From the NCBI RefSeq assembly GCF_000280925.3, contig NZ_CP012109.1:7646501-7710500 (forward strand): 64,000 nt of DNA. The letters run 5' to 3'. The stretch comes from Myxococcus hansupus (GTDB lineage: Bacteria; Myxococcota; Myxococcia; Myxococcales; Myxococcaceae). The notes beneath the pieces are model-generated. The model saw only the letters and a program-made list of their open reading frames with translations, was not told where the DNA came from and made no database searches. The position numbers were made by a program, and so were the translations under genes. Below are positions 1 to 64,000 of this stretch, one piece after another. Positions within the stretch are counted from its first letter, which is position 1. Every line of letters starts with the position of its first letter.

Positions 1-2
1 AT

Positions 3-596
3 TCGGACCTCTACAGCATGGCCCGTGACGTGGTGGACACCGCGCGGGCGCAGGGCTTCGACGGTGCGTTCGATTGGGTGGGGCACTCCCTGGGCGGCCG
101 CGTGTCGCTCGCGGCGAGCCTGCATGTCCCGGAGGCGGTCCGCAGGGTGTCGCTGTTGGACATCGCGCCGGGGCCCGTCCCGGGTGACTTGTCGGAGAGC
201 GGGAAGGTGCTGGGCATCCTGCTCCAGGCACCGGCCCGGGCGGAGAACCGCCGGGCGATGCGCGCGGAGCTCACGGGGCGAGGGTTGTCGGAGCCGCTGT
301 CGGACTGGCTGCTGATGAACCTGGTGACGACGGACAGCGGCGTGCAGTGGCGCTTCGACCGGCAGGCGCTGGCGGAGCTGCACTCGCGCGTGAATGGCAC
401 GGACCTATGGGCGGCGGTGGAGCGCAAGGACGGTCCCCCCACGCGCTGCCTCCGGGGTGACCGGTCCAAGTACGTGACGGACGCGGACGTGGAGCGCATG
501 GTGGCCGCGGGCTGCCCGGTGGAACATCTCCCGGAGGCCGGCCACTTCGTCCATGTGGACGCGCCGAAGGAAGTGCTCGCATGGGTGATGCGCTGA
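3..596 (+). CDS. alpha/beta hydrolase (5'-truncated by window edge)
   Basis: C-terminal part of a predicted alpha/beta-hydrolase fold enzyme, probably an esterase; the frame is open to the window edge, so the real start lies outside. The nucleophile elbow reads GHSLGG, with the serine codon at 87-89, followed by the usual small-residue helix. A candidate catalytic histidine sits in GHFVHVDAP (codon 543-545), and LRGDRSKYV upstream resembles the acid-residue region of YbfF/BphD-type esterases. Residues before the elbow, including the oxyanion strand, are not visible. The substrate cannot be deduced. The gene is followed by about 180 bases without a gene before the SitA-like gene, so the two are probably not co-transcribed. 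The fold is certain; the exact enzyme is not. Confidence 0.85.
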   Translation, partial: SDLYSMARDVVDTARAQGFDGAFDWVGHSLGGRVSLAASLHVPEAVRRVSLLDIAPGPVPGDLSESGKVLGILLQAPARAENRRAMRAELTGRGLSEPLSDWLLMNLVTTDSGVQWRFDRQALAELHSRVNGTDLWAAVERKDGPPTRCLRGDRSKYVTDADVERMVAAGCPVEHLPEAGHFVHVDAPKEVLAWVMR

Positions 597-775
597 GCGC
601 TGGCTGAATCTGAAGGACTCGCCAGCCGCGCGCATCGACGGCGGCGCTGGCGCCCATGTCCAGCGTCGCGGGCAGACCGGAACGGGTGGCGCCGGGCACA
701 TATGTCATTGGCGGATGGTGATATGCGCTTGAGTCGAAAGACTGAAGCCCTCACCTTTGCTGAGAGGACATGGCC

Positions 776-1699
776 ATGCGCTTCCGGATGTGCGGTGCCG
801 TCTTTCTTCTGCTCATCTTCTCGGCCTGCGCTGCGACGGAGCCCATCCCGAAAGCGCCAGCAGTACGCAATCGGAGGGTTGCCAACCTGCAGCGAGCAGC
901 GACGCTGCCCTGGCGGGATGGCGGGCACTGTGTTGTCCAGGAAGCCAGCCAACCCTGGCCCATTCTCGTGGAGCGATGCTATCGAGCCCTCGACCACGAC
1001 CGGGTCGAATTTCACGACACGACGGGAAGCTGCGCGGTTGCCTCAGCGGGCGCCGCTGCCGTCGGCGTCGGGCTTTGCGTGCTGATGGCTCCTGAAATCG
1101 TCGTGGGAGCAGTCATCGTCCTTGGCGTGATGGTGGTCGCCGTCGCCATCAAGGAGGAACTGAAGGCGTATGAGCTGCGCCACCTTGCCCCCGAGGAAGC
1201 AGGAGCCACGAGAGGCACGAAGGCACTCCCCCAGGAAGCGCAAGCGCAACGCAAGCCCACACGAGAACCTGAGCCAGCAGGGCAGGACTGGCAGCCTCCG
1301 ATTCCGCCTGCGACCGTGGACCGGCCGCGCCACGCCCGTTGCGAACCGGTTCCGGTGCCTCACCGTGGTGGGGACGACAAACACAACGAGTGCGCCGATA
1401 CGTTTCCGCCGAACCGGTATCCCGGCAACGACGTACTCGTGAACGGCAAGCGTTTTGATGCACTGCAGGTTGGCGCGCGCGTCCTCTGGGAAATCAAGAT
1501 CTACCAGTTTGAAACGTACAGTGACTTCCTGCGGGTTCGGGTGGTCGAGAACCAGGTGCTAGAGTTCCAGGAGGACCGTGACGTGGCGGCAGCGTGTGGC
1601 TATGGCTTCGCTGTCGGGGTGAGCAGTGCCGCGCACCAAGAAGCACTCCTGGAACAAGACCCCAGCCTTAGAATCGTCGTCACGGGATGCACACGATGA
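776..1699 (+). CDS. SitA-like polymorphic toxin lipoprotein (DUF6310-type C-terminus)
   Basis: Predicted lipoprotein toxin of the myxobacterial Sit type, which passes between kin cells by outer-membrane exchange. A lipoprotein signal peptide ends at IFSAC (Cys18). Residues about 85-125 form a long hydrophobic Ala/Val/Gly-rich stretch. A Pro/Glu-rich linker (about 145-185) leads to a C-terminal domain with HNECADTFPPNRYPGNDVLV and a WEIK motif, like DUF6310/restriction-endonuclease-fold toxin domains. The start at 776 is preferred over 770 because GAGAGG (762-767) is 8 nt from it and only 2 nt from the other. The next gene starts within this stop codon (ATGA), as toxin/immunity pairs often do. 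No SitB-like gene is present. Family assignment is from memory of sequence patterns; toxicity is inferred. Confidence 0.75.
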   Translation: MRFRMCGAVFLLLIFSACAATEPIPKAPAVRNRRVANLQRAATLPWRDGGHCVVQEASQPWPILVERCYRALDHDRVEFHDTTGSCAVASAGAAAVGVGLCVLMAPEIVVGAVIVLGVMVVAVAIKEELKAYELRHLAPEEAGATRGTKALPQEAQAQRKPTREPEPAGQDWQPPIPPATVDRPRHARCEPVPVPHRGGDDKHNECADTFPPNRYPGNDVLVNGKRFDALQVGARVLWEIKIYQFETYSDFLRVRVVENQVLEFQEDRDVAAACGYGFAVGVSSAAHQEALLEQDPSLRIVVTGCTR

Positions 1700-2451
1700 C
1701 CACGCCACAGCGCCTGATTCTGACCGCCTATGCGCCAAACCTCGTGGGATCTGATGGCCGCACACTCGCCATCGTCCGGGGCATGGAACAGGCGCTGCCT
1801 GGCTTGCGCCTGGAATGGGAAGTAGGCGATGGAGGACAGCCCATCGAGTTACCGCACCGCGCGGCATGGCTCGCCGACGCCGCAACACGCGGACGGTTCC
1901 CACTCCTGTGCAACGGCGACGCGAGCTACCCCGTGACCGTCTCCGGGATGCGACGCTCCGCATCTGCGAGCCCTCGCGGCCAGCCACAGCTCCAAATCCA
2001 CGCGAAGTTGCCGCTGGACGCGGCCGTCCGCGCGGCAGCGAAGGCCATGATTGAAGCCGTGGCGGAGGGCGCTCACGCCTTTTGGGGACATGCCACACCG
2101 GATGACGCCGCCCTGGACATCGCGCACCAGATAGCGCCCACGCTGGAAGGGCCACCAGCCCCACGCCGGGGTCTGCCCGCACTGAAGCTCTTCGATCGCG
2201 TCCGCGCGCCAGAGATTCCCTACTATCTCGGATGGCTGAACTACTGGTCGGCCGCCGCCGCGCGGGCCATCGGGTTTCCAGACGCGGCTCGCGATGCCGA
2301 CCTGCTCTCTCGGGCGCGCCGTACGGAGACGGGCGGCTGGGTCGTGCAGCTCACGGAAGCGCCGCTCGACTTGGAAGACCCGGCCCACCTGGAAGCGCTC
2401 AAGCAAGCCTACGAGCGATTCCCTGAGATTGGCGCGCGCACGTCGCCTTGA
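1696..2451 (+). CDS. DUF5953-like protein, candidate immunity partner
   Basis: Soluble protein of 251 residues with no signal peptide or membrane segment, resembling the DUF5953 family of myxobacteria. Its start ATG at 1696 overlaps the upstream toxin stop (ATGA), so translation is probably coupled; the ATG at 1687 is less likely. The N-terminus (LILTAYAPNLVGSDGRTLA) and the segment around residues 170-195 (PALKLFDRVRAPEIPYYLGW) are its most distinctive parts. Position directly behind a SitA-like lipoprotein suggests it is the cognate immunity protein, since Sit loci pair a toxin lipoprotein with a downstream immunity gene. Immunity function is inferred from position only; it could also be a duplicated myxobacterial protein of other function. 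Confidence 0.75.
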   Translation: MTTPQRLILTAYAPNLVGSDGRTLAIVRGMEQALPGLRLEWEVGDGGQPIELPHRAAWLADAATRGRFPLLCNGDASYPVTVSGMRRSASASPRGQPQLQIHAKLPLDAAVRAAAKAMIEAVAEGAHAFWGHATPDDAALDIAHQIAPTLEGPPAPRRGLPALKLFDRVRAPEIPYYLGWLNYWSAAAARAIGFPDAARDADLLSRARRTETGGWVVQLTEAPLDLEDPAHLEALKQAYERFPEIGARTSP

Positions 2452-2551
2452 ACCGGGCCAAGAAGCATCCGTCTCCTGACCGCTGAGGCAAGCGGTGTCG
2501 GGCGGCATCGCCGCGAAGCGCGTATGCCCCGCCCGGCCACGCCGCCGACTG

Positions 2552-4732
2552 TCAGATGCGCACGCCCAGCAGCAGGCCCGGCCACATGCGGATGCCGCCG
2601 GGCCCCTTGCCGAGCTTCCACTGCGGCAACCAGCTCACGTTCCGGTCCTCGTCCTGGGACGAAGGGTCATACGCGTTGAGGGACACACCGCCGAAGAGCG
2701 CGAAGCGGCGGCGCAGCTCCCAGCCCAGCGTGGCGCGCATCCGGAACAGGGTGTTCTTGGGGCCCGAGCCATAGAAGTTCGGCTGCCAGCTCCCGTATGA
2801 CAGGTCCACGTCCAGCGAGTAGCGGTCCGCCATGTCCAACGGGAAGTGCACCCCCAATCCCAGGTTGAGGAAGGTGCGCAGCGAGTCCTCGCCGATGCCC
2901 ACGCCCGTGGTGGCCAGCACGTACACCGTCCGGCTCCCGTACTTGATGCCCACCGACAAAGGCATCACATCGTCGGCGGACAGCTCGAGCACGAAGCGCC
3001 CCTTGCGGACGATGCTCAGCAGCCCCAGGGGCACCGACACGTCATCGGCGATGTTGATGAGGCCCAACTGCACGCCGCGCACGTCGGCCGCCACGTTGAT
3101 GAGGCCCACCTGCGCGCCCGTGACGTCGCCGGAGATGTTGATGAGCCCCACCTGCGCGCCCGCGAGCCGCTCCGCCAGGTTGATGCCCGCGGCCGCCTGG
3201 AAGCCCTGGAGGCTCGACGCGGCGCGGTTCGCGGTGATGCTCACCTGGAAGCCCTTGAAATCGCGCTCGGTCATGTTGAAGACGGCGGAGACCTGCCCGC
3301 CCGTCCCGCCGCCGAACGCGAGGTTCCCGCCGAACGCCGTCTGGAGTCCGAAAATCTCTCCGCCCGCCACGTTCGCCACGCCAGACACCTGGAACCCCTC
3401 CACCGTCCCATCCACCCAGCCCACGCCCGCGGAGGCGCCCAGCCCCTGGAGCTGCACCGAGCGCACGCCCAGCACGCCCAACGCCAGGTGGTTGCGCCCA
3501 CCCCCGCCCTTGAGCGAGCCCGTGGCCAGCGGCGGCACCAGCGACAGGTTCAAGGGCACGGAGGGCACCTCCAACCGCGCCACCGGCTCTCCCGTGGACA
3601 GCGCCTCCGCCCGCACGCCCGTGCCACCCCGCGCCGCCGTGCGCGTCAACGTCACGGGCACGAAGTGCTCGGCGCGCAGCTCCGAGCCGCCCTTCGGAGA
3701 CACCGTCAGCTCCGCCTCGAGGCGCTGCGAGGGCCGCTCCAGCACCACATGGTAACGCCCCGCCTCCAGCCCCAACGCCAGACGCCGGCCCGCGGGCTTC
3801 TGCAGCTCGGCGACGAGCTGGTTGCCCCAGTCCCGCACGAAGAGGCGCCCCTGCACGTCCTCCGCCACGGTGAGGCGCACGCGGGAGCTGCGCAGGTCCG
3901 TCAGCACCAGGTCGCCACTGCCCGCGAGCTGGATGTCGTAGGCGGCGTGCTGCGGCCCCCCTTGCGAGCGCTCCGTGCGCGCCAACGTTTCATGGAAGGC
4001 GAACTGGTAGGCCTCGTGCAACGTGACGCGGCCATCGCCGCTGGAGTCCGCTGCGCCGCGCAGCCCCGTCACCAGGAAGTGCGTGAAGAAGGACGCGCCG
4101 ATGCTGTCCGACTCCTGCGCCACTTCATTCGCCGAGCTGGAGGCCAGGTACGCGTGGCCTCGCACCTGGGACGACGCATCCGTGAGGAAGCCGGGCCGGT
4201 GCACGCCGCCCTTGAAGCGCGTCAGCCCGCCGGAGCCACACGAATCCAGAATCGCGATGCGCACGTCCACGGGCACCGCGCGCAGGCCCTGCTTCAGCGC
4301 GTCGTAGGACAGCCGCTCACCGCGCGGCAGCAGGCCGTCTTCATCCGAATGCCCCGAGTAGTAGAGCACCAGCTCGCTGCGCACGCCCTCCGCGTTCGCG
4401 GTCTCCACCAGCACCCGCATCCGCTCCAGCGCCGCGAGCAGCCCCTTGCGGTCCGCCTCCAGCAGCAACACGCGGTCCGCCACCGCCACGCCGCCCAGCT
4501 CCTCCAGCACGCGTGACATGGCGAGCGCATCCGAGCCCGCGTAGCGCAGCCGCTCACGGCCCTCGCCGCCCTCACTGGAGCCCACGAGGAGCGCGAAGCG
4601 GCGCAGCGTCACCGCGGGCTCCGCCACCGGCTGCGTGGCCGCGGCGGACGCCTGCCCCCAGACGCCCAGGCACACGGCCGCCAGCAGCCCCGCCAGGCGG
4701 ACCCATCCTCCCGCAGTGGTGCGTCCCATCAT
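2552..4732 (-). CDS. caspase-like (C14) protease fused to a beta-barrel-like repeat region
   Basis: Exported protein of about 726 residues. After a signal peptide (LAGLLAAVCLGVWGQASA) comes a peptidase C14/caspase-fold domain (about residues 45-270) with both catalytic motifs: His127 in YYSGHSDEDG and Cys164 in ILDSCGSG. A calcium-site-like SSGDGRVTLHEA follows. The middle is beta-rich. From about residue 430 on there are many repeats of the form GxQxGxxN (for example GAQVGLINISGD), as in LA_2272-type surface repeats. The last 130 residues alternate like outer-membrane beta strands. Start chosen at the first of two adjacent ATGs (4732, 4729) just before the signal peptide. It lies 87 nt behind the lipoprotein ending the Ton operon on the same strand. 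Substrate and topology are unknown. Confidence 0.85.
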   Translation of the reverse strand: MMGRTTAGGWVRLAGLLAAVCLGVWGQASAAATQPVAEPAVTLRRFALLVGSSEGGEGRERLRYAGSDALAMSRVLEELGGVAVADRVLLLEADRKGLLAALERMRVLVETANAEGVRSELVLYYSGHSDEDGLLPRGERLSYDALKQGLRAVPVDVRIAILDSCGSGGLTRFKGGVHRPGFLTDASSQVRGHAYLASSSANEVAQESDSIGASFFTHFLVTGLRGAADSSGDGRVTLHEAYQFAFHETLARTERSQGGPQHAAYDIQLAGSGDLVLTDLRSSRVRLTVAEDVQGRLFVRDWGNQLVAELQKPAGRRLALGLEAGRYHVVLERPSQRLEAELTVSPKGGSELRAEHFVPVTLTRTAARGGTGVRAEALSTGEPVARLEVPSVPLNLSLVPPLATGSLKGGGGRNHLALGVLGVRSVQLQGLGASAGVGWVDGTVEGFQVSGVANVAGGEIFGLQTAFGGNLAFGGGTGGQVSAVFNMTERDFKGFQVSITANRAASSLQGFQAAAGINLAERLAGAQVGLINISGDVTGAQVGLINVAADVRGVQLGLINIADDVSVPLGLLSIVRKGRFVLELSADDVMPLSVGIKYGSRTVYVLATTGVGIGEDSLRTFLNLGLGVHFPLDMADRYSLDVDLSYGSWQPNFYGSGPKNTLFRMRATLGWELRRRFALFGGVSLNAYDPSSQDEDRNVSWLPQWKLGKGPGGIRMWPGLLLGVRI

Positions 4733-4819
4733 CCGCGTCCCGCCCCACGCGTCAGGCCCGGCCAGCCCCACGTGTGCCCCCTCGGCATATCTCGACTGAT
4801 GTCCCGGCGCGAGCCCGGC

Positions 4820-5740
4820 TCAAGGACTCCAGAGGGCGCGGCGCACCACCCAGGAGCTGCCACCCCGGCCGTCGCGCACCACCACCCAGAACGTCACCTC
4901 TTGTGCCTGGGCACCCGACGGCGGCTCCCACTCCGTGCGGTGCCGGCCTTCCTGCCCGCCGAACGTCGAGCCGCCCGTCTCCTGCGGCGCGAACTCGCCC
5001 AGCGTCGTGTGCCACGACATCTCCCAGCTCTCGCGCAGCGTCACCGCCTCCAGCCGCAGGCCGGGCACCACGTAGGTCTCCTGAAGCCCCGTCACGTCGT
5101 CGGACGTCACCACGAAGGGCCCCGGGCCTCGCAGCTCCAGCGGCGTGTCCTCGGGCCAGGCCACGTCGTCCACGCGCAGGCCCGGGATGCGCGGCTGCAC
5201 GTTGACCTGCATGCCCTCCACCGCCGGGCACCAGAAGACCATCAGCTTCTGCGCGTACACCACCTCGTCGCCCGCCTGCACGCGCAGCACCAGCGGCATG
5301 CGCAGGCCGCCCAGGCCCCGGTACGGGTCCAGCTCCTGGACGCGCTGGAGCAGCGGCACGTCCTCCGCCAGCGTGGATGCGCCAGGACGAACGTTGACCG
5401 CCAGCTCGCCCGCCAGGGTGGAGCCCTCCGACAGCAGCACCCGGTTGGCCGCGTTCTCACACCGCCGGTCCTCGGTGTCCGCGCAGGCCCACAGCGCGTA
5501 CTGGATGGGACGGCCCTCCCCCTTCGGGTCCACCAGCAAGGTGCGGTACGTCACCTCCTCGGAGAGTTCATCCAGCGTCTGCGGCGTGATTTCACACGCG
5601 GACGCCATCAGCTCCGGTGGCTCCGTGGCGATGCCGAGCACGCGGAAGTCATGCACGCGCGAAGGCTGGTCCTCCACATCGACGCACGCGGTGGCGCCCA
5701 GCAACAACGCGAGGCCGCCGTACTTGAGCAGGGCCTTCAT
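4820..5740 (-). CDS. lipoprotein downstream of TonB-dependent receptor
   Basis: Predicted lipoprotein of 306 residues: LALLLGATAC is a lipobox with Cys19. The mature part has several cysteines (CEITPQT, CADTEDRRC, FWCPAVEG) and beta-rich, Ig-like character, ending in WVVVRDGRGGSSWVVRRALW. No family is recognised. Its ATG overlaps the receptor stop codon by one base (TGATG), so the two are translationally coupled. By analogy with SusD-type and other receptor partner lipoproteins, it may sit at the outer membrane and help the receptor capture its ligand; this is inference from gene order, and there is no visible SusD similarity. Confidence 0.85.
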   Translation of the reverse strand: MKALLKYGGLALLLGATACVDVEDQPSRVHDFRVLGIATEPPELMASACEITPQTLDELSEEVTYRTLLVDPKGEGRPIQYALWACADTEDRRCENAANRVLLSEGSTLAGELAVNVRPGASTLAEDVPLLQRVQELDPYRGLGGLRMPLVLRVQAGDEVVYAQKLMVFWCPAVEGMQVNVQPRIPGLRVDDVAWPEDTPLELRGPGPFVVTSDDVTGLQETYVVPGLRLEAVTLRESWEMSWHTTLGEFAPQETGGSTFGGQEGRHRTEWEPPSGAQAQEVTFWVVVRDGRGGSSWVVRRALWSP

Positions 5741-8499
5741 CAGAAGCTTCCTTTCACACCCACCACGGGGAGGATGGGAATGCCCGGCACCTCGTACTCG
5801 CGACGGAACCGGTAATCATTGAAGACGAATTCGACGTTCTTCGCGTTGTAGAGGTTCTGCACGTCGAGATACGCCGTGAGCGTCCAGTTCTGGAACTGGA
5901 AGCTCTTGTCCAAGCGCACGTCCAGTTGGTGGAAGCCGCCGGTGCGCGCGGAGAAGTAGGGGCCGAACGTCGCGTTGAAGCGGTTGCGGTCCGCGTCGTA
6001 CACGTCGGCGCCGCCCGCCAGCGGCGTCATGGGCCGGCCGCTGGTGTAGCGGAAGCGTCCGCCCAGCTCCCAGCCGTTGCCCAGCACGTAGCTGGCCACC
6101 AGCGTGAGGATGTGCGTCTGGTCCCAGGGGCTGAGGCCATACGTCGAATCGTCGGGCACGGCGCCGCCACCGCCAAAGAGTCCTCCGCCCTGGGGCCGGG
6201 GCCCCGCGCGGCCGTCCTCGGCGCGGCTGAAGGTGTACGACAGCCAGCCGGACCACTTGTCCGTGGCGGAGGTCCGCTCCTTCTTCACCATCACCTCGAC
6301 GCCGTACGCGCGGCCGATGCCGTCGTTGGAGTACGGCTGCGTGAAGACACCGCCGCCCTCGTTGGTGACCAGTTGGCCGGGCGCCACCACGTTGTTGAAG
6401 CGGCGGTTGAAGAAGCCGGTGACGTCCACGTTGAACGCGTCGGTGAAGCGGTGCTCCACGCCGAGGCTGCTCTGGAAGGCGCGCTGGTAGGAGAGGTTCG
6501 GGTTGCCGTACGGCATCGTGATGAAACGGAACGTCTCCGGCGGCTGGCTGTACAGACCCACCGAGCCCTTGAGGTTGGTGCGCGAGGTGGCCGTGTAACG
6601 GACCCACAACCGCGGGTCCAACGCCAGGTTCCGCGTGTTGCCCACCGACTGGAGGTTGCCGCGCACGCCCGGCGTGAAGGTGAAGCGCCCCAACTGCAGG
6701 TCGGCTTCCAGGAAGAGCGCGCCGTCGAAGGCGCTCAGGGCAATCTGCTCCTCCAACTGCTGGCCCACCGGCTCGGCTCCGGGGAAGGGCACGTACTCGA
6801 TGCCGCGCGGCGCGGGGAACGCCACGTCGTAGCTCTCGTGCTCGAAGACGAGGTCCAGACCGGTGCGCACGGTGAGCATGGAGGACAGCTCGATGCCGAG
6901 CACCTCGCGGGCGCCCAACGTGTACGTCCTGCCCTCCTGCCGCGCGAGGCCGAAGTCGATGTTGCTGCGGTCCAGGCCGACGAAGGGCGTGAACACGGAC
7001 CACATGTTGCCCTTGCGGTAGGTCCAGTCGCCCTTCACGCGGTGGAAGTTCGTGCGCGTGTCCAGCTCCAGGTCGCGCTCCGTCTCGGGGCCGGTGGACA
7101 CGATGCGAAGCTGGTCATCGCTGCCGAAGGCCATGATGTAGCCGGAGCTGCGCGCGCCATTCGCCGTCACCTCCGGCTCATCGTTCGGCGTGCTCCGCTT
7201 CGCGCCGAAGTCCACGCGCACCTGGTAGTCCCAATAGCGCGGCACCACGGAGAGCGTGCCCCCCTCCGTCTGGGGGAGGACGGCGGGCAGAATCGTGTCG
7301 ATGTACGAACGGCGCGCGGCCGCGGCCACGCTGATGCCGTCCGTAATCGGGCTCTCCAGGAAGAAGCCCGCGTCCAGCAGGTCCACCTTCACCGAGCCGT
7401 GCAGCGTGTCCGAGGCGCCCTTGCGCGTGCCCACCTCGACGATGCCGCCCACCGCGCGGCCGTACTGGCTGCCGTAGCCGCCCGGGTAGAAGTCGAGCTG
7501 GTCGATGAACTCGGCGTTGACCACCGAGGGGCCGCCGAGGAGGTGGAACAGGAGGGGGATTTCAACCCCGTCCATCATCGTCGCCGTCTGGCCCGGGTTC
7601 GAGCCACGGACCAACAACTCGCCGGAGATGAAGGGCGCGCGCGCCACGCCGGGCAGCGACTGGATGACGCGGATGGGGTCACCGAAGGAGCCCGGCGTCT
7701 TCTGCGCCTCCTCACGGGTGATGGTGCGGCGCACGACCTCCTTCTTCGGCCGCTCGGAGCGAATCACCGTCTCCAGGCCGCCGCCCGACGGCGCGAGGTA
7801 GAAGTTCACCTCCGTCGTCTCGTTCGGCCGCAGCTCCTCCTTCGTCTGGTAGAGCTGGAAGCCGGTGGCCACCACGCGCACTTCACAGACGCCCGCGGGC
7901 ACCTCCAGCGTGAAGCGGCCGTCCTCGTCGGACATCACCTCGGGCGCATCCGGGTCGTCACCGCAGCGCACCGTGGCGTTGGGCACGCGCGAGCGGCTGC
8001 CGCGCGAGATGAGCTGGCCGGTGAGAACGGCCTTCGGCTGCGCGGCCTCCGCTTCCGACGCGCCCTCCTCCGGCTCCGGCGCGCTCAGGGTGAAGTGATA
8101 GACGTACTCCACCTGCACCGCGGCGGGCACGCCGTCGACCTCGGCGGGAGAGAAGCGGAACTGACGCACGGCCGCCATCGCCGCCTCGTCGAAGCCATTG
8201 CCCACGGGCTCGGTGGGCAGTACCTCCGCCACCGAGCCGTCATCCGCGATGGTGATGATGAGCTTCACCGACGCGGTGAGCCCCTGCGCCAGCGCTTCGG
8301 ACGGATATTGCGCCTCCACCTGCTGCACCAGCTCGGGCGGCTTGGTGATGGTGGGCTGGGCCTGCGCCGGCGCGGCCGCATCCGCGGGAGGTGCGCCGGA
8401 CTGTGGCGCCTGCGCGTGCACGGGCACCGCCAGCAGGAGCGATGCGGCGGCGAGCGCGCCTCGGGCTTTCAAGGTGGAGGACATGGCGTGTGCAAGCAT
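5740..8499 (-). CDS. TonB-dependent receptor with an N-terminal TonB C-terminal-like domain
   Basis: Outer-membrane receptor of 919 residues. Order of parts: signal peptide (about 1-30, ending VPVHAQ); a TonB C-terminal-like domain at 55-140 (YPSEALAQG ... AAVRQFRFSPAEVDG); a carboxypeptidase-regulatory-like beta domain at about 160-235; a plug domain at about 255-370 (RVIQSLPGVARAPFISGELL, FYPGGYGSQYGRAVGGIVEV); then a 22-strand-type barrel ending in aromatic Phe. A second ATG at 8484 is possible, and neither start has a strong ribosome site. It follows exbB-exbD-tonB on the same strand. Receptors with an N-terminal STN signalling domain are known; a TonB-like domain there is unusual and may dock to, or substitute for, TonB. 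The ligand is unknown. Confidence 0.93.
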   Translation of the reverse strand: MLAHAMSSTLKARGALAAASLLLAVPVHAQAPQSGAPPADAAAPAQAQPTITKPPELVQQVEAQYPSEALAQGLTASVKLIITIADDGSVAEVLPTEPVGNGFDEAAMAAVRQFRFSPAEVDGVPAAVQVEYVYHFTLSAPEPEEGASEAEAAQPKAVLTGQLISRGSRSRVPNATVRCGDDPDAPEVMSDEDGRFTLEVPAGVCEVRVVATGFQLYQTKEELRPNETTEVNFYLAPSGGGLETVIRSERPKKEVVRRTITREEAQKTPGSFGDPIRVIQSLPGVARAPFISGELLVRGSNPGQTATMMDGVEIPLLFHLLGGPSVVNAEFIDQLDFYPGGYGSQYGRAVGGIVEVGTRKGASDTLHGSVKVDLLDAGFFLESPITDGISVAAAARRSYIDTILPAVLPQTEGGTLSVVPRYWDYQVRVDFGAKRSTPNDEPEVTANGARSSGYIMAFGSDDQLRIVSTGPETERDLELDTRTNFHRVKGDWTYRKGNMWSVFTPFVGLDRSNIDFGLARQEGRTYTLGAREVLGIELSSMLTVRTGLDLVFEHESYDVAFPAPRGIEYVPFPGAEPVGQQLEEQIALSAFDGALFLEADLQLGRFTFTPGVRGNLQSVGNTRNLALDPRLWVRYTATSRTNLKGSVGLYSQPPETFRFITMPYGNPNLSYQRAFQSSLGVEHRFTDAFNVDVTGFFNRRFNNVVAPGQLVTNEGGGVFTQPYSNDGIGRAYGVEVMVKKERTSATDKWSGWLSYTFSRAEDGRAGPRPQGGGLFGGGGAVPDDSTYGLSPWDQTHILTLVASYVLGNGWELGGRFRYTSGRPMTPLAGGADVYDADRNRFNATFGPYFSARTGGFHQLDVRLDKSFQFQNWTLTAYLDVQNLYNAKNVEFVFNDYRFRREYEVPGIPILPVVGVKGSF

Positions 8500-8521
8500 A
8501 CGGGTGAGGGGGTTCGCGCTC

Positions 8522-8630
8522 CCGCTGAAAGAGAGACGGAGCGAAGGCGAGGTGGAATCCCGGCGACGTCTGTGGGGAGGGGTGCCCCTGACATGCCGGG
8601 CACGCCCCCGCTCCGCCTCTCTTTCAGCGG
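8522..8630. repeat. 22-bp inverted repeat with 65-nt spacer between tonB and the receptor gene
   Basis: The left arm 8522-8543 and right arm 8609-8630 are reverse complements with one mismatch (core CCGCTGAAAGAGAG). Inside the spacer, GGGGTGCCC and GGGCACGCCCC can form a second, bulged stem, so the transcript could fold into a long two-stage hairpin. It fills nearly all of the gap between the tonB stop and the receptor start. No T-run follows on the minus strand. It could act as an mRNA processing or stability element setting the tonB/receptor ratio, or be a small dispersed repeat. Confidence 0.75.
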
Positions 8631-8641
8631 CAGTGACGGCA

Positions 8642-9439
8642 TCAATCGAGGAGGAAGGTGTAGGAGTACTTCATCTCCGTGGCGACGGGCTCGCCGCCCT
8701 TGATGGCGGGCTTGAAGCGGAAGCGGCGGATGGCGTCCCGCGCGGCTTCGTTGAGGCCGTAGCCGGGGCCCTTGAGAATCTTCACCGAGGACACCTTGCC
8801 CTCGTGGTCGATGGCGATGGACAGCGTGACGGTGCCCTCGACGCCCGCACGCCGCGCCTCCTCCGGATAGGGAATCTTCACTTCGGAGGCCACGGTGGGC
8901 TCGGAGTCCACCTGGTAGATGGGCGCGTACTTGGGCGCGCTGTAGCCCTTCACCTCCTTGGGGTCTGTGGCGGTGTTGCCCGTGCGGCCGTAGGCGGTGT
9001 TGCCCACGGGCGCGGCGAAGGAGCCCGCGCTGGTGGTGGACGACATCGTCATGCCCACCACGAGCGGCGGCGGCTTGGCCGACGGCTCCGGCGGCGGCGT
9101 GTCGTTGGGCGGCGGAGGCGCATTCACGGGCGGAGGCGGAAGCGGCCGAGGCGCCGCCGCGACCTTCACCGGAGGCGGCTTCACCGGTTTGGGCGGTGGG
9201 GGCTTGGGCTCCTCCGGCTTGGGCTCCTCGGGAGGCGGCGGGGGCGGCTTCCGCACCTCCACCATCACCATCTCCACCGGGCGCACGGGCGCGGGGCGCG
9301 AACGGTCCACGCCCTCGCCCAGCACCCAGAAACCGCCGACGTGAATCCCCAGCGAGACGAACAAGAAGACGCCCACCACGACCAACGATCGGTCGTGCGC
9401 GGGCGGCGTGGATGCAGTGTCGAGGACCGCCTGACTCAT
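8642..9439 (-). CDS. tonB: TonB energy transducer
   Basis: TonB-family protein of 265 residues that passes proton-motive energy from the inner membrane to outer-membrane receptors. A single N-terminal anchor (about 17-40, SLVVVGVFLFVSLGIHVGGF) is followed by a long Pro/Lys/Glu-rich periplasmic spacer (about 60-130, EEPKPEEPKPPPP) and a C-terminal domain at about 175-265 with YPEEARRAGVEGTV and RRFRFKPA, typical for TonB. It sits 16 nt behind exbD. The receptor gene downstream carries a related C-terminal domain of its own, with similar FRF motif spacing. Confidence 0.93.
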   Translation of the reverse strand: MSQAVLDTASTPPAHDRSLVVVGVFLFVSLGIHVGGFWVLGEGVDRSRPAPVRPVEMVMVEVRKPPPPPPEEPKPEEPKPPPPKPVKPPPVKVAAAPRPLPPPPVNAPPPPNDTPPPEPSAKPPPLVVGMTMSSTTSAGSFAAPVGNTAYGRTGNTATDPKEVKGYSAPKYAPIYQVDSEPTVASEVKIPYPEEARRAGVEGTVTLSIAIDHEGKVSSVKILKGPGYGLNEAARDAIRRFRFKPAIKGGEPVATEMKYSYTFLLD

Positions 9440-9455
9440 GCGCTGATGCCTCGCT

Positions 9456-9890
9456 TCAAGGCGCGGCGGCCGCGGCCGCGGGGGCTGCGTCCTTCTCGAT
9501 GTTGAGCGCGAACTTCGCGATGCCCTGGCCCTTCACCACGTCGATGAGCCGCATCACGCGGCCGTAGGGCAGGGACTGGTCGGCGCTGATGATGGCGCGC
9601 GTCTCCTTGTCCTTGGCGATGGCCTCCACGACCTTGGCCTCCAGCTCCTTCTCCGTCACCTCGGTGCCGTCGAAGAAGAGCTTGCCCTCCTTGTCCAGCA
9701 CCACGTTGACCAGGCCCTGCACCGTCTCACCGCCATTGGCGGCGCGGGGCAGGTCCACCTCCACCGTCTCGCGGACGATGAAGTTGGCCGTCACCATGAA
9801 GATGATGAGCAGCACCAGCACCACGTCCACCAGCGGCGTGACGTTGATGCCCGTGATTTCCTCGTCGTTGTCCTGCGCGCCGCCAGCCAT
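9456..9890 (-). CDS. exbD: ExbD/TolR biopolymer transport protein
   Basis: Inner-membrane protein of 144 residues, the proton-channel partner of ExbB. One membrane segment (about 22-42) contains the essential acidic residue in INVTPLVDVVLVLLIIF, followed by a periplasmic domain with SADQSLPYGRVMRLIDVVKG, a conserved ExbD/TolR feature. It ends with an Ala-rich tail. It starts 3 nt after the exbB stop and is followed after 16 nt by tonB. With a TonB rather than TolA partner next door, the ExbD name is preferred over TolR. Confidence 0.93.
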   Translation of the reverse strand: MAGGAQDNDEEITGINVTPLVDVVLVLLIIFMVTANFIVRETVEVDLPRAANGGETVQGLVNVVLDKEGKLFFDGTEVTEKELEAKVVEAIAKDKETRAIISADQSLPYGRVMRLIDVVKGQGIAKFALNIEKDAAPAAAAAAP

Positions 9891-9893
9891 GGA

Positions 9894-10574
9894 CTAACGG
9901 GCCTCCGAGCGCAGGGTGCCCACCAGCGCGTAGCCCAGCGCATTGGCGCGGCTGGTGAGGGTCTTGAGCTGACGGCTGAAGACGTTGAAGGCCACCACGG
10001 CGGGAATCGCCACCGCCAACCCCACGGCCGTGGCGACGAGCGCCTCGGAGATGCCGGCCATGACGGTCTGCTGCATGCCGCCGCCACCGCCCTGGGCATT
10101 CATGTTCCCCAGGTCATGGAAGGCCTTGATGATGCCGAGCACCGTGCCGAACAGCCCGATGAAGGGCGCGTTGTTGCCCAGCGTGCCCAGGTACGACAGG
10201 AAGCGCTCGTAGCGCGGGCGCTCGCGCGACAGGGTGGACGCAATCACCTGCTCCACGGTGTCCGGGCCCTGGTCCGCGCACGCCAGCCCTTCGCGCAGGA
10301 TGGCGGCCTCCATGCCCTGGCGGCCTTGGATGGCGGCCTTCACCGCGTCCAACTCACCGCGCGCCAGCCGCACCGCCAGCGCCTCCGAATCCGGCAGCCG
10401 GTGGCGGGCGAAGTACACCGTGCGCTCCAACATGATGGCGATGGAGAGCACCGACAGGCACACCAGCACCCACAGCACCCACTCGGCGGAGGTGAGCGTC
10501 ACGCTCAGGAGCTTGGTGCTGAGCCACCCCAGTTGCTCGGGATGCGCCTGGGCGAGTACGGCGATGGACGGCAT
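9894..10574 (-). CDS. exbB: ExbB/TolQ/MotA proton channel protein
   Basis: Inner-membrane protein of 226 residues with three membrane segments: about 25-45 ([20 protein letters not shown]), about 125-145 ([19 protein letters not shown]) and about 170-190 ([19 protein letters not shown]). GLFGTVLGI and the [12 protein letters not shown] helix are signatures of the ExbB/TolQ/MotA family. The start at 10574 is preferred to any upstream one because AGGGGA lies about 8 nt before it. It is the first gene of the Ton operon and is divergent from a dehydrogenase gene, with 113 nt between them for both promoters. Confidence 0.93.
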
Positions 10575-10687
10575 GGTGTCTTTCCCCTCGCGAAAACACG
10601 TTGGCGCGAACGGAACACCGGCCCCGAATTGAAGTGTCACCTGCCCGTCGGATTTTTTCCGGGCCCCTCTGACGGCGAGGGTCCAGA

Positions 10688-11500
10688 ATGCGCGGCATGC
10701 GAGGAAAAACGGTGGTCGTCACGGGCGCTTCCGCGGGCATTGGCGAGGCACTGGCGGTGGTGCTGGCCGGACGCGGCGCCAACCTGGTGTTGGCGGCGCG
10801 CAACGAAGAGGCGCTCCAGCGGGTCAAGGCGCGGTGTGAAACCGCGGGCGGACGCGCGGTGGTGGTGCCCACGGATGTAGGCGACGCGGAGGCGTGCCAC
10901 CACCTGGTGGACCGCGCCGTGGAGGCCTTCGGTGGCATCGACGTGCTCGTCAACAACGCAGGCGTGACGATGGACGCGCGCGTGGACGAGGTGAAGGACC
11001 TGGGCCTCTTCGAGCGGGTGATGCGCATCAACTACCTGGGCTCGGTGTACTGCACCTACCACGCCCTGCCCCACCTCAAGTCCCGGCGCGGGCTGGTGGT
11101 GGCCGTCTCGTCCCTCACGGGCAAGACGGGCGTGCCCAACCGCAGCGGCTACGCGGCCAGCAAACACGCCATGCACGGCTTCTTCGACTCGCTTCGCATC
11201 GAGCTGCGCGGCACCGGCGTGGACGTAACGGTGGTGTGCCCCGGCTTCGTCGCCACCAACATCCGCGACAGCGCCCTGGGCGCGGACGGCCAGCCCGTGC
11301 GGCAGAGCAAGCACAACGAGCGCGCGGGCGACAACATGGACGTGGACACCTGCGTGGCCATCATCCTGAAGGCCATGGACCAGCGCGAGCGCGAGGTGGT
11401 GATGACCACCAAGGCCCGCGTGGCCCAGTTCCTCAAGCTGGTGGCTCCCGGTCTGGTGGACCGCATCGCCGCGAAGACCATCCAGGACCGGCAGCGCTGA
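10688..11500 (+). CDS. short-chain dehydrogenase/reductase (SDR)
   Basis: NAD(P)-dependent oxidoreductase of 270 residues with a classical SDR layout. The cofactor motif TGASAGIG is at 12-19, NNAG at 89-92, and the catalytic set is Ser142, Tyr155 and Lys159 (YAASKHAM). The AARNEE sequence after the second strand suggests NADP use (Arg38). The C-terminus after about 190 holds a membrane-active-looking helix (VAQFLKLVAPGLVDRIAAK), as in DHRS7-like enzymes. GAGGG lies 6 nt before the ATG. The substrate is not deducible. It is divergent from exbB and ends 15 nt from a convergent gene. Confidence 0.92.
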   Translation: MRGMRGKTVVVTGASAGIGEALAVVLAGRGANLVLAARNEEALQRVKARCETAGGRAVVVPTDVGDAEACHHLVDRAVEAFGGIDVLVNNAGVTMDARVDEVKDLGLFERVMRINYLGSVYCTYHALPHLKSRRGLVVAVSSLTGKTGVPNRSGYAASKHAMHGFFDSLRIELRGTGVDVTVVCPGFVATNIRDSALGADGQPVRQSKHNERAGDNMDVDTCVAIILKAMDQREREVVMTTKARVAQFLKLVAPGLVDRIAAKTIQDRQR

Positions 11501-11514
11501 ACCGCGCGTGAGGC

Positions 11515-13896
11515 TCAGGCGGCCGGCGGAGGCGCGCCCGGCCGCTCCACGCGCGTCAACAATCCGGTGATGCCCTCGAAGGTGGCGTTGCCCACCTGGT
11601 GCAGGCCGAAGCCCCAGAGGAAGGCCGTCATGCCCGCGCCGAAGCCGCCCCAGGTGGGCGAGAAGACATTGAGGAGCTGAAGTCCCAGGGCCACCGCCAC
11701 CGTGGTGAGCAGCGCCAGCACGCCCAGCTCCACCAGCCACAGGTGACGGGGCGACGGCAGCGGCATGCCGTCGAAGTCGCCCAGCCCCGCGGCCAGCCCT
11801 CCCGCGGGCGCATCCGGCAACGCGGGCAGACTGCCGCCGCTGGGCGCGGAGGGCGGCGGGACGGAGGGCCCCGTTGGCGCGGCATCGCCCTCGTCGCTTC
11901 CGAGCGACTCCAGGTGGAAGCTCCTCGCCGTGCGCTGGGACTGGCTGACGGCGACGAACCGGATGCGCGCCTCGCCATACTTCACCGCGGCCTCATGGGA
12001 CGACTGCTCCACCAGAAGGACCATCGCCTCCTGCAGCCGCGTCTCCACGTCCTGGAGCGCCTGCGTCTGCGCCTCGGAGCCGCTCACCTGTCGAGCATCC
12101 TCCACCGCGCCGCGCAGCTCCTGGATGAGCTGCTTCACGTAGGCCGCGTGGGCGCTCTGGTACATGCGGACGGCGTCATCCACGTTCGTGCTCGCGCGCT
12201 CCCGCGCCTTCTCGAGCTGCGTGTTCACCTGGTGGGTGAGGGTCTCCCACTCCTCCTCGGTGAAGCCCCGGGGCGGCGTGCGGGATGCCAGGGCGGCGGA
12301 CAGCTCCTCGCAGAGGATGTCGAAGTACGAGCGCCGCGCGATTTCGAGCTGCTTCCGGGCGGCATCCAACGCGCCCTGGGCCAGCGCCTTGTTCACCGTC
12401 GCCAGCAGCGACAGCAGCTCGTACTTGAGCCGGAAGCCCAGCGAGTCCTCGCCGTGGTGCTCCATCAGCGTCCGCGCCTGCCGGTCGATTTCCTGGAGCT
12501 GGGCCTCCAGGCCCGCGCGCGCCAGGCCATCCACGTCCAGCTCCCGCACCTTCACGAGCAAGGCGTCGAGCTGCTCGGCCGCGGGCTCCTCGGAGCGCAG
12601 CGCGCCTTCGACCTCCACCAGGAGCTGGCTGGCCTGCTCTGGACGCAGCTCCGCCGGCAGCACCTCCCACTTGCGGGAGGCGTCACACCACGCGCCGTAG
12701 AGCCGCAGGCGCGGCTCGAACGCCGCCAGCGCGTCGTCCCCCACGCCGATGCCCCGGACGGGCCGGCGAATCTCGGACACGAGCGCGTCCACCTGCCCCA
12801 CCATCACCTGCCCCACCTCCCGCGCCCGCCCGACCTGCCCGTTCACCAGGAGCTGAAGCCGACGGTGCAACTCCAGGGCGCGCTGGAGCCGCAGCGCGCG
12901 CGGACGGATGCGCTGCGAATACAGCCGCACGCCGAACGACGACACGGCCCCGGCCGCGATGAGCAACGCGCCCCACAGCCACGGCGAGCTCACCCAGAGG
13001 ATGAAGGGCTGCTCCACCGGCATGCCCGAGCGCACCGCCAGCCGCACGGTGCCGGTGTACTCGCCCGGCCCTTCCAGGCCCCGCAGGCTCACCAGCAGCG
13101 CCCCGCTGCCATGCGCGCTCACGGGGATGCCGCCATCCAGCGACGTGACCTCCAGGTTGCCGCCATCCGGCCGCCCGCCCTCCAGCGCGAAGTGCACGCT
13201 CTGGAAGCGCGGCTGGATGAGCGCGGAGTCCATGTCCGGCGCCTTGCGCTGGAGCTGCATCAACTGCGGCGCCGACACGACGCCGCTCACGCCCGCGGTC
13301 TCCTTGAAAGGCAGGCGCACGGTGGCATCAATGGAGTTCCAGCCCCAGCCCGCCGACGTCACCGCGGGCGAGGTGGCGACGAACTGCACCGCGGGCACCG
13401 CCTGCACGCGCGTGACGATGAGCGCGGTGGTCTCCCGCCCTCCCGAGTGCACCAGCACCACGTGGCCCGTGTAATCACCCGGGGCGGGGAGCCGTCCCGA
13501 GAGCTCGACGTGGATGGGGCTTCGCGTGGAGATGGGCGCCGTGGCGCCGCCGCCCGCCGCTTCCTTCACCACCGCCTGCAAGGGCACCTGCACCCCGTCC
13601 TGGGACTGGAGCGGATCCACCAGCACCGTCACGCCGCCGGGCAACTCACCGTCCACGCCCCCATCCACGCCGCCGTCCACGCTCGGCGCGGCCAGCAGGT
13701 CCACGCGCAGCACGTGCCGGAAGTCCTCCGACGCCGTGCGCAGCTTCACCTCGTTGCTGGCGGAGGCACCGGCCACGCGCAGCGCGGAGTCGGCGTGGGC
13801 CCTCCAGGGCAGCGCGAGCAGCAGGACGAGGGCCGGAAGACACACGGCCCCCCACGCACGGTGAACGACGGCGGGGCGGATACCAGCGGGTTGCAT
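11515..13896 (-). CDS. large membrane-anchored coiled-coil protein, unknown function
   Basis: Protein of 793 residues without a recognised family. A signal peptide (about 1-36) is followed by a beta-rich extracytoplasmic region (about 37-305) containing a small VDGG-VDGG-VDGE repeat and Ig-like stretches. A membrane helix at about 306-330 (PWLWGALLIAAGAVSSFGV) leads into roughly 370 residues of heptad-rich helix, presumably cytoplasmic. A Pro/Ser linker (about 690-720) and two more membrane helices (about 730-775) close the protein. It begins 44 nt behind the EAD1-protease gene on the same strand, so the two are likely one operon. The architecture, an external sensor-like domain plus an internal coiled coil, suggests a receptor or scaffold for that protease; this is inference. 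Confidence 0.85.
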   Translation of the reverse strand: MQPAGIRPAVVHRAWGAVCLPALVLLLALPWRAHADSALRVAGASASNEVKLRTASEDFRHVLRVDLLAAPSVDGGVDGGVDGELPGGVTVLVDPLQSQDGVQVPLQAVVKEAAGGGATAPISTRSPIHVELSGRLPAPGDYTGHVVLVHSGGRETTALIVTRVQAVPAVQFVATSPAVTSAGWGWNSIDATVRLPFKETAGVSGVVSAPQLMQLQRKAPDMDSALIQPRFQSVHFALEGGRPDGGNLEVTSLDGGIPVSAHGSGALLVSLRGLEGPGEYTGTVRLAVRSGMPVEQPFILWVSSPWLWGALLIAAGAVSSFGVRLYSQRIRPRALRLQRALELHRRLQLLVNGQVGRAREVGQVMVGQVDALVSEIRRPVRGIGVGDDALAAFEPRLRLYGAWCDASRKWEVLPAELRPEQASQLLVEVEGALRSEEPAAEQLDALLVKVRELDVDGLARAGLEAQLQEIDRQARTLMEHHGEDSLGFRLKYELLSLLATVNKALAQGALDAARKQLEIARRSYFDILCEELSAALASRTPPRGFTEEEWETLTHQVNTQLEKARERASTNVDDAVRMYQSAHAAYVKQLIQELRGAVEDARQVSGSEAQTQALQDVETRLQEAMVLLVEQSSHEAAVKYGEARIRFVAVSQSQRTARSFHLESLGSDEGDAAPTGPSVPPPSAPSGGSLPALPDAPAGGLAAGLGDFDGMPLPSPRHLWLVELGVLALLTTVAVALGLQLLNVFSPTWGGFGAGMTAFLWGFGLHQVGNATFEGITGLLTRVERPGAPPPAA

Positions 13897-13940
13897 TCAC
13901 TGACTGTATCAGGCGCCCCCCATGCCTCCACTTCGCGCCC

Positions 13941-14978
13941 TCACCCCCAGCCGAGCTGGTTCAACATGCTCCCGGACAGGCTGCCGCGGATGGTGTCGAT
14001 GGGGATGCCCTCGTTGTGCCCCACCACCGACAGCGGCATGCGCGGCCCACCGCTGTGGTGCAGCGCGGCCAGCCGCAAATCCTGGGTGAAGCAGGGCGCG
14101 CCCGAGGACCCCGGCCCCGTGCAGGCGCGGTACGCCACGCGGGTGCGGCCCGGGTTGACGCCCAGAAACTCGTCCAGCGCGACGCTCATGGGCTGGCCCG
14201 CCGGGTGTTGGACGATCAGCACCAGGCTGCCCGGGGTGAAGGACTCGCGGGAGTCGGGCAGCTCCAACCAGCCCCGGGACTCGCCGTCGACCAGGTCCTC
14301 GCCGGGGACGCCCGCCACCTCGAGGAAGGCATAGTCCAGCTCGCCGGGTGTGGCGTCGCGGGGACGCGGATGCATCAGGTCCGCGGGGCTGTAGGGGCTG
14401 CGCGCCAGGCACCGCGTCACGCGGTACACCGTGCCGGGGTGCAACAACGTCCCGTCCTGGAGGACCTTGCGGCCAAAGCGCACGCGCAGCGACTCCAGCA
14501 GCCGGTTCTCGATGACATGGAAGTTGGTGAGCACCACGCTGGGCGACACCAGGAAGCCGGTGCCCAGCGCCGCGCCCACCTCCGGCTCCACGCGGCACAC
14601 CTGCCGTTCGATGGAGGCCAGGCGCTTGCGCCAACGCTCGCGCTCCGCGTCCGCCCGCCCGCTGCCGAAGATGCGCTCCAATCCGACACGCGGAATGCTG
14701 CGCTGCACGGATGCGAGGTAGGCCTGGACGAAGCGATGGAGGCGCGGGTGGCGGGGCAAGGCCTGATGTGCGCCGCGAATCAGCTCTCGCAGCCAGCCCT
14801 CCGCCTCCGCCCGGTGGATGAGCGTGAAGACGCGCTCACGCAAACCTCCCGAGATACCCAGCGATTCCAGGTCCCTGCGACAGGTGGTGGCCACCACCTT
14901 GCGAAGGTGCTCCACCGAAGCAAAGGCGCTGGTCAGCGCCCGCTGCAGCTCGTCCCTCTCCGCGCCGTCGAGCTCCAT
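13941..14978 (-). CDS. EAD1-like domain fused to trypsin-like serine protease
   Basis: Protein of 345 residues with no signal peptide, so probably cytoplasmic. Residues about 5-90 are an all-helical adaptor resembling effector-associated domain 1: LQRALTSAF, then FTLIHRAEAEGWLRELI, then a proline/histidine-rich turn. Residues about 125-345 form a trypsin/HtrA-like protease with a full triad: His154 (TNFHVIEN), Asp215 (ELDYAF) and Ser292 (GPGSSGAPCF). Start taken at the ATG directly before the EAD1 region (14978); the frame stays open upstream, but that part looks non-coding. EAD1 domains link effectors such as trypsins, caspases and TIRs to sensor proteins in multicellular-bacterium conflict systems (Aravind group). 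The coiled-coil membrane protein downstream is the obvious partner candidate. Confidence 0.9.
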   Translation of the reverse strand: MELDGAERDELQRALTSAFASVEHLRKVVATTCRRDLESLGISGGLRERVFTLIHRAEAEGWLRELIRGAHQALPRHPRLHRFVQAYLASVQRSIPRVGLERIFGSGRADAERERWRKRLASIERQVCRVEPEVGAALGTGFLVSPSVVLTNFHVIENRLLESLRVRFGRKVLQDGTLLHPGTVYRVTRCLARSPYSPADLMHPRPRDATPGELDYAFLEVAGVPGEDLVDGESRGWLELPDSRESFTPGSLVLIVQHPAGQPMSVALDEFLGVNPGRTRVAYRACTGPGSSGAPCFTQDLRLAALHHSGGPRMPLSVVGHNEGIPIDTIRGSLSGSMLNQLGWG

Positions 14979-15185
14979 GCTTGCCACCCACGACGAAACG
15001 ACCCTGGGAGTGGTTGCGACTCCGTGATGCTGAGGGGAAAGCTGTGCATCCTCCGCGGGACTGCACAGCGGGGAGCGCGGACTACATTTCTTGGAGGCCC
15101 GTGATGTCACCACGAATCGACACATAACGCGCCCCCCAGCGCCGGGGCAGTGGCCCGGGGGGCAGGACGCAGCCGCGACTTTCGC

Positions 15186-17615
15186 TCAGCGCACCGCCCA
15201 TATAGCGGGGGGTACGTAGGACACGAGGTCAGGTCGAGACTGGGTCGTCAGTGACGAGGCACCACCCTGTAGCGCGCCCGCCAGCGTGGGGATGACGCGG
15301 AAGCGCGCCTGGAAGGGCTCGCCCGGCCCTCGGGGCGGAAGCCACAGCGTCACCGCGCCATCCTCCGCGGACCACGAGGCCACCTTCCCCGCTTGGACGA
15401 GGGCTTCCAGGCTGGCGGTGTCCACCTGCACACCGGCAGGCAGCCCATGGCGCAGCACCAGCGGCAGGCCCGACGGCGTGGACGCCTGGAGCGTCACCTC
15501 CGAGGGCTGCCCCACCTTCGCGTCCGAGGGCACCTGCACGGCGAGCTCCAGCCCCGCCTGCGCCTCCTGCTTCCACGGCACCGCGGCGCGCAACGCCAGG
15601 GAGAAGCCCAGCCCCGGCACGGCGGGCTCCGCGCGCACCGTCCACGCGTGCGTGCCGCCCGAGCCCGGCGCCGCGGCCTCCATCGCCAACACCTCGCGCA
15701 AGGCCTTGGCGTCGAAGGAGCCCTCGGTGATGACCTGCCCGTCGCGCTCCAGCACCACCCGCACCTGCGCGGGCAATGGCTCACGGAAGAGCGCCACCAC
15801 CGCCTGCAATGCCAGACGGTTGGCGCGCCCGCTGCCCCAGCCATTCACGGGCTCATAGGCGGCGAGCAGCGCGGCGCCCAGGTCCGCCAGGGGCGCCTTC
15901 GCATCGCCTTCCAGGGCGAGCACGGCCAGCGCGGTGGCCTCGGCCTCCGTCGGCGTGGCGCCCGTGGCGTCCACCACGCCGGCCTCCACGGGAAGGTAGG
16001 CCGCGCCCTCATCGCGCCGCTTCACGGCCTCGCGCACCTGCTCGCGCAAGGAGTCGCGCAGGGAGCCACTCACCGCGCCGCTCGCCAGCATCGCCGCCGC
16101 GGTGTAGCCGTCCTTGACGTGCGCCCGGTTGCGCTCCAGCGCGCCCTGGGCCCGCGCGTGGAAGAAGGCCGCGCGGCGCTGGCCCTCGGGCGTCCCGGCC
16201 GCCGCGCTCACCGCGCGCGTGCAGTCCGCGGTGGCGACCAGCAAGCGCTGCAGCGTCCAGCCATCGCCGCCCTGGCAGGTGCCATCCGGAAGCTGCGCCG
16301 CCGCCACCTGCGCGGCCAGCCGCTCTCCCAGACGGGACAGCACGGGGTTCTCGGGATGCGCCAGCGCGCCCTCCGCCAGCATCGCCGCCAGCGCCACGTC
16401 CGGCGCCCGGCTCCAGCGCAGCGCGCGCTGCGTGGCCCGCATCAACCCGGTCCGCACCGCCTCCACGTCCACCTCACCCGACTCCGGCGGCACGGGCGCC
16501 GTCAGCCGCCGCTCCGGCGCGTGCATCGCCTTCAGCGCCTCCGCGGAGCGCGTCTCGCCCAGCGCCGTCAGCAGCTCCGGCGCGCGCCCGGCCAGCAGCA
16601 GCGCGTACGCCACGCCCGCCGCGTCCTCGCGTCCGCCCGCGTTCAACAGCTCCGAGCGCAGCACGCCCAGCCCGCCGGGATACACCTGGAGCCGCACGCG
16701 CTCACTGCCCGCCTGCGCGTCCGGCGCGCCGGTGAGCGACAACGTGCGCGGCGCCGCCAGGGTACCGCCGCGCGTCTGGAGCACCGGACGGCCCGTGGCC
16801 CACACCGGGAAGTCCCGCACCACCGCGTCGGTGGCGCCCAGCGTCGCCCGGAGGGCCACCGGCCCCGGCGTGGCCACGCGCACCGTCACGTACTCCACCA
16901 CGCTGCCGCGCGCGGGCACCCGCACGGTGCGGTTGCCCCCCTCCACCACGGCGCCTTGCGCCTCCACCTTCAAGGGCGCCTCCACCGGCGAGTCGGTGGT
17001 GTTCATCACCTGCACCGGCAAGCGCACCGCGTCGCCCGCGCGAAGGAAGGGCGGCAGCACCGGGTCCACATACGTGGGCAGCGTGCCCGTGAAGGACGTC
17101 TCCGCGCCGGACTGCGCACCGGAGCGGGAGTGCGCCAGCGCCAGCACCCGCCACTGGGTGAGGCGGTCTGGCACGCGCACCGGCACCGTCGCGGCACCGG
17201 ACGCGTCCGTCACCACCAGGGGCTCGAAGAGGAAGGTCTCCGGGAACCAGGAGCGGCTGGGCGCCGCCTCCGCCTCCGCTTCCGACTTCCCGCCGCCGCC
17301 CTTCTTCTTCGCGCCATCCAGGGGGGCAACCTGCGCCCTGCGGAGGTCGTGCGCGACGGAGGGCTGCGCGACGTCCTCCTCCCTCTCCGCGTACATCTCC
17401 GCCGGTGGTGCGTCGGCGTCGCCCCTGGCGCCATAGCCCTCGTTCGCGCCAAACGACTGCACCAGCTTCGCCGTTTGCGGCGGCGCCCCGCCCAACGCAT
17501 CCGCGGAAGCGCCGAACAGGCGCCGCGCGTTGTCGCCAAAGAGCGCCACGAACAGCACCAACCCCACCAGGCTCGCCAGGGAGCATCCCACCCCGGCGAA
17601 GAACGAGCGATTCAT
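15186..17615 (-). CDS. alpha-2-macroglobulin family protein, C-terminal half, thioester motif absent
   Basis: Protein of 809 residues, anchored by an N-terminal helix (about 6-26), with a charged Lys/Gly/Glu linker (about 100-120). WFPETFLFEP at 123-132 followed by VPDRLTQWRVLALAHS is the signature region of A2M domains. Where the thioester CxEQ motif is expected, the sequence reads GGREDAAGVAYALL (327-340), so Cys and Gln are both gone. The following region is the helical thioester-domain-like fold, and a receptor-binding-like beta domain ends the protein. ATG at 17615 overlaps the upstream stop (ATGA), with GGGAGG 5 nt before it. Macroglobulins trap foreign proteases in the periplasm; this one could only trap non-covalently. 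It pairs with the upstream half. Confidence 0.88.
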   Translation of the reverse strand: MNRSFFAGVGCSLASLVGLVLFVALFGDNARRLFGASADALGGAPPQTAKLVQSFGANEGYGARGDADAPPAEMYAEREEDVAQPSVAHDLRRAQVAPLDGAKKKGGGGKSEAEAEAAPSRSWFPETFLFEPLVVTDASGAATVPVRVPDRLTQWRVLALAHSRSGAQSGAETSFTGTLPTYVDPVLPPFLRAGDAVRLPVQVMNTTDSPVEAPLKVEAQGAVVEGGNRTVRVPARGSVVEYVTVRVATPGPVALRATLGATDAVVRDFPVWATGRPVLQTRGGTLAAPRTLSLTGAPDAQAGSERVRLQVYPGGLGVLRSELLNAGGREDAAGVAYALLLAGRAPELLTALGETRSAEALKAMHAPERRLTAPVPPESGEVDVEAVRTGLMRATQRALRWSRAPDVALAAMLAEGALAHPENPVLSRLGERLAAQVAAAQLPDGTCQGGDGWTLQRLLVATADCTRAVSAAAGTPEGQRRAAFFHARAQGALERNRAHVKDGYTAAAMLASGAVSGSLRDSLREQVREAVKRRDEGAAYLPVEAGVVDATGATPTEAEATALAVLALEGDAKAPLADLGAALLAAYEPVNGWGSGRANRLALQAVVALFREPLPAQVRVVLERDGQVITEGSFDAKALREVLAMEAAAPGSGGTHAWTVRAEPAVPGLGFSLALRAAVPWKQEAQAGLELAVQVPSDAKVGQPSEVTLQASTPSGLPLVLRHGLPAGVQVDTASLEALVQAGKVASWSAEDGAVTLWLPPRGPGEPFQARFRVIPTLAGALQGGASSLTTQSRPDLVSYVPPAIWAVR

Positions 17616-20600
17616 GGTGCCTCCCGGGCAACCCACGCGTTCCAGTTCTCCACGTCCTCCGGCAGCCGCGTCCCGCTCGACACCACCGACCGGGGGTCGG
17701 TGAGGGCCAGCAGGTCCGTGGGCAGCCGGGACAGCTTCAACTTGCGGCCAAAGGCATCCGTCACCTTCTCACCGCGCTTCTCGCAGGCCGCCAGCGCGTC
17801 TTCCCACAGCCGCGCCATGCCCGCCGGGTCCAGCGTCTGCCCTTGCGGCGCCTTCTCCTCCCACGTCCGCACCTGCGTGTGCAGCTCCGCCAGCACCGCG
17901 TAGAAGGGCTCCGTCAGCTCCGCGTCCGCGTCGAGGGACGTCACCGCGCTCGCCGACATGGAGGGCTCCGTCCCATCACGCTGCGGCGCGTCCGTCACCC
18001 GCAGCACCGCCGCCGCCGACGCGTTCGCGCCCCGGATGCGGCCCATGGCCAGCGCCTGCCCGTCGAAGACACCGAAGGCGGGCGAGGCCACCGTGGGCAT
18101 GGTCTGCACCGAGCTCATCGCGTCTGGCCCTGGCAACGGCGCGAGCTGCGCCAGCGTCTCATCCACGCCGAAGAGGCCCACCGCCGCCGGGCCGTCCTGG
18201 CCATCCACGCGCGTGCGAATCTGGAGCCGCGCCAGCTCACCGGGCGCGTACCGCGGCTTCTCCGGTGACACCTCCACGGAGAGCTGCGCGCGCGGCGCCA
18301 CGTAGACGCGGCCCTGCGCGCCTTCCCAATACGACAGCGCCCAGCCCTCGAAGTTCTCCGGCAGCTTGAACCGGACCGACCGCGTGGCCTTGTCCACCTT
18401 CTCCTCGAACCGCTGCTGGCCCGCCTGGAGCACCAGCGTGTCGGGGAGCTGGCCCAGGAACTGCGGACCGCGCAGCAGCTCGATGCGGACCTCCTCGCCG
18501 CCCCGCGCCAGCACGGGTGTGGCGCGAAGCCGCGTCTTGGGCACCTCCGCGGGGCGCAGGGCCAGCTTCGTCTCGCCCACGTCCTCTCCACCCTGGGTGC
18601 CCCGCACCTTCAACTCGTAACCCAGGAACGTGGTGGCCATGGAGCTGCCCCCCTCCTCCGTGTCCCCAGCGGGCAGCACGGAGAGGCGGGCCACGCCCAG
18701 GGCGACGCCCCGCTGCGCGGACTCGGGCAGCCGGATGCGGGCGAAGCGCTCTTGGATGCACGACGTGACGGAGGCCGGCAGGCTGCCATCCGCCGCGACG
18801 GGCACCCACGTCAGCGACTCCAGACCGCGCGTCCCCAGCCGCCAGCTCGCCGCCACCGGCGGGGACGCCGGCATGCTCAGGTTCCTGGGCAGACACGTGC
18901 GCGCGTCGCGGGCCGCGGCGTTCATCGCCGCCACCACCTCGTCGGGGACGCCAAAGGCGGTCTCCACCTCCACCTCCACCGAAGGCAGGTTGGGGTCGCT
19001 GACGACGAAGCTCGTGTGAAGGACGCGCTCGACCCCAGCGGACAGCGCGCGCGCGCGCAGGACCGAAGCCATGCAGGCTGGCAGCGCCCCCTCCCCGGCC
19101 ACGACGTCCAGCACCGCGCCCGAAGCCCCCACGCGCAGGCCGAGCTCGACCTCCATCAACCCCTCGTCCCGCGACACGAAGCGCGCGCAGGGTTCGAGCG
19201 CGGGCAGTGACTTCTCCAGCGCCAGCATGTCCGCGAGCGAGGCCTCGTGCCCCGGCGCCAGCAGGCTGCGCGTCTCCCCCAGGCGCACCGTCGGCTCGGG
19301 CGGCGGCGGACGCACGGGCATGGGCGGCACCACGACGTTGACGGGCGGTCCCGGGTCGAGCTGGAAGGAGGCCACGCCGTCCTCGTCCGTCACCGCGCGC
19401 ACGCCCTCGTCATGAGGGTCCCACGCACGCGTCACCGTCAGCTCGGCGTTGGGCAGCACCTGCCCCGCGGCCGTCGTCGCGCGCAGGTAGACGCGGTTGT
19501 TGAAGCCGGGCGCCAGTCCGCCATCCAACTCCGTCACCGTCGACACCGCGAGCGCGTCCTCGGACAGCAGCAGCGACACGCGGCCCTCGATGCGGTCCCC
19601 CGACGCGTCCCGCGCCACCACGCGCGCGCTGAGCCACGCCTGCCCGCGCAGGTCCATGGGCACGCGAGGCAACACCAGGCGGAAGCGGCCCGTGGCGTCG
19701 GTGCGAGCGCGGTCGGGCAACGCCCCCGTGGTCCACTCCGTCGGCGGGGGCCAGTCACCCTGCACGTTCCACGTCAGCGCCACCTCGACGTCGGACACCG
19801 GCGCGCCCGACGCGTACACCACCTGCCCTTCCACCACCGGCACGTCCTCGGCGCGCCAGAAGGGCCGGGCGCTGCGCACGTCCACGCGGAAGCGCGGCAG
19901 CGTGAAGGGTTTGACCTGGAACGGGGCCTGCGCCTCCACGGCACCACTGGACCAGCTCACCGACCACCAGCCCTGCGGCGCGCCCCGGTCCAGCGGGAAG
20001 CGGCCGGCCACCACGCCCCAGGGTCCCGCCGGCGCGCGCTCCTCCAGCACCACCTCGCCGGAAGGGTCCTTCACCCGCCACGTCCCAGGCCGCCCATCCA
20101 GCGGCGACAGGTCCTTGGACCGCAGCGCCACCGCGCGGAAGAGGACCTCATGCCCCGGCTCGTACAAGGGGCGGTCCGTCAACACGTGCGCGCGGGCCGG
20201 CGAGTACAGCGGGAGCGCCGCGTCCACGGTGTCCGTGCCCACCGGCGTCGTCACCCGCGCCCGGAGCTGGTAGTCGCCATCCGGCACCTCGGGCAGCAGG
20301 ACCTTCGCGCTCAGCCGGTGGGTGTCCACGGAGCGCTGCCACGCCTCGCCCTCCGCGAGCGCGAGCGGCGTCTCCTTGCCCTCCGCGTCCACCAGGAAGA
20401 CAGAGGCTGTGCCGCGTGACACGCCCCCGTGCATCAGCACGCCCGTCTTCGGGTGGGGCGCCATCACGACGGTCAGCAGCGACACGTGGCCCTGCCCGCC
20501 GCGCACCAGACCGTGGGCGTTGAGCTCCACCACCTGCCGGAACTGTCCGTCCGGACAGGCCGGGACGTTGACCCCCTTGAAGGCCCAGGCCGAGAAACAC

Positions 20601-20692
20601 ACGTCCCAGGAAGAGAAGGCCACTGCACCACCGACGAGCAGCGCGGCCAGGCCTCCCCCCACCAGCCGGCGGCGCCGGATGCGGATTGTCAT
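17612..20692 (-). CDS. alpha-2-macroglobulin family protein, N-terminal half
   Basis: Membrane-anchored protein of 1026 residues with an N-terminal helix after a basic stretch (RIRRRRLVGGGLAALLVGG). An MG2-type domain begins near residue 160 (HVLTDRPLYEPGHEVLFRAV), further macroglobulin beta domains follow, and a bait-region-type domain lies near the C-terminus (VSPEKPRYAPGELARLQI ... GLFGVDETL). Two Cys-containing modules at about 490-565 and 595-675 interrupt the MG series and resemble AgmX/PglI C-terminal modules. The start at 20692 is chosen because GGGGAGGAAAG precedes it directly. The protein stops where a normal bacterial A2M would continue into its thioester half, which is encoded by the overlapping next gene. 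Confidence 0.85.
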   Translation of the reverse strand: MTIRIRRRRLVGGGLAALLVGGAVAFSSWDVCFSAWAFKGVNVPACPDGQFRQVVELNAHGLVRGGQGHVSLLTVVMAPHPKTGVLMHGGVSRGTASVFLVDAEGKETPLALAEGEAWQRSVDTHRLSAKVLLPEVPDGDYQLRARVTTPVGTDTVDAALPLYSPARAHVLTDRPLYEPGHEVLFRAVALRSKDLSPLDGRPGTWRVKDPSGEVVLEERAPAGPWGVVAGRFPLDRGAPQGWWSVSWSSGAVEAQAPFQVKPFTLPRFRVDVRSARPFWRAEDVPVVEGQVVYASGAPVSDVEVALTWNVQGDWPPPTEWTTGALPDRARTDATGRFRLVLPRVPMDLRGQAWLSARVVARDASGDRIEGRVSLLLSEDALAVSTVTELDGGLAPGFNNRVYLRATTAAGQVLPNAELTVTRAWDPHDEGVRAVTDEDGVASFQLDPGPPVNVVVPPMPVRPPPPEPTVRLGETRSLLAPGHEASLADMLALEKSLPALEPCARFVSRDEGLMEVELGLRVGASGAVLDVVAGEGALPACMASVLRARALSAGVERVLHTSFVVSDPNLPSVEVEVETAFGVPDEVVAAMNAAARDARTCLPRNLSMPASPPVAASWRLGTRGLESLTWVPVAADGSLPASVTSCIQERFARIRLPESAQRGVALGVARLSVLPAGDTEEGGSSMATTFLGYELKVRGTQGGEDVGETKLALRPAEVPKTRLRATPVLARGGEEVRIELLRGPQFLGQLPDTLVLQAGQQRFEEKVDKATRSVRFKLPENFEGWALSYWEGAQGRVYVAPRAQLSVEVSPEKPRYAPGELARLQIRTRVDGQDGPAAVGLFGVDETLAQLAPLPGPDAMSSVQTMPTVASPAFGVFDGQALAMGRIRGANASAAAVLRVTDAPQRDGTEPSMSASAVTSLDADAELTEPFYAVLAELHTQVRTWEEKAPQGQTLDPAGMARLWEDALAACEKRGEKVTDAFGRKLKLSRLPTDLLALTDPRSVVSSGTRLPEDVENWNAWVAREAP

Positions 20693-20811
20693 CTTTCCTC
20701 CCCTTCCCACCACTCTATGCCGGGAAGGCGGGTCCCTGACGAGCCCCCTCCGTCGCACGACCGATGGCGGTGCGCTAGGGTCTCGCTCCTTTCGCGGTAC
20801 CCCGCTCCGAC

Positions 20812-22005
20812 ATGCCCGCGCCGACGCCCAAGCCCCGCCCGCCCCAGGACGCCCTCCCCGCGCGCCTGGAATCGCTCCTGGAGTCCCTCACCGACCGCCA
20901 CCTCGCGGACCGGCTGGAGCGCGTGCACCGCGCGGCGGCCGTGGCCATCGACCGGCTGGGGCACTTGAGCATCGCGAAGTACGAGCCCACCTCCGTGGAG
21001 ACGGACGGCGGCGCGGACCTCTCCCTCTGGGAGACGATGGCCCCCGCCATTGGCGACACGCTGGTGGGCGTCAACCAGCTCATCGCCGCCACCCACCAGG
21101 AGTTCCCGCCGCCCTCGCGGCCCACGGGCCTGGGGGACGGAGGCTGGGCGCCGCCGCCGGCCAGCTCGGACGAGCGGCTGGCGCAAGAGGTGGAGGCGGT
21201 GCTGCACGCCGTCGCGGAGCGGCTGTCCAAGCGCGTGGCGGAGCTGGGCCAGCAGATGCGCCGCCCGGAGGTGGTGAGCGACCGCTGGACGCTGATGGCC
21301 GAACTGCAGTCCTTCCGCGCCGACTTCCGCGTCCGCATTGGCGACCTCGTGTACCTCACCGCCGCGGCCTTCGAGGACGTGCGCCGCGAGGACGTGGTGC
21401 CCGGCTACGCCAACCAGGTGGCCGCGCGGGCGGCCCTGCGCGCGGCGGCGGCGGACCTGCGCCGCTCCCTGCAAGGACGGCTGGAGCGCGCGGCCAAGGC
21501 GGAGGCCCGCGCGCGGCCGGCGCTGGCGCGGCAGGTGGCGGAGAGCCTGTCCGCCTTCGTGTCGCTGCCGGCCTCGGTGGCGCTGCGCACACCCCAGAAA
21601 CACCAGGTGCTGGAGCTGCGCACGCGCCTGATGGAGACGGGCGCCGGGCCGGAGCTGGCGTCGGACGTGCTGCCGGGACTGGTGGAGCCCTACCTCGCCG
21701 CGCTGGAAGAGCAGATGGAGGAGGTGACGCGCACCTGGCTCGTCGTCCACGACCGCGCGGTGTGGGCCACCTGCGGCATGAAGCTGGAGCAGGCGGACAT
21801 GCACCTCACGCTGGGCTCTCGCGGCGCGGAGCGCGTGCTGGCGGAGGCGGTGGACGCGGCGGGCGCGCTCCAGGGACGCTCGGCCCCCTTCGACACCTTC
21901 CTGCGCAAGGCGCGACAGGAGGCGGGCGACGGGCTGGAGGAGGCAGGGGCGCGGGAGCTGCTCGGCCGGTTCCGGGAGCGGCTCGCGGCCCTGCCCTTCA
22001 GTTGA
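20812..22005 (+). CDS. helical protein of unknown function
   Basis: Soluble, almost entirely alpha-helical protein of 397 residues, rich in Ala, Leu, Arg and Glu, without signal peptide, membrane segment or recognisable motif. A Pro-rich head (1-15) and a Pro/Gly loop near residue 105 split it into an N-terminal and a longer C-terminal helical part. One helix (RAALRAAAADLRRSLQGRLE) is strongly amphipathic. Third-position GC bias supports coding. It is divergent from the macroglobulin operon (119 nt apart) and ends 6 nt from a convergent small gene. No function is proposed. Confidence 0.75.
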   Translation: MPAPTPKPRPPQDALPARLESLLESLTDRHLADRLERVHRAAAVAIDRLGHLSIAKYEPTSVETDGGADLSLWETMAPAIGDTLVGVNQLIAATHQEFPPPSRPTGLGDGGWAPPPASSDERLAQEVEAVLHAVAERLSKRVAELGQQMRRPEVVSDRWTLMAELQSFRADFRVRIGDLVYLTAAAFEDVRREDVVPGYANQVAARAALRAAAADLRRSLQGRLERAAKAEARARPALARQVAESLSAFVSLPASVALRTPQKHQVLELRTRLMETGAGPELASDVLPGLVEPYLAALEEQMEEVTRTWLVVHDRAVWATCGMKLEQADMHLTLGSRGAERVLAEAVDAAGALQGRSAPFDTFLRKARQEAGDGLEEAGARELLGRFRERLAALPFS

Positions 22006-22011
22006 AGCGGA

Positions 22012-22305
22012 CTACGGCTTGGGGGCGTCGGCCTTCGCGCCCTCGGGCAGCGCGGGCGCCTCCGGCTTCGGCGGGAGGATGCGCAGCTCGTCGAAGCGCG
22101 CGGCCAGCGACTCGTGCGTCATCTCCTCCTGCCACTGCTTGGGATTGGTGTTCCAACCGTAGTCGGCCGGAACCTTGCCGCCACCCTGGCTGGCGTAGCC
22201 AATCATGTCCGGGAACTGCTTGGACCAACGACCCGCCGGGTCCGGCTCCTTGGTGATGAGCTGGCGGTTGGGGCGGTGCAGGAAGGGCTTGGGTGCGTCA
22301 CTCAT
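22012..22305 (-). CDS. small conserved-looking protein, unknown function
   Basis: Protein of 97 residues, soluble and rich in Trp and Pro, with PDMIGYASQGGGKVPADYGW as the most distinctive stretch. The last 25 residues are a low-complexity Pro/Ala/Lys tail. GAGAGG lies upstream of the ATG at a usable distance. It is convergent with the helical-protein gene and may be monocistronic. No domain is recognised; coding is supported by clean third-position GC and aromatic conservation-like patterning. Confidence 0.65.
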   Translation of the reverse strand: MSDAPKPFLHRPNRQLITKEPDPAGRWSKQFPDMIGYASQGGGKVPADYGWNTNPKQWQEEMTHESLAARFDELRILPPKPEAPALPEGAKADAPKP

Positions 22306-22359
22306 GCCCCGTAGCCTCTCCGAAACCCGCCCGCGAGGGTAGAGAGAAGACGCGGAGCC

Positions 22360-22590
22360 TCAGGCCGCCCGGCGGGTCCGCTTGCGGCGCCCGGGGCTCA
22401 CCGGCGGCACCACGCGGGGCCCCATCTCGAACACCGCGGCGAAGAAGCGCGCCTGGGCCTCGCTGCCATACCGGTAGCGGCGCACGGCCCCACCCCACGT
22501 CTCCACCTCCACGCCCCAGCCTCGCCGGTCCTGGAGGAGCTCCACCCTCAACACCCCACCCAGGCCTTCCCCATCACCCAGTGCATCCAT
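22360..22590 (-). CDS. small protein with a basic C-terminus, unknown function
   Basis: Protein of 76 residues when started at the ATG at 22590, just before MDALGDGEGLGGVLRVELL; upstream in-frame sequence looks non-coding. It reads as a short beta sheet (VEVETWGGAVRRYRYGS), a helix (EAQARFFAAVFEMG) and a strongly basic tail (GRRKRTRRAA) that could bind nucleic acid. No family is recognised. It lies 54 nt upstream of the 97-residue gene on the same strand. Confidence 0.5.
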   Translation of the reverse strand: MDALGDGEGLGGVLRVELLQDRRGWGVEVETWGGAVRRYRYGSEAQARFFAAVFEMGPRVVPPVSPGRRKRTRRAA

Positions 22591-22796
22591 GCCCCGGGCT
22601 CTTGAAATCCCCGTGCCAGGGCGATCACCCGACATCACCGGCTTGCGGTGTCGGACATCCACCAGAAGACAGCGAGCCGGTAAGAAGTGCAGGAGGGACT
22701 GCCTGCCCGCTTGCTTGCGCGGTGGAAGGCCCCGGAGAGACCAAGGGGCACCCCAGGTCGCCTTGTGCCGCGCGATTCCTGCGTTAACTCAGAAGC

Positions 22797-23006
22797 ATGA
22801 CTCAATTCGAGAGCAACACCGGCGAGCGGTTCGCCGAATTCGTCCTCCCCGACGGCTGCGTGCTCTGCGGTGGAGAGGTGACTGTGCGTGCCTCACAGGC
22901 GGGTGCGCACAGCTACTGCCCGCAGTGCCACTGGCTGTCCAAGCCCAGCATGCGCGTGCGTGACAACAGCGTGGAGCTGTCGTTCGCGACCACCGCGCTC
23001 GCCTGA
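22797..23006 (+). CDS. small zinc-ribbon-like protein
   Basis: Protein of 69 residues with two CxxC pairs, CVLCGG at about 21 and CPQCHW at about 41, spaced 17 residues apart, which is the pattern of a compact zinc ribbon. The ends are not membrane-like. Such small zinc ribbons often bind nucleic acid or act as subunits, but no partner is visible. A hairpin (22629-22654) and about 130 bases without genes lie upstream. Confidence 0.65.
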   Translation: MTQFESNTGERFAEFVLPDGCVLCGGEVTVRASQAGAHSYCPQCHWLSKPSMRVRDNSVELSFATTALA

Positions 23007-23063
23007 GCCCTCTCACTTCCGTCTCCGGGCGTGTGCCTTCGCGCCACGCCCGGTGACACCGCT

Positions 23064-23651
23064 TCAGGGCAGCATCCGCTCCGACAACACGAGCGCCAGC
23101 AGCGCCGCCTTCTCCCCTGTATCGAGGGCCAGCACTTCCTCGGGCAGCGTCAGGGACACCGGCCCCGGCTGGAGGGTCGTCCCCGGCTGACACGTGCGCC
23201 ATCCGGCGTAACGGCCCGCCGTCACCGACAGCGTGTAGTCACACCCGCCCATGGTGCCCGCGATGGCGAAGGGCGCGACGATGAGGCTCGACGGCTGGCT
23301 GGCGAAGTTCCCCTCCAGCCGCAGCCCGGGCTCCGGCGTGCGCGGCAGCACCTGGAGCGCCACGGTGCCCTCCCCCACGCGCCCGAGCAGGCTCCCACCG
23401 TCCCACCCCACGTCGACATCACTGTCGCGCACGTGCCCCACCCAGGCGGCGCCGCGCTGGTGCAGCTCGATGCCCGGGCCGCGCACCGTGCTTCCGTCCA
23501 GGGAGAGCTCCACGGACTGCTCGCCCGCCTCCAGCCGGATGGGGCCGCCCTTTCCCGCGACGGACACCTGGGCCTGGACGGCGGTGGAGGCGAGCAGCAG
23601 CCCCACCGCGCCCAGGACGGCACCGGCCTTGCGGACCTTCGTCTGTGTCAC
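23064..23651 (-). CDS. exported protein of unknown function
   Basis: Protein of 195 residues starting with GTG. A signal peptide (GAVLGAVGLLLASTAVQAQ) directs it across the inner membrane; no lipobox. The mature part is beta-rich, with LEAGEQSVELSLDGSTVRG and two cysteines (GGCDYTL, WRTCQPG) that could form a disulphide. The C-terminus (EVLALDTGEKAALLALVLSE) is helical. No family is recognised. It is 130 nt downstream of the nucleotidyltransferase gene on the same strand, with a strong hairpin in the gap, so it may have its own promoter. Confidence 0.75.
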   Translation of the reverse strand: MTQTKVRKAGAVLGAVGLLLASTAVQAQVSVAGKGGPIRLEAGEQSVELSLDGSTVRGPGIELHQRGAAWVGHVRDSDVDVGWDGGSLLGRVGEGTVALQVLPRTPEPGLRLEGNFASQPSSLIVAPFAIAGTMGGCDYTLSVTAGRYAGWRTCQPGTTLQPGPVSLTLPEEVLALDTGEKAALLALVLSERMLP

Positions 23652-23652
23652 G

Positions 23653-23667
23653 TGGCACCTGCCTTGC
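23653..23667 (+). promoter_or_regulatory. exact match to the sigma-54 promoter core, facing an apparently gene-free strand
   Basis: TGGCACCTGCCTTGC matches the sigma-54 consensus TGGCAC-N5-TTGC in every fixed base. It points rightward, but both flanking genes are on the minus strand and no plus-strand gene follows for several kilobases. It could drive an antisense or small RNA, or be chance; no enhancer site has been identified. Confidence 0.35.
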
Positions 23668-23690
23668 GCGAGTCCTCCGCCGCAAGGTGC

Positions 23691-23710
23691 GCCTCCGCCA
23701 CGGCGGAGGC
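23691..23710. repeat. perfect hairpin between two minus-strand genes
   Basis: GCCTCCGC and GCGGAGGC flank a CACG tetraloop. The hairpin lies about 40 nt before the GTG of the exported-protein gene and 70 nt after the nucleotidyltransferase stop. No T-run follows on either strand, so it is not a classical terminator; it may separate the two messages or affect translation. Confidence 0.5.
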
Positions 23711-23781
23711 ACGGCCCACGGCCCTGGCGCCCTCATGACGGCGCTGTCGAGGGACCGGCCCGCGGGGGCCGGCCCGCCCGC

Positions 23782-24639
23782 TCAGTGCGAGCCGTAGGAG
23801 CCGCTCGCGGCGGCAGGCACGTCGTCCTGCTCGCGCTCGCGTGCCCGTTCCACCTCATCCCAGGTGCGGCCGTCCTCGTAGCCCCACTCGTCGACGTCCA
23901 CCTGGTAGCTGACCTGGGACAGCAGCCGGCCTCGGCACAACTGCGAATCCCAGTTGCCCTCCGCCACCGAGCTGTTCGCGCGGGACAGCAGGTCGCGCAT
24001 CACCCATTCGGGGACGATGTCGCGGTCCGCCGGGTAGGCGAAGCGGAAGAACATCAGGTGCGCGAGCAGCACCTCCCAGTACCGGTCGAAGCGCGCGAGC
24101 AGCCGGGGCCAGTCGAACGTCCGCCCCGTCTTCAGGAGCAGGTGCGTCAGCTCGTGGCCGTCGAAGCGCTCCCGCTCCAGGACGAAGGACTTGCTCCAGT
24201 AGATTTCCTCCGCCGGAGGCACGTTGCACTCGCAGTTCAGCAGGCGGGCGCAGACGGCGTGCTCGAACCAGCCGTCATCCACGACGGTGATGCCATTGCC
24301 GGACGCGAAGATGAGGTCGACGAGGAAGTCGTCCCAGAAGGCCTTGTGCAGCCAGCCATGGACGTTGCTCTGGGTGTTCCAGCCATTGCTGGCCAGGACC
24401 TTCAGCGCGCGGTCCGCGTCGTCCTTGCGGATGAAGAGGTCCAGGTCCTTCGTGTCCCGATAGATGCCTGTGTAATGGGCGAACGCGTACGCGCCGCCGA
24501 CGAGGAAAGGGATTTGCGCATCGGTCAGCAGTTGGATGGCGTAGGCCCTGGCGCCCAGCTCGGCGACCGGCCGTCGGACTTCCATCCGCCGTGGGTCTCC
24601 CCCGGGTGCACCCGAGGCTTTCGGTGGTTGCTCAGCCAT
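23782..24639 (-). CDS. nucleotidyltransferase-fold protein
   Basis: Protein of 285 residues with the pol-beta-type nucleotidyltransferase core: FLVGGAYAFAHYTGI (GG at 48-49), then RDTKDLDLFI with the acidic pair at 65 and 67, and a third acidic candidate in DDFLVDLIF. The helical second half (LTHLLLKTGRTFDWPRLLAR ... RYWEVLLAHLMFF) resembles that of nucleotidyltransferase-family proteins related to AbiEii and similar. No partner antitoxin-like gene is adjacent, so a toxin role is not supported. The ATG at 24639 has no visible ribosome site and may be leaderless. The substrate is unknown; it might modify a small molecule, RNA or protein. Confidence 0.8.
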   Translation of the reverse strand: MAEQPPKASGAPGGDPRRMEVRRPVAELGARAYAIQLLTDAQIPFLVGGAYAFAHYTGIYRDTKDLDLFIRKDDADRALKVLASNGWNTQSNVHGWLHKAFWDDFLVDLIFASGNGITVVDDGWFEHAVCARLLNCECNVPPAEEIYWSKSFVLERERFDGHELTHLLLKTGRTFDWPRLLARFDRYWEVLLAHLMFFRFAYPADRDIVPEWVMRDLLSRANSSVAEGNWDSQLCRGRLLSQVSYQVDVDEWGYEDGRTWDEVERAREREQDDVPAAASGSYGSH

Positions 24640-24716
24640 GCGCCAAAAATAGGAGCGCGCTGCCGGGACGACAGCGGTCCGGCCGCGCGTCCGGCCGCAG
24701 GGCAGCCAGGCGTGCG

Positions 24717-25622
24717 TCAGCGCACGAGCATCAGCATCAACGGCGCCGTGGCGAACGAGAGCGGGATGCCCACCCCCACCATCAACACGGCCAGGTCCGG
24801 GTCCAATTCATGCTCGGCCGCCAGGATGGCCGCGCTCACCATGGGGCCCATGGCCGCCTGGAGCAGCGTGGCCTGCACCACCACCGGCGACAGGCCGGGC
24901 AGCGCCAGCAGGCCCAGCGCCGCCAGCGCGGGCACCAGCAGCAGCTTGTAGGACAACCCCAACGCCAGGGCGGGCAACCGGTGGCGGACGCCCGACAGCC
25001 GCAGTTGCAGGCCAATGGCGAAGAGCGCCAGCGGCGTCAGCAGCGAACCCAGCCGCTCCAGCACACCATCCAACCAGACGGGATAGGCCCAGGGCCGCGT
25101 GGCCAGCGCCACCACCAGCGCCAGGAACGGCGGGAAGGTGGCCACCTTGCGCGCGAGCTGCCCCAAAGGCAGCGGCGTCTCCGCGCCCGCCCGCGCCGCC
25201 GCCAGCGTCGCCAGGGAGGACAGCACGAGGAACGAGCCGAGCTGATCCACCACCACCGCCACCGGCAGGCCCTCGCGGCCCAGCAGCGCCTCCGCCATGG
25301 GCAGCCCCACGAAGGCCGTGTTGCCCAAGCCCGCCGTCAACACCAGCGCCATGATGGACGGCTTCGCCAGCCCCAGCCGGGGCCCGAGCAGCCGGAAGAA
25401 GGGCCCCGCGCCCAGGTAGTAGAGCCACGGCACCGACGCGGCGACCAGCAGCTCCGGCACGAAGACCAGTTGGTGCATGGCGCGCAGCACCAGCGCGGGC
25501 AGCGCCACGTACAGCACGAAGGTGTTGAACGCCCCGGCGGAGCCCTCCGGAAACTTCCCGCTGTGCCGGGCCAGGACGCCCAGCACCATGCACGCCCCCA
25601 ACAACCCGATGACATTCCCCAT
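24717..25622 (-). CDS. AEC (auxin efflux carrier) family transporter
   Basis: Integral inner-membrane protein of 301 residues with about ten hydrophobic segments and the AEC signature features: NTFVLYVALPALVLRAMHQL in the first repeat and GLGNTAFVGLPMAEALLG in the middle, with a second repeat ending in GVGIPLSFATAPLM. Family members export or import small organic acids such as malate or malonate. The start at 25622 (MGNVIGLLG) is chosen because the hydrophobic first segment begins there; upstream in-frame residues are basic and Pro-rich. It is downstream of the protease pair on the same strand, separated by a hairpin. Confidence 0.88.
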   Translation of the reverse strand: MGNVIGLLGACMVLGVLARHSGKFPEGSAGAFNTFVLYVALPALVLRAMHQLVFVPELLVAASVPWLYYLGAGPFFRLLGPRLGLAKPSIMALVLTAGLGNTAFVGLPMAEALLGREGLPVAVVVDQLGSFLVLSSLATLAAARAGAETPLPLGQLARKVATFPPFLALVVALATRPWAYPVWLDGVLERLGSLLTPLALFAIGLQLRLSGVRHRLPALALGLSYKLLLVPALAALGLLALPGLSPVVVQATLLQAAMGPMVSAAILAAEHELDPDLAVLMVGVGIPLSFATAPLMLMLVR

Positions 25623-25680
25623 GGCGCGCCGCAGCGTCGCAGCCCACCGGGTGGAACTCCAGCGCCATGGGGCGAAAGCC

Positions 25681-25714
25681 ACGGGCGGCCGGCCCGCACC
25701 CGGAGGCCGCCCGT
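25681..25714 (-). terminator. terminator-like hairpin after the first metalloprotease gene
   Basis: ACGGGCGGCC and GGCCGCCCGT form a 10-bp stem 25 nt past the stop of the metalloprotease gene. The following bases (GGCTTTCG) are only weakly T-rich. The same arms recur in the terminator of the paralogous gene (27360-27392), so the hairpin seems to have been duplicated with the gene. Confidence 0.55.
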
Positions 25715-25739
25715 CATTCACATCCCATCGGTACCGCGG

Positions 25740-27182
25740 CTACGGCGCGGTGTAGTCGATGTCCACGTCAATCATCGCGCCGGAGTAGCCATGCACCATG
25801 ACGTACGCCTTCGACTGGCCCGCGGGCACCGTGAGGTCGCACGTCTCATGGGGACCAACGACATACGGGCGGCAGTCATACGTATCGAACGTGGGCGGCG
25901 CGCCGAAGCGCACGTAGAGGTCGGGGTCATCCGTCTCCGCGCCCAGGCCTCGCATGTCCACCCGGAACTGCGTCCCGGGCTTCACGTCGTAGGTACCGAA
26001 GTCACGGTAGGTCCCCTGAGCCACGTAGGTGGACCACTGCGCCCAGCGCGGCCCCGTGATGAACCCCGTGAGCGGCACATACCGGATGTTCAAGTGGAAG
26101 GAAGGGTCCCCGCCATAGCCGGGGATCATGACGTAGGCGGTGTTCACTCCCGCGGGCACGACGAGGGTGCAACGCTCGTTGGCGGAGTACTCATACGGGC
26201 GGCAGTCCCATGCATCCATCGTGGGAGGCGCACCGAAGCGGACGTAAAGGTCCGGATCCCCCGTGCCCGTCATCTCCACGTCGAAGGTCGAGCCAGGCGC
26301 CACGGAGAAAGGGCTGTAATGGACGATGCCCGGTTCCCACGTCGAGCCTGACAGCGTCTCCGTCACGTACACGAAGCCATAGAGCGCCCGGGCGCCGTCG
26401 ATGTCCCTCTGCGTCAGCACCAGGTCCCCCATCTGGGTGCCGTTGCAGTGCGGGTAGTGCATGACGGACGCGCGGTCGTAGGTCGTCAGCGCGCGCCAGT
26501 TGTTGTCCTCGAAGCACCCGCTGGCCTGCGTGCGCGTGTGCTCGTGACGGAAGCCGAGCACGTGGCCCAATTCGTGGCGCGTCACGCCCTCCAGCGTCCA
26601 GGGGCCCAGGCCGCCGAAGGCGCTGTTGTCGAAGAGCAGATTCCGGACAGCGCGCGCATGACTCGGGAAGAAGGCACGGGCGAAGTACGCACCGCCCGCG
26701 TTGACGGGGTTCACGTCGAACACGACGTCGTCATTGAGGGCATCGCACCGCGCATCCTCCGTGCTCACGTGCCTGAACTTCACATCGCTCGCGGCTTCCC
26801 ATGTCGCCGCCGCCGAGGCCATCGCCTGGACCACCCGGTCGTAGCGGCTGCCAAAGGTGGTGCTCACGCAGTAGGTGAGGTCCCGCTTCTGCGTGTCGCT
26901 CCACTTCGCATCCAGGCCGCCCACCTGGTGGACGGTGAGCCGCCCGCTCCGGACGTGGTCCTCGTAGAACTCACGGAGCAACGCCTCGGACAGCACCGGC
27001 ACGTCACCATCGACGATGAAGATGCCCGTGTCAGGCTCCTGGTACACCTGCGCGCGGAATACCTCCCAGGACAGCCCCTGCCCCACGGCCTCTCCGGGAA
27101 CGGGGAAGCCGCCTTCGCCTTCGCCACAACCGGCGAGCAATGACAGACCCGTGAGGGCACCAACGAACTTGGACCGAAACAT
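25740..27182 (-). CDS. secreted zinc metalloprotease lipoprotein with two PPC-like domains (copy 1)
   Basis: Protein of 480 residues. A lipoprotein signal ends at SLLAGC (Cys19). After a propeptide-like part, a metzincin-type catalytic domain has HELGHVLGFRHEH (zinc ligands His203, His207, His213, base Glu204) and a Met-turn ASVMHYP. Two tandem bacterial pre-peptidase C-terminal domains follow, each with GDPDLYVRFGAPP and a cysteine pair. The start at 27182 has AAGGAG 5 nt upstream. It is the downstream member of a tandem pair with near-identical layout; an 86-base stretch differs at two positions. Probable role: degradation of proteins outside the cell, as in predation. Substrate is unknown. 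Confidence 0.9.
   Translation of the reverse strand: MFRSKFVGALTGLSLLAGCGEGEGGFPVPGEAVGQGLSWEVFRAQVYQEPDTGIFIVDGDVPVLSEALLREFYEDHVRSGRLTVHQVGGLDAKWSDTQKRDLTYCVSTTFGSRYDRVVQAMASAAATWEAASDVKFRHVSTEDARCDALNDDVVFDVNPVNAGGAYFARAFFPSHARAVRNLLFDNSAFGGLGPWTLEGVTRHELGHVLGFRHEHTRTQASGCFEDNNWRALTTYDRASVMHYPHCNGTQMGDLVLTQRDIDGARALYGFVYVTETLSGSTWEPGIVHYSPFSVAPGSTFDVEMTGTGDPDLYVRFGAPPTMDAWDCRPYEYSANERCTLVVPAGVNTAYVMIPGYGGDPSFHLNIRYVPLTGFITGPRWAQWSTYVAQGTYRDFGTYDVKPGTQFRVDMRGLGAETDDPDLYVRFGAPPTFDTYDCRPYVVGPHETCDLTVPAGQSKAYVMVHGYSGAMIDVDIDYTAP
26432..26517. repeat. direct repeat, copy 1 (86 bp, shared with 28152-28237)
   Basis: These 86 bases match 28152-28237 with two substitutions (26448 and 26474), in the part of each protease gene coding for the segment around the Met-turn. 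The offset is 1720 bases. The surrounding gene sequence is far less alike, which suggests recent gene conversion or strong local constraint. Confidence 0.85.
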
Positions 27183-27351
27183 GAAGCTCCTTGCCGAGAT
27201 GAGGGCTCGTGCCCCCACGGCATCGTCTCAGCCCCCAGGCTTCGTCACGAATCCAAGTTTCCTGATGAATCCCACTTCCGCCCGGCTCACTCCGGGGCTC
27301 CCGCGCAGCGACACTTTCGGGTAAGGGGCGCGGCCCCACGGCGCCGGTCAC

Positions 27352-27392
27352 CAAAAGAAACGGGCGGCCATCCCGCGAGGGAGGCCGCCCGT
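27352..27392 (-). terminator. intrinsic terminator after the second metalloprotease gene
   Basis: On the minus strand the arms ACGGGCGGCC and GGCCGCCCGT form a 10-bp GC-rich stem with a small inner TCCC/GGGA helix, followed directly by TTTCTTTT. It begins about 25 nt past the TAG stop at 27418. This is a good Rho-independent terminator and suggests the two protease genes are separate transcripts. Confidence 0.85.
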
Positions 27393-27417
27393 CGTTCACG
27401 TCATGCCCAGGCCAGGA

Positions 27418-28902
27418 CTACGGCTTGGTGTAGGTGATGGTCAGGTTGTAGGTGGCGCTCGTGAAGCCACGCACCATCACAAACGCGCTGGTCTGACCCG
27501 CGGGAACGGGGATGTCGCACGTCTCGTTGGCGCCGTTGACGTACGGGCGGCAGTTGTACGCCGACGTGGTGGGCTGCGCGCCCCACCGGACGTAGAGGTC
27601 CGGGTCACCCGTGCCCGTCATCACGACCTTGAAATTGGTGCCAGCCTTCACGCTGAAGGAGCCAATCTGGACGTTGGCGCTGCTCCCCACGCTGCCGGTC
27701 CGCGTCTCGGTGGTCACGCCGCCACCGGTGCCCCGGGGCGTCAGGTAGTTGACCGTCAGGTTGAACGAACCAGCGGCGTAGCCGTTCACCATGACGAACG
27801 CGGAGGTCACGCCCGCCGGCACCTCGAGGGTGCAGGTCTCGGTCGAGGTACCACCGAGGTACGGGCGGCAGACGAACGACGTCGCGGTGGGCGCGGCGCC
27901 CCACTGGACGTAGAGGTCCGGGTCACCCGCGGACCCCGTCCGCTGCAGCGTCGCGGTGAAGGTCGAACCCGGAACCACCGTGAAGGGGCCCCGGTGGAAG
28001 TTCCCACCCGTCGCGACGGTGCCCGTGAAGGTCTCCGTCCGCGGGTCGCCTTCCGGCGGCGGCGGGGGCGGCGGGGGCGGCTCACCGTTCGGCGTGCCGT
28101 AGAGCGCCTGGATGCCCTCGACGTCCTTCGCGGTCAGGACCAGGTCCCCGTTCTGGGTGCCGTTGCACTGCGGGTAGTGCATGACGGACGCGCCGTCGTA
28201 GGTCGTCAGCGCGCGCCAGTTGTTGTCCTCGAAGCACGTGCGCGCCTCGGGGCGGGTGTGCTCGTGGCGGAAGCCGAGCACGTGGCCCAGCTCGTGGCGG
28301 GTGATGCCCTCCAGCGTCCAGACGCCCAGGGGCTGGAAGGAGCTGGGGTCGAACACGACGTTGCGCGCGGCGCGCGCGTCACCCGGGAAGAACGCGCGAG
28401 CCAGGTACTGGCCACCGGCGTTGATGGGGCTCACGTCGAACAGCACGTTGTTGTTGCTGGCGGTGCAGTTCCCGTCCTGCGCGCTCACGTGAGTGAACTT
28501 CACGTGGCCGGCGGCCTCCCACTGCGCCGTCGCAGTGGCCATCGCCTGAACCATCCGGTTGTAGTTGTTGTTGAAGCGGGTGCTCACGCAGTAGGTGAGG
28601 TTCAGCTTCTGCGTGTCGCTCCACTTCGCGTCCTGGCCGCCCACGCGGTGGACGATGAGCTGCCCGTTCCGGACGTTGTTCTCATAGAACTCGCGCAGGT
28701 GCTTCTCGGTCGCGAACGGCGTGTCCCCGTCGGCGATGTAGATACCCGTCTCAGGCTCCTGGTACACCAGGGAGAGGAACTCCTCCCACGACATTCCCTG
28801 ACCGACGACCTCGTCGGAAGCAGGGTTGGTGACATCGCCGCCGCCGCAACCGGCGAGCAGCGCCAGGCCCGTGAGGGCGCCGACGAACTTGGACTGTGAC
28901 AT
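27418..28902 (-). CDS. secreted zinc metalloprotease lipoprotein with two PPC-like domains (copy 2)
   Basis: Paralogue of the gene at 25740-27182, 494 residues. The lipoprotein signal ends at LALLAGC (Cys19). Propeptide and catalytic domain align without gaps to copy 1, and HELGHVLGFRHEH again occupies 203-215. A nine-proline linker absent from copy 1 joins the catalytic domain to two PPC-like domains (GDPDLYVQWGAAP and GDPDLYVRWGAQP). The second ATG (28902) is preferred, as AAGG is 6 nt before it and abuts the first (28908). The upstream 300 bases are clearly AT-richer and probably hold its promoter. Both copies have intact catalytic residues, so neither is a pseudogene. Confidence 0.9.
   Translation of the reverse strand: MSQSKFVGALTGLALLAGCGGGDVTNPASDEVVGQGMSWEEFLSLVYQEPETGIYIADGDTPFATEKHLREFYENNVRNGQLIVHRVGGQDAKWSDTQKLNLTYCVSTRFNNNYNRMVQAMATATAQWEAAGHVKFTHVSAQDGNCTASNNNVLFDVSPINAGGQYLARAFFPGDARAARNVVFDPSSFQPLGVWTLEGITRHELGHVLGFRHEHTRPEARTCFEDNNWRALTTYDGASVMHYPQCNGTQNGDLVLTAKDVEGIQALYGTPNGEPPPPPPPPPEGDPRTETFTGTVATGGNFHRGPFTVVPGSTFTATLQRTGSAGDPDLYVQWGAAPTATSFVCRPYLGGTSTETCTLEVPAGVTSAFVMVNGYAAGSFNLTVNYLTPRGTGGGVTTETRTGSVGSSANVQIGSFSVKAGTNFKVVMTGTGDPDLYVRWGAQPTTSAYNCRPYVNGANETCDIPVPAGQTSAFVMVRGFTSATYNLTITYTKP
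28152..28237. repeat. direct repeat, copy 2 (86 bp, shared with 26432-26517)
   Basis: Partner of the repeat at 26432-26517. The two substitutions change Gln-Cys-Asn-Gly to His-Cys-Asn-Gly and Gly to Arg before AlaSerValMet in the encoded proteins. Recombination between the copies would fuse the two genes and delete about 1.7 kb. Confidence 0.85.
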
Positions 28903-29201
28903 GGACATCCTTGTTGGGATGAGTGGTTCACAGCCGACCAAGCAGCCGCCGTGCCAGAATCCAAGTCATTGCCGTTATTCAGATTTTTTATCGGCTCCGG
29001 GTTCAACGCGGTGTGCCGGGGCTCCAGCGCCCACACGTCTTTTCGTAAAGAGCTTTGACGCTATTGAACCAAAGTCGAGTAGTTCTAAGTGCTTACCCGT
29101 ACGAACAGGGCCGACCTGATTTCAGTCACTCCGTCCGAACTCAGGACGCCGGCAAGATCTACCTGCCCTGGAAAGCGACAATTTGAACGGAAGCCTCGGC
29201 C

Positions 29202-31013
29202 TCAGAGCCCGACCAGGGCCTCCGGGCGGTTGAGGCCCCGGGCACGGCCCAGCGGCTGGAGGATGTCTTGCGGCAGCCCGTCCGCGGTGAGCAGGAGCGC
29301 GCGCACGGCGGTCTCCACCACGTCCTCGGCCCCCGGGCGGACCATGCCGCGGCGGGCGTCCTCCACGCGCTTGCCGCGGTAGGCGTCGAAGCGCTCCTTC
29401 ACCTTGAGGGCCAGGTCCGCCACGGCCTTGTCGCCCACCTCCACGCGCAGCTCCAATTCGTTGCGGAGCTGCACGGGGTCGGCGAGCACGCCGTACCGGT
29501 CATAACCCTTGTGCGCGGTGTCCTCGTGCACCACCGCGTAGTCATGCGTGTTGGGCGCCACCACCTGCTGCTCCTTGAGCAAGTCCCGCATCACCGCGGT
29601 GACGGAGGCCGTCACGGTGAGCCGGTGGAGCTGCACGTCGAACACGAACTCCGAATACATGGGCTCCTCCACGGTGATGGGCTCGCGGAAGGTGGTGTCC
29701 CGGTGCCGCTGCACCTCGGTGCGCTGGCCCTCCGCCTTGTCCAGCGCGGCCTCCAGCACCTTCTCCTTGTCCAGCGACGCGGCGACCTTGGCCACCAGCA
29801 GCAGCTCCTCGGCGACGCAGGACTTGGCGTTGCACCGCGACGGGTTGCACTCACTGGGGAACTCGCCCCGGCGCGTCTCGCGCGCGGCCTCGCCACACTC
29901 CTGCAGGGCCTCGCGGCACTCCCGGCGCTCGCGCTCCCGGCAGCGCTCGGCGGCCACGCGCACCATGCTCAGCTCCGCCTGCATGCGCAGGTACTCGCGC
30001 AGCGCCGTGGCCTGCTTGCGCTCGACGTCCTCCAGGGTGCGCTCGGACTGGAGCAGCTTGCCCTCGTAGCCCGCGCGGCGCGGGTTGGGCACGGAGCGGT
30101 TTCCCGCCAGGTAGCGCTGCGTGCGCTGCGACTCCTCCACCACCTGCAGCGGCAACACCCGCTCCAGCGCCAGGTCCAGCCGCACGCCCTCGCGGCCCTC
30201 CGGGGCCTCCGTCACCACGCGCAGGGGCAGCTTCGTGGGGAGCATGGACGCCAGCCGCCCGGCCGCCAGCCGCTGCGCCACGTCCGGCGCGCCGGCCCGG
30301 TCCTCCACGGGCGAGGCCACCACGAGGAAGGCCACCTCGTCCCGCAGCTTCTGGCGCACGGCCTCGGCCCGCTCACGCGCCGCCGTGGCGCCCACGCGCT
30401 CCTGGTCCGCGCGGACATAGGCCACCAGCGCGTTGCCCAGCTTGCCGGACTTCTCCAAGTCGCCGCCGGTGGTGAACCAGCGCTTCGCCCAGGCCACCTG
30501 CACCCCGTCCACGCCCCGCTTCGCGGCCGAGTGGTCCGGCGCCACCGACAGCACGGCGTCGAACTCGGCGCGCGCGTCCTGGAGCCGCTCCGCCTTGAGC
30601 GCCACGTTGCCCGCGGCCACGCGCGCATCCAGCGTCTCGCTCAACAAGTCGCGCGCGGGCCCGTTGTCCCCGTTGAGCTCCAACGCGCGCACCAGCAGCT
30701 TCATCGCGCCATCCAGGTTCCCATCCGCGTGCACCGAGCGCGCCTCCGCCAGCACCACCTCGCTCCAGGCCTGACGCACCTTGCCCAGCTTCACCTTGAC
30801 CTCGGAGGCCTCCGGGTCCGCGGCCAGCGCGCGCAGATACGCGGCCTCCGCGTCCGCCCACTTCTGCTCCTGGCTGGCGAGGTCTCCCTCCTTCACCGCG
30901 CGGGAGAAGGCGGAACACCCCGCCAGGACGAACGCCAGCGCCAGGGCCAACGCCCCCAGCCAGTGACGTGAAGGAGCGGGTGCGGGACGAGGGTTTCGGA
31001 CGAACGCGTTCAC
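29202..31013 (-). CDS. large TPR-like lipoprotein of unknown function
   Basis: Protein of 604 residues started at GTG 31013, immediately before VNAFVRNPRP; there is no ATG between it and an implausible upstream start. LALAFVLAGCSAF is a lipobox (Cys33). Residues about 35-240 look like degenerate TPR helices (WADAEAAYLRALAADPEASE). A Cys-rich helical segment at about 370-430 (CRERERRECREALQEC, CNPSRCNAKSC) may form disulphides. The C-terminus (about 470-604) has a beta part (FVFDVQLHRLTVTASVTAVM) and helices. No family is recognised. It may be a scaffold of an envelope complex; that is inference from the TPRs and anchor. Confidence 0.82.
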   Translation of the reverse strand: MNAFVRNPRPAPAPSRHWLGALALALAFVLAGCSAFSRAVKEGDLASQEQKWADAEAAYLRALAADPEASEVKVKLGKVRQAWSEVVLAEARSVHADGNLDGAMKLLVRALELNGDNGPARDLLSETLDARVAAGNVALKAERLQDARAEFDAVLSVAPDHSAAKRGVDGVQVAWAKRWFTTGGDLEKSGKLGNALVAYVRADQERVGATAARERAEAVRQKLRDEVAFLVVASPVEDRAGAPDVAQRLAAGRLASMLPTKLPLRVVTEAPEGREGVRLDLALERVLPLQVVEESQRTQRYLAGNRSVPNPRRAGYEGKLLQSERTLEDVERKQATALREYLRMQAELSMVRVAAERCRERERRECREALQECGEAARETRRGEFPSECNPSRCNAKSCVAEELLLVAKVAASLDKEKVLEAALDKAEGQRTEVQRHRDTTFREPITVEEPMYSEFVFDVQLHRLTVTASVTAVMRDLLKEQQVVAPNTHDYAVVHEDTAHKGYDRYGVLADPVQLRNELELRVEVGDKAVADLALKVKERFDAYRGKRVEDARRGMVRPGAEDVVETAVRALLLTADGLPQDILQPLGRARGLNRPEALVGL

Positions 31014-31216
31014 ACCCGCATCTTCGGGGAAAGCCTCCACCGGGTGAAGACTCGGGACGTCCTCCTGGCTGGCCGCCTTCCAGGGGCTCGCCGGACAACG
31101 GGGCGCGTCCGAAAAACGCGCGCCCCCACGCAATCCCTGTCCTGCCTGCAAGCCCTCACTGCGCGTGGCAGCGATTACCGTGTAGGTTTTTCAACAAGCA
31201 CGGATTCTTGCGACGT

Positions 31217-31230
31217 GGGTTGCATAACCC
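31217..31230. promoter_or_regulatory. palindrome, possible operator
   Basis: GGGTT-GCAT-AACCC has two perfect 5-base arms. A GGGTTA half-site recurs about 30 bases downstream (CTTGGGTTATT). It lies about 60 bases before a promoter-like sequence for the gene at 31376. The binding protein is unknown. Confidence 0.35.
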
Positions 31231-31287
31231 CAAAATGAGTCTATATAGCCCCACCTCTTGGGTTATTCCTGAGTTTTTACAGTGCAG

Positions 31288-31317
31288 TTGCGATGATTCG
31301 GCGTAACTGTATATATT
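31288..31317 (+). promoter_or_regulatory. possible sigma-70-type promoter for the gene at 31376
   Basis: TTGCGA (31288-31293) and TATATA (31310-31315) are separated by 16 bases, and TATATT by 18. Start of transcription would fall near 31324, about 50 bases before the ATG. The AT-rich setting in a very GC-rich genome supports it; the -35 box matches the consensus in four of six bases. Confidence 0.4.
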
Positions 31318-31375
31318 CACCCCATTCCCCGCCCCTGAGTCGTATATCCACCTGGAGCATTCTGGACCCGTCCCC

Positions 31376-32245
31376 ATGGAACTTGCTCCCCGCCCGTTGA
31401 GCCCCGCTCCCCGTCAAGTCGTACGGACCGTGCTTCACGAGGCCCTGGAGAGCAAACTCGGTGGGGAGGTGGTTGTCAGGTCCACCACCGTGTCCGGGCG
31501 GATCTTCGTCGTCGCGAGGAAGGTGGCCTGGGCGGTCCTCAACAGCCCGGGGGCGCTCAACTTCTCGACGGTCCTCATCCGGGACCAGGTGGTGAGCCGC
31601 GAGGACGTGGAGCAGGTCGTGGCGGAGTGCCGGCAGAATGGCGGCAACTTCTGCGAGACGCTGGTGACGTGGGGCCTGGTTCCCCGGGACACCATGCGAG
31701 ACATGCTGCGGCGGCACATGTCGGAGCAGCTCGAGGCCCTGCTGTCCCTCACGGACGCGCAGGCCCTCTTCGTGCCCCAGCCGCGCACCTACTCCAGTCA
31801 GTTGACGTATGGCCTGGATGAGTTGATTTCCGCGGCCCCGAAGCCGTCCACCCCCCACCCCCAGGTAGAAAGCGAAGTCATGGCGAACGTGAAGCAGTCC
31901 CTGGAAGAGACGCTGAAGATTGAAGGAGCCTTCGCGGCCTGCCTCGCGGATTCGAAGAGCGGCATGTGCCTGGGCAGCGTCGGTGGCAACGCCGCCTTCA
32001 ACATCGAGACGGCGGCCGCGGCCAACACCGAGGTGGTGCGCGCCAAGATGAAGGCGATGAGCCTCCTGGGCATCAAGGACCGCATCGAGGACATCCTCAT
32101 CACGCTGGGTGAGCAGTACCACCTCATCCGGCCGCTGGGCTCCAAGGACGGCCTGTTCCTCTACGTGGCCCTGCACCGAACCAGCGCGAACCTCGCCATG
32201 GCGCGCTTCAAGCTGTCGGACATCGAGAAGTCGCTTCAGGTGTGA
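31376..32245 (+). CDS. PATAN/DUF4388-like plus roadblock/LC7-like regulatory protein
   Basis: Soluble protein of 289 residues. The N-terminal part (about 15-135) has the pattern of PATAN/DUF4388 domains: a beta pair with RIFVVARKVAWAVLNSPG, and EDVEQVVAECRQNGGNFCETL as in the helical part. The C-terminal part (about 160-285) reads like a roadblock/LC7 domain: EGAFAACLADSKSGMCLG, then DRIEDILITLGEQYHLIRPL and GLFLYVALHRTSANLAMARF. Roadblock proteins control small GTPases such as MglA in myxobacterial motility; DUF4388 proteins occur in myxobacterial signalling. No GTPase gene is nearby. The AT-rich promoter region upstream suggests it is individually regulated. Confidence 0.82.
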   Translation: MELAPRPLSPAPRQVVRTVLHEALESKLGGEVVVRSTTVSGRIFVVARKVAWAVLNSPGALNFSTVLIRDQVVSREDVEQVVAECRQNGGNFCETLVTWGLVPRDTMRDMLRRHMSEQLEALLSLTDAQALFVPQPRTYSSQLTYGLDELISAAPKPSTPHPQVESEVMANVKQSLEETLKIEGAFAACLADSKSGMCLGSVGGNAAFNIETAAAANTEVVRAKMKAMSLLGIKDRIEDILITLGEQYHLIRPLGSKDGLFLYVALHRTSANLAMARFKLSDIEKSLQV

Positions 32246-32487
32246 GCAGCCCCCCTGGCGGATGAGCGCCCGCCCGCCTCACGGGCGGGGCGCCCCGCTG
32301 GCCTCTGGACGCGCCCGGGTGGATGCGCGCCGTGGCCCCTCCTCGTTAGAGAGTGGACTCCCTCCTGCTGAGCGCCGTGAGGCCCACGTCCTGGGTGGCG
32401 TGGGTGGCTCCGGACGCGCCGGGAATGACGCGGCGCAATGGCGGGTAGAGGAATGACACGTCCCATGAGGGGGGCGAGAGAGGCACC

Positions 32488-32724
32488 ATGTCCTGTCCAC
32501 TGCCACGACCCACCGAGTTCCGCCTTCCGCTGCGGGCCGAGTCCTTCTCCATCGACGAGCACCGCAACGTGCACTGCCGCTTCTACGGCGGCTGCATCGA
32601 CGTCGCGGTGAAGAAGGACTGGGACAGCTTCACCTGCGCCAAGTGCCCTCTCTTCCACGAGGACCGGGCGCCCGGCGCCAGCGCCTACGCCTTCAACCAG
32701 CCCGCGGACCCGGGCCGGCCCTAG
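32488..32724 (+). CDS. small Cys-containing protein, unknown function
   Basis: Protein of 78 residues with CRFYGGC and CAKCPLF, a four-cysteine set (C-x5-C ... C-x2-C) that could bind zinc. The central stretch DVAVKKDWDSFTCAKC is well structured; the C-terminus is Pro/Gly-rich. GAGAGAGGCACC lies just upstream of the ATG. The gene-free 240 bases before it show nothing notable. No family is recognised. Confidence 0.6.
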   Translation: MSCPLPRPTEFRLPLRAESFSIDEHRNVHCRFYGGCIDVAVKKDWDSFTCAKCPLFHEDRAPGASAYAFNQPADPGRP

Positions 32725-32915
32725 CAGCACCTGACGGACGTCACGAGGCTTCGGCGGCACGCGCTCCCCTGGGACGAGGAGCGCGCCTCCTCCGATGCCT
32801 TCGTTGACCACCCCACGCGCGCCGGGACTCCCGGAGGGAGTAGGCACGCGGGGCCCCTGACGCCAGCTTGGGCGCGACCTGCACGGGCAACACGCCCGCC
32901 TGCCGGGAGGCCGCC

Positions 32916-33809
32916 ATGCTGCGCCAGCTCCTGCTCTCCGACTTCAGGACCGAGGGCCCCGCCGCGGGCCATGGCTGGCTCCTGGTGCAGCGGGAGTTTC
33001 CCTCCGTGCAGATCGCACCGCTGTCCGCGGGTCGCGGCGCACGGGTGCTCTCCCTGGACGCCGCCGAATGGAACGCGCAGTCCTTCGACCCGCTGGCCTG
33101 GGACGGGCGCATCCTCGACGCGGCCGAGAGCACCGAGTGGCTGGCCATCCACCTGACGGGCGCCAGCCGCGAGGCGCTCACGGTGGCCGCGCTCGAAATC
33201 CTGACGCGCTATCAGTGTCTGATTGCCCGCGGAAACGCGGCCTCGTCCGTGCCCGCCTTCCGCCGACTGTTGGCGAGACACCGAGCATTGCATGACCTGA
33301 AACATCCGGCGTCGCGCGCGGACTTCTACCGGGCGTTGGACACCTGGCAATGGGTGCTGCGGCTGCGGCCGGAGGTGGACGCCCCCGTCCAGGCCGCGGC
33401 GCTCCTGCGCGCGGTGGAGCAGCCTCGCGGCGCGGACCGCCTGGCGTGGATTCTGGAGGAAGCGGGCGCGGATGACGCCCTCTGCCGGCGCGTGAGGGAG
33501 CTGGTGATGCGCGGTGGACCGACTGGCAACGCCCGGGACGTGGCGCTGCTGGAGGCCGCGGACGCGCTGTCCTTCTTCACCCGGGATGCCTCGGCGTTCT
33601 CCCGCGAGACGACCCCGGAGCACCGCCGCCGCCACGTGGCGCGCACACTCGCGCGCCTGCGGCCCGAACACCTGCCCTGGCTGGGACAGGTGCGCGTGGC
33701 CCCTGCCATGTGCGCGCAGCTCGAGTCCCTGCTGGGCGCGGTCTTCCCTCCCGCGGACGCCCGCGCGGGCCCCCTGGCCCGGCCTGGCGTCAACACGGGC
33801 CCCAGCTAG
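32916..33809 (+). CDS. helical protein of unknown function
   Basis: Soluble protein of 297 residues. Start placed at 32916 because GGGAGG lies 6 nt before it. The N-terminal quarter is beta-rich (HGWLLVQREFPSVQIAPLS), while residues about 80-270 are helical and include ASRADFYRALDTWQWVLRL and DVALLEAADALSFFTRDA, vaguely like metal-dependent HD-type helical proteins, but no HD pair is visible. Its TAG stop overlaps the TAG stop of a convergent gene in the four bases CTAG. Function is not proposed. Confidence 0.72.
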   Translation: MLRQLLLSDFRTEGPAAGHGWLLVQREFPSVQIAPLSAGRGARVLSLDAAEWNAQSFDPLAWDGRILDAAESTEWLAIHLTGASREALTVAALEILTRYQCLIARGNAASSVPAFRRLLARHRALHDLKHPASRADFYRALDTWQWVLRLRPEVDAPVQAAALLRAVEQPRGADRLAWILEEAGADDALCRRVRELVMRGGPTGNARDVALLEAADALSFFTRDASAFSRETTPEHRRRHVARTLARLRPEHLPWLGQVRVAPAMCAQLESLLGAVFPPADARAGPLARPGVNTGPS

Positions 33810-34009
33810 GTGTGCACCGCGCGGTCCGTCGGGTCACCCAGTCGGTCATTCATGGTGACGTCCCCCGTCAGCCCCGCCGCCCGCTGACGCTCCGTCAGCT
33901 CGCGCAGGTTGCGCTCCTGCTTGTTGCCAAAGGCCCCGCCCAGAATCACAGCCATGATGAGGACGGCGAAGATGACGACTCCCAGAATCGTGGCGCCAAG
34001 GATTTCCAT
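33806..34009 (-). CDS. small single-pass membrane protein
   Basis: Protein of 67 residues: an N-terminal membrane helix (ILGATILGVVIFAVLIMAVILGG, about 3-25) and a charged, presumably cytoplasmic tail (KQERNLRELTERQRAAG). An alternative GTG start at 34021 adds four residues; neither has an ideal ribosome site, although GAAAGG precedes them. Its stop overlaps that of the convergent upstream-coded gene by four bases. No function is known for such proteins. Confidence 0.65.
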   Translation of the reverse strand: MEILGATILGVVIFAVLIMAVILGGAFGNKQERNLRELTERQRAAGLTGDVTMNDRLGDPTDRAVHT

Positions 34010-34165
34010 GGGCTGACACACCTTTCGAGCAGGGGCCGCGCCACCCTCCCGGACGCGGCCACGTGAGCTTCACCTGTCAAAGGTGTGTCGTCCCGCCGCT
34101 CGCGGCGCCGTCTCCCCGGATGCTCCAGGCCTGTCCGTCCGCGTGCCCGGCGGGCAGGCGGCCAG

Positions 34166-35308
34166 CTACCGCAGCGACGCGCCCGCCGACTCGAAGCGCG
34201 GCAGGTACAACCCGAAGCGCGTGCCCTCCTGCGGCGTGGAGGACACCTGCACCATGCCGCCATGGGCGCGCGCGATTTCGTAGGTGATGTAGAGGCCCAG
34301 GCCCAGCCCGTTGCGCTGCGCGCTGCGCATGTCCTGCGCGCGCACGAAGGGGTCGAAGATGTGGGGCAGCCGCTCCCCAGGGATGGGCAAGCCCCAGTTG
34401 TGCACCTCCATCCGGAGGCCTTCGTCCTCGTCGTGCACGGACACGGTGACCGACGTGTCCTCGGGCGAGTACTGCACGGCGTTGCCCACCAGGTTGGAGG
34501 CCGCCTGCGCGATGCGGTCCGCGTCCCATTCCCCCCAACCATTGCCCGCCAGGGTCAGCTCGAAGCGGCGCAGGGGGTGCGCCACCTCCAGCTCCTCCAC
34601 CACCTGGCGCAACACGTCGTGCAGGTTCATCCGCGCGCGCGTCAGCGCATAGCCTCCGCCCAGGCGGGTGCGCGTGAAGTCCAGCAGGTCGTTGATCATC
34701 CGCGCCATGCGGTCCGCGGAGATGGAGATGCGGTTGACGGCCTTGCGCTGCGGCTCCGCCAGTCCGCCGTAACGCAACAGCAGCGCCGCGTTGCCGGAGA
34801 TGGCCTGGAGCGGGTTGCGCAAGTCATGGCCCAGGATGCCCAGGAACTGCTCGCGGAACACCGCCGTCTGCCGCGCCGCCTCCTCGCGCTGGAGCCCCTC
34901 CTCCACGCGCTTGCGCTCGATGGCGTACCGCAGCGCCCGCACCAGCAGCGGCCCCGTCACCTGCCCCTTCACCAGATAGTCCTGCGCGCCCTCGTGCACG
35001 GCCTGCACCGCCAACTGCTCGTCGTCCGTGCCGGTGAGCACCACCAGCGGCACCGCCGGCGCGGCATGGAGCAGGCGCGGGATGTTGGCCAGCCCCTGCC
35101 CGTCCGGCAGCGACAAGTCCAACAGCACCGCGTCCACGCCGGAAGCCCCCAGGACCCGCACCGCGTCCGCCAGCCGCTCCACATGGAGGACGTCGAAGCG
35201 CGCGGTGGAAATCTCCTTCAGCTCCTCTTGGAGCAGCCGTGCGTCGCCCGGGTTGTCCTCCACCAGCAGCAGGCGCAGCGGCCGTCCCTCCATGCTCCGC
35301 TCGCTCAT
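34166..35308 (-). CDS. response regulator-histidine kinase hybrid
   Basis: Cytoplasmic signalling protein of 380 residues. An N-terminal receiver (about 10-130) has the acidic pocket EDN and phospho-acceptor Asp64 ([10 protein letters not shown]). A short linker leads to a HisKA domain with His161 ([14 protein letters not shown]) and an ATPase domain with an N box ([10 protein letters not shown]) and a G box ([18 protein letters not shown]). The receiver therefore controls the kinase. It is the last gene of a three-gene operon, and its ATG overlaps the previous stop (ATGA). There is no sensor domain or membrane segment, so it probably works downstream of the large PAS/GAF kinase through its receiver. 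Confidence 0.92.
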
Positions 35309-35763
35309 GGAGCCTCGGGCTTGGACGGCAGCCGGACGACGGAGAGCCAGAAGTCGTCGATGGAGCGCACCACGGAGATGAACTGCTCCAGGTCCACCGG
35401 CTTGGAGATGTAGCAGTTCGCGTGCAAGTCGTAGGTGCGCAGGATGTCCTCCTCCGCCTTGGACGTGGTGAGCACCACCACGGGGATGCGGCGCAGGGAC
35501 GCGTCCTCCTTGATTTCCGCCAGCACCTCGCGCCCGTCCTTCCGAGGAAGGTTGAGGTCCAGCAGGATGAGGTCCGGCCGGGCCGCGTTCGCGAACGCGC
35601 CCTCGCGCCGCAGAAAGGCCAGGGCCTCCACGCCGTCGCGCGCCACCGACAGGCTGTTGCGCACCTTGCCCTCCTTGAGGGCCTCGATGGTCAACCGCAC
35701 GTCACCCGGGTTGTCCTCCACCAACAGGATTTCAATCGGTCTGCCAGTCGCGTCGTGACTCAT
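35305..35763 (-). CDS. single-domain response regulator (Rcp1-like)
   Basis: Receiver-only protein of 152 residues. Asp69 ([13 protein letters not shown]) is the phospho-acceptor, with Thr100 and Lys121 (CYISKP) completing the active site. The longer loops match the Rcp1 type that partners phytochrome-like kinases. It has no output domain and may pass phosphate between the flanking kinases. It starts 5 nt after the upstream kinase stop, and its own stop overlaps the next ATG, so all three genes are tightly coupled. Confidence 0.92.
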
Positions 35764-35767
35764 GTCT

Positions 35768-38335
35768 TCAAGACTCCAGGTGGGGCGGGACGGCGGGCAG
35801 GGTGAACCAGAAGGCCGTGCCTTCGCCGGGCCGCGACTCCACGCCGATGCGTCCGCCATGGCGCTCGACGATTTTCTTGCAGATGGCCAGGCCAATCCCC
35901 GTGCCTGGATACTCTTCCTTGCCGTGGAGCCGCTGGAAGATGACGAAGATACGCTCGAAGTACTCCGGCGCGATGCCAATTCCAAAGTCGCGCACCGTGA
36001 AGCAAACCTCCTCTCCCTGGGCCTCGGCGCTCACCTGGACGCGGGGCGGCGCGTCCCCATGGAACTTCAACGCATTGCCCACGAGGTTCTGGAACAACTG
36101 GGTGAGCTGCGTCTCGTCCGCGAGCACGGCGGGCAGCGGGCCGTGCTCCACCGTGGCGTGCGTCTCCTCGATGGCGGCGCGCAGGTTCGCCGTCGCCCGC
36201 GCCATGGCCCGGGACGTGTCACAGGGCCGCAAATCCTTGCCGCGCGTGCCCACGCGTGAGTAGGCCAGCAGGTCCTGGATGAGCCGCTGCATGCGGTTGA
36301 CGCCATCCACCGCGTAATGGATGAACTCGTCCGCGTCCGAGTCCAGCTTGCCCTTGTAGCGCCGGCCCAAAAGCTGCGTGTAGCTGGCCACCATGCGCAG
36401 CGGCTCCTGCAAGTCATGCGACGCCACGTAGGCGAACTGCTGGAGCTCCTCGTTGGAGCGGGCCAGCTCCTGCACGTGCTGCTGGAGCGACTCCTCGGCG
36501 CGGCGCCGCTCCACACCCTGCGCGATGGCGTCCGACACCGCCGCCAGCGCCGCCACCGCGTCATCGTCCAAGGGCGTGTCGCGGTAGACGCCGAGCGCCC
36601 CCACGAGCTGCCCGCGCACCATCAGCGGCATGCCCGCGAACGCATGGATGTTCATCTCCCGCAGCCAGGCGTGGTCCAACACCCGCGGGTCCGTCCACAG
36701 GTCATCCACGCGGAGCTGCGTGCGCAGCCGCGCCACCTCGCTCACCATGCTCAGGCCGTCCACCCGCACCCGCATCCACCTGTCGCGCGGCGGCGCGGTG
36801 GACCCCGCGTTGCCCGCCAGCTCCAGGGTGTGCGTGTCGCGTGCGTAGAGCCACAACCGGACCGTCTGGGCGGCCAGGTGCGTCACCACCGCCTCCGCGC
36901 AGTCCTGGAGGATGTCTGGAACCGTCCCCTCCCGGGACAGGGCGAGGCTCACGTCCGCGCGCAGCGCCTCCAGCCTGCGCACCGCGGCCTCCCGGGCGGC
37001 CCGGTGCGAGGCCTCCTCCACCAGGCGCTGGGCGGAGATGTCCGTGGTGGTGCCCACCCATTCCCGGATGGAGCCGTTGGGGTTGAGCACCGGCACGGCC
37101 CGCACGCGTGAAGGGGTGTAGTGCCCCTCCGGGCGGCGCAGGCGCTGCTCGGACTCGTAGGGGCGGCGCTGCTCCACGGCGGCGAACCAGGTTCGGGCCG
37201 CCGCGTCGCGCTCCTCGGGGTGCACGGCGGTGAGCCAACCGTGGCCCCGCCACTCCGCGAAGGTCTGCCCGGTGTAGGCGCGCCACGACGGGCTGTCCTC
37301 CTCGATGTCGCCATCCGGGCGCGTCACCCAGACGGCCTGCGTGGACGCGGTCACGAGCGAGCGGAAGCGCTCCTCCATCCGCCGCGCGTCCTTGATGAGC
37401 CGGGCATTGTCCAGGGCCACCGCCGCGCGCTCCGCGAGCTGCGAGGCGAGCAGCATGTCCGACGGACGAAACCGCCGCCCGGACTCCGCATGGACCAGGG
37501 AGAGCGCGCCAATCGTCCGCCCGCGAGCCTTCAGCGGCAGCACCATGACCGAGCGCAGCCCCAGCTCCCGCGCGATGCGCAGGTGTTCCGCGTCACGCGC
37601 ACCCGCCACCAGCAGCGCGTCCGGGACCTCGGGCAGCAACACCGGCTCTCCGGTGCGGATGACGGACAGCACGCCCGAAGGGTCCTCGTGGCGCGGCGGG
37701 TAGCGCACCCGCAGCTCCTCGCCGTAGCGCACCTTCTCCGGGTCCACGTGGGCCACACCCACCTGACGCGTGGAGCCATCCTCGTAGGCGATTTCGATGG
37801 CGCACCAGTCCGCCTGGGACGGCACCACCAGCCGCGTCAGCGCCGCGAGCGTCGCCTCGTAATCCAGCGAGGAGGAGGACAAGAGCGCGCTGGCCTCGGC
37901 CAGCAGGGACATGGAGTCCGTGGCGCGCTTCTGCTCCTCGATGTCCGTGCAGGTGCCAAACCACTTGAGGATGCGGCCGCCGTCGTCGCGGACCGGCTGC
38001 GCCCGGCCCAGGTGCCAGCGCCACACGCCGTCATGCCGGCGGCAGCGGTATTCCACCTCGTAGGGCTCACCGGTGCGCAGGGAGTGGGCCCAGCGCCGGT
38101 TCGCCTCCTCCAGGTCGTCCGGATGGAAGGCCCGCTCCCAGCCCGTGCCCACCGAACCCTCGGGGGACAGGCCGGTGTAGGCGAACCACCGAGCGTTGAA
38201 GTACTCATGCCGGCCGTCCGCGCGCGTCACCCAGACAAGGTGGGGAATGCTCTCGGCAACCTGCTGAAAGGCGTCCAGTCCGGGGAGCACCGGCTCCGGG
38301 GCCGCGTCCGGAGAACTTCGATGGGGGTGCGTCAT
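35768..38335 (-). CDS. PAS/GAF multi-domain sensor histidine kinase
   Basis: Cytoplasmic kinase of about 855 residues. Domain order: PAS (about 20-135, with [16 protein letters not shown]), GAF (about 145-300), PAS (about 305-430), GAF (about 440-590), coiled coil, HisKA near 625-690 ([19 protein letters not shown], as in phytochrome-like kinases), and an ATPase domain ([42 protein letters not shown]). No membrane helix. Signal unknown; no chromophore-binding Cys stands out. The start is ambiguous between ATG 38335 and GTG 38344, and neither has a ribosome site. It heads the kinase/regulator operon. Confidence 0.92.
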
Positions 38336-38491
38336 GGAAGGCACACGACGTTAACAGCCCACATGGGAGCTGCCCTCCTGGGAACCTGCGGCTTTCCACC
38401 AGCCGACAGTCCCTTTCCTGGCACGCCTGGGCGCAGACATGCACAGAAAACATGATTTGCTGATTAATTCATGCCCGCAAGCGCATGGCAT

Positions 38492-38518
38492 CTGTCACTG
38501 CATGGACGAAAGTGACAG
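38492..38518. promoter_or_regulatory. inverted repeat upstream of the pseudopilin operon, possible operator
   Basis: CTGTCACT and AGTGACAG are perfect 8-base arms separated by 11 bases, about 105 bases before the first pseudopilin gene and 155 bases from the divergent kinase. Spacing and symmetry suit a dimeric regulator binding adjacent helical turns. Confidence 0.45.
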
Positions 38519-38621
38519 AGCAGACATTTGCAATGGCAAAGAGATTCAGTAGCCTTTCACACGCAGACATCAGACGCGGGTCGGGGCCGGGGGGAGGTTT
38601 ACTGTAAGCCTTTAGAGGACC

Positions 38622-39461
38622 ATGGACCCCATTGACCTCCGTCGTCGCCGTCAATCCGGCCAGGTCGCGGTCGAGTCAGCGCTCATCATCCCGATGATGG
38701 TCTTCATCGTCCTCGGCACCATCCAACTGGGCATGGTGCATCACGCCCGGCTGATGACGGAGTACGGCGCCTACCGCGCCGCCCGGGCGGGCATCGTCAA
38801 TCACGGCGACTGCAACATCATGCGGAAGGCCACCCTGACCGCGTTGTTGCCCACGCTGGCGCCCCTCAATGGCGTGAAGAGCCGCGTCGACACGCTCGAC
38901 TTCACGAAGGACGTCCACGAGGAGTACCTGGGGACGCTGTTCACCGGGCCCTTCGAAAACACTTTCGTGCCCATCTTTCCGAAGTACGCGTCGGGCGGGC
39001 TGCCGCTGTTCCGGCTCGAGGTGGTCAACCCCAGGCTCGGGGACCTGGACAACCTCTTCGCAGTGTACGGCGCGCACATGCAAGCCCGAGAGGTCGACTA
39101 CGACGATGTGCGGGATGACCGCATCGTCGAGGCGAATCTCCTCTCCATCCGGCTGACCTACTTCTACGAGATGCGCATCCCCTTCGCGAACTGGCAGTTG
39201 CACAGCTTCTACATGGGCCGCGAATACCTGGACCAACTGCGCGGCCTCCAGTTCGAGAATCAGCGCGTGGGTGGGCAGTCCGCCACCACCTATCTGGAGC
39301 AGCGCGGCGCCGCGCGCAGCCTGGACCACCGTCGCGTGAGCACGCTCGCCGGCCAGCGCACCTATGTGATGCCGCTGGTCGCGACCTGGTCCATGCGCAT
39401 GCAGTCCAACTACTTCGACAACGACGAGCACGGGCCGCGCCGCTGCGCGGTCGATAGCTGA
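38622..39461 (+). CDS. TadE-like pseudopilin
   Basis: Protein of 279 residues. Near the N-terminus GQVAVESALIIPMMVFIVLG shows a prepilin-like Gly-Gln junction, Glu at +5 and a hydrophobic helix, as in TadE-type pseudopilins. The next segment (YGAYRAARAGIVNHGDC) is a common TadE continuation. The remaining 220 residues are a soluble extracytoplasmic domain with aromatic-rich patches (FYEMRIPFANWQLHSFYMG). It is the first gene of a five-gene operon. No peptidase or pilus motor is encoded in the window, so assembly would depend on genes elsewhere. Confidence 0.85.
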   Translation: MDPIDLRRRRQSGQVAVESALIIPMMVFIVLGTIQLGMVHHARLMTEYGAYRAARAGIVNHGDCNIMRKATLTALLPTLAPLNGVKSRVDTLDFTKDVHEEYLGTLFTGPFENTFVPIFPKYASGGLPLFRLEVVNPRLGDLDNLFAVYGAHMQAREVDYDDVRDDRIVEANLLSIRLTYFYEMRIPFANWQLHSFYMGREYLDQLRGLQFENQRVGGQSATTYLEQRGAARSLDHRRVSTLAGQRTYVMPLVATWSMRMQSNYFDNDEHGPRRCAVDS

Positions 39462-39489
39462 GTCCCCCACTCGGACTGGAGCAGCCCCC

Positions 39490-41130
39490 ATGTTCCGCCT
39501 CCTCCGCAGGATGCGCCGCGATGAGCGCGGCCAGGCCATGGTCATTGGCGCCGTCGCCATGCTCGTGCTGGCCGTCAGCGTCATGGCGTCCGTCAGCATT
39601 GGCCATGGCGTCTACGAGAAAATCAAACTCCAGGACGCGGCCGACGCCCAGGCGTACTCCATCGCGGTGAAGGAGGCCCGGGCCTACAACTTCCTGGCCT
39701 ACACCAACCGCGCGATGGTGGTGCACTACTCGGCCATGCTCACCGTGATGTCCTACGTGAGCCACGCCGTCTACCTGGACCAGACGATTCGCAACGTCGC
39801 GAGCGTGCTCAAGGTCATTCCTGTCATCGGCGGCATCTTCGCCGCGGTGGAACAGGCCCTGAAGTTATGGAAATCCGCCGTGGAGGTGGTCGCCAGGGCG
39901 CTGATTCCCATCCTCACCGGCTTGAACATCGCGCTGTGGCTGGCCCAGGAAGCCATGCTGTTCGGCACGCTCATGGACCTGGTCACCTCCGATGGAAACC
40001 TGGTCGTCCAGGGGACCGACCCCAAGGCCCAGGTCGGCCTGGCGATGACCTATGGCTCGGGAGGCTCCAACCCCGGGCTCTCGGTCCTGAACGCCGTCAC
40101 CAGCACCAACTATTCGAACCTGAAGAACTTCCTCCACCCCATCGACGATGGACCTCGCAGCAGCGGCAGCGTGAGCATCTCCGACCCCACCGGCATGGGC
40201 ACTCGCTCCAGGCTCTTGCGAGACAACAAGCTCTCCGAGCCGGACATGGCCAAGTACCGGCTGCTCATGGGCAACATCGCCAATGCCATGCGGCGGGAAT
40301 GGACGGCCGTGGGTGACGGTCCCATCCTCATTGGCCGGCAATGGAACCTGAACCTGTGCCTGGCCGCCTTCCAGGTGCGCATCGAGAAGACGGCTGACAG
40401 TCAAATCAAGAGCTTCGACGAGAACTTCGAGAACAACCGCAAGGACCAGCTCTACGCCGCGGACGACATCCGGATTCGACTCCGCCCGCTCTGCTACTTC
40501 GGCCGCTGGCGCAATGTCTTCCAGTTCCGCTTCCGCGCCGCCGCGGATGCCCAAGGCGGCTTCCACCAGGAGTTTGGCCGCCGCAAGACGGACGACCACC
40601 ACAACTGGGAGGGCATCACGCCCTTCGTCACCTCCGACCCCAGCTTCGTCCGGCCCTGGCAGTACCACTTCGGCTACCCGTGCAACGTCACCGTCCTCTC
40701 CAAGGACATGGGCGCGGAGAGCGGGGAGACGGAGGCGCCCTTCCAGATGAAGAACCTGCGGGACAACGCCTTCATGACGAACGAGTCCGCCTGGTGGAAG
40801 TCCGAGAAAGCGACTGAGAACGAAGTCGTGGGCGGCGGGTTTCTGGACATGACCTGGAAGTACGTGGGCGGCTACAAGATGAAGAGCGGGGCCCTGGACG
40901 GAGACGCGGCGCACTTCCGCGAGACGACCGGCGGAATGATGGCCATCGCCGTGGGCCGCGCCGTCTACCACCGCCCCGGTGTCTGGAAAGAGCAGCCCAA
41001 CTTCTTCAACCCGCTGTGGACGGCCCGCCTGGCCCCGGTGAAGACGCATTGGGAGGACTCCGCCATGCGCGTGATGATTCGGGAGTGGGACCTCAGCGCG
41101 GGCTGGTTCAGGAACGCCTTCAATTACTGA
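39490..41130 (+). CDS. TadG-like putative Flp pilus-assembly protein
   Basis: Protein of 546 residues. The head DERGQAMVIGAVAMLVLAVS is a TadG-like membrane segment with a GQ junction but Ile, not Glu, at +5. LQDAADAQAYSIAVKEARAY and FLAYTNRAMVVHYS follow, the typical TadE/G extension. Another hydrophobic region lies at about 95-160. The large C-terminal domain is extracytoplasmic, with HHNWEGITPFV and many Trp. Spacing to the previous gene is 28 nt. TadG-like proteins sit in the envelope and are needed for Flp-type pili. Confidence 0.83.
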   Translation: MFRLLRRMRRDERGQAMVIGAVAMLVLAVSVMASVSIGHGVYEKIKLQDAADAQAYSIAVKEARAYNFLAYTNRAMVVHYSAMLTVMSYVSHAVYLDQTIRNVASVLKVIPVIGGIFAAVEQALKLWKSAVEVVARALIPILTGLNIALWLAQEAMLFGTLMDLVTSDGNLVVQGTDPKAQVGLAMTYGSGGSNPGLSVLNAVTSTNYSNLKNFLHPIDDGPRSSGSVSISDPTGMGTRSRLLRDNKLSEPDMAKYRLLMGNIANAMRREWTAVGDGPILIGRQWNLNLCLAAFQVRIEKTADSQIKSFDENFENNRKDQLYAADDIRIRLRPLCYFGRWRNVFQFRFRAAADAQGGFHQEFGRRKTDDHHNWEGITPFVTSDPSFVRPWQYHFGYPCNVTVLSKDMGAESGETEAPFQMKNLRDNAFMTNESAWWKSEKATENEVVGGGFLDMTWKYVGGYKMKSGALDGDAAHFRETTGGMMAIAVGRAVYHRPGVWKEQPNFFNPLWTARLAPVKTHWEDSAMRVMIREWDLSAGWFRNAFNY

Positions 41131-41140
41131 CGGAGCCACC

Positions 41141-42322
41141 ATGAAGCCTCGCATCGCTCCTCGCCGCCGGCGCGGCTCCTTTCGGGCACGACGTGGCGCC
41201 GCCACCGTCGAGTTCGCCCTGCTGGCCCCGCTGCTCATCGTGCTGGTGCTCTGGTCGAACTACTTCTGGGACATTCAGCGCGTGCGCCTCAAGGGCGCCG
41301 AACTGGCCCGCTACGTCGCCTTCGAGCGCACCGTGAGGACGGACGTGGACCGCATCGCCGCGGACGCCCAGGCGCGCTACAAGGACCTGGATGGCTCCAC
41401 GAAGACAGGGGACCTGCACCCCAGCTTCGAGGGCCGGTTCACGGTGTCCGTCACGGCCCGGAACGCGGATGCGCCCCTGACGTCGCGCTCCATGTCGGGA
41501 CAAAACACGGGCGGCGGCTTGATGGCGGCCGCCAACACGGCCATGAGCGCGCTGGGCGGCACCGCGGCCGCTGTCGCACGGCAGATGGGGCTGGAAGCAC
41601 GCGTGGGCGCCGTCCAGACCGACATCGAGCTCACCCTCCGCAACGCCTTCATCCCGGAGACCATCGCCATGTACACGACGGGCTTCGGCGACGACCCGTT
41701 GGACCTGCGGATGACGGAGCGGTTCTACCTCTTCCATGACACGTGGCGGGCCTGGGAGCCCGGCGACGTCCCAGCAGACAACGACGCCGCGTACAACCGC
41801 GTCGAGCAACGCACGTATGACCGCGTGCGGCGCATCGCCTACGCGGGCGTCTCCGCCAACTCGGGAGGCGCGCTCGACTCCATTGGAGACGTGCTCGGGG
41901 TGCTGGGCTTGGATTTCCCATTCTCCAACAGCTATCTCCGTGACTCCGTCTGGATTCGGCCCGTGACTGAACACCCCAAGCGCCCATCCAAGGATCGGTA
42001 TTGGGCCACGGGCTCGGTGCGCACGGTGCCAGGAGATGCACTGCAAGCCGTCTACTGGGAGAACGACACGAAGTGGTGCTTCAACGACTGTGAGCCTGAC
42101 GCCGTCAAGAAGAAGCGGGGGTTCTCGCAGGATGGCGGCAATGGCGACAACTGGCCCATGCGTGCCCACAACTGCCGCGGCCCGTTCTTCCAGGGAGCGA
42201 CGGGCTCGTTGCGCCCCGAATCCATCTACTCCGACCAGTACATCTTCAGCATCAAGCGGCAGGACTATCACAACTACGAGGGGTCGGACGCGTGTGTCCA
42301 ACCCAGCCCCACATCCCGTTGA
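41141..42322 (+). CDS. TadE-like pseudopilin, second copy
   Basis: Protein of 393 residues with a TadE-type head: basic residues, then RGAATVEFALLAPLLIVLVL with Glu at +5 after the Gly junction, then FWDIQRVRLKGAELARYVAFE. The long soluble domain contains four cysteines, including CFNDCEP and NCRG, that may form disulphides outside the cell. It follows the TadG-like gene by 10 nt. It is much longer than standard TadE (about 150-200 residues). Confidence 0.83.
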   Translation: MKPRIAPRRRRGSFRARRGAATVEFALLAPLLIVLVLWSNYFWDIQRVRLKGAELARYVAFERTVRTDVDRIAADAQARYKDLDGSTKTGDLHPSFEGRFTVSVTARNADAPLTSRSMSGQNTGGGLMAAANTAMSALGGTAAAVARQMGLEARVGAVQTDIELTLRNAFIPETIAMYTTGFGDDPLDLRMTERFYLFHDTWRAWEPGDVPADNDAAYNRVEQRTYDRVRRIAYAGVSANSGGALDSIGDVLGVLGLDFPFSNSYLRDSVWIRPVTEHPKRPSKDRYWATGSVRTVPGDALQAVYWENDTKWCFNDCEPDAVKKKRGFSQDGGNGDNWPMRAHNCRGPFFQGATGSLRPESIYSDQYIFSIKRQDYHNYEGSDACVQPSPTSR

Positions 42323-42365
42323 GTGCGCGCATGGAATCACCACGCCCTCGGCATGAAGGGACCGC

Positions 42366-43211
42366 ATGAGCCGGCTCACCGACAGGACAGGCGCGCTGAC
42401 GCGGTGGCTCGGGCTCGGCGGCCTGCTGCTGCTGGTGCTCACCGCCGTCACGCTGCCAGAGCCGCCTCCGGAACCGGTGCCCGCCTCCCAGGCCGAGCCG
42501 GCCCCCGCCCGCGAGCCGGTGGCGCCCACGCCAACACCTTCCCCCATGCAGGACCGCTTCCCGGCCTTCCCCCGCACCACGCTCATCCCCATGGGCCGGA
42601 TGGAGACCAACGGCAATCCCATGGAGATGGCGTTCTTCGAAACGCAGAGCCCGCCGGGCGAGGTGATGGAGTTCTACGCCCGTGAGTTCCGCCGCCAGGG
42701 CCGCCGCGTCACGCACCAACCGGACGGCGCGGGCGGCGGCGTGGTGAACTACTACGACGAGATTCGGGGCGCGCTCGTCTCCATCACCGCCATTGGCATG
42801 GGGAGCAAGCCCCAGCGCACGCTCGTGTTTCCCTCCATCGTGGAGACGCCCCAGGGCATGCACCTGCACGGGAGCGCGCCCGCCACGTTGCCACGGCCTC
42901 CCGGGGCCATGACGGTGCTGCGCGTGGATGACCGGAGCACGGGCCCGGCCGCGAACAGCATGACGCTCACCGAGGTCGCCACCGGCACGCCCACGATGCT
43001 GGCGGCCTTCTACCGCGAGGCCTTCGCCGAGCGTGGCTACACCCCATCCGAAGCGCGCTCGGGCACGCACGGCGTGGAGATGCTCACCTTCCAGAAGCGA
43101 GGCGAGCGGCTCTCCGTGTCACTGGCGCCCGTCGCCAAGGACGGTCCCCCCGAATCCCTTGTCACCGTGGTCCAGGAGTGGACCCCCCCTCTGACGGAGT
43201 CCATTCCATGA
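42366..43211 (+). CDS. single-pass exported protein in the pseudopilin operon
   Basis: Protein of 281 residues with an N-terminal anchor (about 15-37, LGLGGLLLLVLTAVTLPEPP), a Pro/Ala-rich linker and two copies of a fold of about 90 residues. Each copy carries a segment of the type GEVMEFYAREFRRQGRR / PTMLAAFYREAFAERGYTP, followed by a beta hairpin. The duplicated helix resembles modules seen in proteins that monitor quantities in the envelope, but no family name is certain. AAGGGA lies 5 nt before the ATG. Confidence 0.78.
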   Translation: MSRLTDRTGALTRWLGLGGLLLLVLTAVTLPEPPPEPVPASQAEPAPAREPVAPTPTPSPMQDRFPAFPRTTLIPMGRMETNGNPMEMAFFETQSPPGEVMEFYAREFRRQGRRVTHQPDGAGGGVVNYYDEIRGALVSITAIGMGSKPQRTLVFPSIVETPQGMHLHGSAPATLPRPPGAMTVLRVDDRSTGPAANSMTLTEVATGTPTMLAAFYREAFAERGYTPSEARSGTHGVEMLTFQKRGERLSVSLAPVAKDGPPESLVTVVQEWTPPLTESIP

Positions 43212-43408
43212 CTGGATTGATGACGCGAACCCTGAAGTGGTTGCGGCGCCCGCGCACGCGGGGACAGGCCATGGCGGAGTTCTCGATGCTGCTGTTCGCC
43301 CTGATCATCTTCATGGGAGGCATCGCCACCTTCGCCCCCGACATGTTCGCGGGCTTCACCATCTACGTGCGCGGCTTCTACCTCGTGCTCGGATACCCGC
43401 TGGGGTGA
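43208..43408 (+). CDS. small Flp/TadE-like pilin candidate
   Basis: Protein of 66 residues, the size of Flp major pilins. RGQAMAEFSMLLFALIIFMG shows the Gly-Gln junction and Glu at +5, with a hydrophobic helix and a second hydrophobic stretch to the end (FTIYVRGFYLVLGYPLG). Its ATG overlaps the upstream stop (ATGA). The Glu-Tyr pair typical of Flp pilins is replaced by Glu-Phe. It could be the major subunit of the structure for which the other operon proteins are minor parts. Confidence 0.75.
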   Translation: MTGLMTRTLKWLRRPRTRGQAMAEFSMLLFALIIFMGGIATFAPDMFAGFTIYVRGFYLVLGYPLG

Positions 43409-43422
43409 GCGGGTCCTCGCGC

Positions 43423-44118
43423 TCACTGCTGAGGCAGCCGCGGAATGGCGATGGGCACGGCGCTCAGCGCGGGCTGCGCGCCGGTCCCCGATGCGCGCGC
43501 CACCCAGGTGGCGGTGTCATCGCGGATGGATTCGACACCGGACACCGGCACCTTCGGCGTCATGACCACGGTCACCACCCGCTGGTCCTCCTGGCGGTAG
43601 ACGCGCTGCGCGGCCTTCCCCGCGAACTTCCCCGCGCGGATGTCCGTGGGCTTCTCCTCCGTCAGCGTCCCTCGCAGCTCGGGCTGGTCCATGTAGAGGT
43701 CCACGGGCAGGGAGATGGGCGCCGTGGGCGGAACCGAGACGGCCATCCGTTCGACGATGGGCCGCGCGCCGCCCACGACCCAGGCCACCATCAAGGTCCG
43801 GGGCTCCGTCTGATAGTCGAGCTCGACCTGATAGAGCACCTGCCCGTCCTCGCGCTGGGTCGTCCCCACCACGGCCACTCGCACGGGGAAGCGCGCCTGC
43901 TTGGAGCGATACTCGTACTCCACCCAGGTCCCCACCACGGGCTGGAACCGGGCATGGAGCAACGGAGGCGGCACCAGCGCCCGGGCCTCGGCGATGCGCG
44001 AGGGCGCCACGGTGATGGTCTCCGCCGGGGGAGGCGTGGCGGGCGCGTTGCCCGAAGCTTCCGCGGAGGCCCCCGCGAACCAACACACGACAGACACGGC
44101 TGCCAGGAGGCGTCGCAT
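43423..44118 (-). CDS. exported protein of unknown function
   Basis: Protein of 231 residues with a signal peptide (RRLLAAVSVVCWFAGASAEA) and no lipobox. The mature part is beta-rich: GTWVEYEYRSKQARFPVRVA, then YQVELDYQTEPRTLMVAWVV. This YEY/VELDY pattern suggests an envelope protein related in character to the divergent neighbour at 44182. The long in-frame extension upstream runs through that neighbour's coding region and is not real. It lies convergent with the pseudopilin operon, 14 nt from its end. Confidence 0.78.
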   Translation of the reverse strand: MRRLLAAVSVVCWFAGASAEASGNAPATPPPAETITVAPSRIAEARALVPPPLLHARFQPVVGTWVEYEYRSKQARFPVRVAVVGTTQREDGQVLYQVELDYQTEPRTLMVAWVVGGARPIVERMAVSVPPTAPISLPVDLYMDQPELRGTLTEEKPTDIRAGKFAGKAAQRVYRQEDQRVVTVVMTPKVPVSGVESIRDDTATWVARASGTGAQPALSAVPIAIPRLPQQ

Positions 44119-44181
44119 GCACGCGATGTTATGGCAAATCCATCCCATTTCCAGACAGATGCCTGACCTTTTGGAGAGACG

Positions 44182-44796
44182 ATGACACGCACCGCTTGGA
44201 GCCTCGGCGTGTTGCTGTTCTGCCTGCTGGCCGCACCCGTGACGGCCCAGGACAGCATGCTGGGATTGCCGCTCGTGCTCCGTGACGGTGGCTGGGCCCG
44301 CTACGTGGGCAACACCCCGGCGGGCTCCGCCACCTTCGTGTTCAAGGTCGGCGCGCATGACACGCACGAAGGTCAGCGCGGGCGTTGGTTGTTGCTCGAA
44401 ATCGAGGTGCCTGGCACGGGCCGCGTGTTGTTCGAGTTCCTCGTGAAGGGGAAGGTCTTCACCGCGGACCAGGTGCTGCACACGCGGGTCAGCGTGCCCG
44501 GAAGGCCGCCGCAGGAGACGAAGGACGCCTTCGCCAACCCGGAGCGACCCGGCGTCTGGAAACCCAAGCTCCTGCGCGAGACGACGGCGAAGGTGGCGGG
44601 CCGCGAGCTGCCCGTGACGGAGTACTCCTTTCCGGCCGGGCTCACCGCCGCGTGGTCCCCGGAGGTCCCCGGCGTGGGCCTGGTGGAGGTCACCGGCCCG
44701 GAGCCCTTCCAGCTCGTGGCCTTCGGCGTGGGCGGAGACCCGTGGAAGGGCATGACGGGCCGCTCGCACTGGCCCGCGCCGCCCGTGGCGAAGTAG
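44182..44796 (+). CDS. exported protein of unknown function
   Basis: Protein of 204 residues with a signal peptide (SLGVLLFCLLAAPVTAQ). The mature part is all-beta: LVLRDGGWARYVGN, RGRWLLLEIEVPGTGRVLFE and VTEYSFPAGLTAAWSPEVPG. GGAGAG precedes the ATG. It is divergent from a similar-looking exported protein, with 63 bases between them that must hold both promoters. Both may serve the neighbouring pseudopilin operon; this is inference from location. Confidence 0.78.
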   Translation: MTRTAWSLGVLLFCLLAAPVTAQDSMLGLPLVLRDGGWARYVGNTPAGSATFVFKVGAHDTHEGQRGRWLLLEIEVPGTGRVLFEFLVKGKVFTADQVLHTRVSVPGRPPQETKDAFANPERPGVWKPKLLRETTAKVAGRELPVTEYSFPAGLTAAWSPEVPGVGLVEVTGPEPFQLVAFGVGGDPWKGMTGRSHWPAPPVAK

Positions 44797-44799
44797 CGC

Positions 44800-45405
44800 T
44801 CAACGCCCCTGCGCGCGGGGCGCGAGGCCGGCCTGGACCATCTGCCCGCGCGCCCGCTCCGCCTCATCGTGGGGAAGGCGGACCTCCAGCCGGAGCGTGT
44901 CGCCGCGCCCCGCCTGGAGCCACGTGCGCGGCAGCTCGCCGTCCTGCTTCCGCAGACGGAACCACTCCAGCTCCGTGAAGCGCGTGCGCCGACCCAGGTG
45001 GTCCACGAAGCCGTCGCGCCCCAGGAACAGCGACGGCACCAGTTGGAAGCCCAGGGCGCTCAGCCAGGTGGCCAATCCCAGACAGAAGCCTCCCAGCGCG
45101 GGCCGTGGCTCGGCGGATGTCAGGAGGTGAAGCCCCAGGAGGCCCAGTGTGGCCACCCCGGCCAGCACCAGCACATACGTGCCCACCTCCGCGCGTGAGC
45201 GCAGCGCGGTGAGCGGGCGGGCAAGCCACAACGACGCCAGCGCGTGGCACGACAGGAGCAACAGCCCTCCGGCCGCGACGGCCACGGCCACATCCACCTG
45301 CCCTCGCCGACCGCCCAGTGATTCGGCCTCCTGGAGCAACCAGGGGATGCAAGCGCCAAAGCCAGTCACCGCGAGGACATGAAACGCGAGGGAGGGCGTG
45401 GGCAT
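44800..45405 (-). CDS. polytopic membrane protein, unknown function
   Basis: Protein of 201 residues with four predicted membrane helices (about 5-23, 36-58, 72-92, 105-130) and a basic, probably cytoplasmic C-terminal domain of 65 residues with VDHLGRRTRFTELEWFRL and a beta hairpin (TLRLEVRLPHDEAERARG). This resembles membrane proteins with a PH-like bacterial tail. The start at 45405 is placed before the first helix; the upstream in-frame part is unlikely protein. It ends 3 nt from the convergent exported-protein stop. Confidence 0.75.
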   Translation of the reverse strand: MPTPSLAFHVLAVTGFGACIPWLLQEAESLGGRRGQVDVAVAVAAGGLLLLSCHALASLWLARPLTALRSRAEVGTYVLVLAGVATLGLLGLHLLTSAEPRPALGGFCLGLATWLSALGFQLVPSLFLGRDGFVDHLGRRTRFTELEWFRLRKQDGELPRTWLQAGRGDTLRLEVRLPHDEAERARGQMVQAGLAPRAQGR

Positions 45406-45663
45406 CGTTGGCCGCCCATCGTACGCGGAGTGCAAGGACAAGGGCAGACAGGCAGGCGTGCGCCTCGCGTCTCTCCCGCTCCCCCACCCTTCGGACAGGG
45501 AGCGAGCAACTCCCACATGGCGAGTTCGCGGAACGCTCACCACCTTCCGCCAGCGGATATCGCCTGCGGGGGATAGGCCGAGTGAGGAGTGTGACATCCC
45601 ATGTGGACCCCGTCTCCCCGGAGAGTTCGTCCCGCCCCGTGGCGCACGCGCGGAGGCACGCGC

Positions 45664-46107
45664 ATGCCCGCCCGGCCCCTGGGCCCCGGCCTTTCAGCCA
45701 CGGACGCCCACGCGCCGCCGCGCCCGCTTCGGGGACGGCCGCACGGAACGTCGTCGGTGGCGTGTGGTCTGGCGCTCGCGGCCCTGGGCGGCGCGGGCAT
45801 CCAGGTGCTGGGGCCGTCCTGCCTGGAGCGGCTGCGGCGCCGCAAGCGCGGGCACCATCGCTGGTGGCACCGCTCCCAGGAGCCCCTGATGGAGTCCATG
45901 GAGACGGCCCTGGCCATGGCGCTGCTGGGCGTGTCCGTGCTCCCCCTGGTGGGCGAGGGCATCCCGCTGGAGCAGTCCGCCTTCTCGGACGACGAGGACA
46001 CCGAGCGCCAGTACGCGGCGGCGAACGACGAGGACTCACGTCCAGTGACGGACTGGGATGATGACGCGGATGACCTCGACTTCGAGGCAGCCTTCGCGTC
46101 CTACTAG
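45664..46107 (+). CDS. protein with an acidic C-terminal tail, unknown function
   Basis: Protein of 147 residues from ATG 45664 (GGAGG 7 nt upstream). Pro/Arg-rich head, a hydrophobic stretch (SVACGLALAALGGAGIQVLG) that may be a membrane segment, a basic RRRKRGHHRWWH patch, a second hydrophobic helix (ALAMALLGVSVLPLVG), then a strongly acidic tail (DWDDDADDLDFEAAF). The composition could suit a two-pass membrane protein. No family is recognised. It ends 21 bases before the acyl-CoA dehydrogenase start. Confidence 0.55.
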   Translation: MPARPLGPGLSATDAHAPPRPLRGRPHGTSSVACGLALAALGGAGIQVLGPSCLERLRRRKRGHHRWWHRSQEPLMESMETALAMALLGVSVLPLVGEGIPLEQSAFSDDEDTERQYAAANDEDSRPVTDWDDDADDLDFEAAFASY

Positions 46108-46128
46108 CGCGCCTGCTAACACGGGCGC

Positions 46129-47934
<1,806 letters not shown>

Positions 47935-48013
47935 GTCCACATCCTGGGGCGACCTGCCCCGGGCCCCTCACGATTCTCCTGCATGAATCGTTGGAGCTCG
48001 TAAGATGTGAAGC

Positions 48014-48832
48014 GTGACTGTTTCTTTCCACCTGTGCCAGCCCGGTGGAGGCGCTTCCTGCGGTGCCTGCTGCGGCCTCTATAACTTCCGGGACCATTCC
48101 CGCATGGCGGTGGCCGAGCAGCTCGCCATGCAGACGGAGCGGCTGCGCCGCGTACCGTGGGAAGCCTCGGCGTGGCAGGAGGCCGCGCGGGAGCTGCTCG
48201 AGGCGCGGCGCGCGGAGCCCATGTTCTCCGCGGTCCGGGTGTGTCCGCTGCTCGGCTTCCTCGACAACGAGCGCAAGCGGGTGGGCTGCCTGGCGCATCC
48301 GCTGACGACGGGCGGCGTGGACCTGCGCGACTGCGGCGTCTACCGCGCGTCGGTGTGTGAGACGTTCACCTGTCCCTCGTTCGGCTGGCTCACGGACGCC
48401 CAGGCGCGGCTGGTCCAGGTGGCCTGCGCGGACTGGTATCTGTACGGGCTGGTCATCACCGACGTGGAGTTCGTGCGCGGCTGCCTGCGCCTCCTGGAGT
48501 GGGAGCTGGCCGGCCCCGCGCGTCCGGAGGTGCTGATGGAGCGGCCCGACGCGCTCGCCGCCGTGCGCCGGATGTTCGCGCTGAAGGAGACGGCCCCCCG
48601 GCGCGGCACCCATGCCACCGTGTTCGGCCGCTTCAACCGCGACACGGACGGAGAGCCCGTGCCCCGCACGTTGGACTACGTGAAGCTGGGCGTGCGCGCG
48701 GCGCCGGAGGACGACGTGGTGCTGTGCCTCGGCTACGCGCCAGAGAACGCCACGGAGCTGATGGGCGCCCGCGAGTTGGTGCGCTCACACGTGAAGGGCG
48801 TGGCGCGCGCCCTGGCGGCGGTGGCCGCGTAG
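48014..48832 (+). CDS. cysteine-cluster protein, YkgJ-like character
   Basis: Protein of 272 residues, GTG start. The N-terminal half carries clustered cysteines: CGACCG near residue 16, then CPLLGF, GCLAHP and a run [18 protein letters not shown]. The spacing recalls Fe-S or zinc-binding cysteine-cluster proteins (YkgJ/UPF0153 type), though the middle is longer than in those. The C-terminal half is helical, with no other motif. It is alone between two lipid-related genes and has no operon partner. Metal binding is likely; the reaction is unknown. Confidence 0.72.
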
Positions 48833-48939
48833 CGCGGACAGGCCCCCCCCGCCGTTTCGTCGGCCGGCGCACACCGGCCCGTGACGAGTGTCCACCCCTC
48901 AGCGCCGCTTTCCAACGCGCGCCTCCCACCCGAGGGCCG

Positions 48940-48954
48940 GTGCACGCAGTTTGC
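48940..48954 (+). promoter_or_regulatory. possible sigma-54-like promoter for the lipoprotein at 49001
   Basis: GTGCACGCAGTTTGC matches sigma-54 consensus TGGCACG-N4-TTGC at the CACG and TTGC parts and spacing, but the -24 GG is replaced by TG. It ends 46 bases before the ATG at 49001. The defect in the -24 element makes it doubtful. Confidence 0.25.
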
Positions 48955-49000
48955 ACAGGTAGGCGCGAAACGGTTCGAGTGGGAACTCTGGGGGAACGGG

Positions 49001-49717
49001 ATGGGAAAAGGATGGGCGTGGGTGGGGATGCTGGGCCTCTGTGCGTTGGCGTCGGGTTGCCGTGAGCGGGAGCCCCGGGCGGACGTCACCGCCTCCAGCA
49101 ATATCGAAGCGAACACGGCGGACGGCCTCGCCACCGCCGCGCCGGTGACGGGCGTGCGCGGTCCGACAGGCAACGCGGCGATTCAGCCCGCGACCGCGGT
49201 GTCGGAGCGGACGCCGGTGATGAACGCCACGGCCCAGGAGCTCTCGGACGCGTCCGCGCGGGCGGCCCCGCTGGAAGGCGCGCCCGTGCGTGCCCCCGCC
49301 CCGGTGGACCCGATGCCCGCGCGGAACAGCGCAGCGCAGGCGAACGCGGGCCGGGTGATGATTGGCTCCGAGGCCGTGCAGGCGAACGCGGATGAGGACT
49401 GGTACCTCGGCGCGGCGCGCGCGGCTCAGGATGCCTCGCAGGGAGGAACGGGCGGCTCCGGCGGCGAGGGCCTGGAAGAGGTCATCATCGCCAGCAGCTC
49501 CGTGAGCGGGCGCGTCACCCGCGTGAAGCAGAACACCATCACGGTGATGGACCGAGAGGGTGGCGAGTACGAGCTGGAGCTGGACCGTGGCAGCCGGGGC
49601 CTGCGGCAGGGCCGGAAGGTGCCGCTGCGCGAGCTGAAGGAAGGCACGCCGGTGCGCGCTCGGTTCGTGCTGATGGGGGGCCGCACCGTCGCGCGCGACG
49701 TGCAGATTCGCCGCTGA
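49001..49717 (+). CDS. lipoprotein of unknown function
   Basis: Protein of 238 residues with a lipoprotein signal (WVGMLGLCALASGC, Cys20). A long low-complexity Ala/Pro/Thr segment (about 25-145) acts as a tether; the C-terminal about 70 residues form a compact beta domain (SSVSGRVTRVKQNTITVMD ... VPLRELKEGTPVRARFVL) like OB-fold DUF domains. The start is the ATG preceded by GGGGGAACGGG; upstream in-frame sequence is not protein-like. No family name is certain. Confidence 0.78.
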   Translation: MGKGWAWVGMLGLCALASGCREREPRADVTASSNIEANTADGLATAAPVTGVRGPTGNAAIQPATAVSERTPVMNATAQELSDASARAAPLEGAPVRAPAPVDPMPARNSAAQANAGRVMIGSEAVQANADEDWYLGAARAAQDASQGGTGGSGGEGLEEVIIASSSVSGRVTRVKQNTITVMDREGGEYELELDRGSRGLRQGRKVPLRELKEGTPVRARFVLMGGRTVARDVQIRR

Positions 49718-49879
49718 GTCCCGCCCATGGCGAGGCAGGCCCTCCCGCGAGGAAGGCCGCCCCGGCACGGCCACGCTCCTGCCCGTCCGCCCTGATGGCG
49801 AGCGGGCAGGAGGACGCGGGCTTTCGCTCCGAGCACACTCCGCCTAGACGTCGGAGTGGCATCCCTTGGAGGCGAGCCC

Positions 49880-51142
49880 ATGCAGGTCCCCAGTCCCCGG
49901 CAGTCCCAGACGTCCGGCGGGCGCGGCGTGGCGCCTGGACCCGCGCCACGCAGGCGGAGGCGACACGGCGCGTGGCTGGGGCTGTTCGCGGTGCTGGGCA
50001 CGATGAGCGCGTGCGCGTCCCGTGGTGCTGGCGCGGCCTCGCCGCCGATTCCACCGCAGCCCCGGCTCTCCGCGTCCCAGGTCGCGAAGCTGATGCCGCC
50101 GAAGCTGGCGAACCGCGAGGGCTGGGCCCGCGACGTGCTGGCCGCGTTGGAGGTGGAGGACCTCGTGCCGTCGCCGCCCGCGGTGTGCTCGGTGCTGGCC
50201 GTCATCGAACAGGAGTCCGGCTACAAGGAGGACCCCGCCGTGCCCGGCCTGCCGCGCATGGTGCGCACCCGCCTGGAAGAGCACGCGGACAAGCTCGGGC
50301 CCCTGGGCCGGAAGGTCCTGACCTCCGTGCTGGAAGGCAAGGCGAAGGGCAGCACGAAGACCTTCGACGCGCGGCTGAATGCCCTGCGCACCGAGCGCGA
50401 CCTGGACCGGCTCTTCCGCGACATGCTCGCGTACTACGAGGACGGCTACCCGGGCGCCTTCAAGGTCGTGGACTTCACCAGTGGCCTCTTCGCCTCCGGC
50501 CGCCTGCACGAGTTCAACCCCGTCACCACCGCGGGCTCCATGCAGGTCAGCGTGCGCTACGCGATGCTGAAGGCAGGCGAGGACGCGGACCCCGCCCAGG
50601 TGCGCGAGTCCATGTACACACGCGCGGGCGGCGTGCGTTACGGCACCGCGCGGCTGCTCGGATACGAGGCCGCGTACCCGGAGCCGCTCTTCCGCTTCGC
50701 GGACTACAACGCGGGCGTCTATGCCTCACGCAACGCCGCGCTCCAGTCCCAGGTGAGCCGCCTCACCGGCCATCCCCTGGCACCGGACGGCGACTTCCAG
50801 CTCTATGACAAGCAGGGCGAGCCTCGAAGCCAGGACAGCAAGTCCCTGCAAGCGCTGCTCGCATTCCGCCAGCGCTACACGCCCGACCTCAGCGAACGGA
50901 CGGTGCGCCGCGACGTGGGCAAGGAGAAGGAGCTGGCGTTCGAGTCCACCGACACGTTCCGCGCGGTGAAGCGCATCTACCAACGTGAAACCGGTGAGGC
51001 GCCTCCCTACGCCCAGCTTCCCCGGGTGACGCTCCAGAGCCCCAAGCTGAAGCGCGAGCTCACCACAGCGTGGTTCGCGCGCTCGGTGGACCGACGCTTC
51101 CAGCAGTGCCTGGCCCGCTACCAGGCGATGACGGCGAAGTAG
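49880..51142 (+). CDS. DUF1615-like lipoprotein (lytic transglycosylase-related)
   Basis: Lipoprotein of 420 residues (GTMSAC lipobox near Cys38, following a basic RRRRHG run). The body matches DUF1615: VLAVIEQESGYKEDPAVPGL near 110 has the Glu/Ser arrangement of lysozyme-like lytic transglycosylases, followed by FTSGLFASGRLHEFNPVTTA and PLFRFADYNAGVYASRNAA. The family is predicted to act on peptidoglycan, but activity is not proven. The start at 49880 has GGAGG 7 nt upstream. It is convergent with the lipoprotein at 51169-52791, with 26 bases between. Confidence 0.85.
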   Translation: MQVPSPRQSQTSGGRGVAPGPAPRRRRRHGAWLGLFAVLGTMSACASRGAGAASPPIPPQPRLSASQVAKLMPPKLANREGWARDVLAALEVEDLVPSPPAVCSVLAVIEQESGYKEDPAVPGLPRMVRTRLEEHADKLGPLGRKVLTSVLEGKAKGSTKTFDARLNALRTERDLDRLFRDMLAYYEDGYPGAFKVVDFTSGLFASGRLHEFNPVTTAGSMQVSVRYAMLKAGEDADPAQVRESMYTRAGGVRYGTARLLGYEAAYPEPLFRFADYNAGVYASRNAALQSQVSRLTGHPLAPDGDFQLYDKQGEPRSQDSKSLQALLAFRQRYTPDLSERTVRRDVGKEKELAFESTDTFRAVKRIYQRETGEAPPYAQLPRVTLQSPKLKRELTTAWFARSVDRRFQQCLARYQAMTAK

Positions 51143-51168
51143 CGGGCCTGGGACTCAACGTCCGCGCC

Positions 51169-52791
51169 TCACGGCGTGGTGAAGAACGAGCTGATGGCGT
51201 CCGCGCGCGAATGCGGCAGCCGGTCCATCGTGCTGAACGGGTTCTGCGCCAGGTCGTAGCCCGACACCTCCATGGCGGCGACACGCAGGTAGTGGATGGC
51301 GGCCGGGTCCAACGTGCCGGGGGGCAACCGCACCTGCGTCGCCGAACCGGGCACGTACAGATTGCGATGCAAGACCCCCATGCGCCGGGTCGTGTCGAAC
51401 CGGTAGATGAGCACCCGATAGAGCGAGGGCGTCCCCACCACGGGCGGGAGCCAGGCGATGACGGGGCTGGCGGTGCCCACCTCGCGCGGCGTGCTCGCGG
51501 GCACACCGTCGATGGTCACCTCACGCGGAGGCGACACCCGCGGAACAACGGGACCCGCGACGTAACTGTCCAACTCCTCGTAGGTGTACATGTTGGCCCC
51601 CAGGGAGAACAGGGTGCCCGAGCCATCCGGCACCTCCTCCAACACCCGGAAGGTGTATTGCGCGGCGGCCACCATCTCCCAGGAAGACGGGAACGGATTG
51701 CCGTAGGACAGGCGTCGGGTGAAGTTGAACGAAGTCCCCCGGGGCAGCATCAGCGACAGAGTCTCCCCCGAGTACCCCACCCAGCCATCACTCAGGCCGT
51801 GCGCCGCGGGCATCACGTAGAACGAGGCGTAGTTGGCCGAAGCGAGTGGATGCACCCCCTCCGCGTGGCGGGTGAACTCCGGCAGCCGCCATTCGATGGG
51901 GAACTCCCGCATCGGGACCGGCCGCATGACGCCCGTGAGGGGCATCGGCGTCACCCCGTCCGGAACGAAGTCGAACGCGCCCATCTCCACGCTGCGCACC
52001 AGGGCCGAGTACCCCAATGGGCGGCCATCCGGCAGCGTCCCCGCCTGGAGCTGGGCGTGCTGGCTCACATACAGCCGGTCTCCCTTGTTGGCCTCGAAGA
52101 CAGGCAGGGCATTGGCGGTGCTGGTGAAGACGTCCGCGTCGTTGGTGAGCAGGTGGGTCTGCCCATCCGCCACGGCGTCAAAGACATTCACGGCCCCGTA
52201 GAGGTTCACCTGGGCGGAGGCAATCTGGAGGCTCGACCCGGGCTCCGTCACCCCGTTGTAGGTCGACCACGGCGCCAGGTTCACCAGGTTCATCTGCAGC
52301 GGCGTCCACAGCGTCTGGCTGAACACCGTGTCGGGGCGACCCAACTGCTGGGAGCCGATGTCCACCTCGCGCGCGGACGTGATGATGAAGGAATTGCCGG
52401 TCCGCAGGTAATAGGCGCCCGACGGGATGCCCGTGAAGCGCCAGCCTTGTGGAGACGCCGAGCCAGACACGACGCTGAACGTCGTCCCCGAGGGCACGTA
52501 GATTTCGGGAGGATTCGCGGAGAGGTCTTCGCTCCGCTCGGCGATGCCCACCGCCGTGTGGAAGCGCGTGGTCTGCTTCACCAACACCACGTCCGCGGAA
52601 GGCGTTTCGGAATCGCCGGGCCCGGGCTCAATCACATCCACATCGGACTGTGGCTCGCCCGAAGGACTGTCCCGATTCACAGGCGACTGTCCGTCGCCGA
52701 AATCCGAGGCAGAACCCGGCTCACCCCCCGCGCAACCCAGCCAGGCCGCGCAGGTAGGAACCAGCAGCAGCGACCAGTGACGCAAACGCAT
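51169..52791 (-). CDS. surface lipoprotein of unknown function
   Basis: Protein of 540 residues with lipobox AWLGC (Cys20) and a Ser/Gly/Asp-rich tether (about 21-70). The rest is beta-rich, with many Tyr/Thr and repeated VPSGTTFSVV and IPSGAYYLRTGNSFIITS-like strands. Toward the C-terminus, Fn3-like sequence (ASPVIAWLPPVVGTPSLYRVLIY) suggests Ig/Fn3 domains. Such lipoproteins are common in myxobacteria and probably face the cell surface. No enzymatic motif is visible. The ATG follows TTGGGGGTCAT. Confidence 0.78.
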   Translation of the reverse strand: MRLRHWSLLLVPTCAAWLGCAGGEPGSASDFGDGQSPVNRDSPSGEPQSDVDVIEPGPGDSETPSADVVLVKQTTRFHTAVGIAERSEDLSANPPEIYVPSGTTFSVVSGSASPQGWRFTGIPSGAYYLRTGNSFIITSAREVDIGSQQLGRPDTVFSQTLWTPLQMNLVNLAPWSTYNGVTEPGSSLQIASAQVNLYGAVNVFDAVADGQTHLLTNDADVFTSTANALPVFEANKGDRLYVSQHAQLQAGTLPDGRPLGYSALVRSVEMGAFDFVPDGVTPMPLTGVMRPVPMREFPIEWRLPEFTRHAEGVHPLASANYASFYVMPAAHGLSDGWVGYSGETLSLMLPRGTSFNFTRRLSYGNPFPSSWEMVAAAQYTFRVLEEVPDGSGTLFSLGANMYTYEELDSYVAGPVVPRVSPPREVTIDGVPASTPREVGTASPVIAWLPPVVGTPSLYRVLIYRFDTTRRMGVLHRNLYVPGSATQVRLPPGTLDPAAIHYLRVAAMEVSGYDLAQNPFSTMDRLPHSRADAISSFFTTP

Positions 52792-52946
52792 ATGACCCCC
52801 AATTGAGAAGAAGCGCCGAGCACCCTACCAAGGGCCTGCGACGTCTGCTGATGGGCGACCAGACGGGCTGCGTTGGGAATGGAGGATTCCGCCACGAAGG
52901 CACCGCCGGCCCGGCGACATCCCGGTCCGGCGGTGCGCGGCGCGCC

Positions 52947-54407
52947 TCAGCGCTTCGCGGGCGGCGCGAAGTGCTTGTCGGAGATCTTCATCTCCGTGAC
53001 GGGGCCGTACTTCCGGGCCATCTCGCGGATCTCCGACGCCTTGCCAATGAGGACGAACGTCAGGTCCTCCGGCGTGGGCAGCTTGCGCTGGATGATGCCG
53101 TGGATGCCTTCCCGCGTGGTGGCGGACACGGCGCTGGCGAAGCCATCCACGTCACTGGCGTCCAGTCCGTAGAAGGCCAGCTCGGACAGCTTGCCCGCCA
53201 CCTGCGACCCGGTCTCCAGCGTGGGCGGGAACTGGCCCAGCACGTACGACTTCGCGGACGTGAGCATGGCGTCATCCATGCCGGACTTCCGGTAGCCGGC
53301 GAGCACGTCCAGGGCCATGTCGATGGCGCGGCCGGTGGACTCCGTCTTCGTGTACGAAGCGATGACGACAGGCCCCGGACGCGAGTGGCGGACGAACACG
53401 GAGTTGGCGCCGTAGCTCAGGCCGGACTTCACGCGCAGCTCGGTGTTGAGCAGCGAGGTGAAGCGCCCGCCGAACACCGTCTCCGCGAGCTTCACGGACG
53501 CGCGGTCCGCGTCATCGCGGGCGATGCCGGTGTTGCCAATCCAGAAGTACGTCTGGGTGGCGTCCGGCTTGTCCACCAGCAGCACGCGGCGGCCCTTGGA
53601 GCTGGCCGTGGCGGGCACGGTGGGCACCGGCGTGGCGGCGCGAGCCCAGCCGCCCAGCGAGGCCTCCAGCTTCTTCGCGAGCGCCTTGGCGTCGAAGTCA
53701 CCGACCACGGAGAGGATGAGCCGGTCTCCGCCCAGGTGGTTCTTGGCGTAGCCGAGCACGTCCTCGCGGGTCAGCGCCGGGAGCGACGCCTCGCTGCCGT
53801 TGACGGGCGTGCCGTACGGGTGCCCGGCGAAGTGGAAGGCCTGGAAGTACGCGCCAATGAGGCCGCGCGGGTCGCCGTCCTTCGCGGCGGCGATTTCGGA
53901 GGCCTTGCGCGCGCGGACCTTCTCCAGCTCCTTCGCGTCGAAGCGCGGGCGGGTGAGCAGGTCGGTGAGCAGCTCCACCATCAGCCCGGTGTCGCGCGAC
54001 ATGAACTGGCCGCTGATGACCAGGGCCTCCAGGTTGGCGGCCACCTGAATCGCGCCGCCCACGCCGTCGACCGTCTCGGCGAACTGCTTGGCGTCACGCG
54101 AACCGGCGCCCTTCTGGAGCAGCTCGCCGGTGAGGGCGGCCAGGCCCTCCTTGCCCGCGGGGTCACCCAGGGCGCCGCCGCGCACCCACGCGCTGAACGA
54201 CACGAGCGGCAGCTCCTTGCGCTCCACGAGCTGGACCTTCGCGCCGTTCTTCAGCGTGACGACGGTGGCCTTGGGGAGCGTCACGCCCTGCTGCGAGGCA
54301 GGGGCCGCGGCGGCCTTGGGCGGGGCGGCGGCGGTTTGCGCGGCAGCGGGAACGGAGGACAACAGCAGCGTGGTGAACGCGGCCTTCCAGGAGAGGGGGG
54401 CGCTCAT
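52947..54407 (-). CDS. M16 peptidase-fold protein, inactive subunit
   Basis: Exported protein of 486 residues with a signal peptide ([16 protein letters not shown]) and the two-domain M16 fold ([20 protein letters not shown], then VRGGALGDP and the [10 protein letters not shown] region). Where an active enzyme has HxxEH, it reads [12 protein letters not shown], so zinc binding is lost. [22 protein letters not shown], a substrate-binding R-Y region, is kept. It is co-translated with the active subunit (ATGA overlap). Heterodimers of one active and one inactive half are known for M16B proteases such as mitochondrial processing peptidase. Confidence 0.92.
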
Positions 54408-55810
54408 CGCGAGGCCTCCTTGCGGGTGTCGGGGGTGGCGGCCTCGGCGTCGGCGGGCACGAGCCAGCCAACGGTGCGGCGCTGGGAGTTGAAGACGCGC
54501 GTGGCGACCTTGCGGACGTCGTCACGCGTCACCTTCTCGTAGCGGGCGGGAGCCTCGAAGAGCTGGCGGTAGTCGCCACGGAACGTCTCCGCGGCACCCA
54601 GCGCGCGGCCCCGGCCGTTGTTGGTCTCCAGGCTGCGCCAGAACTGGGACAGGATGATGTTGCGCGCCTTCTGGAGCTCGGCGTCGGTGACACCGTCCTT
54701 GACGACGCGGGCCAGCTCCTCGGTGAGCAGCGCCTCCACCTTCGTGAGGTCCGCGCCGGGCGGCAAGTCCGCGTACACCCAGACGAGCGACGGGTCGAAG
54801 CCGGGGCTGAAGTGCGTGTTGACGCGCAGGGCGGCGCGCTCCTCCTCCACGAGGCGGCGGTGCAGCCGCGAGGACTCACCGTCGGAGAGGATGCTCAGGA
54901 GCAGCGCCAGCGCCTCGACGTCCGCGTCCTTCCCGGCCATGCCGTGGTAGGCGAGCTGGATGAGCGGGGCCTGGGCCTGCTTCTTCACGAAGATGCGGCG
55001 CTCTCCCTGCTGCTCGGGCTCCTTCGTGCGGACGGGCTCGGGGGCGGGCTGCGAGGGGATGGGCTCCAGGTACTTCTCCGCGAGCGCGAAGATCTCCTTG
55101 GGCGTCACGGCGCCCGTGAAGATGAGCGTGGCGTTGTTGGGCGCGTAGTACGTCTTGTAGTAGCGCTGGAGGTCCTCGATGCGCCACGACTCGATGTCGG
55201 ACGGCCACCCGATGACGGGGAACTGGTACGGGTGCGCGACGAAGGCGGTGGCCTGCACCTGCTCCATCAGGGCGCCCATGTTGTCGTTGTCGATGGCGGA
55301 GCGGCGCTCCGAGTAGACGACGCCACGCTCGGACTCGGTGACCTTGGGGTCGATGGCCAGGTGCTGGAGCCGGTCGGCCTCGAGGTCGAAGATGACGTCG
55401 AGCGCGGAGCGCGGGAACCAGTCCATGTAGACGGTGACGTCCTCGGAGGTGAAGGCGTTGTTGGCGCCGCCGTTGGCCTCCATGACGCGGTCGAACTCAC
55501 CGGGGCCGTACTTCTTCGCACCGTTGAACATCATGTGCTCGAAGAAGTGGGACAGGCCGGTGATGCCGGGATACTCGTTCCGGCTGCCCACGCGGAACCA
55601 GTTGTAGAGGACGACACTGGGGATGTCGTGGTTGGGCCAGACGACGACCTTGAGCCCGTTCTTGAGGGTGCGGGACTCGATGCCAGCGGCCAGCTTCGGC
55701 GCGGCGGCCACGGTGGGCTTCGCCACCGCCTTGGCCTGCGTCTGCGCACAGGCGACGGGGCCGGAGAGCAGGGCCAGACACGAGGTCCAGAGTAACGACT
55801 GACGGAACAT
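54404..55810 (-). CDS. M16 zinc peptidase, active subunit
   Basis: Exported protein of 468 residues. The start at 55810 has AGGAG 6 nt upstream; a signal peptide/lipobox-like stretch ([13 protein letters not shown]) follows. The inverted zinc motif is complete: His88, Glu91, His92 in [13 protein letters not shown], with third ligand Glu168 in [10 protein letters not shown]. The second domain holds [18 protein letters not shown]. It pairs with the downstream inactive subunit and likely degrades peptides in the periplasm or at the outer membrane. Confidence 0.94.
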
Positions 55811-55913
55811 CCGTGCTCCTGTCGGAGAAGAGCGCCCGGGAACGGGCGGCGGAGCACGATATTCCACTTGCCGCCCTCCCGGGTTGCCCAGGAGGACGGC
55901 GCGGTGCGACTGC

Positions 55914-56450
55914 TCAGGCGCCGAGCACGCCCCGGAGCACTTCCTGGAAGTAGTTGATGCTCCCAGTGTGCGTCTCGAAGTGCTTGGCGGACTGGTGGAG
56001 GCGCTGGATGACGGCCTCGAACTCCGCCTGGCTCACGTCGCGCAGGGACATGTAGAGGCGCACGGCGCCCTGGAGGTGCGAGAAGAGCGGGTTGCGGTCG
56101 GGGCGGCGCAGGAGGTGGCGGTAGAGCCGCTCGAACTCCTGGTCCGTTTCCGTATTGCGCACCGCGCGGCAGTAGGCGGCGGCGGTGGCCTCGATGAGGA
56201 GGAAGAAGGGCTGGTACTCGAGCGGCGGCGCCTTGGTGAAGCTGGGGGGCTTCGCGTCACCGGTGAAGAGCTGGGAGATGGGCTTGAGCGTCACGTGGGC
56301 AAGCTGCTCGCCCGCGCGAATCTGGACGCGCTCGCCCACCGGACGCACGTGCTTGCCCTCGCCGTCCCATTCCACCGCCACGTACAGGCTTTCGGGCGCG
56401 TCCACCCGCACACCCGCCTGCTCCAGTTCCGCCACTGCGTTCGCGTCCAT
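55914..56450 (-). CDS. hypothetical protein
   Basis: Soluble protein of 178 residues. The start at 56450 has GGAGGAG about 9 nt upstream. The N-terminal part is beta (VAVEWDGEGKHVRPVGERVQ), the rest helical with LLIEATAAAYCRAVRNTETDQ and LFSHLQGAVRLYMSLRDVSQ. No domain is recognised and the neighbours are unrelated. It may be one of the many myxobacterial proteins without known relatives. Confidence 0.72.
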   Translation of the reverse strand: MDANAVAELEQAGVRVDAPESLYVAVEWDGEGKHVRPVGERVQIRAGEQLAHVTLKPISQLFTGDAKPPSFTKAPPLEYQPFFLLIEATAAAYCRAVRNTETDQEFERLYRHLLRRPDRNPLFSHLQGAVRLYMSLRDVSQAEFEAVIQRLHQSAKHFETHTGSINYFQEVLRGVLGA

Positions 56451-56659
56451 CGTGTTTCGCTCCTCCGACTCCCTCTCTACCCTGCTCCAGGCAGCCCGTG
56501 CACCCCGCTTCATGGGGAAGCGGCCAAGAACCGGACACGGGTTCACGTTCCGTGATGGACCGTCCGTCGCCCGCCCCACAGCGAAGGCAGGGCCCCTGGG
56601 CCCCAGGGTGAACTGGAACCCGGAATTCAGGGCCTACCTTGGCCGAGAAGCTTGCTGAT

Positions 56660-57439
56660 ATGGATTGGGCCATTCCCATGTTTGAGAACTTCTTTCGCTC
56701 GCAAGGCAATGGCAATGACCCGCTCGAGTTCCTGGGGAAAAGTGACACGGTTCACCGGCTCCAGGGGCTCATTGACGACGCCAAGAAGCAGGTGACGCTG
56801 ATCAGTCCCTACGTCAGCATCGAGAAGCTGCGTGACCTGGAGCGCAAGATTCGAAATGCGCTCGACCGCAAGGTTGACGTGACGCTGATCATGCGCGCCG
56901 AGGATGCACACACCCGAGCGCCCACGGGCCAGGGGAAGGAGATCCTGCTCAGCCTCATGAGCGAGGGGATGCGATTGGCCCACGTGAGCGACTTGCACGC
57001 CAAGCTCTACTTCTCCGAGCGCCATGCCCTCATCACCTCCCTCAACCTCCTTGAGTCATCCTTCAACAACAGCATCGAAATTGGCGTATGGGTCCCGGCG
57101 AACCGCCCTGAATACGCTCAAATCCTCAAGTTCATCCAGGACGAGATTCAACCGCACCGCAGGGACCGCATCGTCCGCTTCGACCCTTTACCCCGTCGGA
57201 AGAACGCCGCTCCAGAACCTCAACAGCCACCCCACGGCTACTGCATCCGCTGTCAGGTCGATATCGAGTTCGATATCGGCAGGCCGTACTGCGACAAGGA
57301 CTTCGCGACCTGGGCCCGCTATAGCGACCCCCATTACGAAGACAAGCACTGCCATCATTGCGGAGCGGCTTTCAACGCGACCAAGAACAAGCCCCTCTGC
57401 CGAAGTTGCTTTGTGACGCTGAGGCCGCTTTTCGAATAA
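56660..57439 (+). CDS. PLD-fold protein with C-terminal zinc-ribbon
   Basis: Protein of 259 residues. The first 165 residues form a phospholipase-D-like domain, with ISPYVSIEKLRDLERKIRNA and the motif HAKLYFSERHALITSLNLLE, where His and Lys are in place and TSLN stands where HKD proteins have GSxN; a dimer would give the full active site. Residues about 205-255 hold paired cysteines (CIRCQ, YC, CHHCGA, CRSCF) like two zinc ribbons. Base composition is clearly less GC-rich than the flanks, suggesting transfer. The ATG at 56660 is used, not the TTG at 56639. Likely a nuclease or phosphodiesterase in defence or repair; inference. Confidence 0.82.
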   Translation: MDWAIPMFENFFRSQGNGNDPLEFLGKSDTVHRLQGLIDDAKKQVTLISPYVSIEKLRDLERKIRNALDRKVDVTLIMRAEDAHTRAPTGQGKEILLSLMSEGMRLAHVSDLHAKLYFSERHALITSLNLLESSFNNSIEIGVWVPANRPEYAQILKFIQDEIQPHRRDRIVRFDPLPRRKNAAPEPQQPPHGYCIRCQVDIEFDIGRPYCDKDFATWARYSDPHYEDKHCHHCGAAFNATKNKPLCRSCFVTLRPLFE

Positions 57440-57478
57440 GCGGTGCCCCGGAGAAACAGGCGCTTCGAGGTAGGGCCC

Positions 57479-59080
57479 ATGTCGAATCACCCCGAGTTCC
57501 CTCAGAAACCCCTCCCGGAGGCCGCGGCCGACGGGCAGTGGCCCATGGTCCTCCTGGGGCTGCTCGAAGCCTGGCGCGCCGCGCCGCATCGCGAACTCGC
57601 GGACCGCATCGCGAGGGTGGGTGCGAAAGTCGCGCAGGAGCAGCCGCTCTCCGGGGACTGGGAGACCCTCGCGAACACGCGTGATGCCACGCGGCTCTCG
57701 CTGCTCCTCGGTGCGCTGCTCGACAAGGGCTCCGTCAAGGCACGCTCGCGTCTGGAGTCCCTCGGGGATTGGCCCACGGACCCGCGTATCGACCGGTGGG
57801 TCGCGGCGCAGTACGCGGACCCGCCGTTCACCAGCACCGGCGCACGGCCCTTCTGGACGCGGCTCGCACCGCTCGCGCGGCGCATCCGCGATGCCCAGGC
57901 CCGGGAAACCCTCGCGAAGGCTCGCGCGGGATACGACTCGTCGGTTTCGTGGCAGGAGTTCCTCGCGGGCCATCTCGACCGCCTCCAGCCCGAACTCGAC
58001 GCCGTGCGCGACGTGGACCTCGCGCCCGACCTCCGGAAGGCGCTCGACGCCATCGACCAGGCGCTGAATGAGGCCACCCACGCCACGAAACCCGCGCGCT
58101 CGGGTGATGCCGCCGCCCTCCTGGCGAATGTCCTCACGAATCCAGAGGACGATGACGCGCGCGCCGTGCTGGCGGATGTCCTCCTCGAAACAGGGCATCC
58201 CCGAGGCGAGCTCATCGCCCTTCAGCTCGAAGCCACCCGCCGGGCCCTGAAGTCCGCGGAAGCCCGACGGGAGCGCGAGCTCATCAAGACGGCCCGCGCG
58301 GAGCTGCTCGGTCCGCTCGACGCCGTGCTCAAACCCGGCTGCACCTTCACGCGGGGGTTCCTCTCACACGCCGCGCTCAAGCAGGGCAACGCACGCGCAC
58401 TCGCGAGCGCCATCGAGAAGACGGTGGGCCACCCGCTCTGGTCCACCGTCGAGCACCTCGAGGGCTTCGGTGACCGCGACATCACTCCGCACGAGGTCAT
58501 GCGGTCGCTGCGGTCGATTGCGCAGACCGACGTCGGCATCGACGTGCTCGCCAGGCTGCCGAAGCTGGAGTCCCTCGCGACGAACAGGCGGCACGAGGCA
58601 TGGCCCGAGCTGGCCTCGAACCCCAGCGCCTTCCCAAGGCTCCGCGCGCTCGATGCCGCCTTCCATCCGCGGCAAATCCCCCTGTTCCTGACGTCACCGC
58701 TGGCCACGCGGCTGGAACGGCTCCAGCTCCGGCTCCATGCCTCCGCCGGACTGCACCTCGACGTCGACTTCCTTCAGACACACGTCTTCGAGCGCGTGGC
58801 CTCGCTCAAAGCCACCGACCTCACCTTGCGGCTCGTCCACAACGACGCCCGTGACTGGTCCAGTGGCTGCCGCTTCGTCCATGACGCAACAGGGGCGCTG
58901 ACGGCCACCGTGTTCACCACCCCCATGAATGAACCCTTCGAGGCCATCGTCCAAGCCGACGTCCTGAGCCTCCTCGAACAGGCCGCGAGGCTGCGGCCCG
59001 TGAAGCTCGTCATGGCCCACCAGTTCCGCACCGCCCACCGAGACGCCCTTGACGCGCGGGCCCGTGAGCTGGGCGCCTGA
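57479..59080 (+). CDS. TIGR02996 domain protein
   Basis: Protein of 533 residues. Around residue 205 it contains LTNPEDDDARAVLADVLLETGHPRGELIALQL, cut here for length; this is the TIGR02996 'repeat-companion' pattern known mainly from myxobacteria and planctomycetes. The N-terminal 190 residues are helical; from about 280 on there are LRR-like leucine-rich strands (LPKLESLATN, FPRLRALDAAF, TRLERLQLRLH). GAGG lies 8 nt before the ATG. Family function is unknown. A bidirectional terminator follows the stop by 7 bases. Confidence 0.85.
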   Translation: MSNHPEFPQKPLPEAAADGQWPMVLLGLLEAWRAAPHRELADRIARVGAKVAQEQPLSGDWETLANTRDATRLSLLLGALLDKGSVKARSRLESLGDWPTDPRIDRWVAAQYADPPFTSTGARPFWTRLAPLARRIRDAQARETLAKARAGYDSSVSWQEFLAGHLDRLQPELDAVRDVDLAPDLRKALDAIDQALNEATHATKPARSGDAAALLANVLTNPEDDDARAVLADVLLETGHPRGELIALQLEATRRALKSAEARRERELIKTARAELLGPLDAVLKPGCTFTRGFLSHAALKQGNARALASAIEKTVGHPLWSTVEHLEGFGDRDITPHEVMRSLRSIAQTDVGIDVLARLPKLESLATNRRHEAWPELASNPSAFPRLRALDAAFHPRQIPLFLTSPLATRLERLQLRLHASAGLHLDVDFLQTHVFERVASLKATDLTLRLVHNDARDWSSGCRFVHDATGALTATVFTTPMNEPFEAIVQADVLSLLEQAARLRPVKLVMAHQFRTAHRDALDARARELGA

Positions 59081-59087
59081 AACGACA

Positions 59088-59117
59088 AAGGCCTCTGGAC
59101 TTGAGTCCAGAGGCCTT
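59088..59117. terminator. bidirectional terminator between the TIGR02996 gene and tRNA-Phe
   Basis: AAGGCCTCTGGACT and AGTCCAGAGGCCTT are perfect 14-base arms with a two-base centre (TG), a near-perfect palindrome. On the minus strand it is followed by TTTGTCGTTT, so it ends the tRNA transcript well; on the plus strand TTCATCT follows, a weaker tail for the upstream gene. Confidence 0.85.
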
Positions 59118-59130
59118 CATCTCCGCGGAG

Positions 59131-59203
59131 TGCCCAGGGGCGGAATCGAACCACCGACACGGGGATTTTCAATCCCCTGCTCTACCGACTGAGCTACCTG
59201 GGC
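59131..59203 (-). tRNA. tRNA-Phe (anticodon GAA)
   Basis: All four arms pair: acceptor GCCCAGG/CCTGGGC, D stem GCTC/GAGC, anticodon stem GGGGA/TCCCC around TTGAAAA (anticodon GAA), T stem GGTGG/CCGCC with TTCGATT. The discriminator base is A, and no CCA is encoded. A 10-base palindrome CTCCGCGGAG abuts the 3' end. The gene runs minus, divergent from nothing nearby, toward the terminator at 59088-59117. Confidence 0.97.
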
Positions 59204-59291
59204 GTAAGGGGCAGCGCGCGGAACGGCGCCTTCATAGCGAGCCCTTCCCTACCCCGTCAACAGCATTCGCCAAGGACATGGCGGACAGGTG

Positions 59292-60086
59292 TCAGGCCGC
59301 CAGGGACATGGCCTCCCCGTCCCAGGCCGTGAGACTGGCCGTCATCCGGCGGCGCAGCTTCGTCCGCAGGCCCTGTTCGATCTGCCGGATGCGCACCGCC
59401 GTCACCCCGAAGCGGCGCGCCAGCAGCTCGGCGCTCACCCCGTCCTCCGCCAACATCCGCTCCTCCACCAGCGCCCGCTCGCGGGCGTCCAGCTCCGGCC
59501 AGGCCTCGTCCACGCTCGCCCGGAGCCGCCGCGCCCACTGCGCCCGGTCCACCAGGTCCTCCTGGGAGTCGGCGTCCGCCATCAGCATGTCCATGCGGGT
59601 GAACTCCGAGTCCTGCGACAGCGGCGCGTCCAGGGACACGTCCCGCGAGAGCGCCTCCATGGCGCGTGCCACCTCGTCCTCCCGCTTGCCCAGCGCCTCG
59701 GCGAGCCGCTTCTCCACCTCCGGGTGGCCCTCGCCCCACCGGGACTCCAGCCGCGCCCGCTCCCGGCGGAGCTGGAACACCACCCACGGCGCCCGCCCGC
59801 CGCCCATGCTCCAGTTGCGGCCCACGTAGGCCCGGATGCGCGCGCGAATCCACTGGCTCGCGTAGGCGGCGAACGGCACCCCGCGGTCCTCGAAACGTCC
59901 CGCCGCTTCCATCAACCCGACATTGCCCTCCGCCACCAGCTCCTCCATCGACAGGCCGGTCCACCGGTATTTCCACGCCAGCCGCCGCACGAGCTCCATG
60001 TGCGCACGCACGCGTGACTCCACGACCTCGGCCGCAACCACGAGCTCAGGGGACTCACAGGACATGTTCAGGCTGATGGCTTCCAT
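59292..60086 (-). CDS. RpoH-like alternative sigma factor
   Basis: Sigma-70 family protein of 264 residues of group 3 type. Region 2 has YRWTGLSMEELVAEGNVGLM, VPFAAYASQWIRARIRAYV and the RNWSM following segment; region 4 near the C-terminus has GVSAELLARRFGVTAVRIRQ, a helix-turn-helix. Region 3 and an N-terminal helix are present. Length and pattern match RpoH and related myxobacterial developmental or heat-shock sigma factors (SigB/SigC-like). The start at 60086 has GGAGGAGG 4 nt upstream. It shares a divergent control region with the nhaR-like gene. Confidence 0.92.
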   Translation of the reverse strand: MEAISLNMSCESPELVVAAEVVESRVRAHMELVRRLAWKYRWTGLSMEELVAEGNVGLMEAAGRFEDRGVPFAAYASQWIRARIRAYVGRNWSMGGGRAPWVVFQLRRERARLESRWGEGHPEVEKRLAEALGKREDEVARAMEALSRDVSLDAPLSQDSEFTRMDMLMADADSQEDLVDRAQWARRLRASVDEAWPELDARERALVEERMLAEDGVSAELLARRFGVTAVRIRQIEQGLRTKLRRRMTASLTAWDGEAMSLAA

Positions 60087-60117
60087 GGACCTCCTCCGGG
60101 TTGAGCGCGCCCACACG

Positions 60118-60198
60118 ACGGCGCGACGCAGAGGAAATTAAAGGCCCGAGCCCTATAAGAAAATTAGATACTTTGACGACAACACTTCGGTTATCTCT
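60118..60198. promoter_or_regulatory. AT-rich divergent control region
   Basis: This stretch between the sigma factor gene and the nhaR-like gene is markedly A/T-rich for this genome. Rightward, TTGACG (60173-60178) is a good -35 box but no clear -10 follows before the start codon. Leftward, TTGTCG and CTTATA are 17 bases apart. Both promoters probably lie here. Confidence 0.4.
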
Positions 60199-60204
60199 AT
60201 GGTC

Positions 60205-61104
60205 ATGAGCTGGCTCAACTACCACCACCTCCTGTACTTCTGGACGGTTGCTCGGGCCGGAAGCATCGCCAAGGCGGGCGAGGAGCTGCACCTCGCGCAG
60301 CCCACCATCAGCAGCCAGCTCAAGCTCCTGGAGGAGTCGCTGGGCCACAAGCTGTTCGAGCGGCAGGGCCGCAAGCTGGTGCTCACCGACGTGGGCCGCA
60401 CGGTGATGCGCTACGCGGATGAAATCTTCCGCCTGGGCAACGAGCTGAAGAACGTCGTCTCCGGCCTGCCGCCCGGGCAGCAGCTTCGGCTCAACGTCGG
60501 GGTGCTCGACGTCATCCCGAAGCTGGTCGCGGAACAGCTCCTCAAGCCCGCGCTCGAGGCGGGTCCTTCGCTGCGCATCATCTGCCGTGAGGGTCCGCTG
60601 CCCCAACTGCTCGCGTCGCTCGCCCTGCATGAATTGGATGTGGTGCTCGCGGACGCGCCCAGCTCCGAGCCAGTCAGCGTGCGCTCGTTCAATCACTTGC
60701 TGGGCAAGTGCGGCGTGTCCTTCTTCGCGGCGGGGAAGCTGCTCGAGCTCAAGGAGAACTTCCCCCAGTCACTGGACGGCGCGCCCGTGCTGCTGCCGTC
60801 GGACGAGTCCTCCGCGCGCCGCTCCATGGACCTGTGGTTCGAACGCAAGGGCCTGCGCCCCGTCATCGCGGGCGACTTCGACGACAGCGCGCTCCTTCAA
60901 GCCTTCGGACAACGCGGGCACGGCGTCTTCGCCATGCCCACCGCCATCGAGGCGGAGGTCGAGCGCCAGTTCAACTGCTCCGTCATCGGCCGGACCGACG
61001 AAATCGAGACCTGCTTCTACGCCATCACCGTGGAGCGCAAGATTCGCCACCCCGCCGTCGTCACCATCGCCGAGGCGGCGCGCTCGCACATCTTCAGCGA
61101 TTGA
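60205..61104 (+). CDS. nhaR: LysR-family regulator, NhaR type
   Basis: Transcription factor of 299 residues. The N-terminal helix-turn-helix has LNYHHLLYFWTVARAGSIAK and LHLAQPTISSQLKLLEESLG; the effector part matches E. coli NhaR in several places, such as GKCGVSFF, GDFDDSALLQAFG and RKIRHPAV. NhaR activates Na+/H+ antiporter genes in response to Na+ in E. coli; no antiporter is in this window, so the target is unclear. Start set at 60205, which aligns with the NhaR N-terminus; the ATG at 60199 is also possible. Start lacks a clear ribosome site. Confidence 0.9.
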   Translation: MSWLNYHHLLYFWTVARAGSIAKAGEELHLAQPTISSQLKLLEESLGHKLFERQGRKLVLTDVGRTVMRYADEIFRLGNELKNVVSGLPPGQQLRLNVGVLDVIPKLVAEQLLKPALEAGPSLRIICREGPLPQLLASLALHELDVVLADAPSSEPVSVRSFNHLLGKCGVSFFAAGKLLELKENFPQSLDGAPVLLPSDESSARRSMDLWFERKGLRPVIAGDFDDSALLQAFGQRGHGVFAMPTAIEAEVERQFNCSVIGRTDEIETCFYAITVERKIRHPAVVTIAEAARSHIFSD

Positions 61105-61113
61105 GCGTGATGC

Positions 61114-62712
61114 TCAGGCCGACGGGGGCGCGCGGTACACCTCCGCCCCCGCGACCACGGTGGCGATGACCCGCGCCTTCACCAGCGCCGAGGCGGGCCC
61201 CTCCAGCGGGTCCTCCGACAGCGCCACGAAGTCCGCGTCCAGACCCGCCACCAGCCTCCCACGGCGGTCCTCGTCGAAGGACGCCCAGGCAGGTCCCGTG
61301 GTGAAGCCCTCCAGCGCCTCGTGGGCCGTCAGCCGCTCCTCGGGCCGCCACCCCGACGCGGGCCAGCCGGACGCATCCTGCCGCGTGCGCGCCGCGTACA
61401 GCCCCGCCAGGACGTCCGGGTTCTCGATAGGGAAGTCACTGCCCAGCGCCAGGTGCGCGCCCGCGTCTCGGAGGCTGCGCCAGGCGTAGGCGCCCTTCAG
61501 TCGCGCCTGTCCGAGCCGCGCGTCCGCCCAGCGCATGTCGCTGGTCGCGTGGGTGGGCTGCACGCTCGCCACCAGCCCCGCGGCGCCCAGGCGGCGGATG
61601 TCATCGACGCGGAGAATCTGCGCGTGCTCCACGCGGTGCCGCAACGCCTGGGTGCCCGTCGCCTCCGACGCGCGCAGGAGCACATCCAGCACCAACGTAT
61701 TGGCGCGGTCTCCAATGGCATGGATGCACACCTGGAAGCCCCGCGCCATGAAGGCGTGGGCCCGGGACGCGAGTTCCTCGGGTGGCAGCAGCAACAAGCC
61801 TCGCTGCCCGGGTTCGTCGCAGTAGTCCTCATGCAACGCCGCGCCCCGGCTGCCCAATGCGCCGTCGGAGAGGAACTTCACCGAACGCATCGCCAGCATC
61901 CGCCCCTGCCAGGGCCCCTGGTCGAGGTACGTGTGACGTTCGTCGCCCTGCCCCGCCGCCATCGCATAGACGCGCAGCGGCAGCGTGCCGGCGGCGTCCC
62001 ACGACTGGAGCATGCGGAAGGCATCCAGCTCCATGCCGGCGTCATGCACGCCCGTCAGCCCCACCTGCGCGCAACGCGTCAGGGCGGCGCGCAGCCGGGC
62101 CTCCAGTTGCGCGCGGGACGGCGGAGGCATCACCGCGGACACCACGTCCATGGCGTTGTCCACCAGCACGCCCGTGGGCTCGCCGTGGACGTCCTTGAGG
62201 ATGCGGCCGCCCTCCGGGTCCGGTGTGTCCCGGGTGATGCCAGCGCGCCGCAGGGCCTCGCCATTCACCCAGGCCGCGTGGTGGTCCACGCGGGTGAGGA
62301 ACACGGGCGTCGAGGGGAAGCGGGCATCCAGTTCCTGGCGTCCCGGAAACGCGCCGCCGGGCCACGCGTTCTGGTCCCAGCCTCGCCCCAGCAGCCAGTC
62401 TCCCTGGAAGCTGGAGGCGGGCGCTTCGGACAGGCGATGGATGACCTCATCCACGGAGCCGGCCTGCTCCAGCCGCACCGTCGTCAGGCTCCGTCCCAAG
62501 CCATGAATGTGCGCGTGCGCGTCCACCAGCCCCGGCACCACGGTGGCCGCGCCCAGGTCCACCTGACGCGCGCCCGGCCCCGCCGCGGCGGTCACTTCGT
62601 CGCGAGTCCCCACGGCCAACAGGCGCCCATCACGCACCGCCAGCGCCTGGGCCCGAGGCCTCGCCGCATCCAACGTCCACACCCGCTCCGCCAGATAGAC
62701 GGTCGTCTCCAC
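61114..62712 (-). CDS. YtcJ-type amidohydrolase
   Basis: Metal-dependent hydrolase of 532 residues, GTG start with AAGGAGG 6 nt upstream. The TIM-barrel signatures are present: VDAHAHIHGLG (HxH at 66/68), the DHHAAWVNGEALRRAG segment characteristic of YtcJ/NfdA-like amidohydrolases, HAIGDRANTLVLDVL and GSDFPIENPDV. No signal peptide is seen, so it is cytoplasmic. Typical family substrates are N-substituted formamides or unknown amides. The gene ends 10 bases from the convergent nhaR-like stop. Confidence 0.92.
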   Translation of the reverse strand: METTVYLAERVWTLDAARPRAQALAVRDGRLLAVGTRDEVTAAAGPGARQVDLGAATVVPGLVDAHAHIHGLGRSLTTVRLEQAGSVDEVIHRLSEAPASSFQGDWLLGRGWDQNAWPGGAFPGRQELDARFPSTPVFLTRVDHHAAWVNGEALRRAGITRDTPDPEGGRILKDVHGEPTGVLVDNAMDVVSAVMPPPSRAQLEARLRAALTRCAQVGLTGVHDAGMELDAFRMLQSWDAAGTLPLRVYAMAAGQGDERHTYLDQGPWQGRMLAMRSVKFLSDGALGSRGAALHEDYCDEPGQRGLLLLPPEELASRAHAFMARGFQVCIHAIGDRANTLVLDVLLRASEATGTQALRHRVEHAQILRVDDIRRLGAAGLVASVQPTHATSDMRWADARLGQARLKGAYAWRSLRDAGAHLALGSDFPIENPDVLAGLYAARTRQDASGWPASGWRPEERLTAHEALEGFTTGPAWASFDEDRRGRLVAGLDADFVALSEDPLEGPASALVKARVIATVVAGAEVYRAPPSA

Positions 62713-62855
62713 CCGCGCCTCCTTCCACGTGCCTCAGCGCGGACGGACTCGCGCCACAGGACAGGTGGGACGCGAACTGTGCGTGAGCTGGGGTGCGGTG
62801 TCACGGCCCACGCGTGGTGGTTGCCACCGCGCCCAAGGGAAGCGGCGCGTCAGGC

Positions 62856-63074
62856 CTATTCGACCAGCCCGCCGTCCGTCGGCGTTCCCGCGTCTATGTC
62901 CGGGAGGGGCGTCGCGGGACCGGCTGGGGTGTCTGTCACCGTCTGCACGGGCTCACGAATCTGGTCCGGTCCCATCAGGGGCTGCTGCTCCTCCGCGCCC
63001 TCGGGCTGCGTGGTCCTACAAGCGAACGCGGCGGCTCCGGCCACGCATACGGCAATGAGTACGGCACGACGCAT
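62856..63074 (-). CDS. small lipoprotein
   Basis: Protein of 72 residues: signal peptide with lipobox AAAFAC (Cys19) and a short Pro/Thr/Asp-rich mature part without structure (TDTPAGPATPLPDIDAGTP). AAGGAGG lies 5 nt before the ATG. It is divergent from the glycosyltransferase gene. Function is unknown; similar tiny lipoproteins are numerous in myxobacteria. Confidence 0.72.
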   Translation of the reverse strand: MRRAVLIAVCVAGAAAFACRTTQPEGAEEQQPLMGPDQIREPVQTVTDTPAGPATPLPDIDAGTPTDGGLVE

Positions 63075-63121
63075 GTCGCCTCCTTATCGGGTTGCCGTCT
63101 GACGGTAGGGAGCGTGCACGC

Positions 63122-63140
63122 CATCGACAATCTGTCGATG
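63122..63140. promoter_or_regulatory. palindrome between divergent genes, possible operator
   Basis: CATCGACA-ATC-TGTCGATG has two perfect 8-base arms and a 3-base centre. It lies 48 bases upstream of the small lipoprotein start and 148 bases upstream of the glycosyltransferase start, a position where one regulator could serve both genes. Confidence 0.5.
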
Positions 63141-63287
63141 ACGGTGAACGTCCACCAGCGGATGCCCGGACATCTCGAAGGACGCTTGCTTCCACTGCCG
63201 GACACCAGGCCAGCAGCCGGTGGCATCCGTCGCGTCCGCGCCACGTGCGTACCGTTGCCAGGAGCGCTCACCCGGGAGGCCGAGGCC

Positions 63288-64000
63288 ATGCTGGACGTCG
63301 TGGACGTCGGCAAGCGTTCGCTTGCCACCTATCGCGGAATCGCCCCCGAGACGGACCTCGACGAGCTGCACCAGCTCTCCGAGGACCTTCGAGGCGCCCG
63401 GTGCATGCACCTGAGCGCCACCCCCTATGGCGGCGGCGTCTCCGAAATCCTCCGCTCCCTGGTCCCGCTCTACAACGACCTGGGCATCGTCACCGACTGG
63501 AAGCTCATCCACGGCGACGACGCCTTCTTCCAGGTCACCAAGCGCATCCACAACGGCCTGCAAGGCGCCCCCGGCGAGCTCACTGAAGCCGAGAAGGCCA
63601 CCTACCTGGCCAACGCACAGCTCAATGCCCACCGGCTCGTCACGGACTCGGAGAACTACGACTTCGTCTTCGTGCACGACCCGCAGCCCGCCGTGCTCGC
63701 CGCGCTCAGTCCCCACCTGGACGCGCGCTGGATATGGCGCTGCCACATCGACACCTCGCACCCCAACCCCACGTTCTGGGACTTCCTGTCGCCCTACCTG
63801 CACGCGTACGACGCCGCCATCTTCACCCTGCGGGAGTTCGTGCCGCCCCAACTCCCCATCTCCGACGTGCGCGTCTACGCGCCGGCCATCGACCCGCTGA
63901 GCCCCAAGAACCACCCGCTGCCGGAGATGCTCGCGCGTGATGTGCTGGAGTGGATTGGCATCCGCACCCACCGGCCCCTCGTCACCCAGGTCAGCCGCTT
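63288..64000 (+). CDS. TreT-like glycosyltransferase (3'-truncated by window edge)
   Basis: Start and first 237 residues of a GT4-family glycosyltransferase. HLSATPYGGGVSEILRSLVP is the signature Gly loop of trehalose synthase TreT and related proteins; VHDPQPAVLAAL and RCHIDTSHPNPTFWDFLSPY follow, typical for the TreT N-terminal domain. TreT makes trehalose from an NDP-glucose and glucose; relatives make other glycosides. GGGAGG lies 8 nt before the ATG. The nucleotide-sugar-binding C-terminal domain is outside the window. Confidence 0.88.
   Translation, partial: MLDVVDVGKRSLATYRGIAPETDLDELHQLSEDLRGARCMHLSATPYGGGVSEILRSLVPLYNDLGIVTDWKLIHGDDAFFQVTKRIHNGLQGAPGELTEAEKATYLANAQLNAHRLVTDSENYDFVFVHDPQPAVLAALSPHLDARWIWRCHIDTSHPNPTFWDFLSPYLHAYDAAIFTLREFVPPQLPISDVRVYAPAIDPLSPKNHPLPEMLARDVLEWIGIRTHRPLVTQVSR

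What the first reader, a model, noticed from the sequence alone, without database searches (positions are those of the whole stretch)
776..2451. SitA-like toxin lipoprotein with overlapping DUF5953-like partner, a likely kin-recognition pair
Seen: lipobox Cys18, long hydrophobic segment, distinct C-terminal domain and an ATGA overlap with the next gene, in a patch less GC-rich than its surroundings. Known: Sit lipoprotein toxins move between Myxococcus cells by TraA/B-dependent outer-membrane exchange and are neutralised by a downstream immunity protein. Inferred: this is such a pair, without SitB.
Basis: partly seen in the sequence, partly recalled or inferred. Interest (0 to 1): 0.7.

Follow-up and report, generated by a model that had tools for sequence, protein, structure and literature searches.

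The report
Myxobacterial lipoprotein nuclease toxin and immunity
Two overlapping genes in a social soil bacterium very probably encode a nucleic-acid-cutting toxin carried on an outer-membrane lipoprotein and the matching antidote, one of a large family of swappable toxin-antidote pairs by which related strains probably tell self from non-self.

Summary
In detail: ORF 776-1699 is a lipoprotein with a C-terminal DUF6310 domain; ORF 1696-2451 is DUF5953, overlapping by ATGA. New here: AlphaFold models of the two proteins match the two partners of one solved complex, the nuclease-immunity pair TseT-TsiT (Z 11.4 and 14.1), although neither matches those families by sequence. FD[AG]L...W[ED][VI]K is in 115 of 115 DUF6310 domains examined (the window's included), and all 115 have DUF5953 directly downstream. 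Broken toxin beside intact partner is seen 9 times in 124 loci, the reverse never. Partner distances follow the toxin domain (r 0.61) far more than the carrier (0.12). Carriers also bear other C-termini. The pair sits at an intergenic site that is near-empty in 17 of 27 genus genomes; in one genome the same site holds a recognised SitA5-Imm11 pair. The genome has traA, a traB-like gene and nine SitA6 genes. So toxin-immunity is well supported; delivery by outer-membrane exchange fits but was not shown. Identity with published SitA7 is open (paper not held).

The parts
624..2551 (.). Inserted segment (approximate ends) between an alpha/beta-hydrolase gene and a convergent caspase-domain gene
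   Evidence: In L323, L324, L326 and L327 the DNA matching window 3-623 is followed at once by DNA matching 2552 onwards; junction alignment
776..1699 (+). Lipoprotein toxin gene (DUF6310 protein, 307 aa)
776..829 (+). Type II signal peptide and lipobox ending at Cys18; +2 Ala, +7 Ile
   Evidence: over the 115 ORFs (window included) my script found a complete lipobox in 95; Lys at +2 in 0 of 95, Ala at +7 in 9 of 95
830..1330 (+). N-terminal carrier ('escort'-type) region, type ED-A, with a hydrophobic segment (about 1037-1150) and a Pro-rich linker of low model confidence
   Evidence: A1 alignment; pLDDT under 50 at residues 15-28, 81-124, 126-129 and 137-184
1331..1696 (+). Predicted nuclease domain (DUF6310), PD-(D/E)XK fold, TseT-like
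   Evidence: model; fold match Z 11.4
1457..1498 (+). Predicted active-site codons: Asp228 (1457-1459), Glu239 (1490-1492), Lys241 (1496-1498)
   Evidence: D228 and K241 invariant in the 70 sequences of A1; FD[AG]L...W[ED][VI]K in 115 of 115
1696..2451 (+). Immunity gene (DUF5953, 251 aa, no signal peptide seen by eye), Imm52/TsiT-like fold
1696..1699 (+). ATGA overlap coupling the two genes
   Evidence: 4-base overlap in 60 of 115 and 1-base gap in 50 of 115

Best explanation
The two genes are a polymorphic toxin-immunity cassette. [quoted passage not shown] On contact between cells with compatible TraA receptors it is handed over with outer-membrane material. Its N-terminal carrier region helps the C-terminal domain into the cytoplasm, where that domain, a PD-(D/E)XK nuclease related in fold to TseT, cuts nucleic acid (Asp228, Glu239, Lys241). 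The second protein stays in the cytoplasm of sister cells, binds the nuclease domain and blocks it, as TsiT does TseT. Coupled translation keeps toxin and antidote in step. Shown here: lipoprotein signal, domain and predicted fold, catalytic motif, pairing, co-variation of partner with toxin domain, asymmetric decay, exchange of C-termini, presence/absence at one site, host traA. Inferred: nuclease activity, neutralisation, outer-membrane-exchange delivery, kin discrimination.
For: Pfam DUF6310 + DUF5953. AF2 models match both halves of PA3907-PA3908: toxin Z 11.4 over 116 residues, next row 7.3, a repair endonuclease; partner Z 14.1 over 204 residues, tied with PA0821 14.3 and BPSL2088 14.1, first row outside this group 5.2. 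Partner gene directly downstream in 115 of 115. Of 124 loci 111 have both intact, 9 have partner intact with toxin broken or gone, 0 the reverse, 4 both broken. Distance correlations in 80 pairs: warhead-partner 0.61, carrier-partner 0.12, carrier-warhead 0.10; within the partner the peak is at residues 61-90, not at the end next to the toxin gene. Three carrier types with one warhead family; carriers A and B with other C-termini. Near-empty site in relatives, and a SitA5-AHH/Imm11 pair at the same site in G118. TraA 1118.8 bits, cut-off 750, overlapping a TraB-like gene. Nine SitA6 genes.
Against: No sequence-level match to Tox-REase-5, Imm52 or a solved chain: best PDB sequence E-values were 0.038 or worse. 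Foldseek alone was weak for the toxin (best E 0.015, none at 0.001 or better). Fold similarity does not show activity. The window protein is not matched by the SitA5 or SitA6 models; carriers share nothing with SitA6 that the profile comparison could find; the other four SitA families could not be compared. The carrier is about 180 residues against about 375 stated for SitA (PMC8546572), though the SitA5 escort model is only 262 long. Nothing here tests transfer, toxicity or immunity. The own genome holds one DUF6310. The insertion site also takes other genes (G133), so the site alone does not mark a toxin. The small carrier-warhead and carrier-partner correlations also exceed nearly all permutations (999 and 993 of 999).
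Confidence: 0.75

Rival explanations
1. A true nuclease-immunity pair, but not delivered by outer-membrane exchange: released in vesicles or by lysis, or carried by another contact system such as the type VI secretion system.
For: TseT itself is a type VI effector (PMC9990079, passages). No transfer assay of this family was found.
Against: Type II signal peptide; no Lys at +2 in 95 of 95; no other domain above cut-off in the window protein; host has traA and a traB-like gene.
Confidence: 0.12
2. The pair is a known SitAI family (SitA7, described as non-modular with a predicted DNase) and only lacks a name in the databases. This does not exclude the best explanation; it concerns novelty.
For: SitA7 is one of three SitA families with a single toxin-domain family and a predicted DNase (PMC8546572, passages). 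A TseT relative is affected by DNA methylation (PMC9990079, passage), which would suit the DNA-modification idea proposed for SitA7.
Against: [quoted passage not shown] Carrier A is not strictly non-modular.
Confidence: 0.35
3. An intracellular toxin-antitoxin or addiction module whose first protein happens to be a lipoprotein.
For: Tight overlap and small operon.
Against: An export signal would remove the toxin from its own cytoplasm; carrier and warhead vary almost independently, which an internal module would not need.
Confidence: 0.05
4. An ordinary envelope lipoprotein with a helper protein, not a toxin.
For: No activity has been shown.
Against: Both partners match one solved toxin-immunity complex; asymmetric decay; 1 to at least 20 divergent copies per genome.
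Confidence: 0.03

Closest known systems
SitA/SitI toxin-immunity pairs of myxobacteria (outer-membrane exchange)
   Same: Lipoprotein signal of the outer-membrane type, N-terminal carrier plus C-terminal nuclease-like domain, immunity gene directly downstream, many alleles per genome, SitB optional, host with traA (PMC5562445, PMC8546572, passages); one SitA5-Imm11 pair occupies the same chromosomal site in G118
   Different: Not matched by the SitA5 or SitA6 models; carriers unrelated to SitA6; the other SitA carriers not available for comparison; transfer untested
TseT-TsiT (PA3907-PA3908), Tox-REase-5 with Imm52
   Same: Predicted folds of both partners; D...(E/D)xK motif; one nuclease with one partner protein
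   Different: 10-16% identity; no Pfam match of the window proteins to those families; TseT is delivered by type VI secretion, this is a lipoprotein
SitA3 allele Mf1, whose toxin domain is reported as PF15648 (Tox-REase-5)
   Same: A lipoprotein toxin of the same host group with a warhead of the same named fold class (PMC8546572, figure legend seen)
CDI/Rhs polymorphic toxins (recalled, not tested here)
   Same: Carrier kept while C-terminal toxin and immunity are exchanged, with remnants of old immunity genes left behind
   Different: No CdiA, Rhs or PAAR part found in the window protein

Membership tests
SitA toxins (outer-membrane exchange) | Lipobox / type II signal peptide | tested here: met
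   Cys18. Of the 115 ORFs, window included, 95 had a complete lipobox by my script; the other 20 are mostly frame-broken, truncated or at a contig edge, a few missed by the pattern or start rule
SitA toxins (outer-membrane exchange) | Outer-membrane sorting: no Lys at +2, no Ala at +7 (rule as given in PMC5562445) | tested here: met
   Window: Ala +2, Ile +7. Family: Lys +2 in 0 of 95; Ala +7 in 9 of 95, which do not meet the rule
SitA toxins (outer-membrane exchange) | Immunity gene immediately downstream | tested here: met
   DUF5953 in 115 of 115; immunity function itself not tested
SitA toxins (outer-membrane exchange) | C-terminal nuclease domain | tested here: inconclusive
   Predicted PD-(D/E)XK fold, Z 11.4 to TseT, motif in 115 of 115; activity not tested
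SitA toxins (outer-membrane exchange) | Escort domain homologous to one of the six published families | tested here: inconclusive
   No match to NF050093 (SitA5 escort) or TIGR02269 (SitA6) at E 1 or better, and no relation to the nine SitA6 proteins by profile comparison; SitA1/2, 3, 4 and 7 sequences not held
SitA toxins (outer-membrane exchange) | Host encodes traAB | tested here: met
   TraA NF033759, 1118.8 bits; overlapping gene with OmpA domain and a TSP-3 motif, taken as TraB by architecture; not tested in the other genomes
SitA toxins (outer-membrane exchange) | TraAB-dependent transfer and killing | not testable with these tools
   Needs co-culture
Tox-REase-5 (PF15648) | Sequence profile match | tested here: not met
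   Window protein: no PF15648 hit at E 1 or better.
Tox-REase-5 (PF15648) | Restriction-endonuclease fold with D and ExK | tested here: met
   Predicted model only
Imm52 (PF15579; accession recalled) | Sequence profile match | tested here: not met
   No Imm52 hit at E 1 or better for any of 78 members
Imm52 (PF15579; accession recalled) | Fold of TsiT (PA3908) | tested here: met
   Predicted model only; Z 14.1, rmsd 3.3, 204 residues to 9oz0_A; 12.3 to 6jdp
DUF6310 / DUF5953 | Pfam profile over curated cut-off | tested here: met
   188.1 bits (cut-off 27) and 382.8 bits (cut-off 25)

The most novel reading that the evidence does not exclude
DUF6310/DUF5953 is a further family of outer-membrane-exchange toxins, not among the six published SitA families. 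It has at least three unrelated lipoprotein carriers (ED-A, ED-B, ED-C). Carriers and warheads are exchanged as cassettes between constant arms: the carrier upstream and the conserved last third of the immunity gene downstream, which stays behind as a remnant when a new toxin with an ankyrin-repeat partner moves in. Such pairs take turns with other toxin pairs (SitA5-Imm11) at the same chromosomal site.
Probability: 0.4. Interest if true: 0.65.

Novelty: new member of a known kind. Interest (0 to 1): 0.5.

Why it matters
It suggests a function for two Pfam families of unknown function found in 57 (DUF6310) and 60 (DUF5953) of 195 genomes of the phylum sample, with 1 to at least 20 DUF6310 copies per genome. 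It links myxobacterial lipoprotein toxins to a solved nuclease-immunity complex, so specificity residues can be chosen and tested. A single pair in a host with traA, at a site that is near-empty in 17 of 27 relatives and holds a SitA5 pair in another, is a simple test bed for how one acquired pair creates a new self/non-self boundary.

Tried and rejected
TraA search: PA14 hits (L065, L066) and the second-best MYXO-CTERM hit (L353/L371, 2 Cys) were not TraA. OmpA neighbours first gave none; later the region upstream of L248 held it.

Weak family hits (Rv2743c, DUF2561, PspM, GltJ) were rejected: below cut-off. PHROGs gave one hit at E 0.19, PADLOC none. No relative of the toxin in viral contigs or phages, none of the partner in plasmids. 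Solved-structure sequence searches gave nothing at E under 0.038. A promoter/terminator scan gave 0 and 1, against 0.2 and 1.0 in shuffles. No direct repeat of 7 bases or more was found between the two ends (shorter ones not sought), so no mobile-element class is claimed. The first regular expression for the active site had the wrong spacing and matched 0 of 115; corrected, it matched 115 of 115.

Limits of the counts. The loci came from the best-scoring rows (lists cut; at most 20 DUF6310 and 13 DUF5953 candidates scored per genome), not from all matches, which favours intact copies of whichever family seeded the locus. The 115 domains are those over 100 bits; one is the window's own and 4 do not span the model (L040, L056, L080, L131). 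In one search, loci with under 600 bases upstream were dropped. In one search only 80 type-A pairs with usable ends were used. Carrier C was not searched in genomes. The carrier counts cover the 60 loci fetched, not every row.

Between window and G125, dN/dS was 0.08 in the warhead, 0.32 in the carrier, 0.19 in the partner, and 0.08 and 0.16 in the two flanking genes, so no claim of positive selection on the warhead is made. Synonymous diversity in the last window of DUF5953 is only mildly lower (0.36 against 0.44-0.58 elsewhere in that gene), so the constant-arm idea is weakly supported.

Papers. PNAS 2019 (PMC6900543) and ISME J 2020 (PMC7490427), cited for the SitA families and mobile loci, are not held. 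A search for DUF6310/DUF5953 found 0 papers. Seen as passages: PMC8546572, PMC10433427, PMC10047993, PMC3482391, PMC9635880, PMC9990079, PMC6372800. PMC5562445: outline, passages, sections 9 and 26. PMC12077181: part 1 of 2. Others only in search listings.

Full report
What is there. The window opens with the end of an alpha/beta hydrolase gene (3-596) and, after the pair, runs into a convergent caspase-domain gene (2552-4771, minus strand). Between them lie ORF 776-1699 and ORF 1696-2451, overlapping by ATGA. The first protein has a lipoprotein signal ending at Cys18, a hydrophobic stretch, a Pro-rich linker and a C-terminal DUF6310 domain. The second is DUF5953 along nearly its whole length. 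No NCBIfam model above cut-off, no PHROGs family under E 1 for the toxin (one at 0.19 for the partner) and no PADLOC model names either. GC of the pair is 65.6% against 69.9% in the window, a modest dip.

Distribution. The window lies in a one-contig genome of 9,490,432 bases. I recall that size as Myxococcus (now Pseudomyxococcus) hansupus; no call confirms the identity. The genome has one DUF6310 and two DUF5953 matches, the second a fragment of about 100 residues at 9338077. In the phylum sample DUF6310 is in 57 of 195 genomes and DUF5953 in 60 of 195 (59 over the cut-off), all of them in the same family, with 1 to 20 DUF6310 matches per genome, 20 being the scoring cap. Within the genus DUF6310 is in 19 of 27. 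Named relatives, from the 80 kept of 157, include Corallococcus, Myxococcus, Pyxidicoccus, Archangium, Citreicoccus and Hyalangium.

Pairing and decay. From the loci fetched (best-scoring rows, not all matches) I obtained 115 distinct DUF6310 domains over 100 bits, the window's own included; 111 of them span the model. All 115 have DUF5953 directly downstream on the same strand, with a 4-base overlap in 60 and a 1-base gap in 50. The two spacings follow two classes of warhead ending: 38 of 39 and 38 of 41. Of 124 distinct DUF5953 loci with enough upstream DNA, 111 have both intact, 9 have DUF5953 intact with the toxin domain broken or missing, none has the reverse, and 4 have both broken. Losing the toxin is tolerated and losing the partner is not, as expected of toxin and immunity. 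The loci were picked by score, so the ratio is indicative.

Fold. AlphaFold2 on own and fetched relatives gave a confident C-terminal domain (blocks of 90-98 from residue 191) in an otherwise weak model (mean 70.8), and a good DUF5953 model (mean 87.8). For the toxin, Foldseek ranked TseT first and second but weakly (E 0.015 and 0.18); VIA-align gave Z 11.4 (9oz0_B, 2.9 A, 116 residues) and 11.2 (7dym_A), the next row 7.3 being a repair endonuclease. For DUF5953, PA0821 (Z 14.3), BPSL2088 (14.1) and TsiT (9oz0_A 14.1, 3.3 A, 204 residues; 7dym_B 14.1) are tied, and the first row outside this group is 5.2 (Foldseek E 2e-7 to 9e-6). Two separate searches landing on the two halves of one complex is the strongest single result. 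Zhang et al. list Tox-REase-5 with FDG and EAK motifs and with Imm52 as its immunity partner (PMC3482391, passages). Here FD[AG]L...W[ED][VI]K is present in 115 of 115. By sequence neither window protein matches those Pfam families (members), so this is fold kinship, not membership. A review reports that TseT is a DNase, that Burkholderia relatives cut DNA and RNA and need the conserved D and K, and that their DNase activity is affected by methylation (PMC9990079, passages). TsiT is reported to act through the effector's oligomeric state (PMC9635880, passages).

Modularity. Three N-terminal types, alike at most in the signal region, carry the same warhead family: A in 98, B in 6 and C in 8 of 115, with 3 unassigned; a complete lipobox was found in 81 of 98, 6 of 6 and 8 of 8. 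In 80 type-A pairs the warhead-partner distance correlation is 0.61, carrier-partner 0.12 and carrier-warhead 0.10; permutations as high were 0, 6 and 0 of 999, so the two small values are weak but not nil. Windows show the change at the carrier/warhead border and a peak in the partner at residues 61-90, while its last 70 residues are nearly constant. Searching carriers A and B gave other C-termini. Of 34 carrier-A ORFs in the 60 loci fetched had DUF6310, 2 had unrelated C-termini with a new ORF overlapping the toxin stop (L267, L273), and 2 were broken. Carrier B also occurs with a C-terminus weakly like Ntox16 (E 0.003 and 0.03, below cut-off, 2 of 2 scanned) in nine intact loci and one interrupted one (L317). 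In the four loci examined an ORF starts 3 bases after the toxin stop; it is an ankyrin-repeat protein by Pfam in the two scanned. A DUF5953 remnant follows in nine of these ten. That is what cassette replacement leaves behind.

Insertion site. The caspase-gene flank was found in 27 of 27 genus genomes. The pair sits beside it only in G000 and G125. In 17 the hydrolase gene ends within about 130 bases of the caspase gene; in four of these (L323, L324, L326, L327) window 3-623 joins directly to 2552 onwards. In the other 8 (G113, G116, G118, G122, G126, G127, G133, G138) other DNA lies beside the caspase gene; the hydrolase was found on the far side in all 8, the gap being 0.8 to 7.4 kb in the six measured. 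In G118 the insert holds a SitA5-family toxin (NF050093, 202 bits, cut-off 160; scanned from a locus cut at its start) with an AHH nuclease domain and an Imm11 gene. In G138 and G122 it encodes SUKH-domain proteins, a known immunity fold, and in G133 it looks like an iron-receptor operon by eye, not a toxin. So the site is permissive, and more than one toxin-immunity pair has used it. No flanking repeat of 7 bases or more was found. G125 carries a copy at the same site at 88% (toxin) and 92% (partner) protein identity, against 97% and 95% for the flanking proteins.

Host machinery. The genome encodes TraA (NF033759, 1118.8 bits, cut-off 750) overlapping a gene with OmpA and TSP-3 features, the published TraB build (PMC6372800, passages), and nine SitA6 (TIGR02269) genes (the equation of TIGR02269 with SitA6 is from PMC12077181).

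Mechanism and its status. The likely course is: export to the outer membrane, transfer to a TraA-compatible neighbour, entry by way of the carrier, nuclease action in the cytoplasm, and protection of siblings by DUF5953. Lipoprotein signal, predicted fold, motif, pairing, co-variation, decay, module exchange and host machinery rest on the calls above. Transfer, entry, cutting and protection are inferred. I put the toxin-immunity reading alone at about 0.93 and the whole account including exchange at 0.75.

Known or new. It works like a SitA/SitI pair. Membership could not be fully tested: the SitA5 and SitA6 models do not match the window protein, and the other four escort families are not held. 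SitA7, described as non-modular with a predicted DNase (PMC8546572, passages), may be this family. Against that, DUF6310 is missing from 8 of 27 genus genomes although that paper says genomes contain all six families. I therefore file it as a new member of a known kind, with a 0.4 chance of being a distinct family.

Noticed in passing
L343, L378 (G118:C2, between hydrolase and caspase genes): A SitA5-escort toxin with AHH nuclease and an Imm11 gene sits at the same intergenic site as the window's pair; other inserts there include SUKH-domain genes (L335, L333) and unnamed lipoprotein-like ORFs on the other strand (L329, L332, L344, L330).
   Followed up: partly
L267 and L273 (G093:C1:7114051, G095:C2:5103575): Carrier A fused to two unrelated C-termini with no Pfam match, each with an ORF overlapping the toxin stop: candidate new toxin/immunity pairs.
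   Followed up: partly
L293, L294, L299, L302, L306, L309, L313, L315, L316: Carrier B with an Ntox16-like C-terminus and a remnant of the DUF5953 3' end behind; an ORF starts 3 bases after the stop in the four loci examined, ankyrin-repeat in the two scanned.
   Followed up: partly
L004 / L258 around G000:C1:9338077-9338343: Orphan N-terminal DUF5953 fragment in the window's own genome; the only DUF6310 match in that genome is the window's.
   Followed up: partly
L156, L201: Records titled Comamonas sp. KCTC 72670 carry this myxobacterial family. L156 is 88% identical and its contig has the same length (209416) as the G125 contig with the same site, so the title is probably wrong.
   Followed up: no
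DUF5953 residues 181-251 (window about 2236-2448): Last third of the immunity protein is nearly constant (about 90% majority residue) and does not track the warhead; synonymous diversity is mildly low at the very end.
   Followed up: partly
L236, L237, L238, L244, L246: Several proteins with OmpA and TSP-3 repeats besides the one next to TraA; by coordinates L236 and L238 have a MYXO-CTERM match just upstream (L367, L361).
   Followed up: no
window 2552-4771, minus strand: Caspase-domain (Peptidase_C14) protein with a long C-terminal part; DNA from its 3' part matched in 27 of 27 genus genomes searched.
   Followed up: no

Follow-up and report, generated by a model that had tools for sequence, protein, structure and literature searches.

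A pseudopilin operon of Myxococcus hansupus as a probable further Tip set of the Kil Tad pilus

This study analysed a 64,000-nucleotide stretch of Myxococcus hansupus DNA (hereafter the window; positions 7646501-7710500 of a single-contig genome of 9.49 Mb, labelled G000), within which five open reading frames on the same strand were confirmed at 38622-43408 (+). By sequence, the relatives of this genome are found in Myxococcus, Pyxidicoccus and Corallococcus. Gene 1 (38622..39461, +; 279 aa) encodes a kilM-like minor pilin of the TadE family and gene 3 (41141..42322, +; 393 aa) a kilL-like minor pilin of the same family; both exceed the Pfam TadE cut-off (E 2.5e-11 and 2e-5, respectively). 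Between them, gene 2 (39490..41130, +; 546 aa) encodes a large, kilN-like and TadG-like minor pilin that is presumed to be the exposed tip subunit. Gene 4, here called X (42366..43211, +; 281 aa), is predicted to carry an N-terminal membrane helix followed by two domains resembling DcrB, Mog1, PsbP and Eag proteins, and it overlaps by 4 bases with gene 5 (43208..43408, +; 66 aa), an Flp-like gene for a presumed adapter pilin comparable to KilK and KilO. Directly downstream lie W (43423..44118, -), V (44182..44796, +) and U (44800..45405, -), which are conserved together with the five genes and thus complete a cassette of eight. W and V are predicted exported proteins, W with no family assigned and V with neither a family nor a Pfam match, and U is a predicted small multi-pass membrane protein.

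A preliminary description of this DNA had assigned the prepilin signature to genes 1, 3 and 5, and a six-frame scan under strict criteria (basic leader, G|xxxxE, uncharged hydrophobic helix) returned exactly those three sites across the 64 kb; being the only ones in the window, they are not attributable to chance. Each of the Kil-type pilins of the operon has a leader and a Gly junction, with the strict motif in M (gene 1), L (gene 3) and Flp (gene 5) and with N (gene 2) lacking the Glu at +5. The Gly and Glu of Flp are invariant in 12 orthologues, the Gly of N is invariant in 14 homologues, and these conserved motifs suggest that the prepilins are cleaved after the Gly. Flp itself matches Pfam TadE weakly (E 0.25). 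The TadG-like character first proposed for gene 2 agrees with a match to Pfam Tad (PF13400) that falls below the cut-off (0.0039), and the description of gene 4 as an anchored, duplicated protein also stands, given one N-terminal helix in the AlphaFold2 (AF2) model and two similar domains detected by aligning the halves (hhalign, pairwise E 2.7e-4). The unusual length ascribed to the TadE-like proteins is correct in general terms but does not apply among Kil Tip pilins, for which such lengths are normal (341 and 397 aa in Tip4).

Genome-wide searches with T2SSE, T2SSF, secretin and A24 peptidase models placed no match inside the window, so that it indeed contains no pilus machine. Elsewhere in the genome, one Tad-type secretin, an FHA-TadA ATPase and an A24 peptidase lie at 4.892-4.896 Mb, and CpaB/RcpC, two T2SSF platform genes, a minor-pilin set and a 75-aa Flp (KilK and the Tip4 pilins) lie at ~2.645-2.648 Mb. 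This arrangement at 4.89 and 2.64 Mb corresponds to the two-part layout of the M. xanthus Kil system, encoded by mxan_3102-3108 and mxan_4648-4661 (PMC8460266). In total, the genome holds two A24 peptidases together with a single secretin and a single platform pair of the Tad type, and its Tad-type components lie at the kil loci; judging by position, the other secretins and platforms probably belong to loci for type II secretion and the type IVa pilus. A closely similar FHA-KilF ATPase (69-100% identity) was additionally found in all eight operon-bearing family genomes tested and in the more distant genomes carrying loci L052 and L055. Of the two proposals made earlier, a pilin set served by a distant machine is therefore the one that holds, the machine being the Kil Tad pilus encoded elsewhere in the same genome. 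The other, a new surface appendage, lacks support: the genome has a single Tad-type secretin, platform and peptidase set, and the operon repeats the layout of Kil Tip clusters; an appendage with its own machine was ruled out by the same genome-wide searches.

Two further readings invoke other engines of the genome. Type II and type IVa loci are both present with secretin, ATPase and platform genes, and their pilins share the prepilin signature, yet an assignment of the operon to type II secretion pseudopilins or type IVa minor pilins is very improbable given that its families are TadE and TadG rather than the N-methylation (GFTLIE) type and that Kil Tip pilins are its nearest relatives. It is also quite unlikely that the pilins form a short pseudopilus of their own with a different engine. 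One candidate engine would be a second, lone FHA/CpaF-type ATPase gene at 7.7345 Mb, ~44 kb away from the operon, which relatives also conserve; the genome carrying locus L054 has only this second type of CpaF ATPase (46% identity) and no close KilF, although that genome may be incomplete. Against such a pseudopilus, the lone ATPase has no platform, secretin or peptidase partner in a genome without a spare Tad set, it is equally present in the operon-lacking genome G076, and the gene order and homology of the operon point to Kil Tips.

In M. xanthus, the Kil pilus carries interchangeable Tips encoded by four dispersed kilLMN clusters and described in 2025 as units of three pilins, with demonstrated roles in pilus priming, adapter coupling and predation (Herrou et al. 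2025, PMC12075869). According to the same paper, the Flp adapter KilK serves Tips 1, 2 and 4 and KilO (59 aa, mxan_1150) serves Tip3 (PMC12075869). The M. hansupus genome contains, besides the operon, a Tip4/KilK cluster (L014), a Tip3/KilO cluster (L013), the additional M-N-L clusters L015, L016 and L017, and a lone extra KilN4-like gene (L018); the Tip3 and Tip4 labels were assigned by gene content and Flp sizes. The operon has three adjacent kilM, kilN and kilL homologues in the order of Kil Tip clusters, and the full order M-N-L-X-Flp, with homology at every position, is common to the operon, L014 and L013. By blastp, M is 32% identical to both the Tip3 and the Tip4 M proteins (E 1.7e-36 and 9e-34), N matches the Tip3 and Tip4 members within its base (E 3e-21), and L is 27% identical to the Tip4 L (E 5e-17). 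Flp is 34% identical to KilK (E 1.6e-4) and 30% identical to KilO (E 0.008); as a short Flp with a cleavage motif inside a Tip cluster, gene 5 has the attributes of an adapter of the KilK/KilO kind. A tree of M proteins groups the operon with Tip3 and Tip4 and apart from the L015/L016/L017 group (support 100/100), with long branches that leave the inner order unsure.

Within this family, the operon resembles the M. xanthus Tip4 cluster (kilM4-N4-L4 with KilK, mxan_4655-4660) in gene order, in its homologous M, N base, L, X and Flp, and in a hydrophobic stretch after the N base, but it differs in being unlinked to platform genes, in a distinct distal part of N, in identities of just 27-34% and in its own W, V and U, which find no match in the Tip4 region. 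With the Tip3/KilO cluster (mxan_1150) it shares its unlinked position, an Flp adapter of its own and an X gene, whereas M is only 32% identical, N is similar in the base only, and residues 95-165 of the Tip3 N are not hydrophobic. Identity of the operon with Tip3/KilO was ruled out, as the 59-aa KilO-like Flp gene and its cluster lie at 7.224 Mb (L013). Classical tad loci (tadE, tadF and tadG with tadZABC and rcpA) likewise include TadE- and TadG-like minor pilins; unlike such contiguous loci, the operon has no linked tadA, tadB, tadC or rcpA in the window or in the flanks of its relatives, and it has longer proteins and the extra X gene. Adjacent Tad machinery, raised previously as an observation that would speak against an unusual operon, is absent from the genes flanking it in relatives, although the homologous Tip4 set adjoins kil platform genes. 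By these comparisons, the operon is homologous to Tip3 and Tip4 and represents a Tip type distinct from the four of M. xanthus. Some Myxococcales are reported to carry a fifth type of Tip (PMC12075869), and the operon may represent this type, for which the L017 type is also a candidate.

The distribution of Tips among related genomes is consistent with this distinction. Genomes G062, G065, G075, G076 and G078 each have four M-N-L clusters and no operon; those of G076 are a Tip4 cluster, a Tip3 cluster that includes a KilO-like gene of 59 aa, and a further two at L109 and L110. Having exactly four Tip clusters, G076 was taken as M. xanthus-like, which is not proof of its identity; G076 and the operon-bearing G077 both encode a PilA 100% identical to that of M. 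xanthus in PDB 8tj2.

The large pilin N fits the published picture of KilN as a common base with a variable exposed domain (PMC12075869). In an alignment of KilN paralogues, conservation is confined to residues ~1-110 and 481-515 and is low in between; the paralogues have in common the base and a C-terminal motif (YHR..W.E.PN..NP.W.A.L). Residues 95-165 are hydrophobic in orthologues of the operon type (mean Kyte-Doolittle ~0.8-1.1), in the Tip4 type (~0.4-0.8) and in distant MAGs (0.6-1.1), and not hydrophobic in the Tip3, L015, L016 and L017 types (-0.9 to 0); the L016-like N protein of L110 in G076 also has one hydrophobic stretch. Killing independent of the T3SS* is reported in M. xanthus for Tip4 only (PMC12075869), and a connection between the hydrophobic region of the operon N and killing of this kind is speculative. 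The structure model of N is poor (pLDDT 56), and a fold search with it gave no usable match. PDB sequence searches with the N, X and W profiles returned nothing convincing, and N 98-138 resembled dicistrovirus VP4 at E 0.05-0.06, which is below significance and was set aside.

Gene X comes after kilL in each of the six Tip clusters of the M. hansupus genome and in all four of G076, that is, in ten clusters from two genomes. It has no Pfam family match, and the portions searched in the body text of both Kil papers (PMC12075869, PMC8460266) yielded no mention of it. The operon X is homologous to X of the Tip3 and Tip4 clusters (E 2.5e-12; hhalign 9e-10). An AF2 model built from 12 sequences (pLDDT 78.5) shows a membrane helix joined to a pair of alpha/beta domains. 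The second domain superposes best on PA1624 (VIA Z 11.1, 107 residues at 2.5 A), followed by DcrB (9.9), BamC (8.3) and the T6SS chaperone EagT6 (8.3); the first domain matches more weakly, with Z up to 6.9. The modelled structure thus has a predicted DcrB/Mog1/PsbP/Eag-like fold. Foldseek listed T6SS immunity proteins as its top matches (E 1.2e-3), and an immunity role was not favoured because the TM-scores were ~0.2 and the Z values were below those of PA1624 and DcrB. Since a fold alone shows no function, its constant linkage was considered together with the fold, and the most likely role of X is that of a membrane-anchored helper of the Tip in the periplasm, such as a chaperone or assembly factor.

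The search for the same operon across Myxococcales, suggested in the preliminary description, was positive: with the A1 profile (E <= 1e-40), homologues of gene 2 were found in 43 of the 145 genomes of the order, most of them over near full length. The five genes keep the same order wherever the locus is long enough, with ~37-86% identity in the family and near relatives. Corallococcus carmarthensis has a second copy (L050) without X, and the distant MAG loci L054 and L055 retain M-N-L-X-Flp with ~30% identity in N and lie nearer Tip4 in the M tree with moderate support. W was absent from 11 of 11 operon-lacking genomes and present in 4 of 4 operon-bearing genomes tested in the genus. W and V show at most a weak likeness to each other (hhalign pairwise E 0.018), and the convergent neighbour of the operon at L055 may be W-like (E 3e-4 to W, suggestive only).

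Within the genus, homologues of gene 2 occur in 16 of 27 genomes and the operon has been lost from the other 11. Where relatives lack the operon, the histidine kinase and acyl-CoA dehydrogenase genes of its flanks lie close together, with remnants of the cassette at the junctions. Genome G066 joins window positions 38000-38567 to 45145 onwards, leaving part of U; G065 retains the upstream region, the ribosome-binding site, the start codon and roughly twelve codons of gene 1, adjoining the sequence upstream of U; and G062 and G075 have other breakpoints. A recent insertion in M. hansupus alone was rejected because the operon occupies the same site in relatives, and genomes without it retain remnants of its ends. 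The simplest reading is that an ancestral cassette was deleted repeatedly, probably on three or more occasions. Loss on this scale is also what a decaying, functionless remnant could show, but it is very unlikely that the operon is one, as its five frames are intact, its order is conserved in dozens of genomes and its cleavage motifs are invariant.

Combined, these results indicate that the locus is a variant of the published Kil system rather than a new appendage, and that the operon very probably provides the Kil Tad pilus of contact-dependent predation with one more Tip complex, its functions being assigned through homology. For M. xanthus, the M-N-L trimer, the coupling of Flp to KilP and extension at prey contact are backed by genetics and models (PMC12075869). 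By analogy, the M, N, L and Flp prepilins would enter the inner membrane and be cut after the Gly by KilA or PilD, and M, N and L would form a heterotrimer held by their alpha-1 helices, in which the distal domain of N is outermost. The operon's own Flp would link this Tip to the filament of KilP. On prey contact, the filament would be extended by the KilF ATPase together with the KilG/KilH platform and the KilC secretin, so that the N domain could touch the prey surface; X would assist the Tip as a membrane-anchored periplasmic helper. A more far-reaching scheme is unlikely as a whole: a self-contained Kil Tip cassette with a third adapter, gained or lost as a unit, whose N would carry, like that of Tip4, a hydrophobic helical hairpin entering prey membranes and killing without the T3SS*, and in which X would be an obligatory fourth Tip component, a periplasmic Eag/DcrB-like chaperone shielding the helices until mounting. 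M. xanthus-like genomes do without the cassette, so that its function cannot be read from them.

A pseudopilin operon that appears orphaned and machine-less by annotation can thus be explained as a Kil Tip set. What is new here is that Tip clusters share the X gene, that the cassette comprises eight genes including a third Flp adapter, and that it has been deleted repeatedly; if the reported fifth Tip (PMC12075869) and the operon are the same, the Tip type is already known, and X, W, V, U, the deletion scars and the adapter stay new. Because X is present in every Tip cluster of two genomes, the working Tip unit is probably larger than three pilins. Additionally, some predators possess more Tips and a further adapter compared with M. 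xanthus, and therefore prey range may partly reflect cassette content; the repeated loss at one site provides natural present/absent pairs for studying prey specificity.

Two copies of the five-gene Tip operon were detected in Corallococcus carmarthensis (L050 and L053); at L050, neither X nor the linked downstream genes W, V and U were found. In M. hansupus, a second FHA/CpaF-type ATPase gene (L114; G000:C1:7734500-7735519) is kept in relatives, with no platform or secretin genes among its neighbours. Separately, window positions 25740-28941 hold a tandem pair of paralogous genes (492 and 507 aa), versus apparently one copy at the matching place in the relatives G075 and G062.

At the Tip4/KilK cluster of M. 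hansupus (~2.639 Mb), kilN4 (L014:8779-10862) shows an apparent frame departure near L014:10234, which may be a real break or a sequencing error; by comparison, the gene is intact in G076 and G062. A lone KilN4-like gene (L018:7809-9953, at 0.756 Mb; 714 aa) encodes a protein with 74% identity to KilN4 across 489 aa and has no M or L partners; a comparable lone gene (L107) is present in the operon-bearing relative G077.

An additional M-N-L-X Tip cluster type (L017:8379-12578), related to the M-N-L sets L015 and L016 and hinted at in relatives G066 and G074 as well, is another candidate for the fifth Tip type mentioned for some Myxococcales by Herrou et al. 2025 (PMC12075869).
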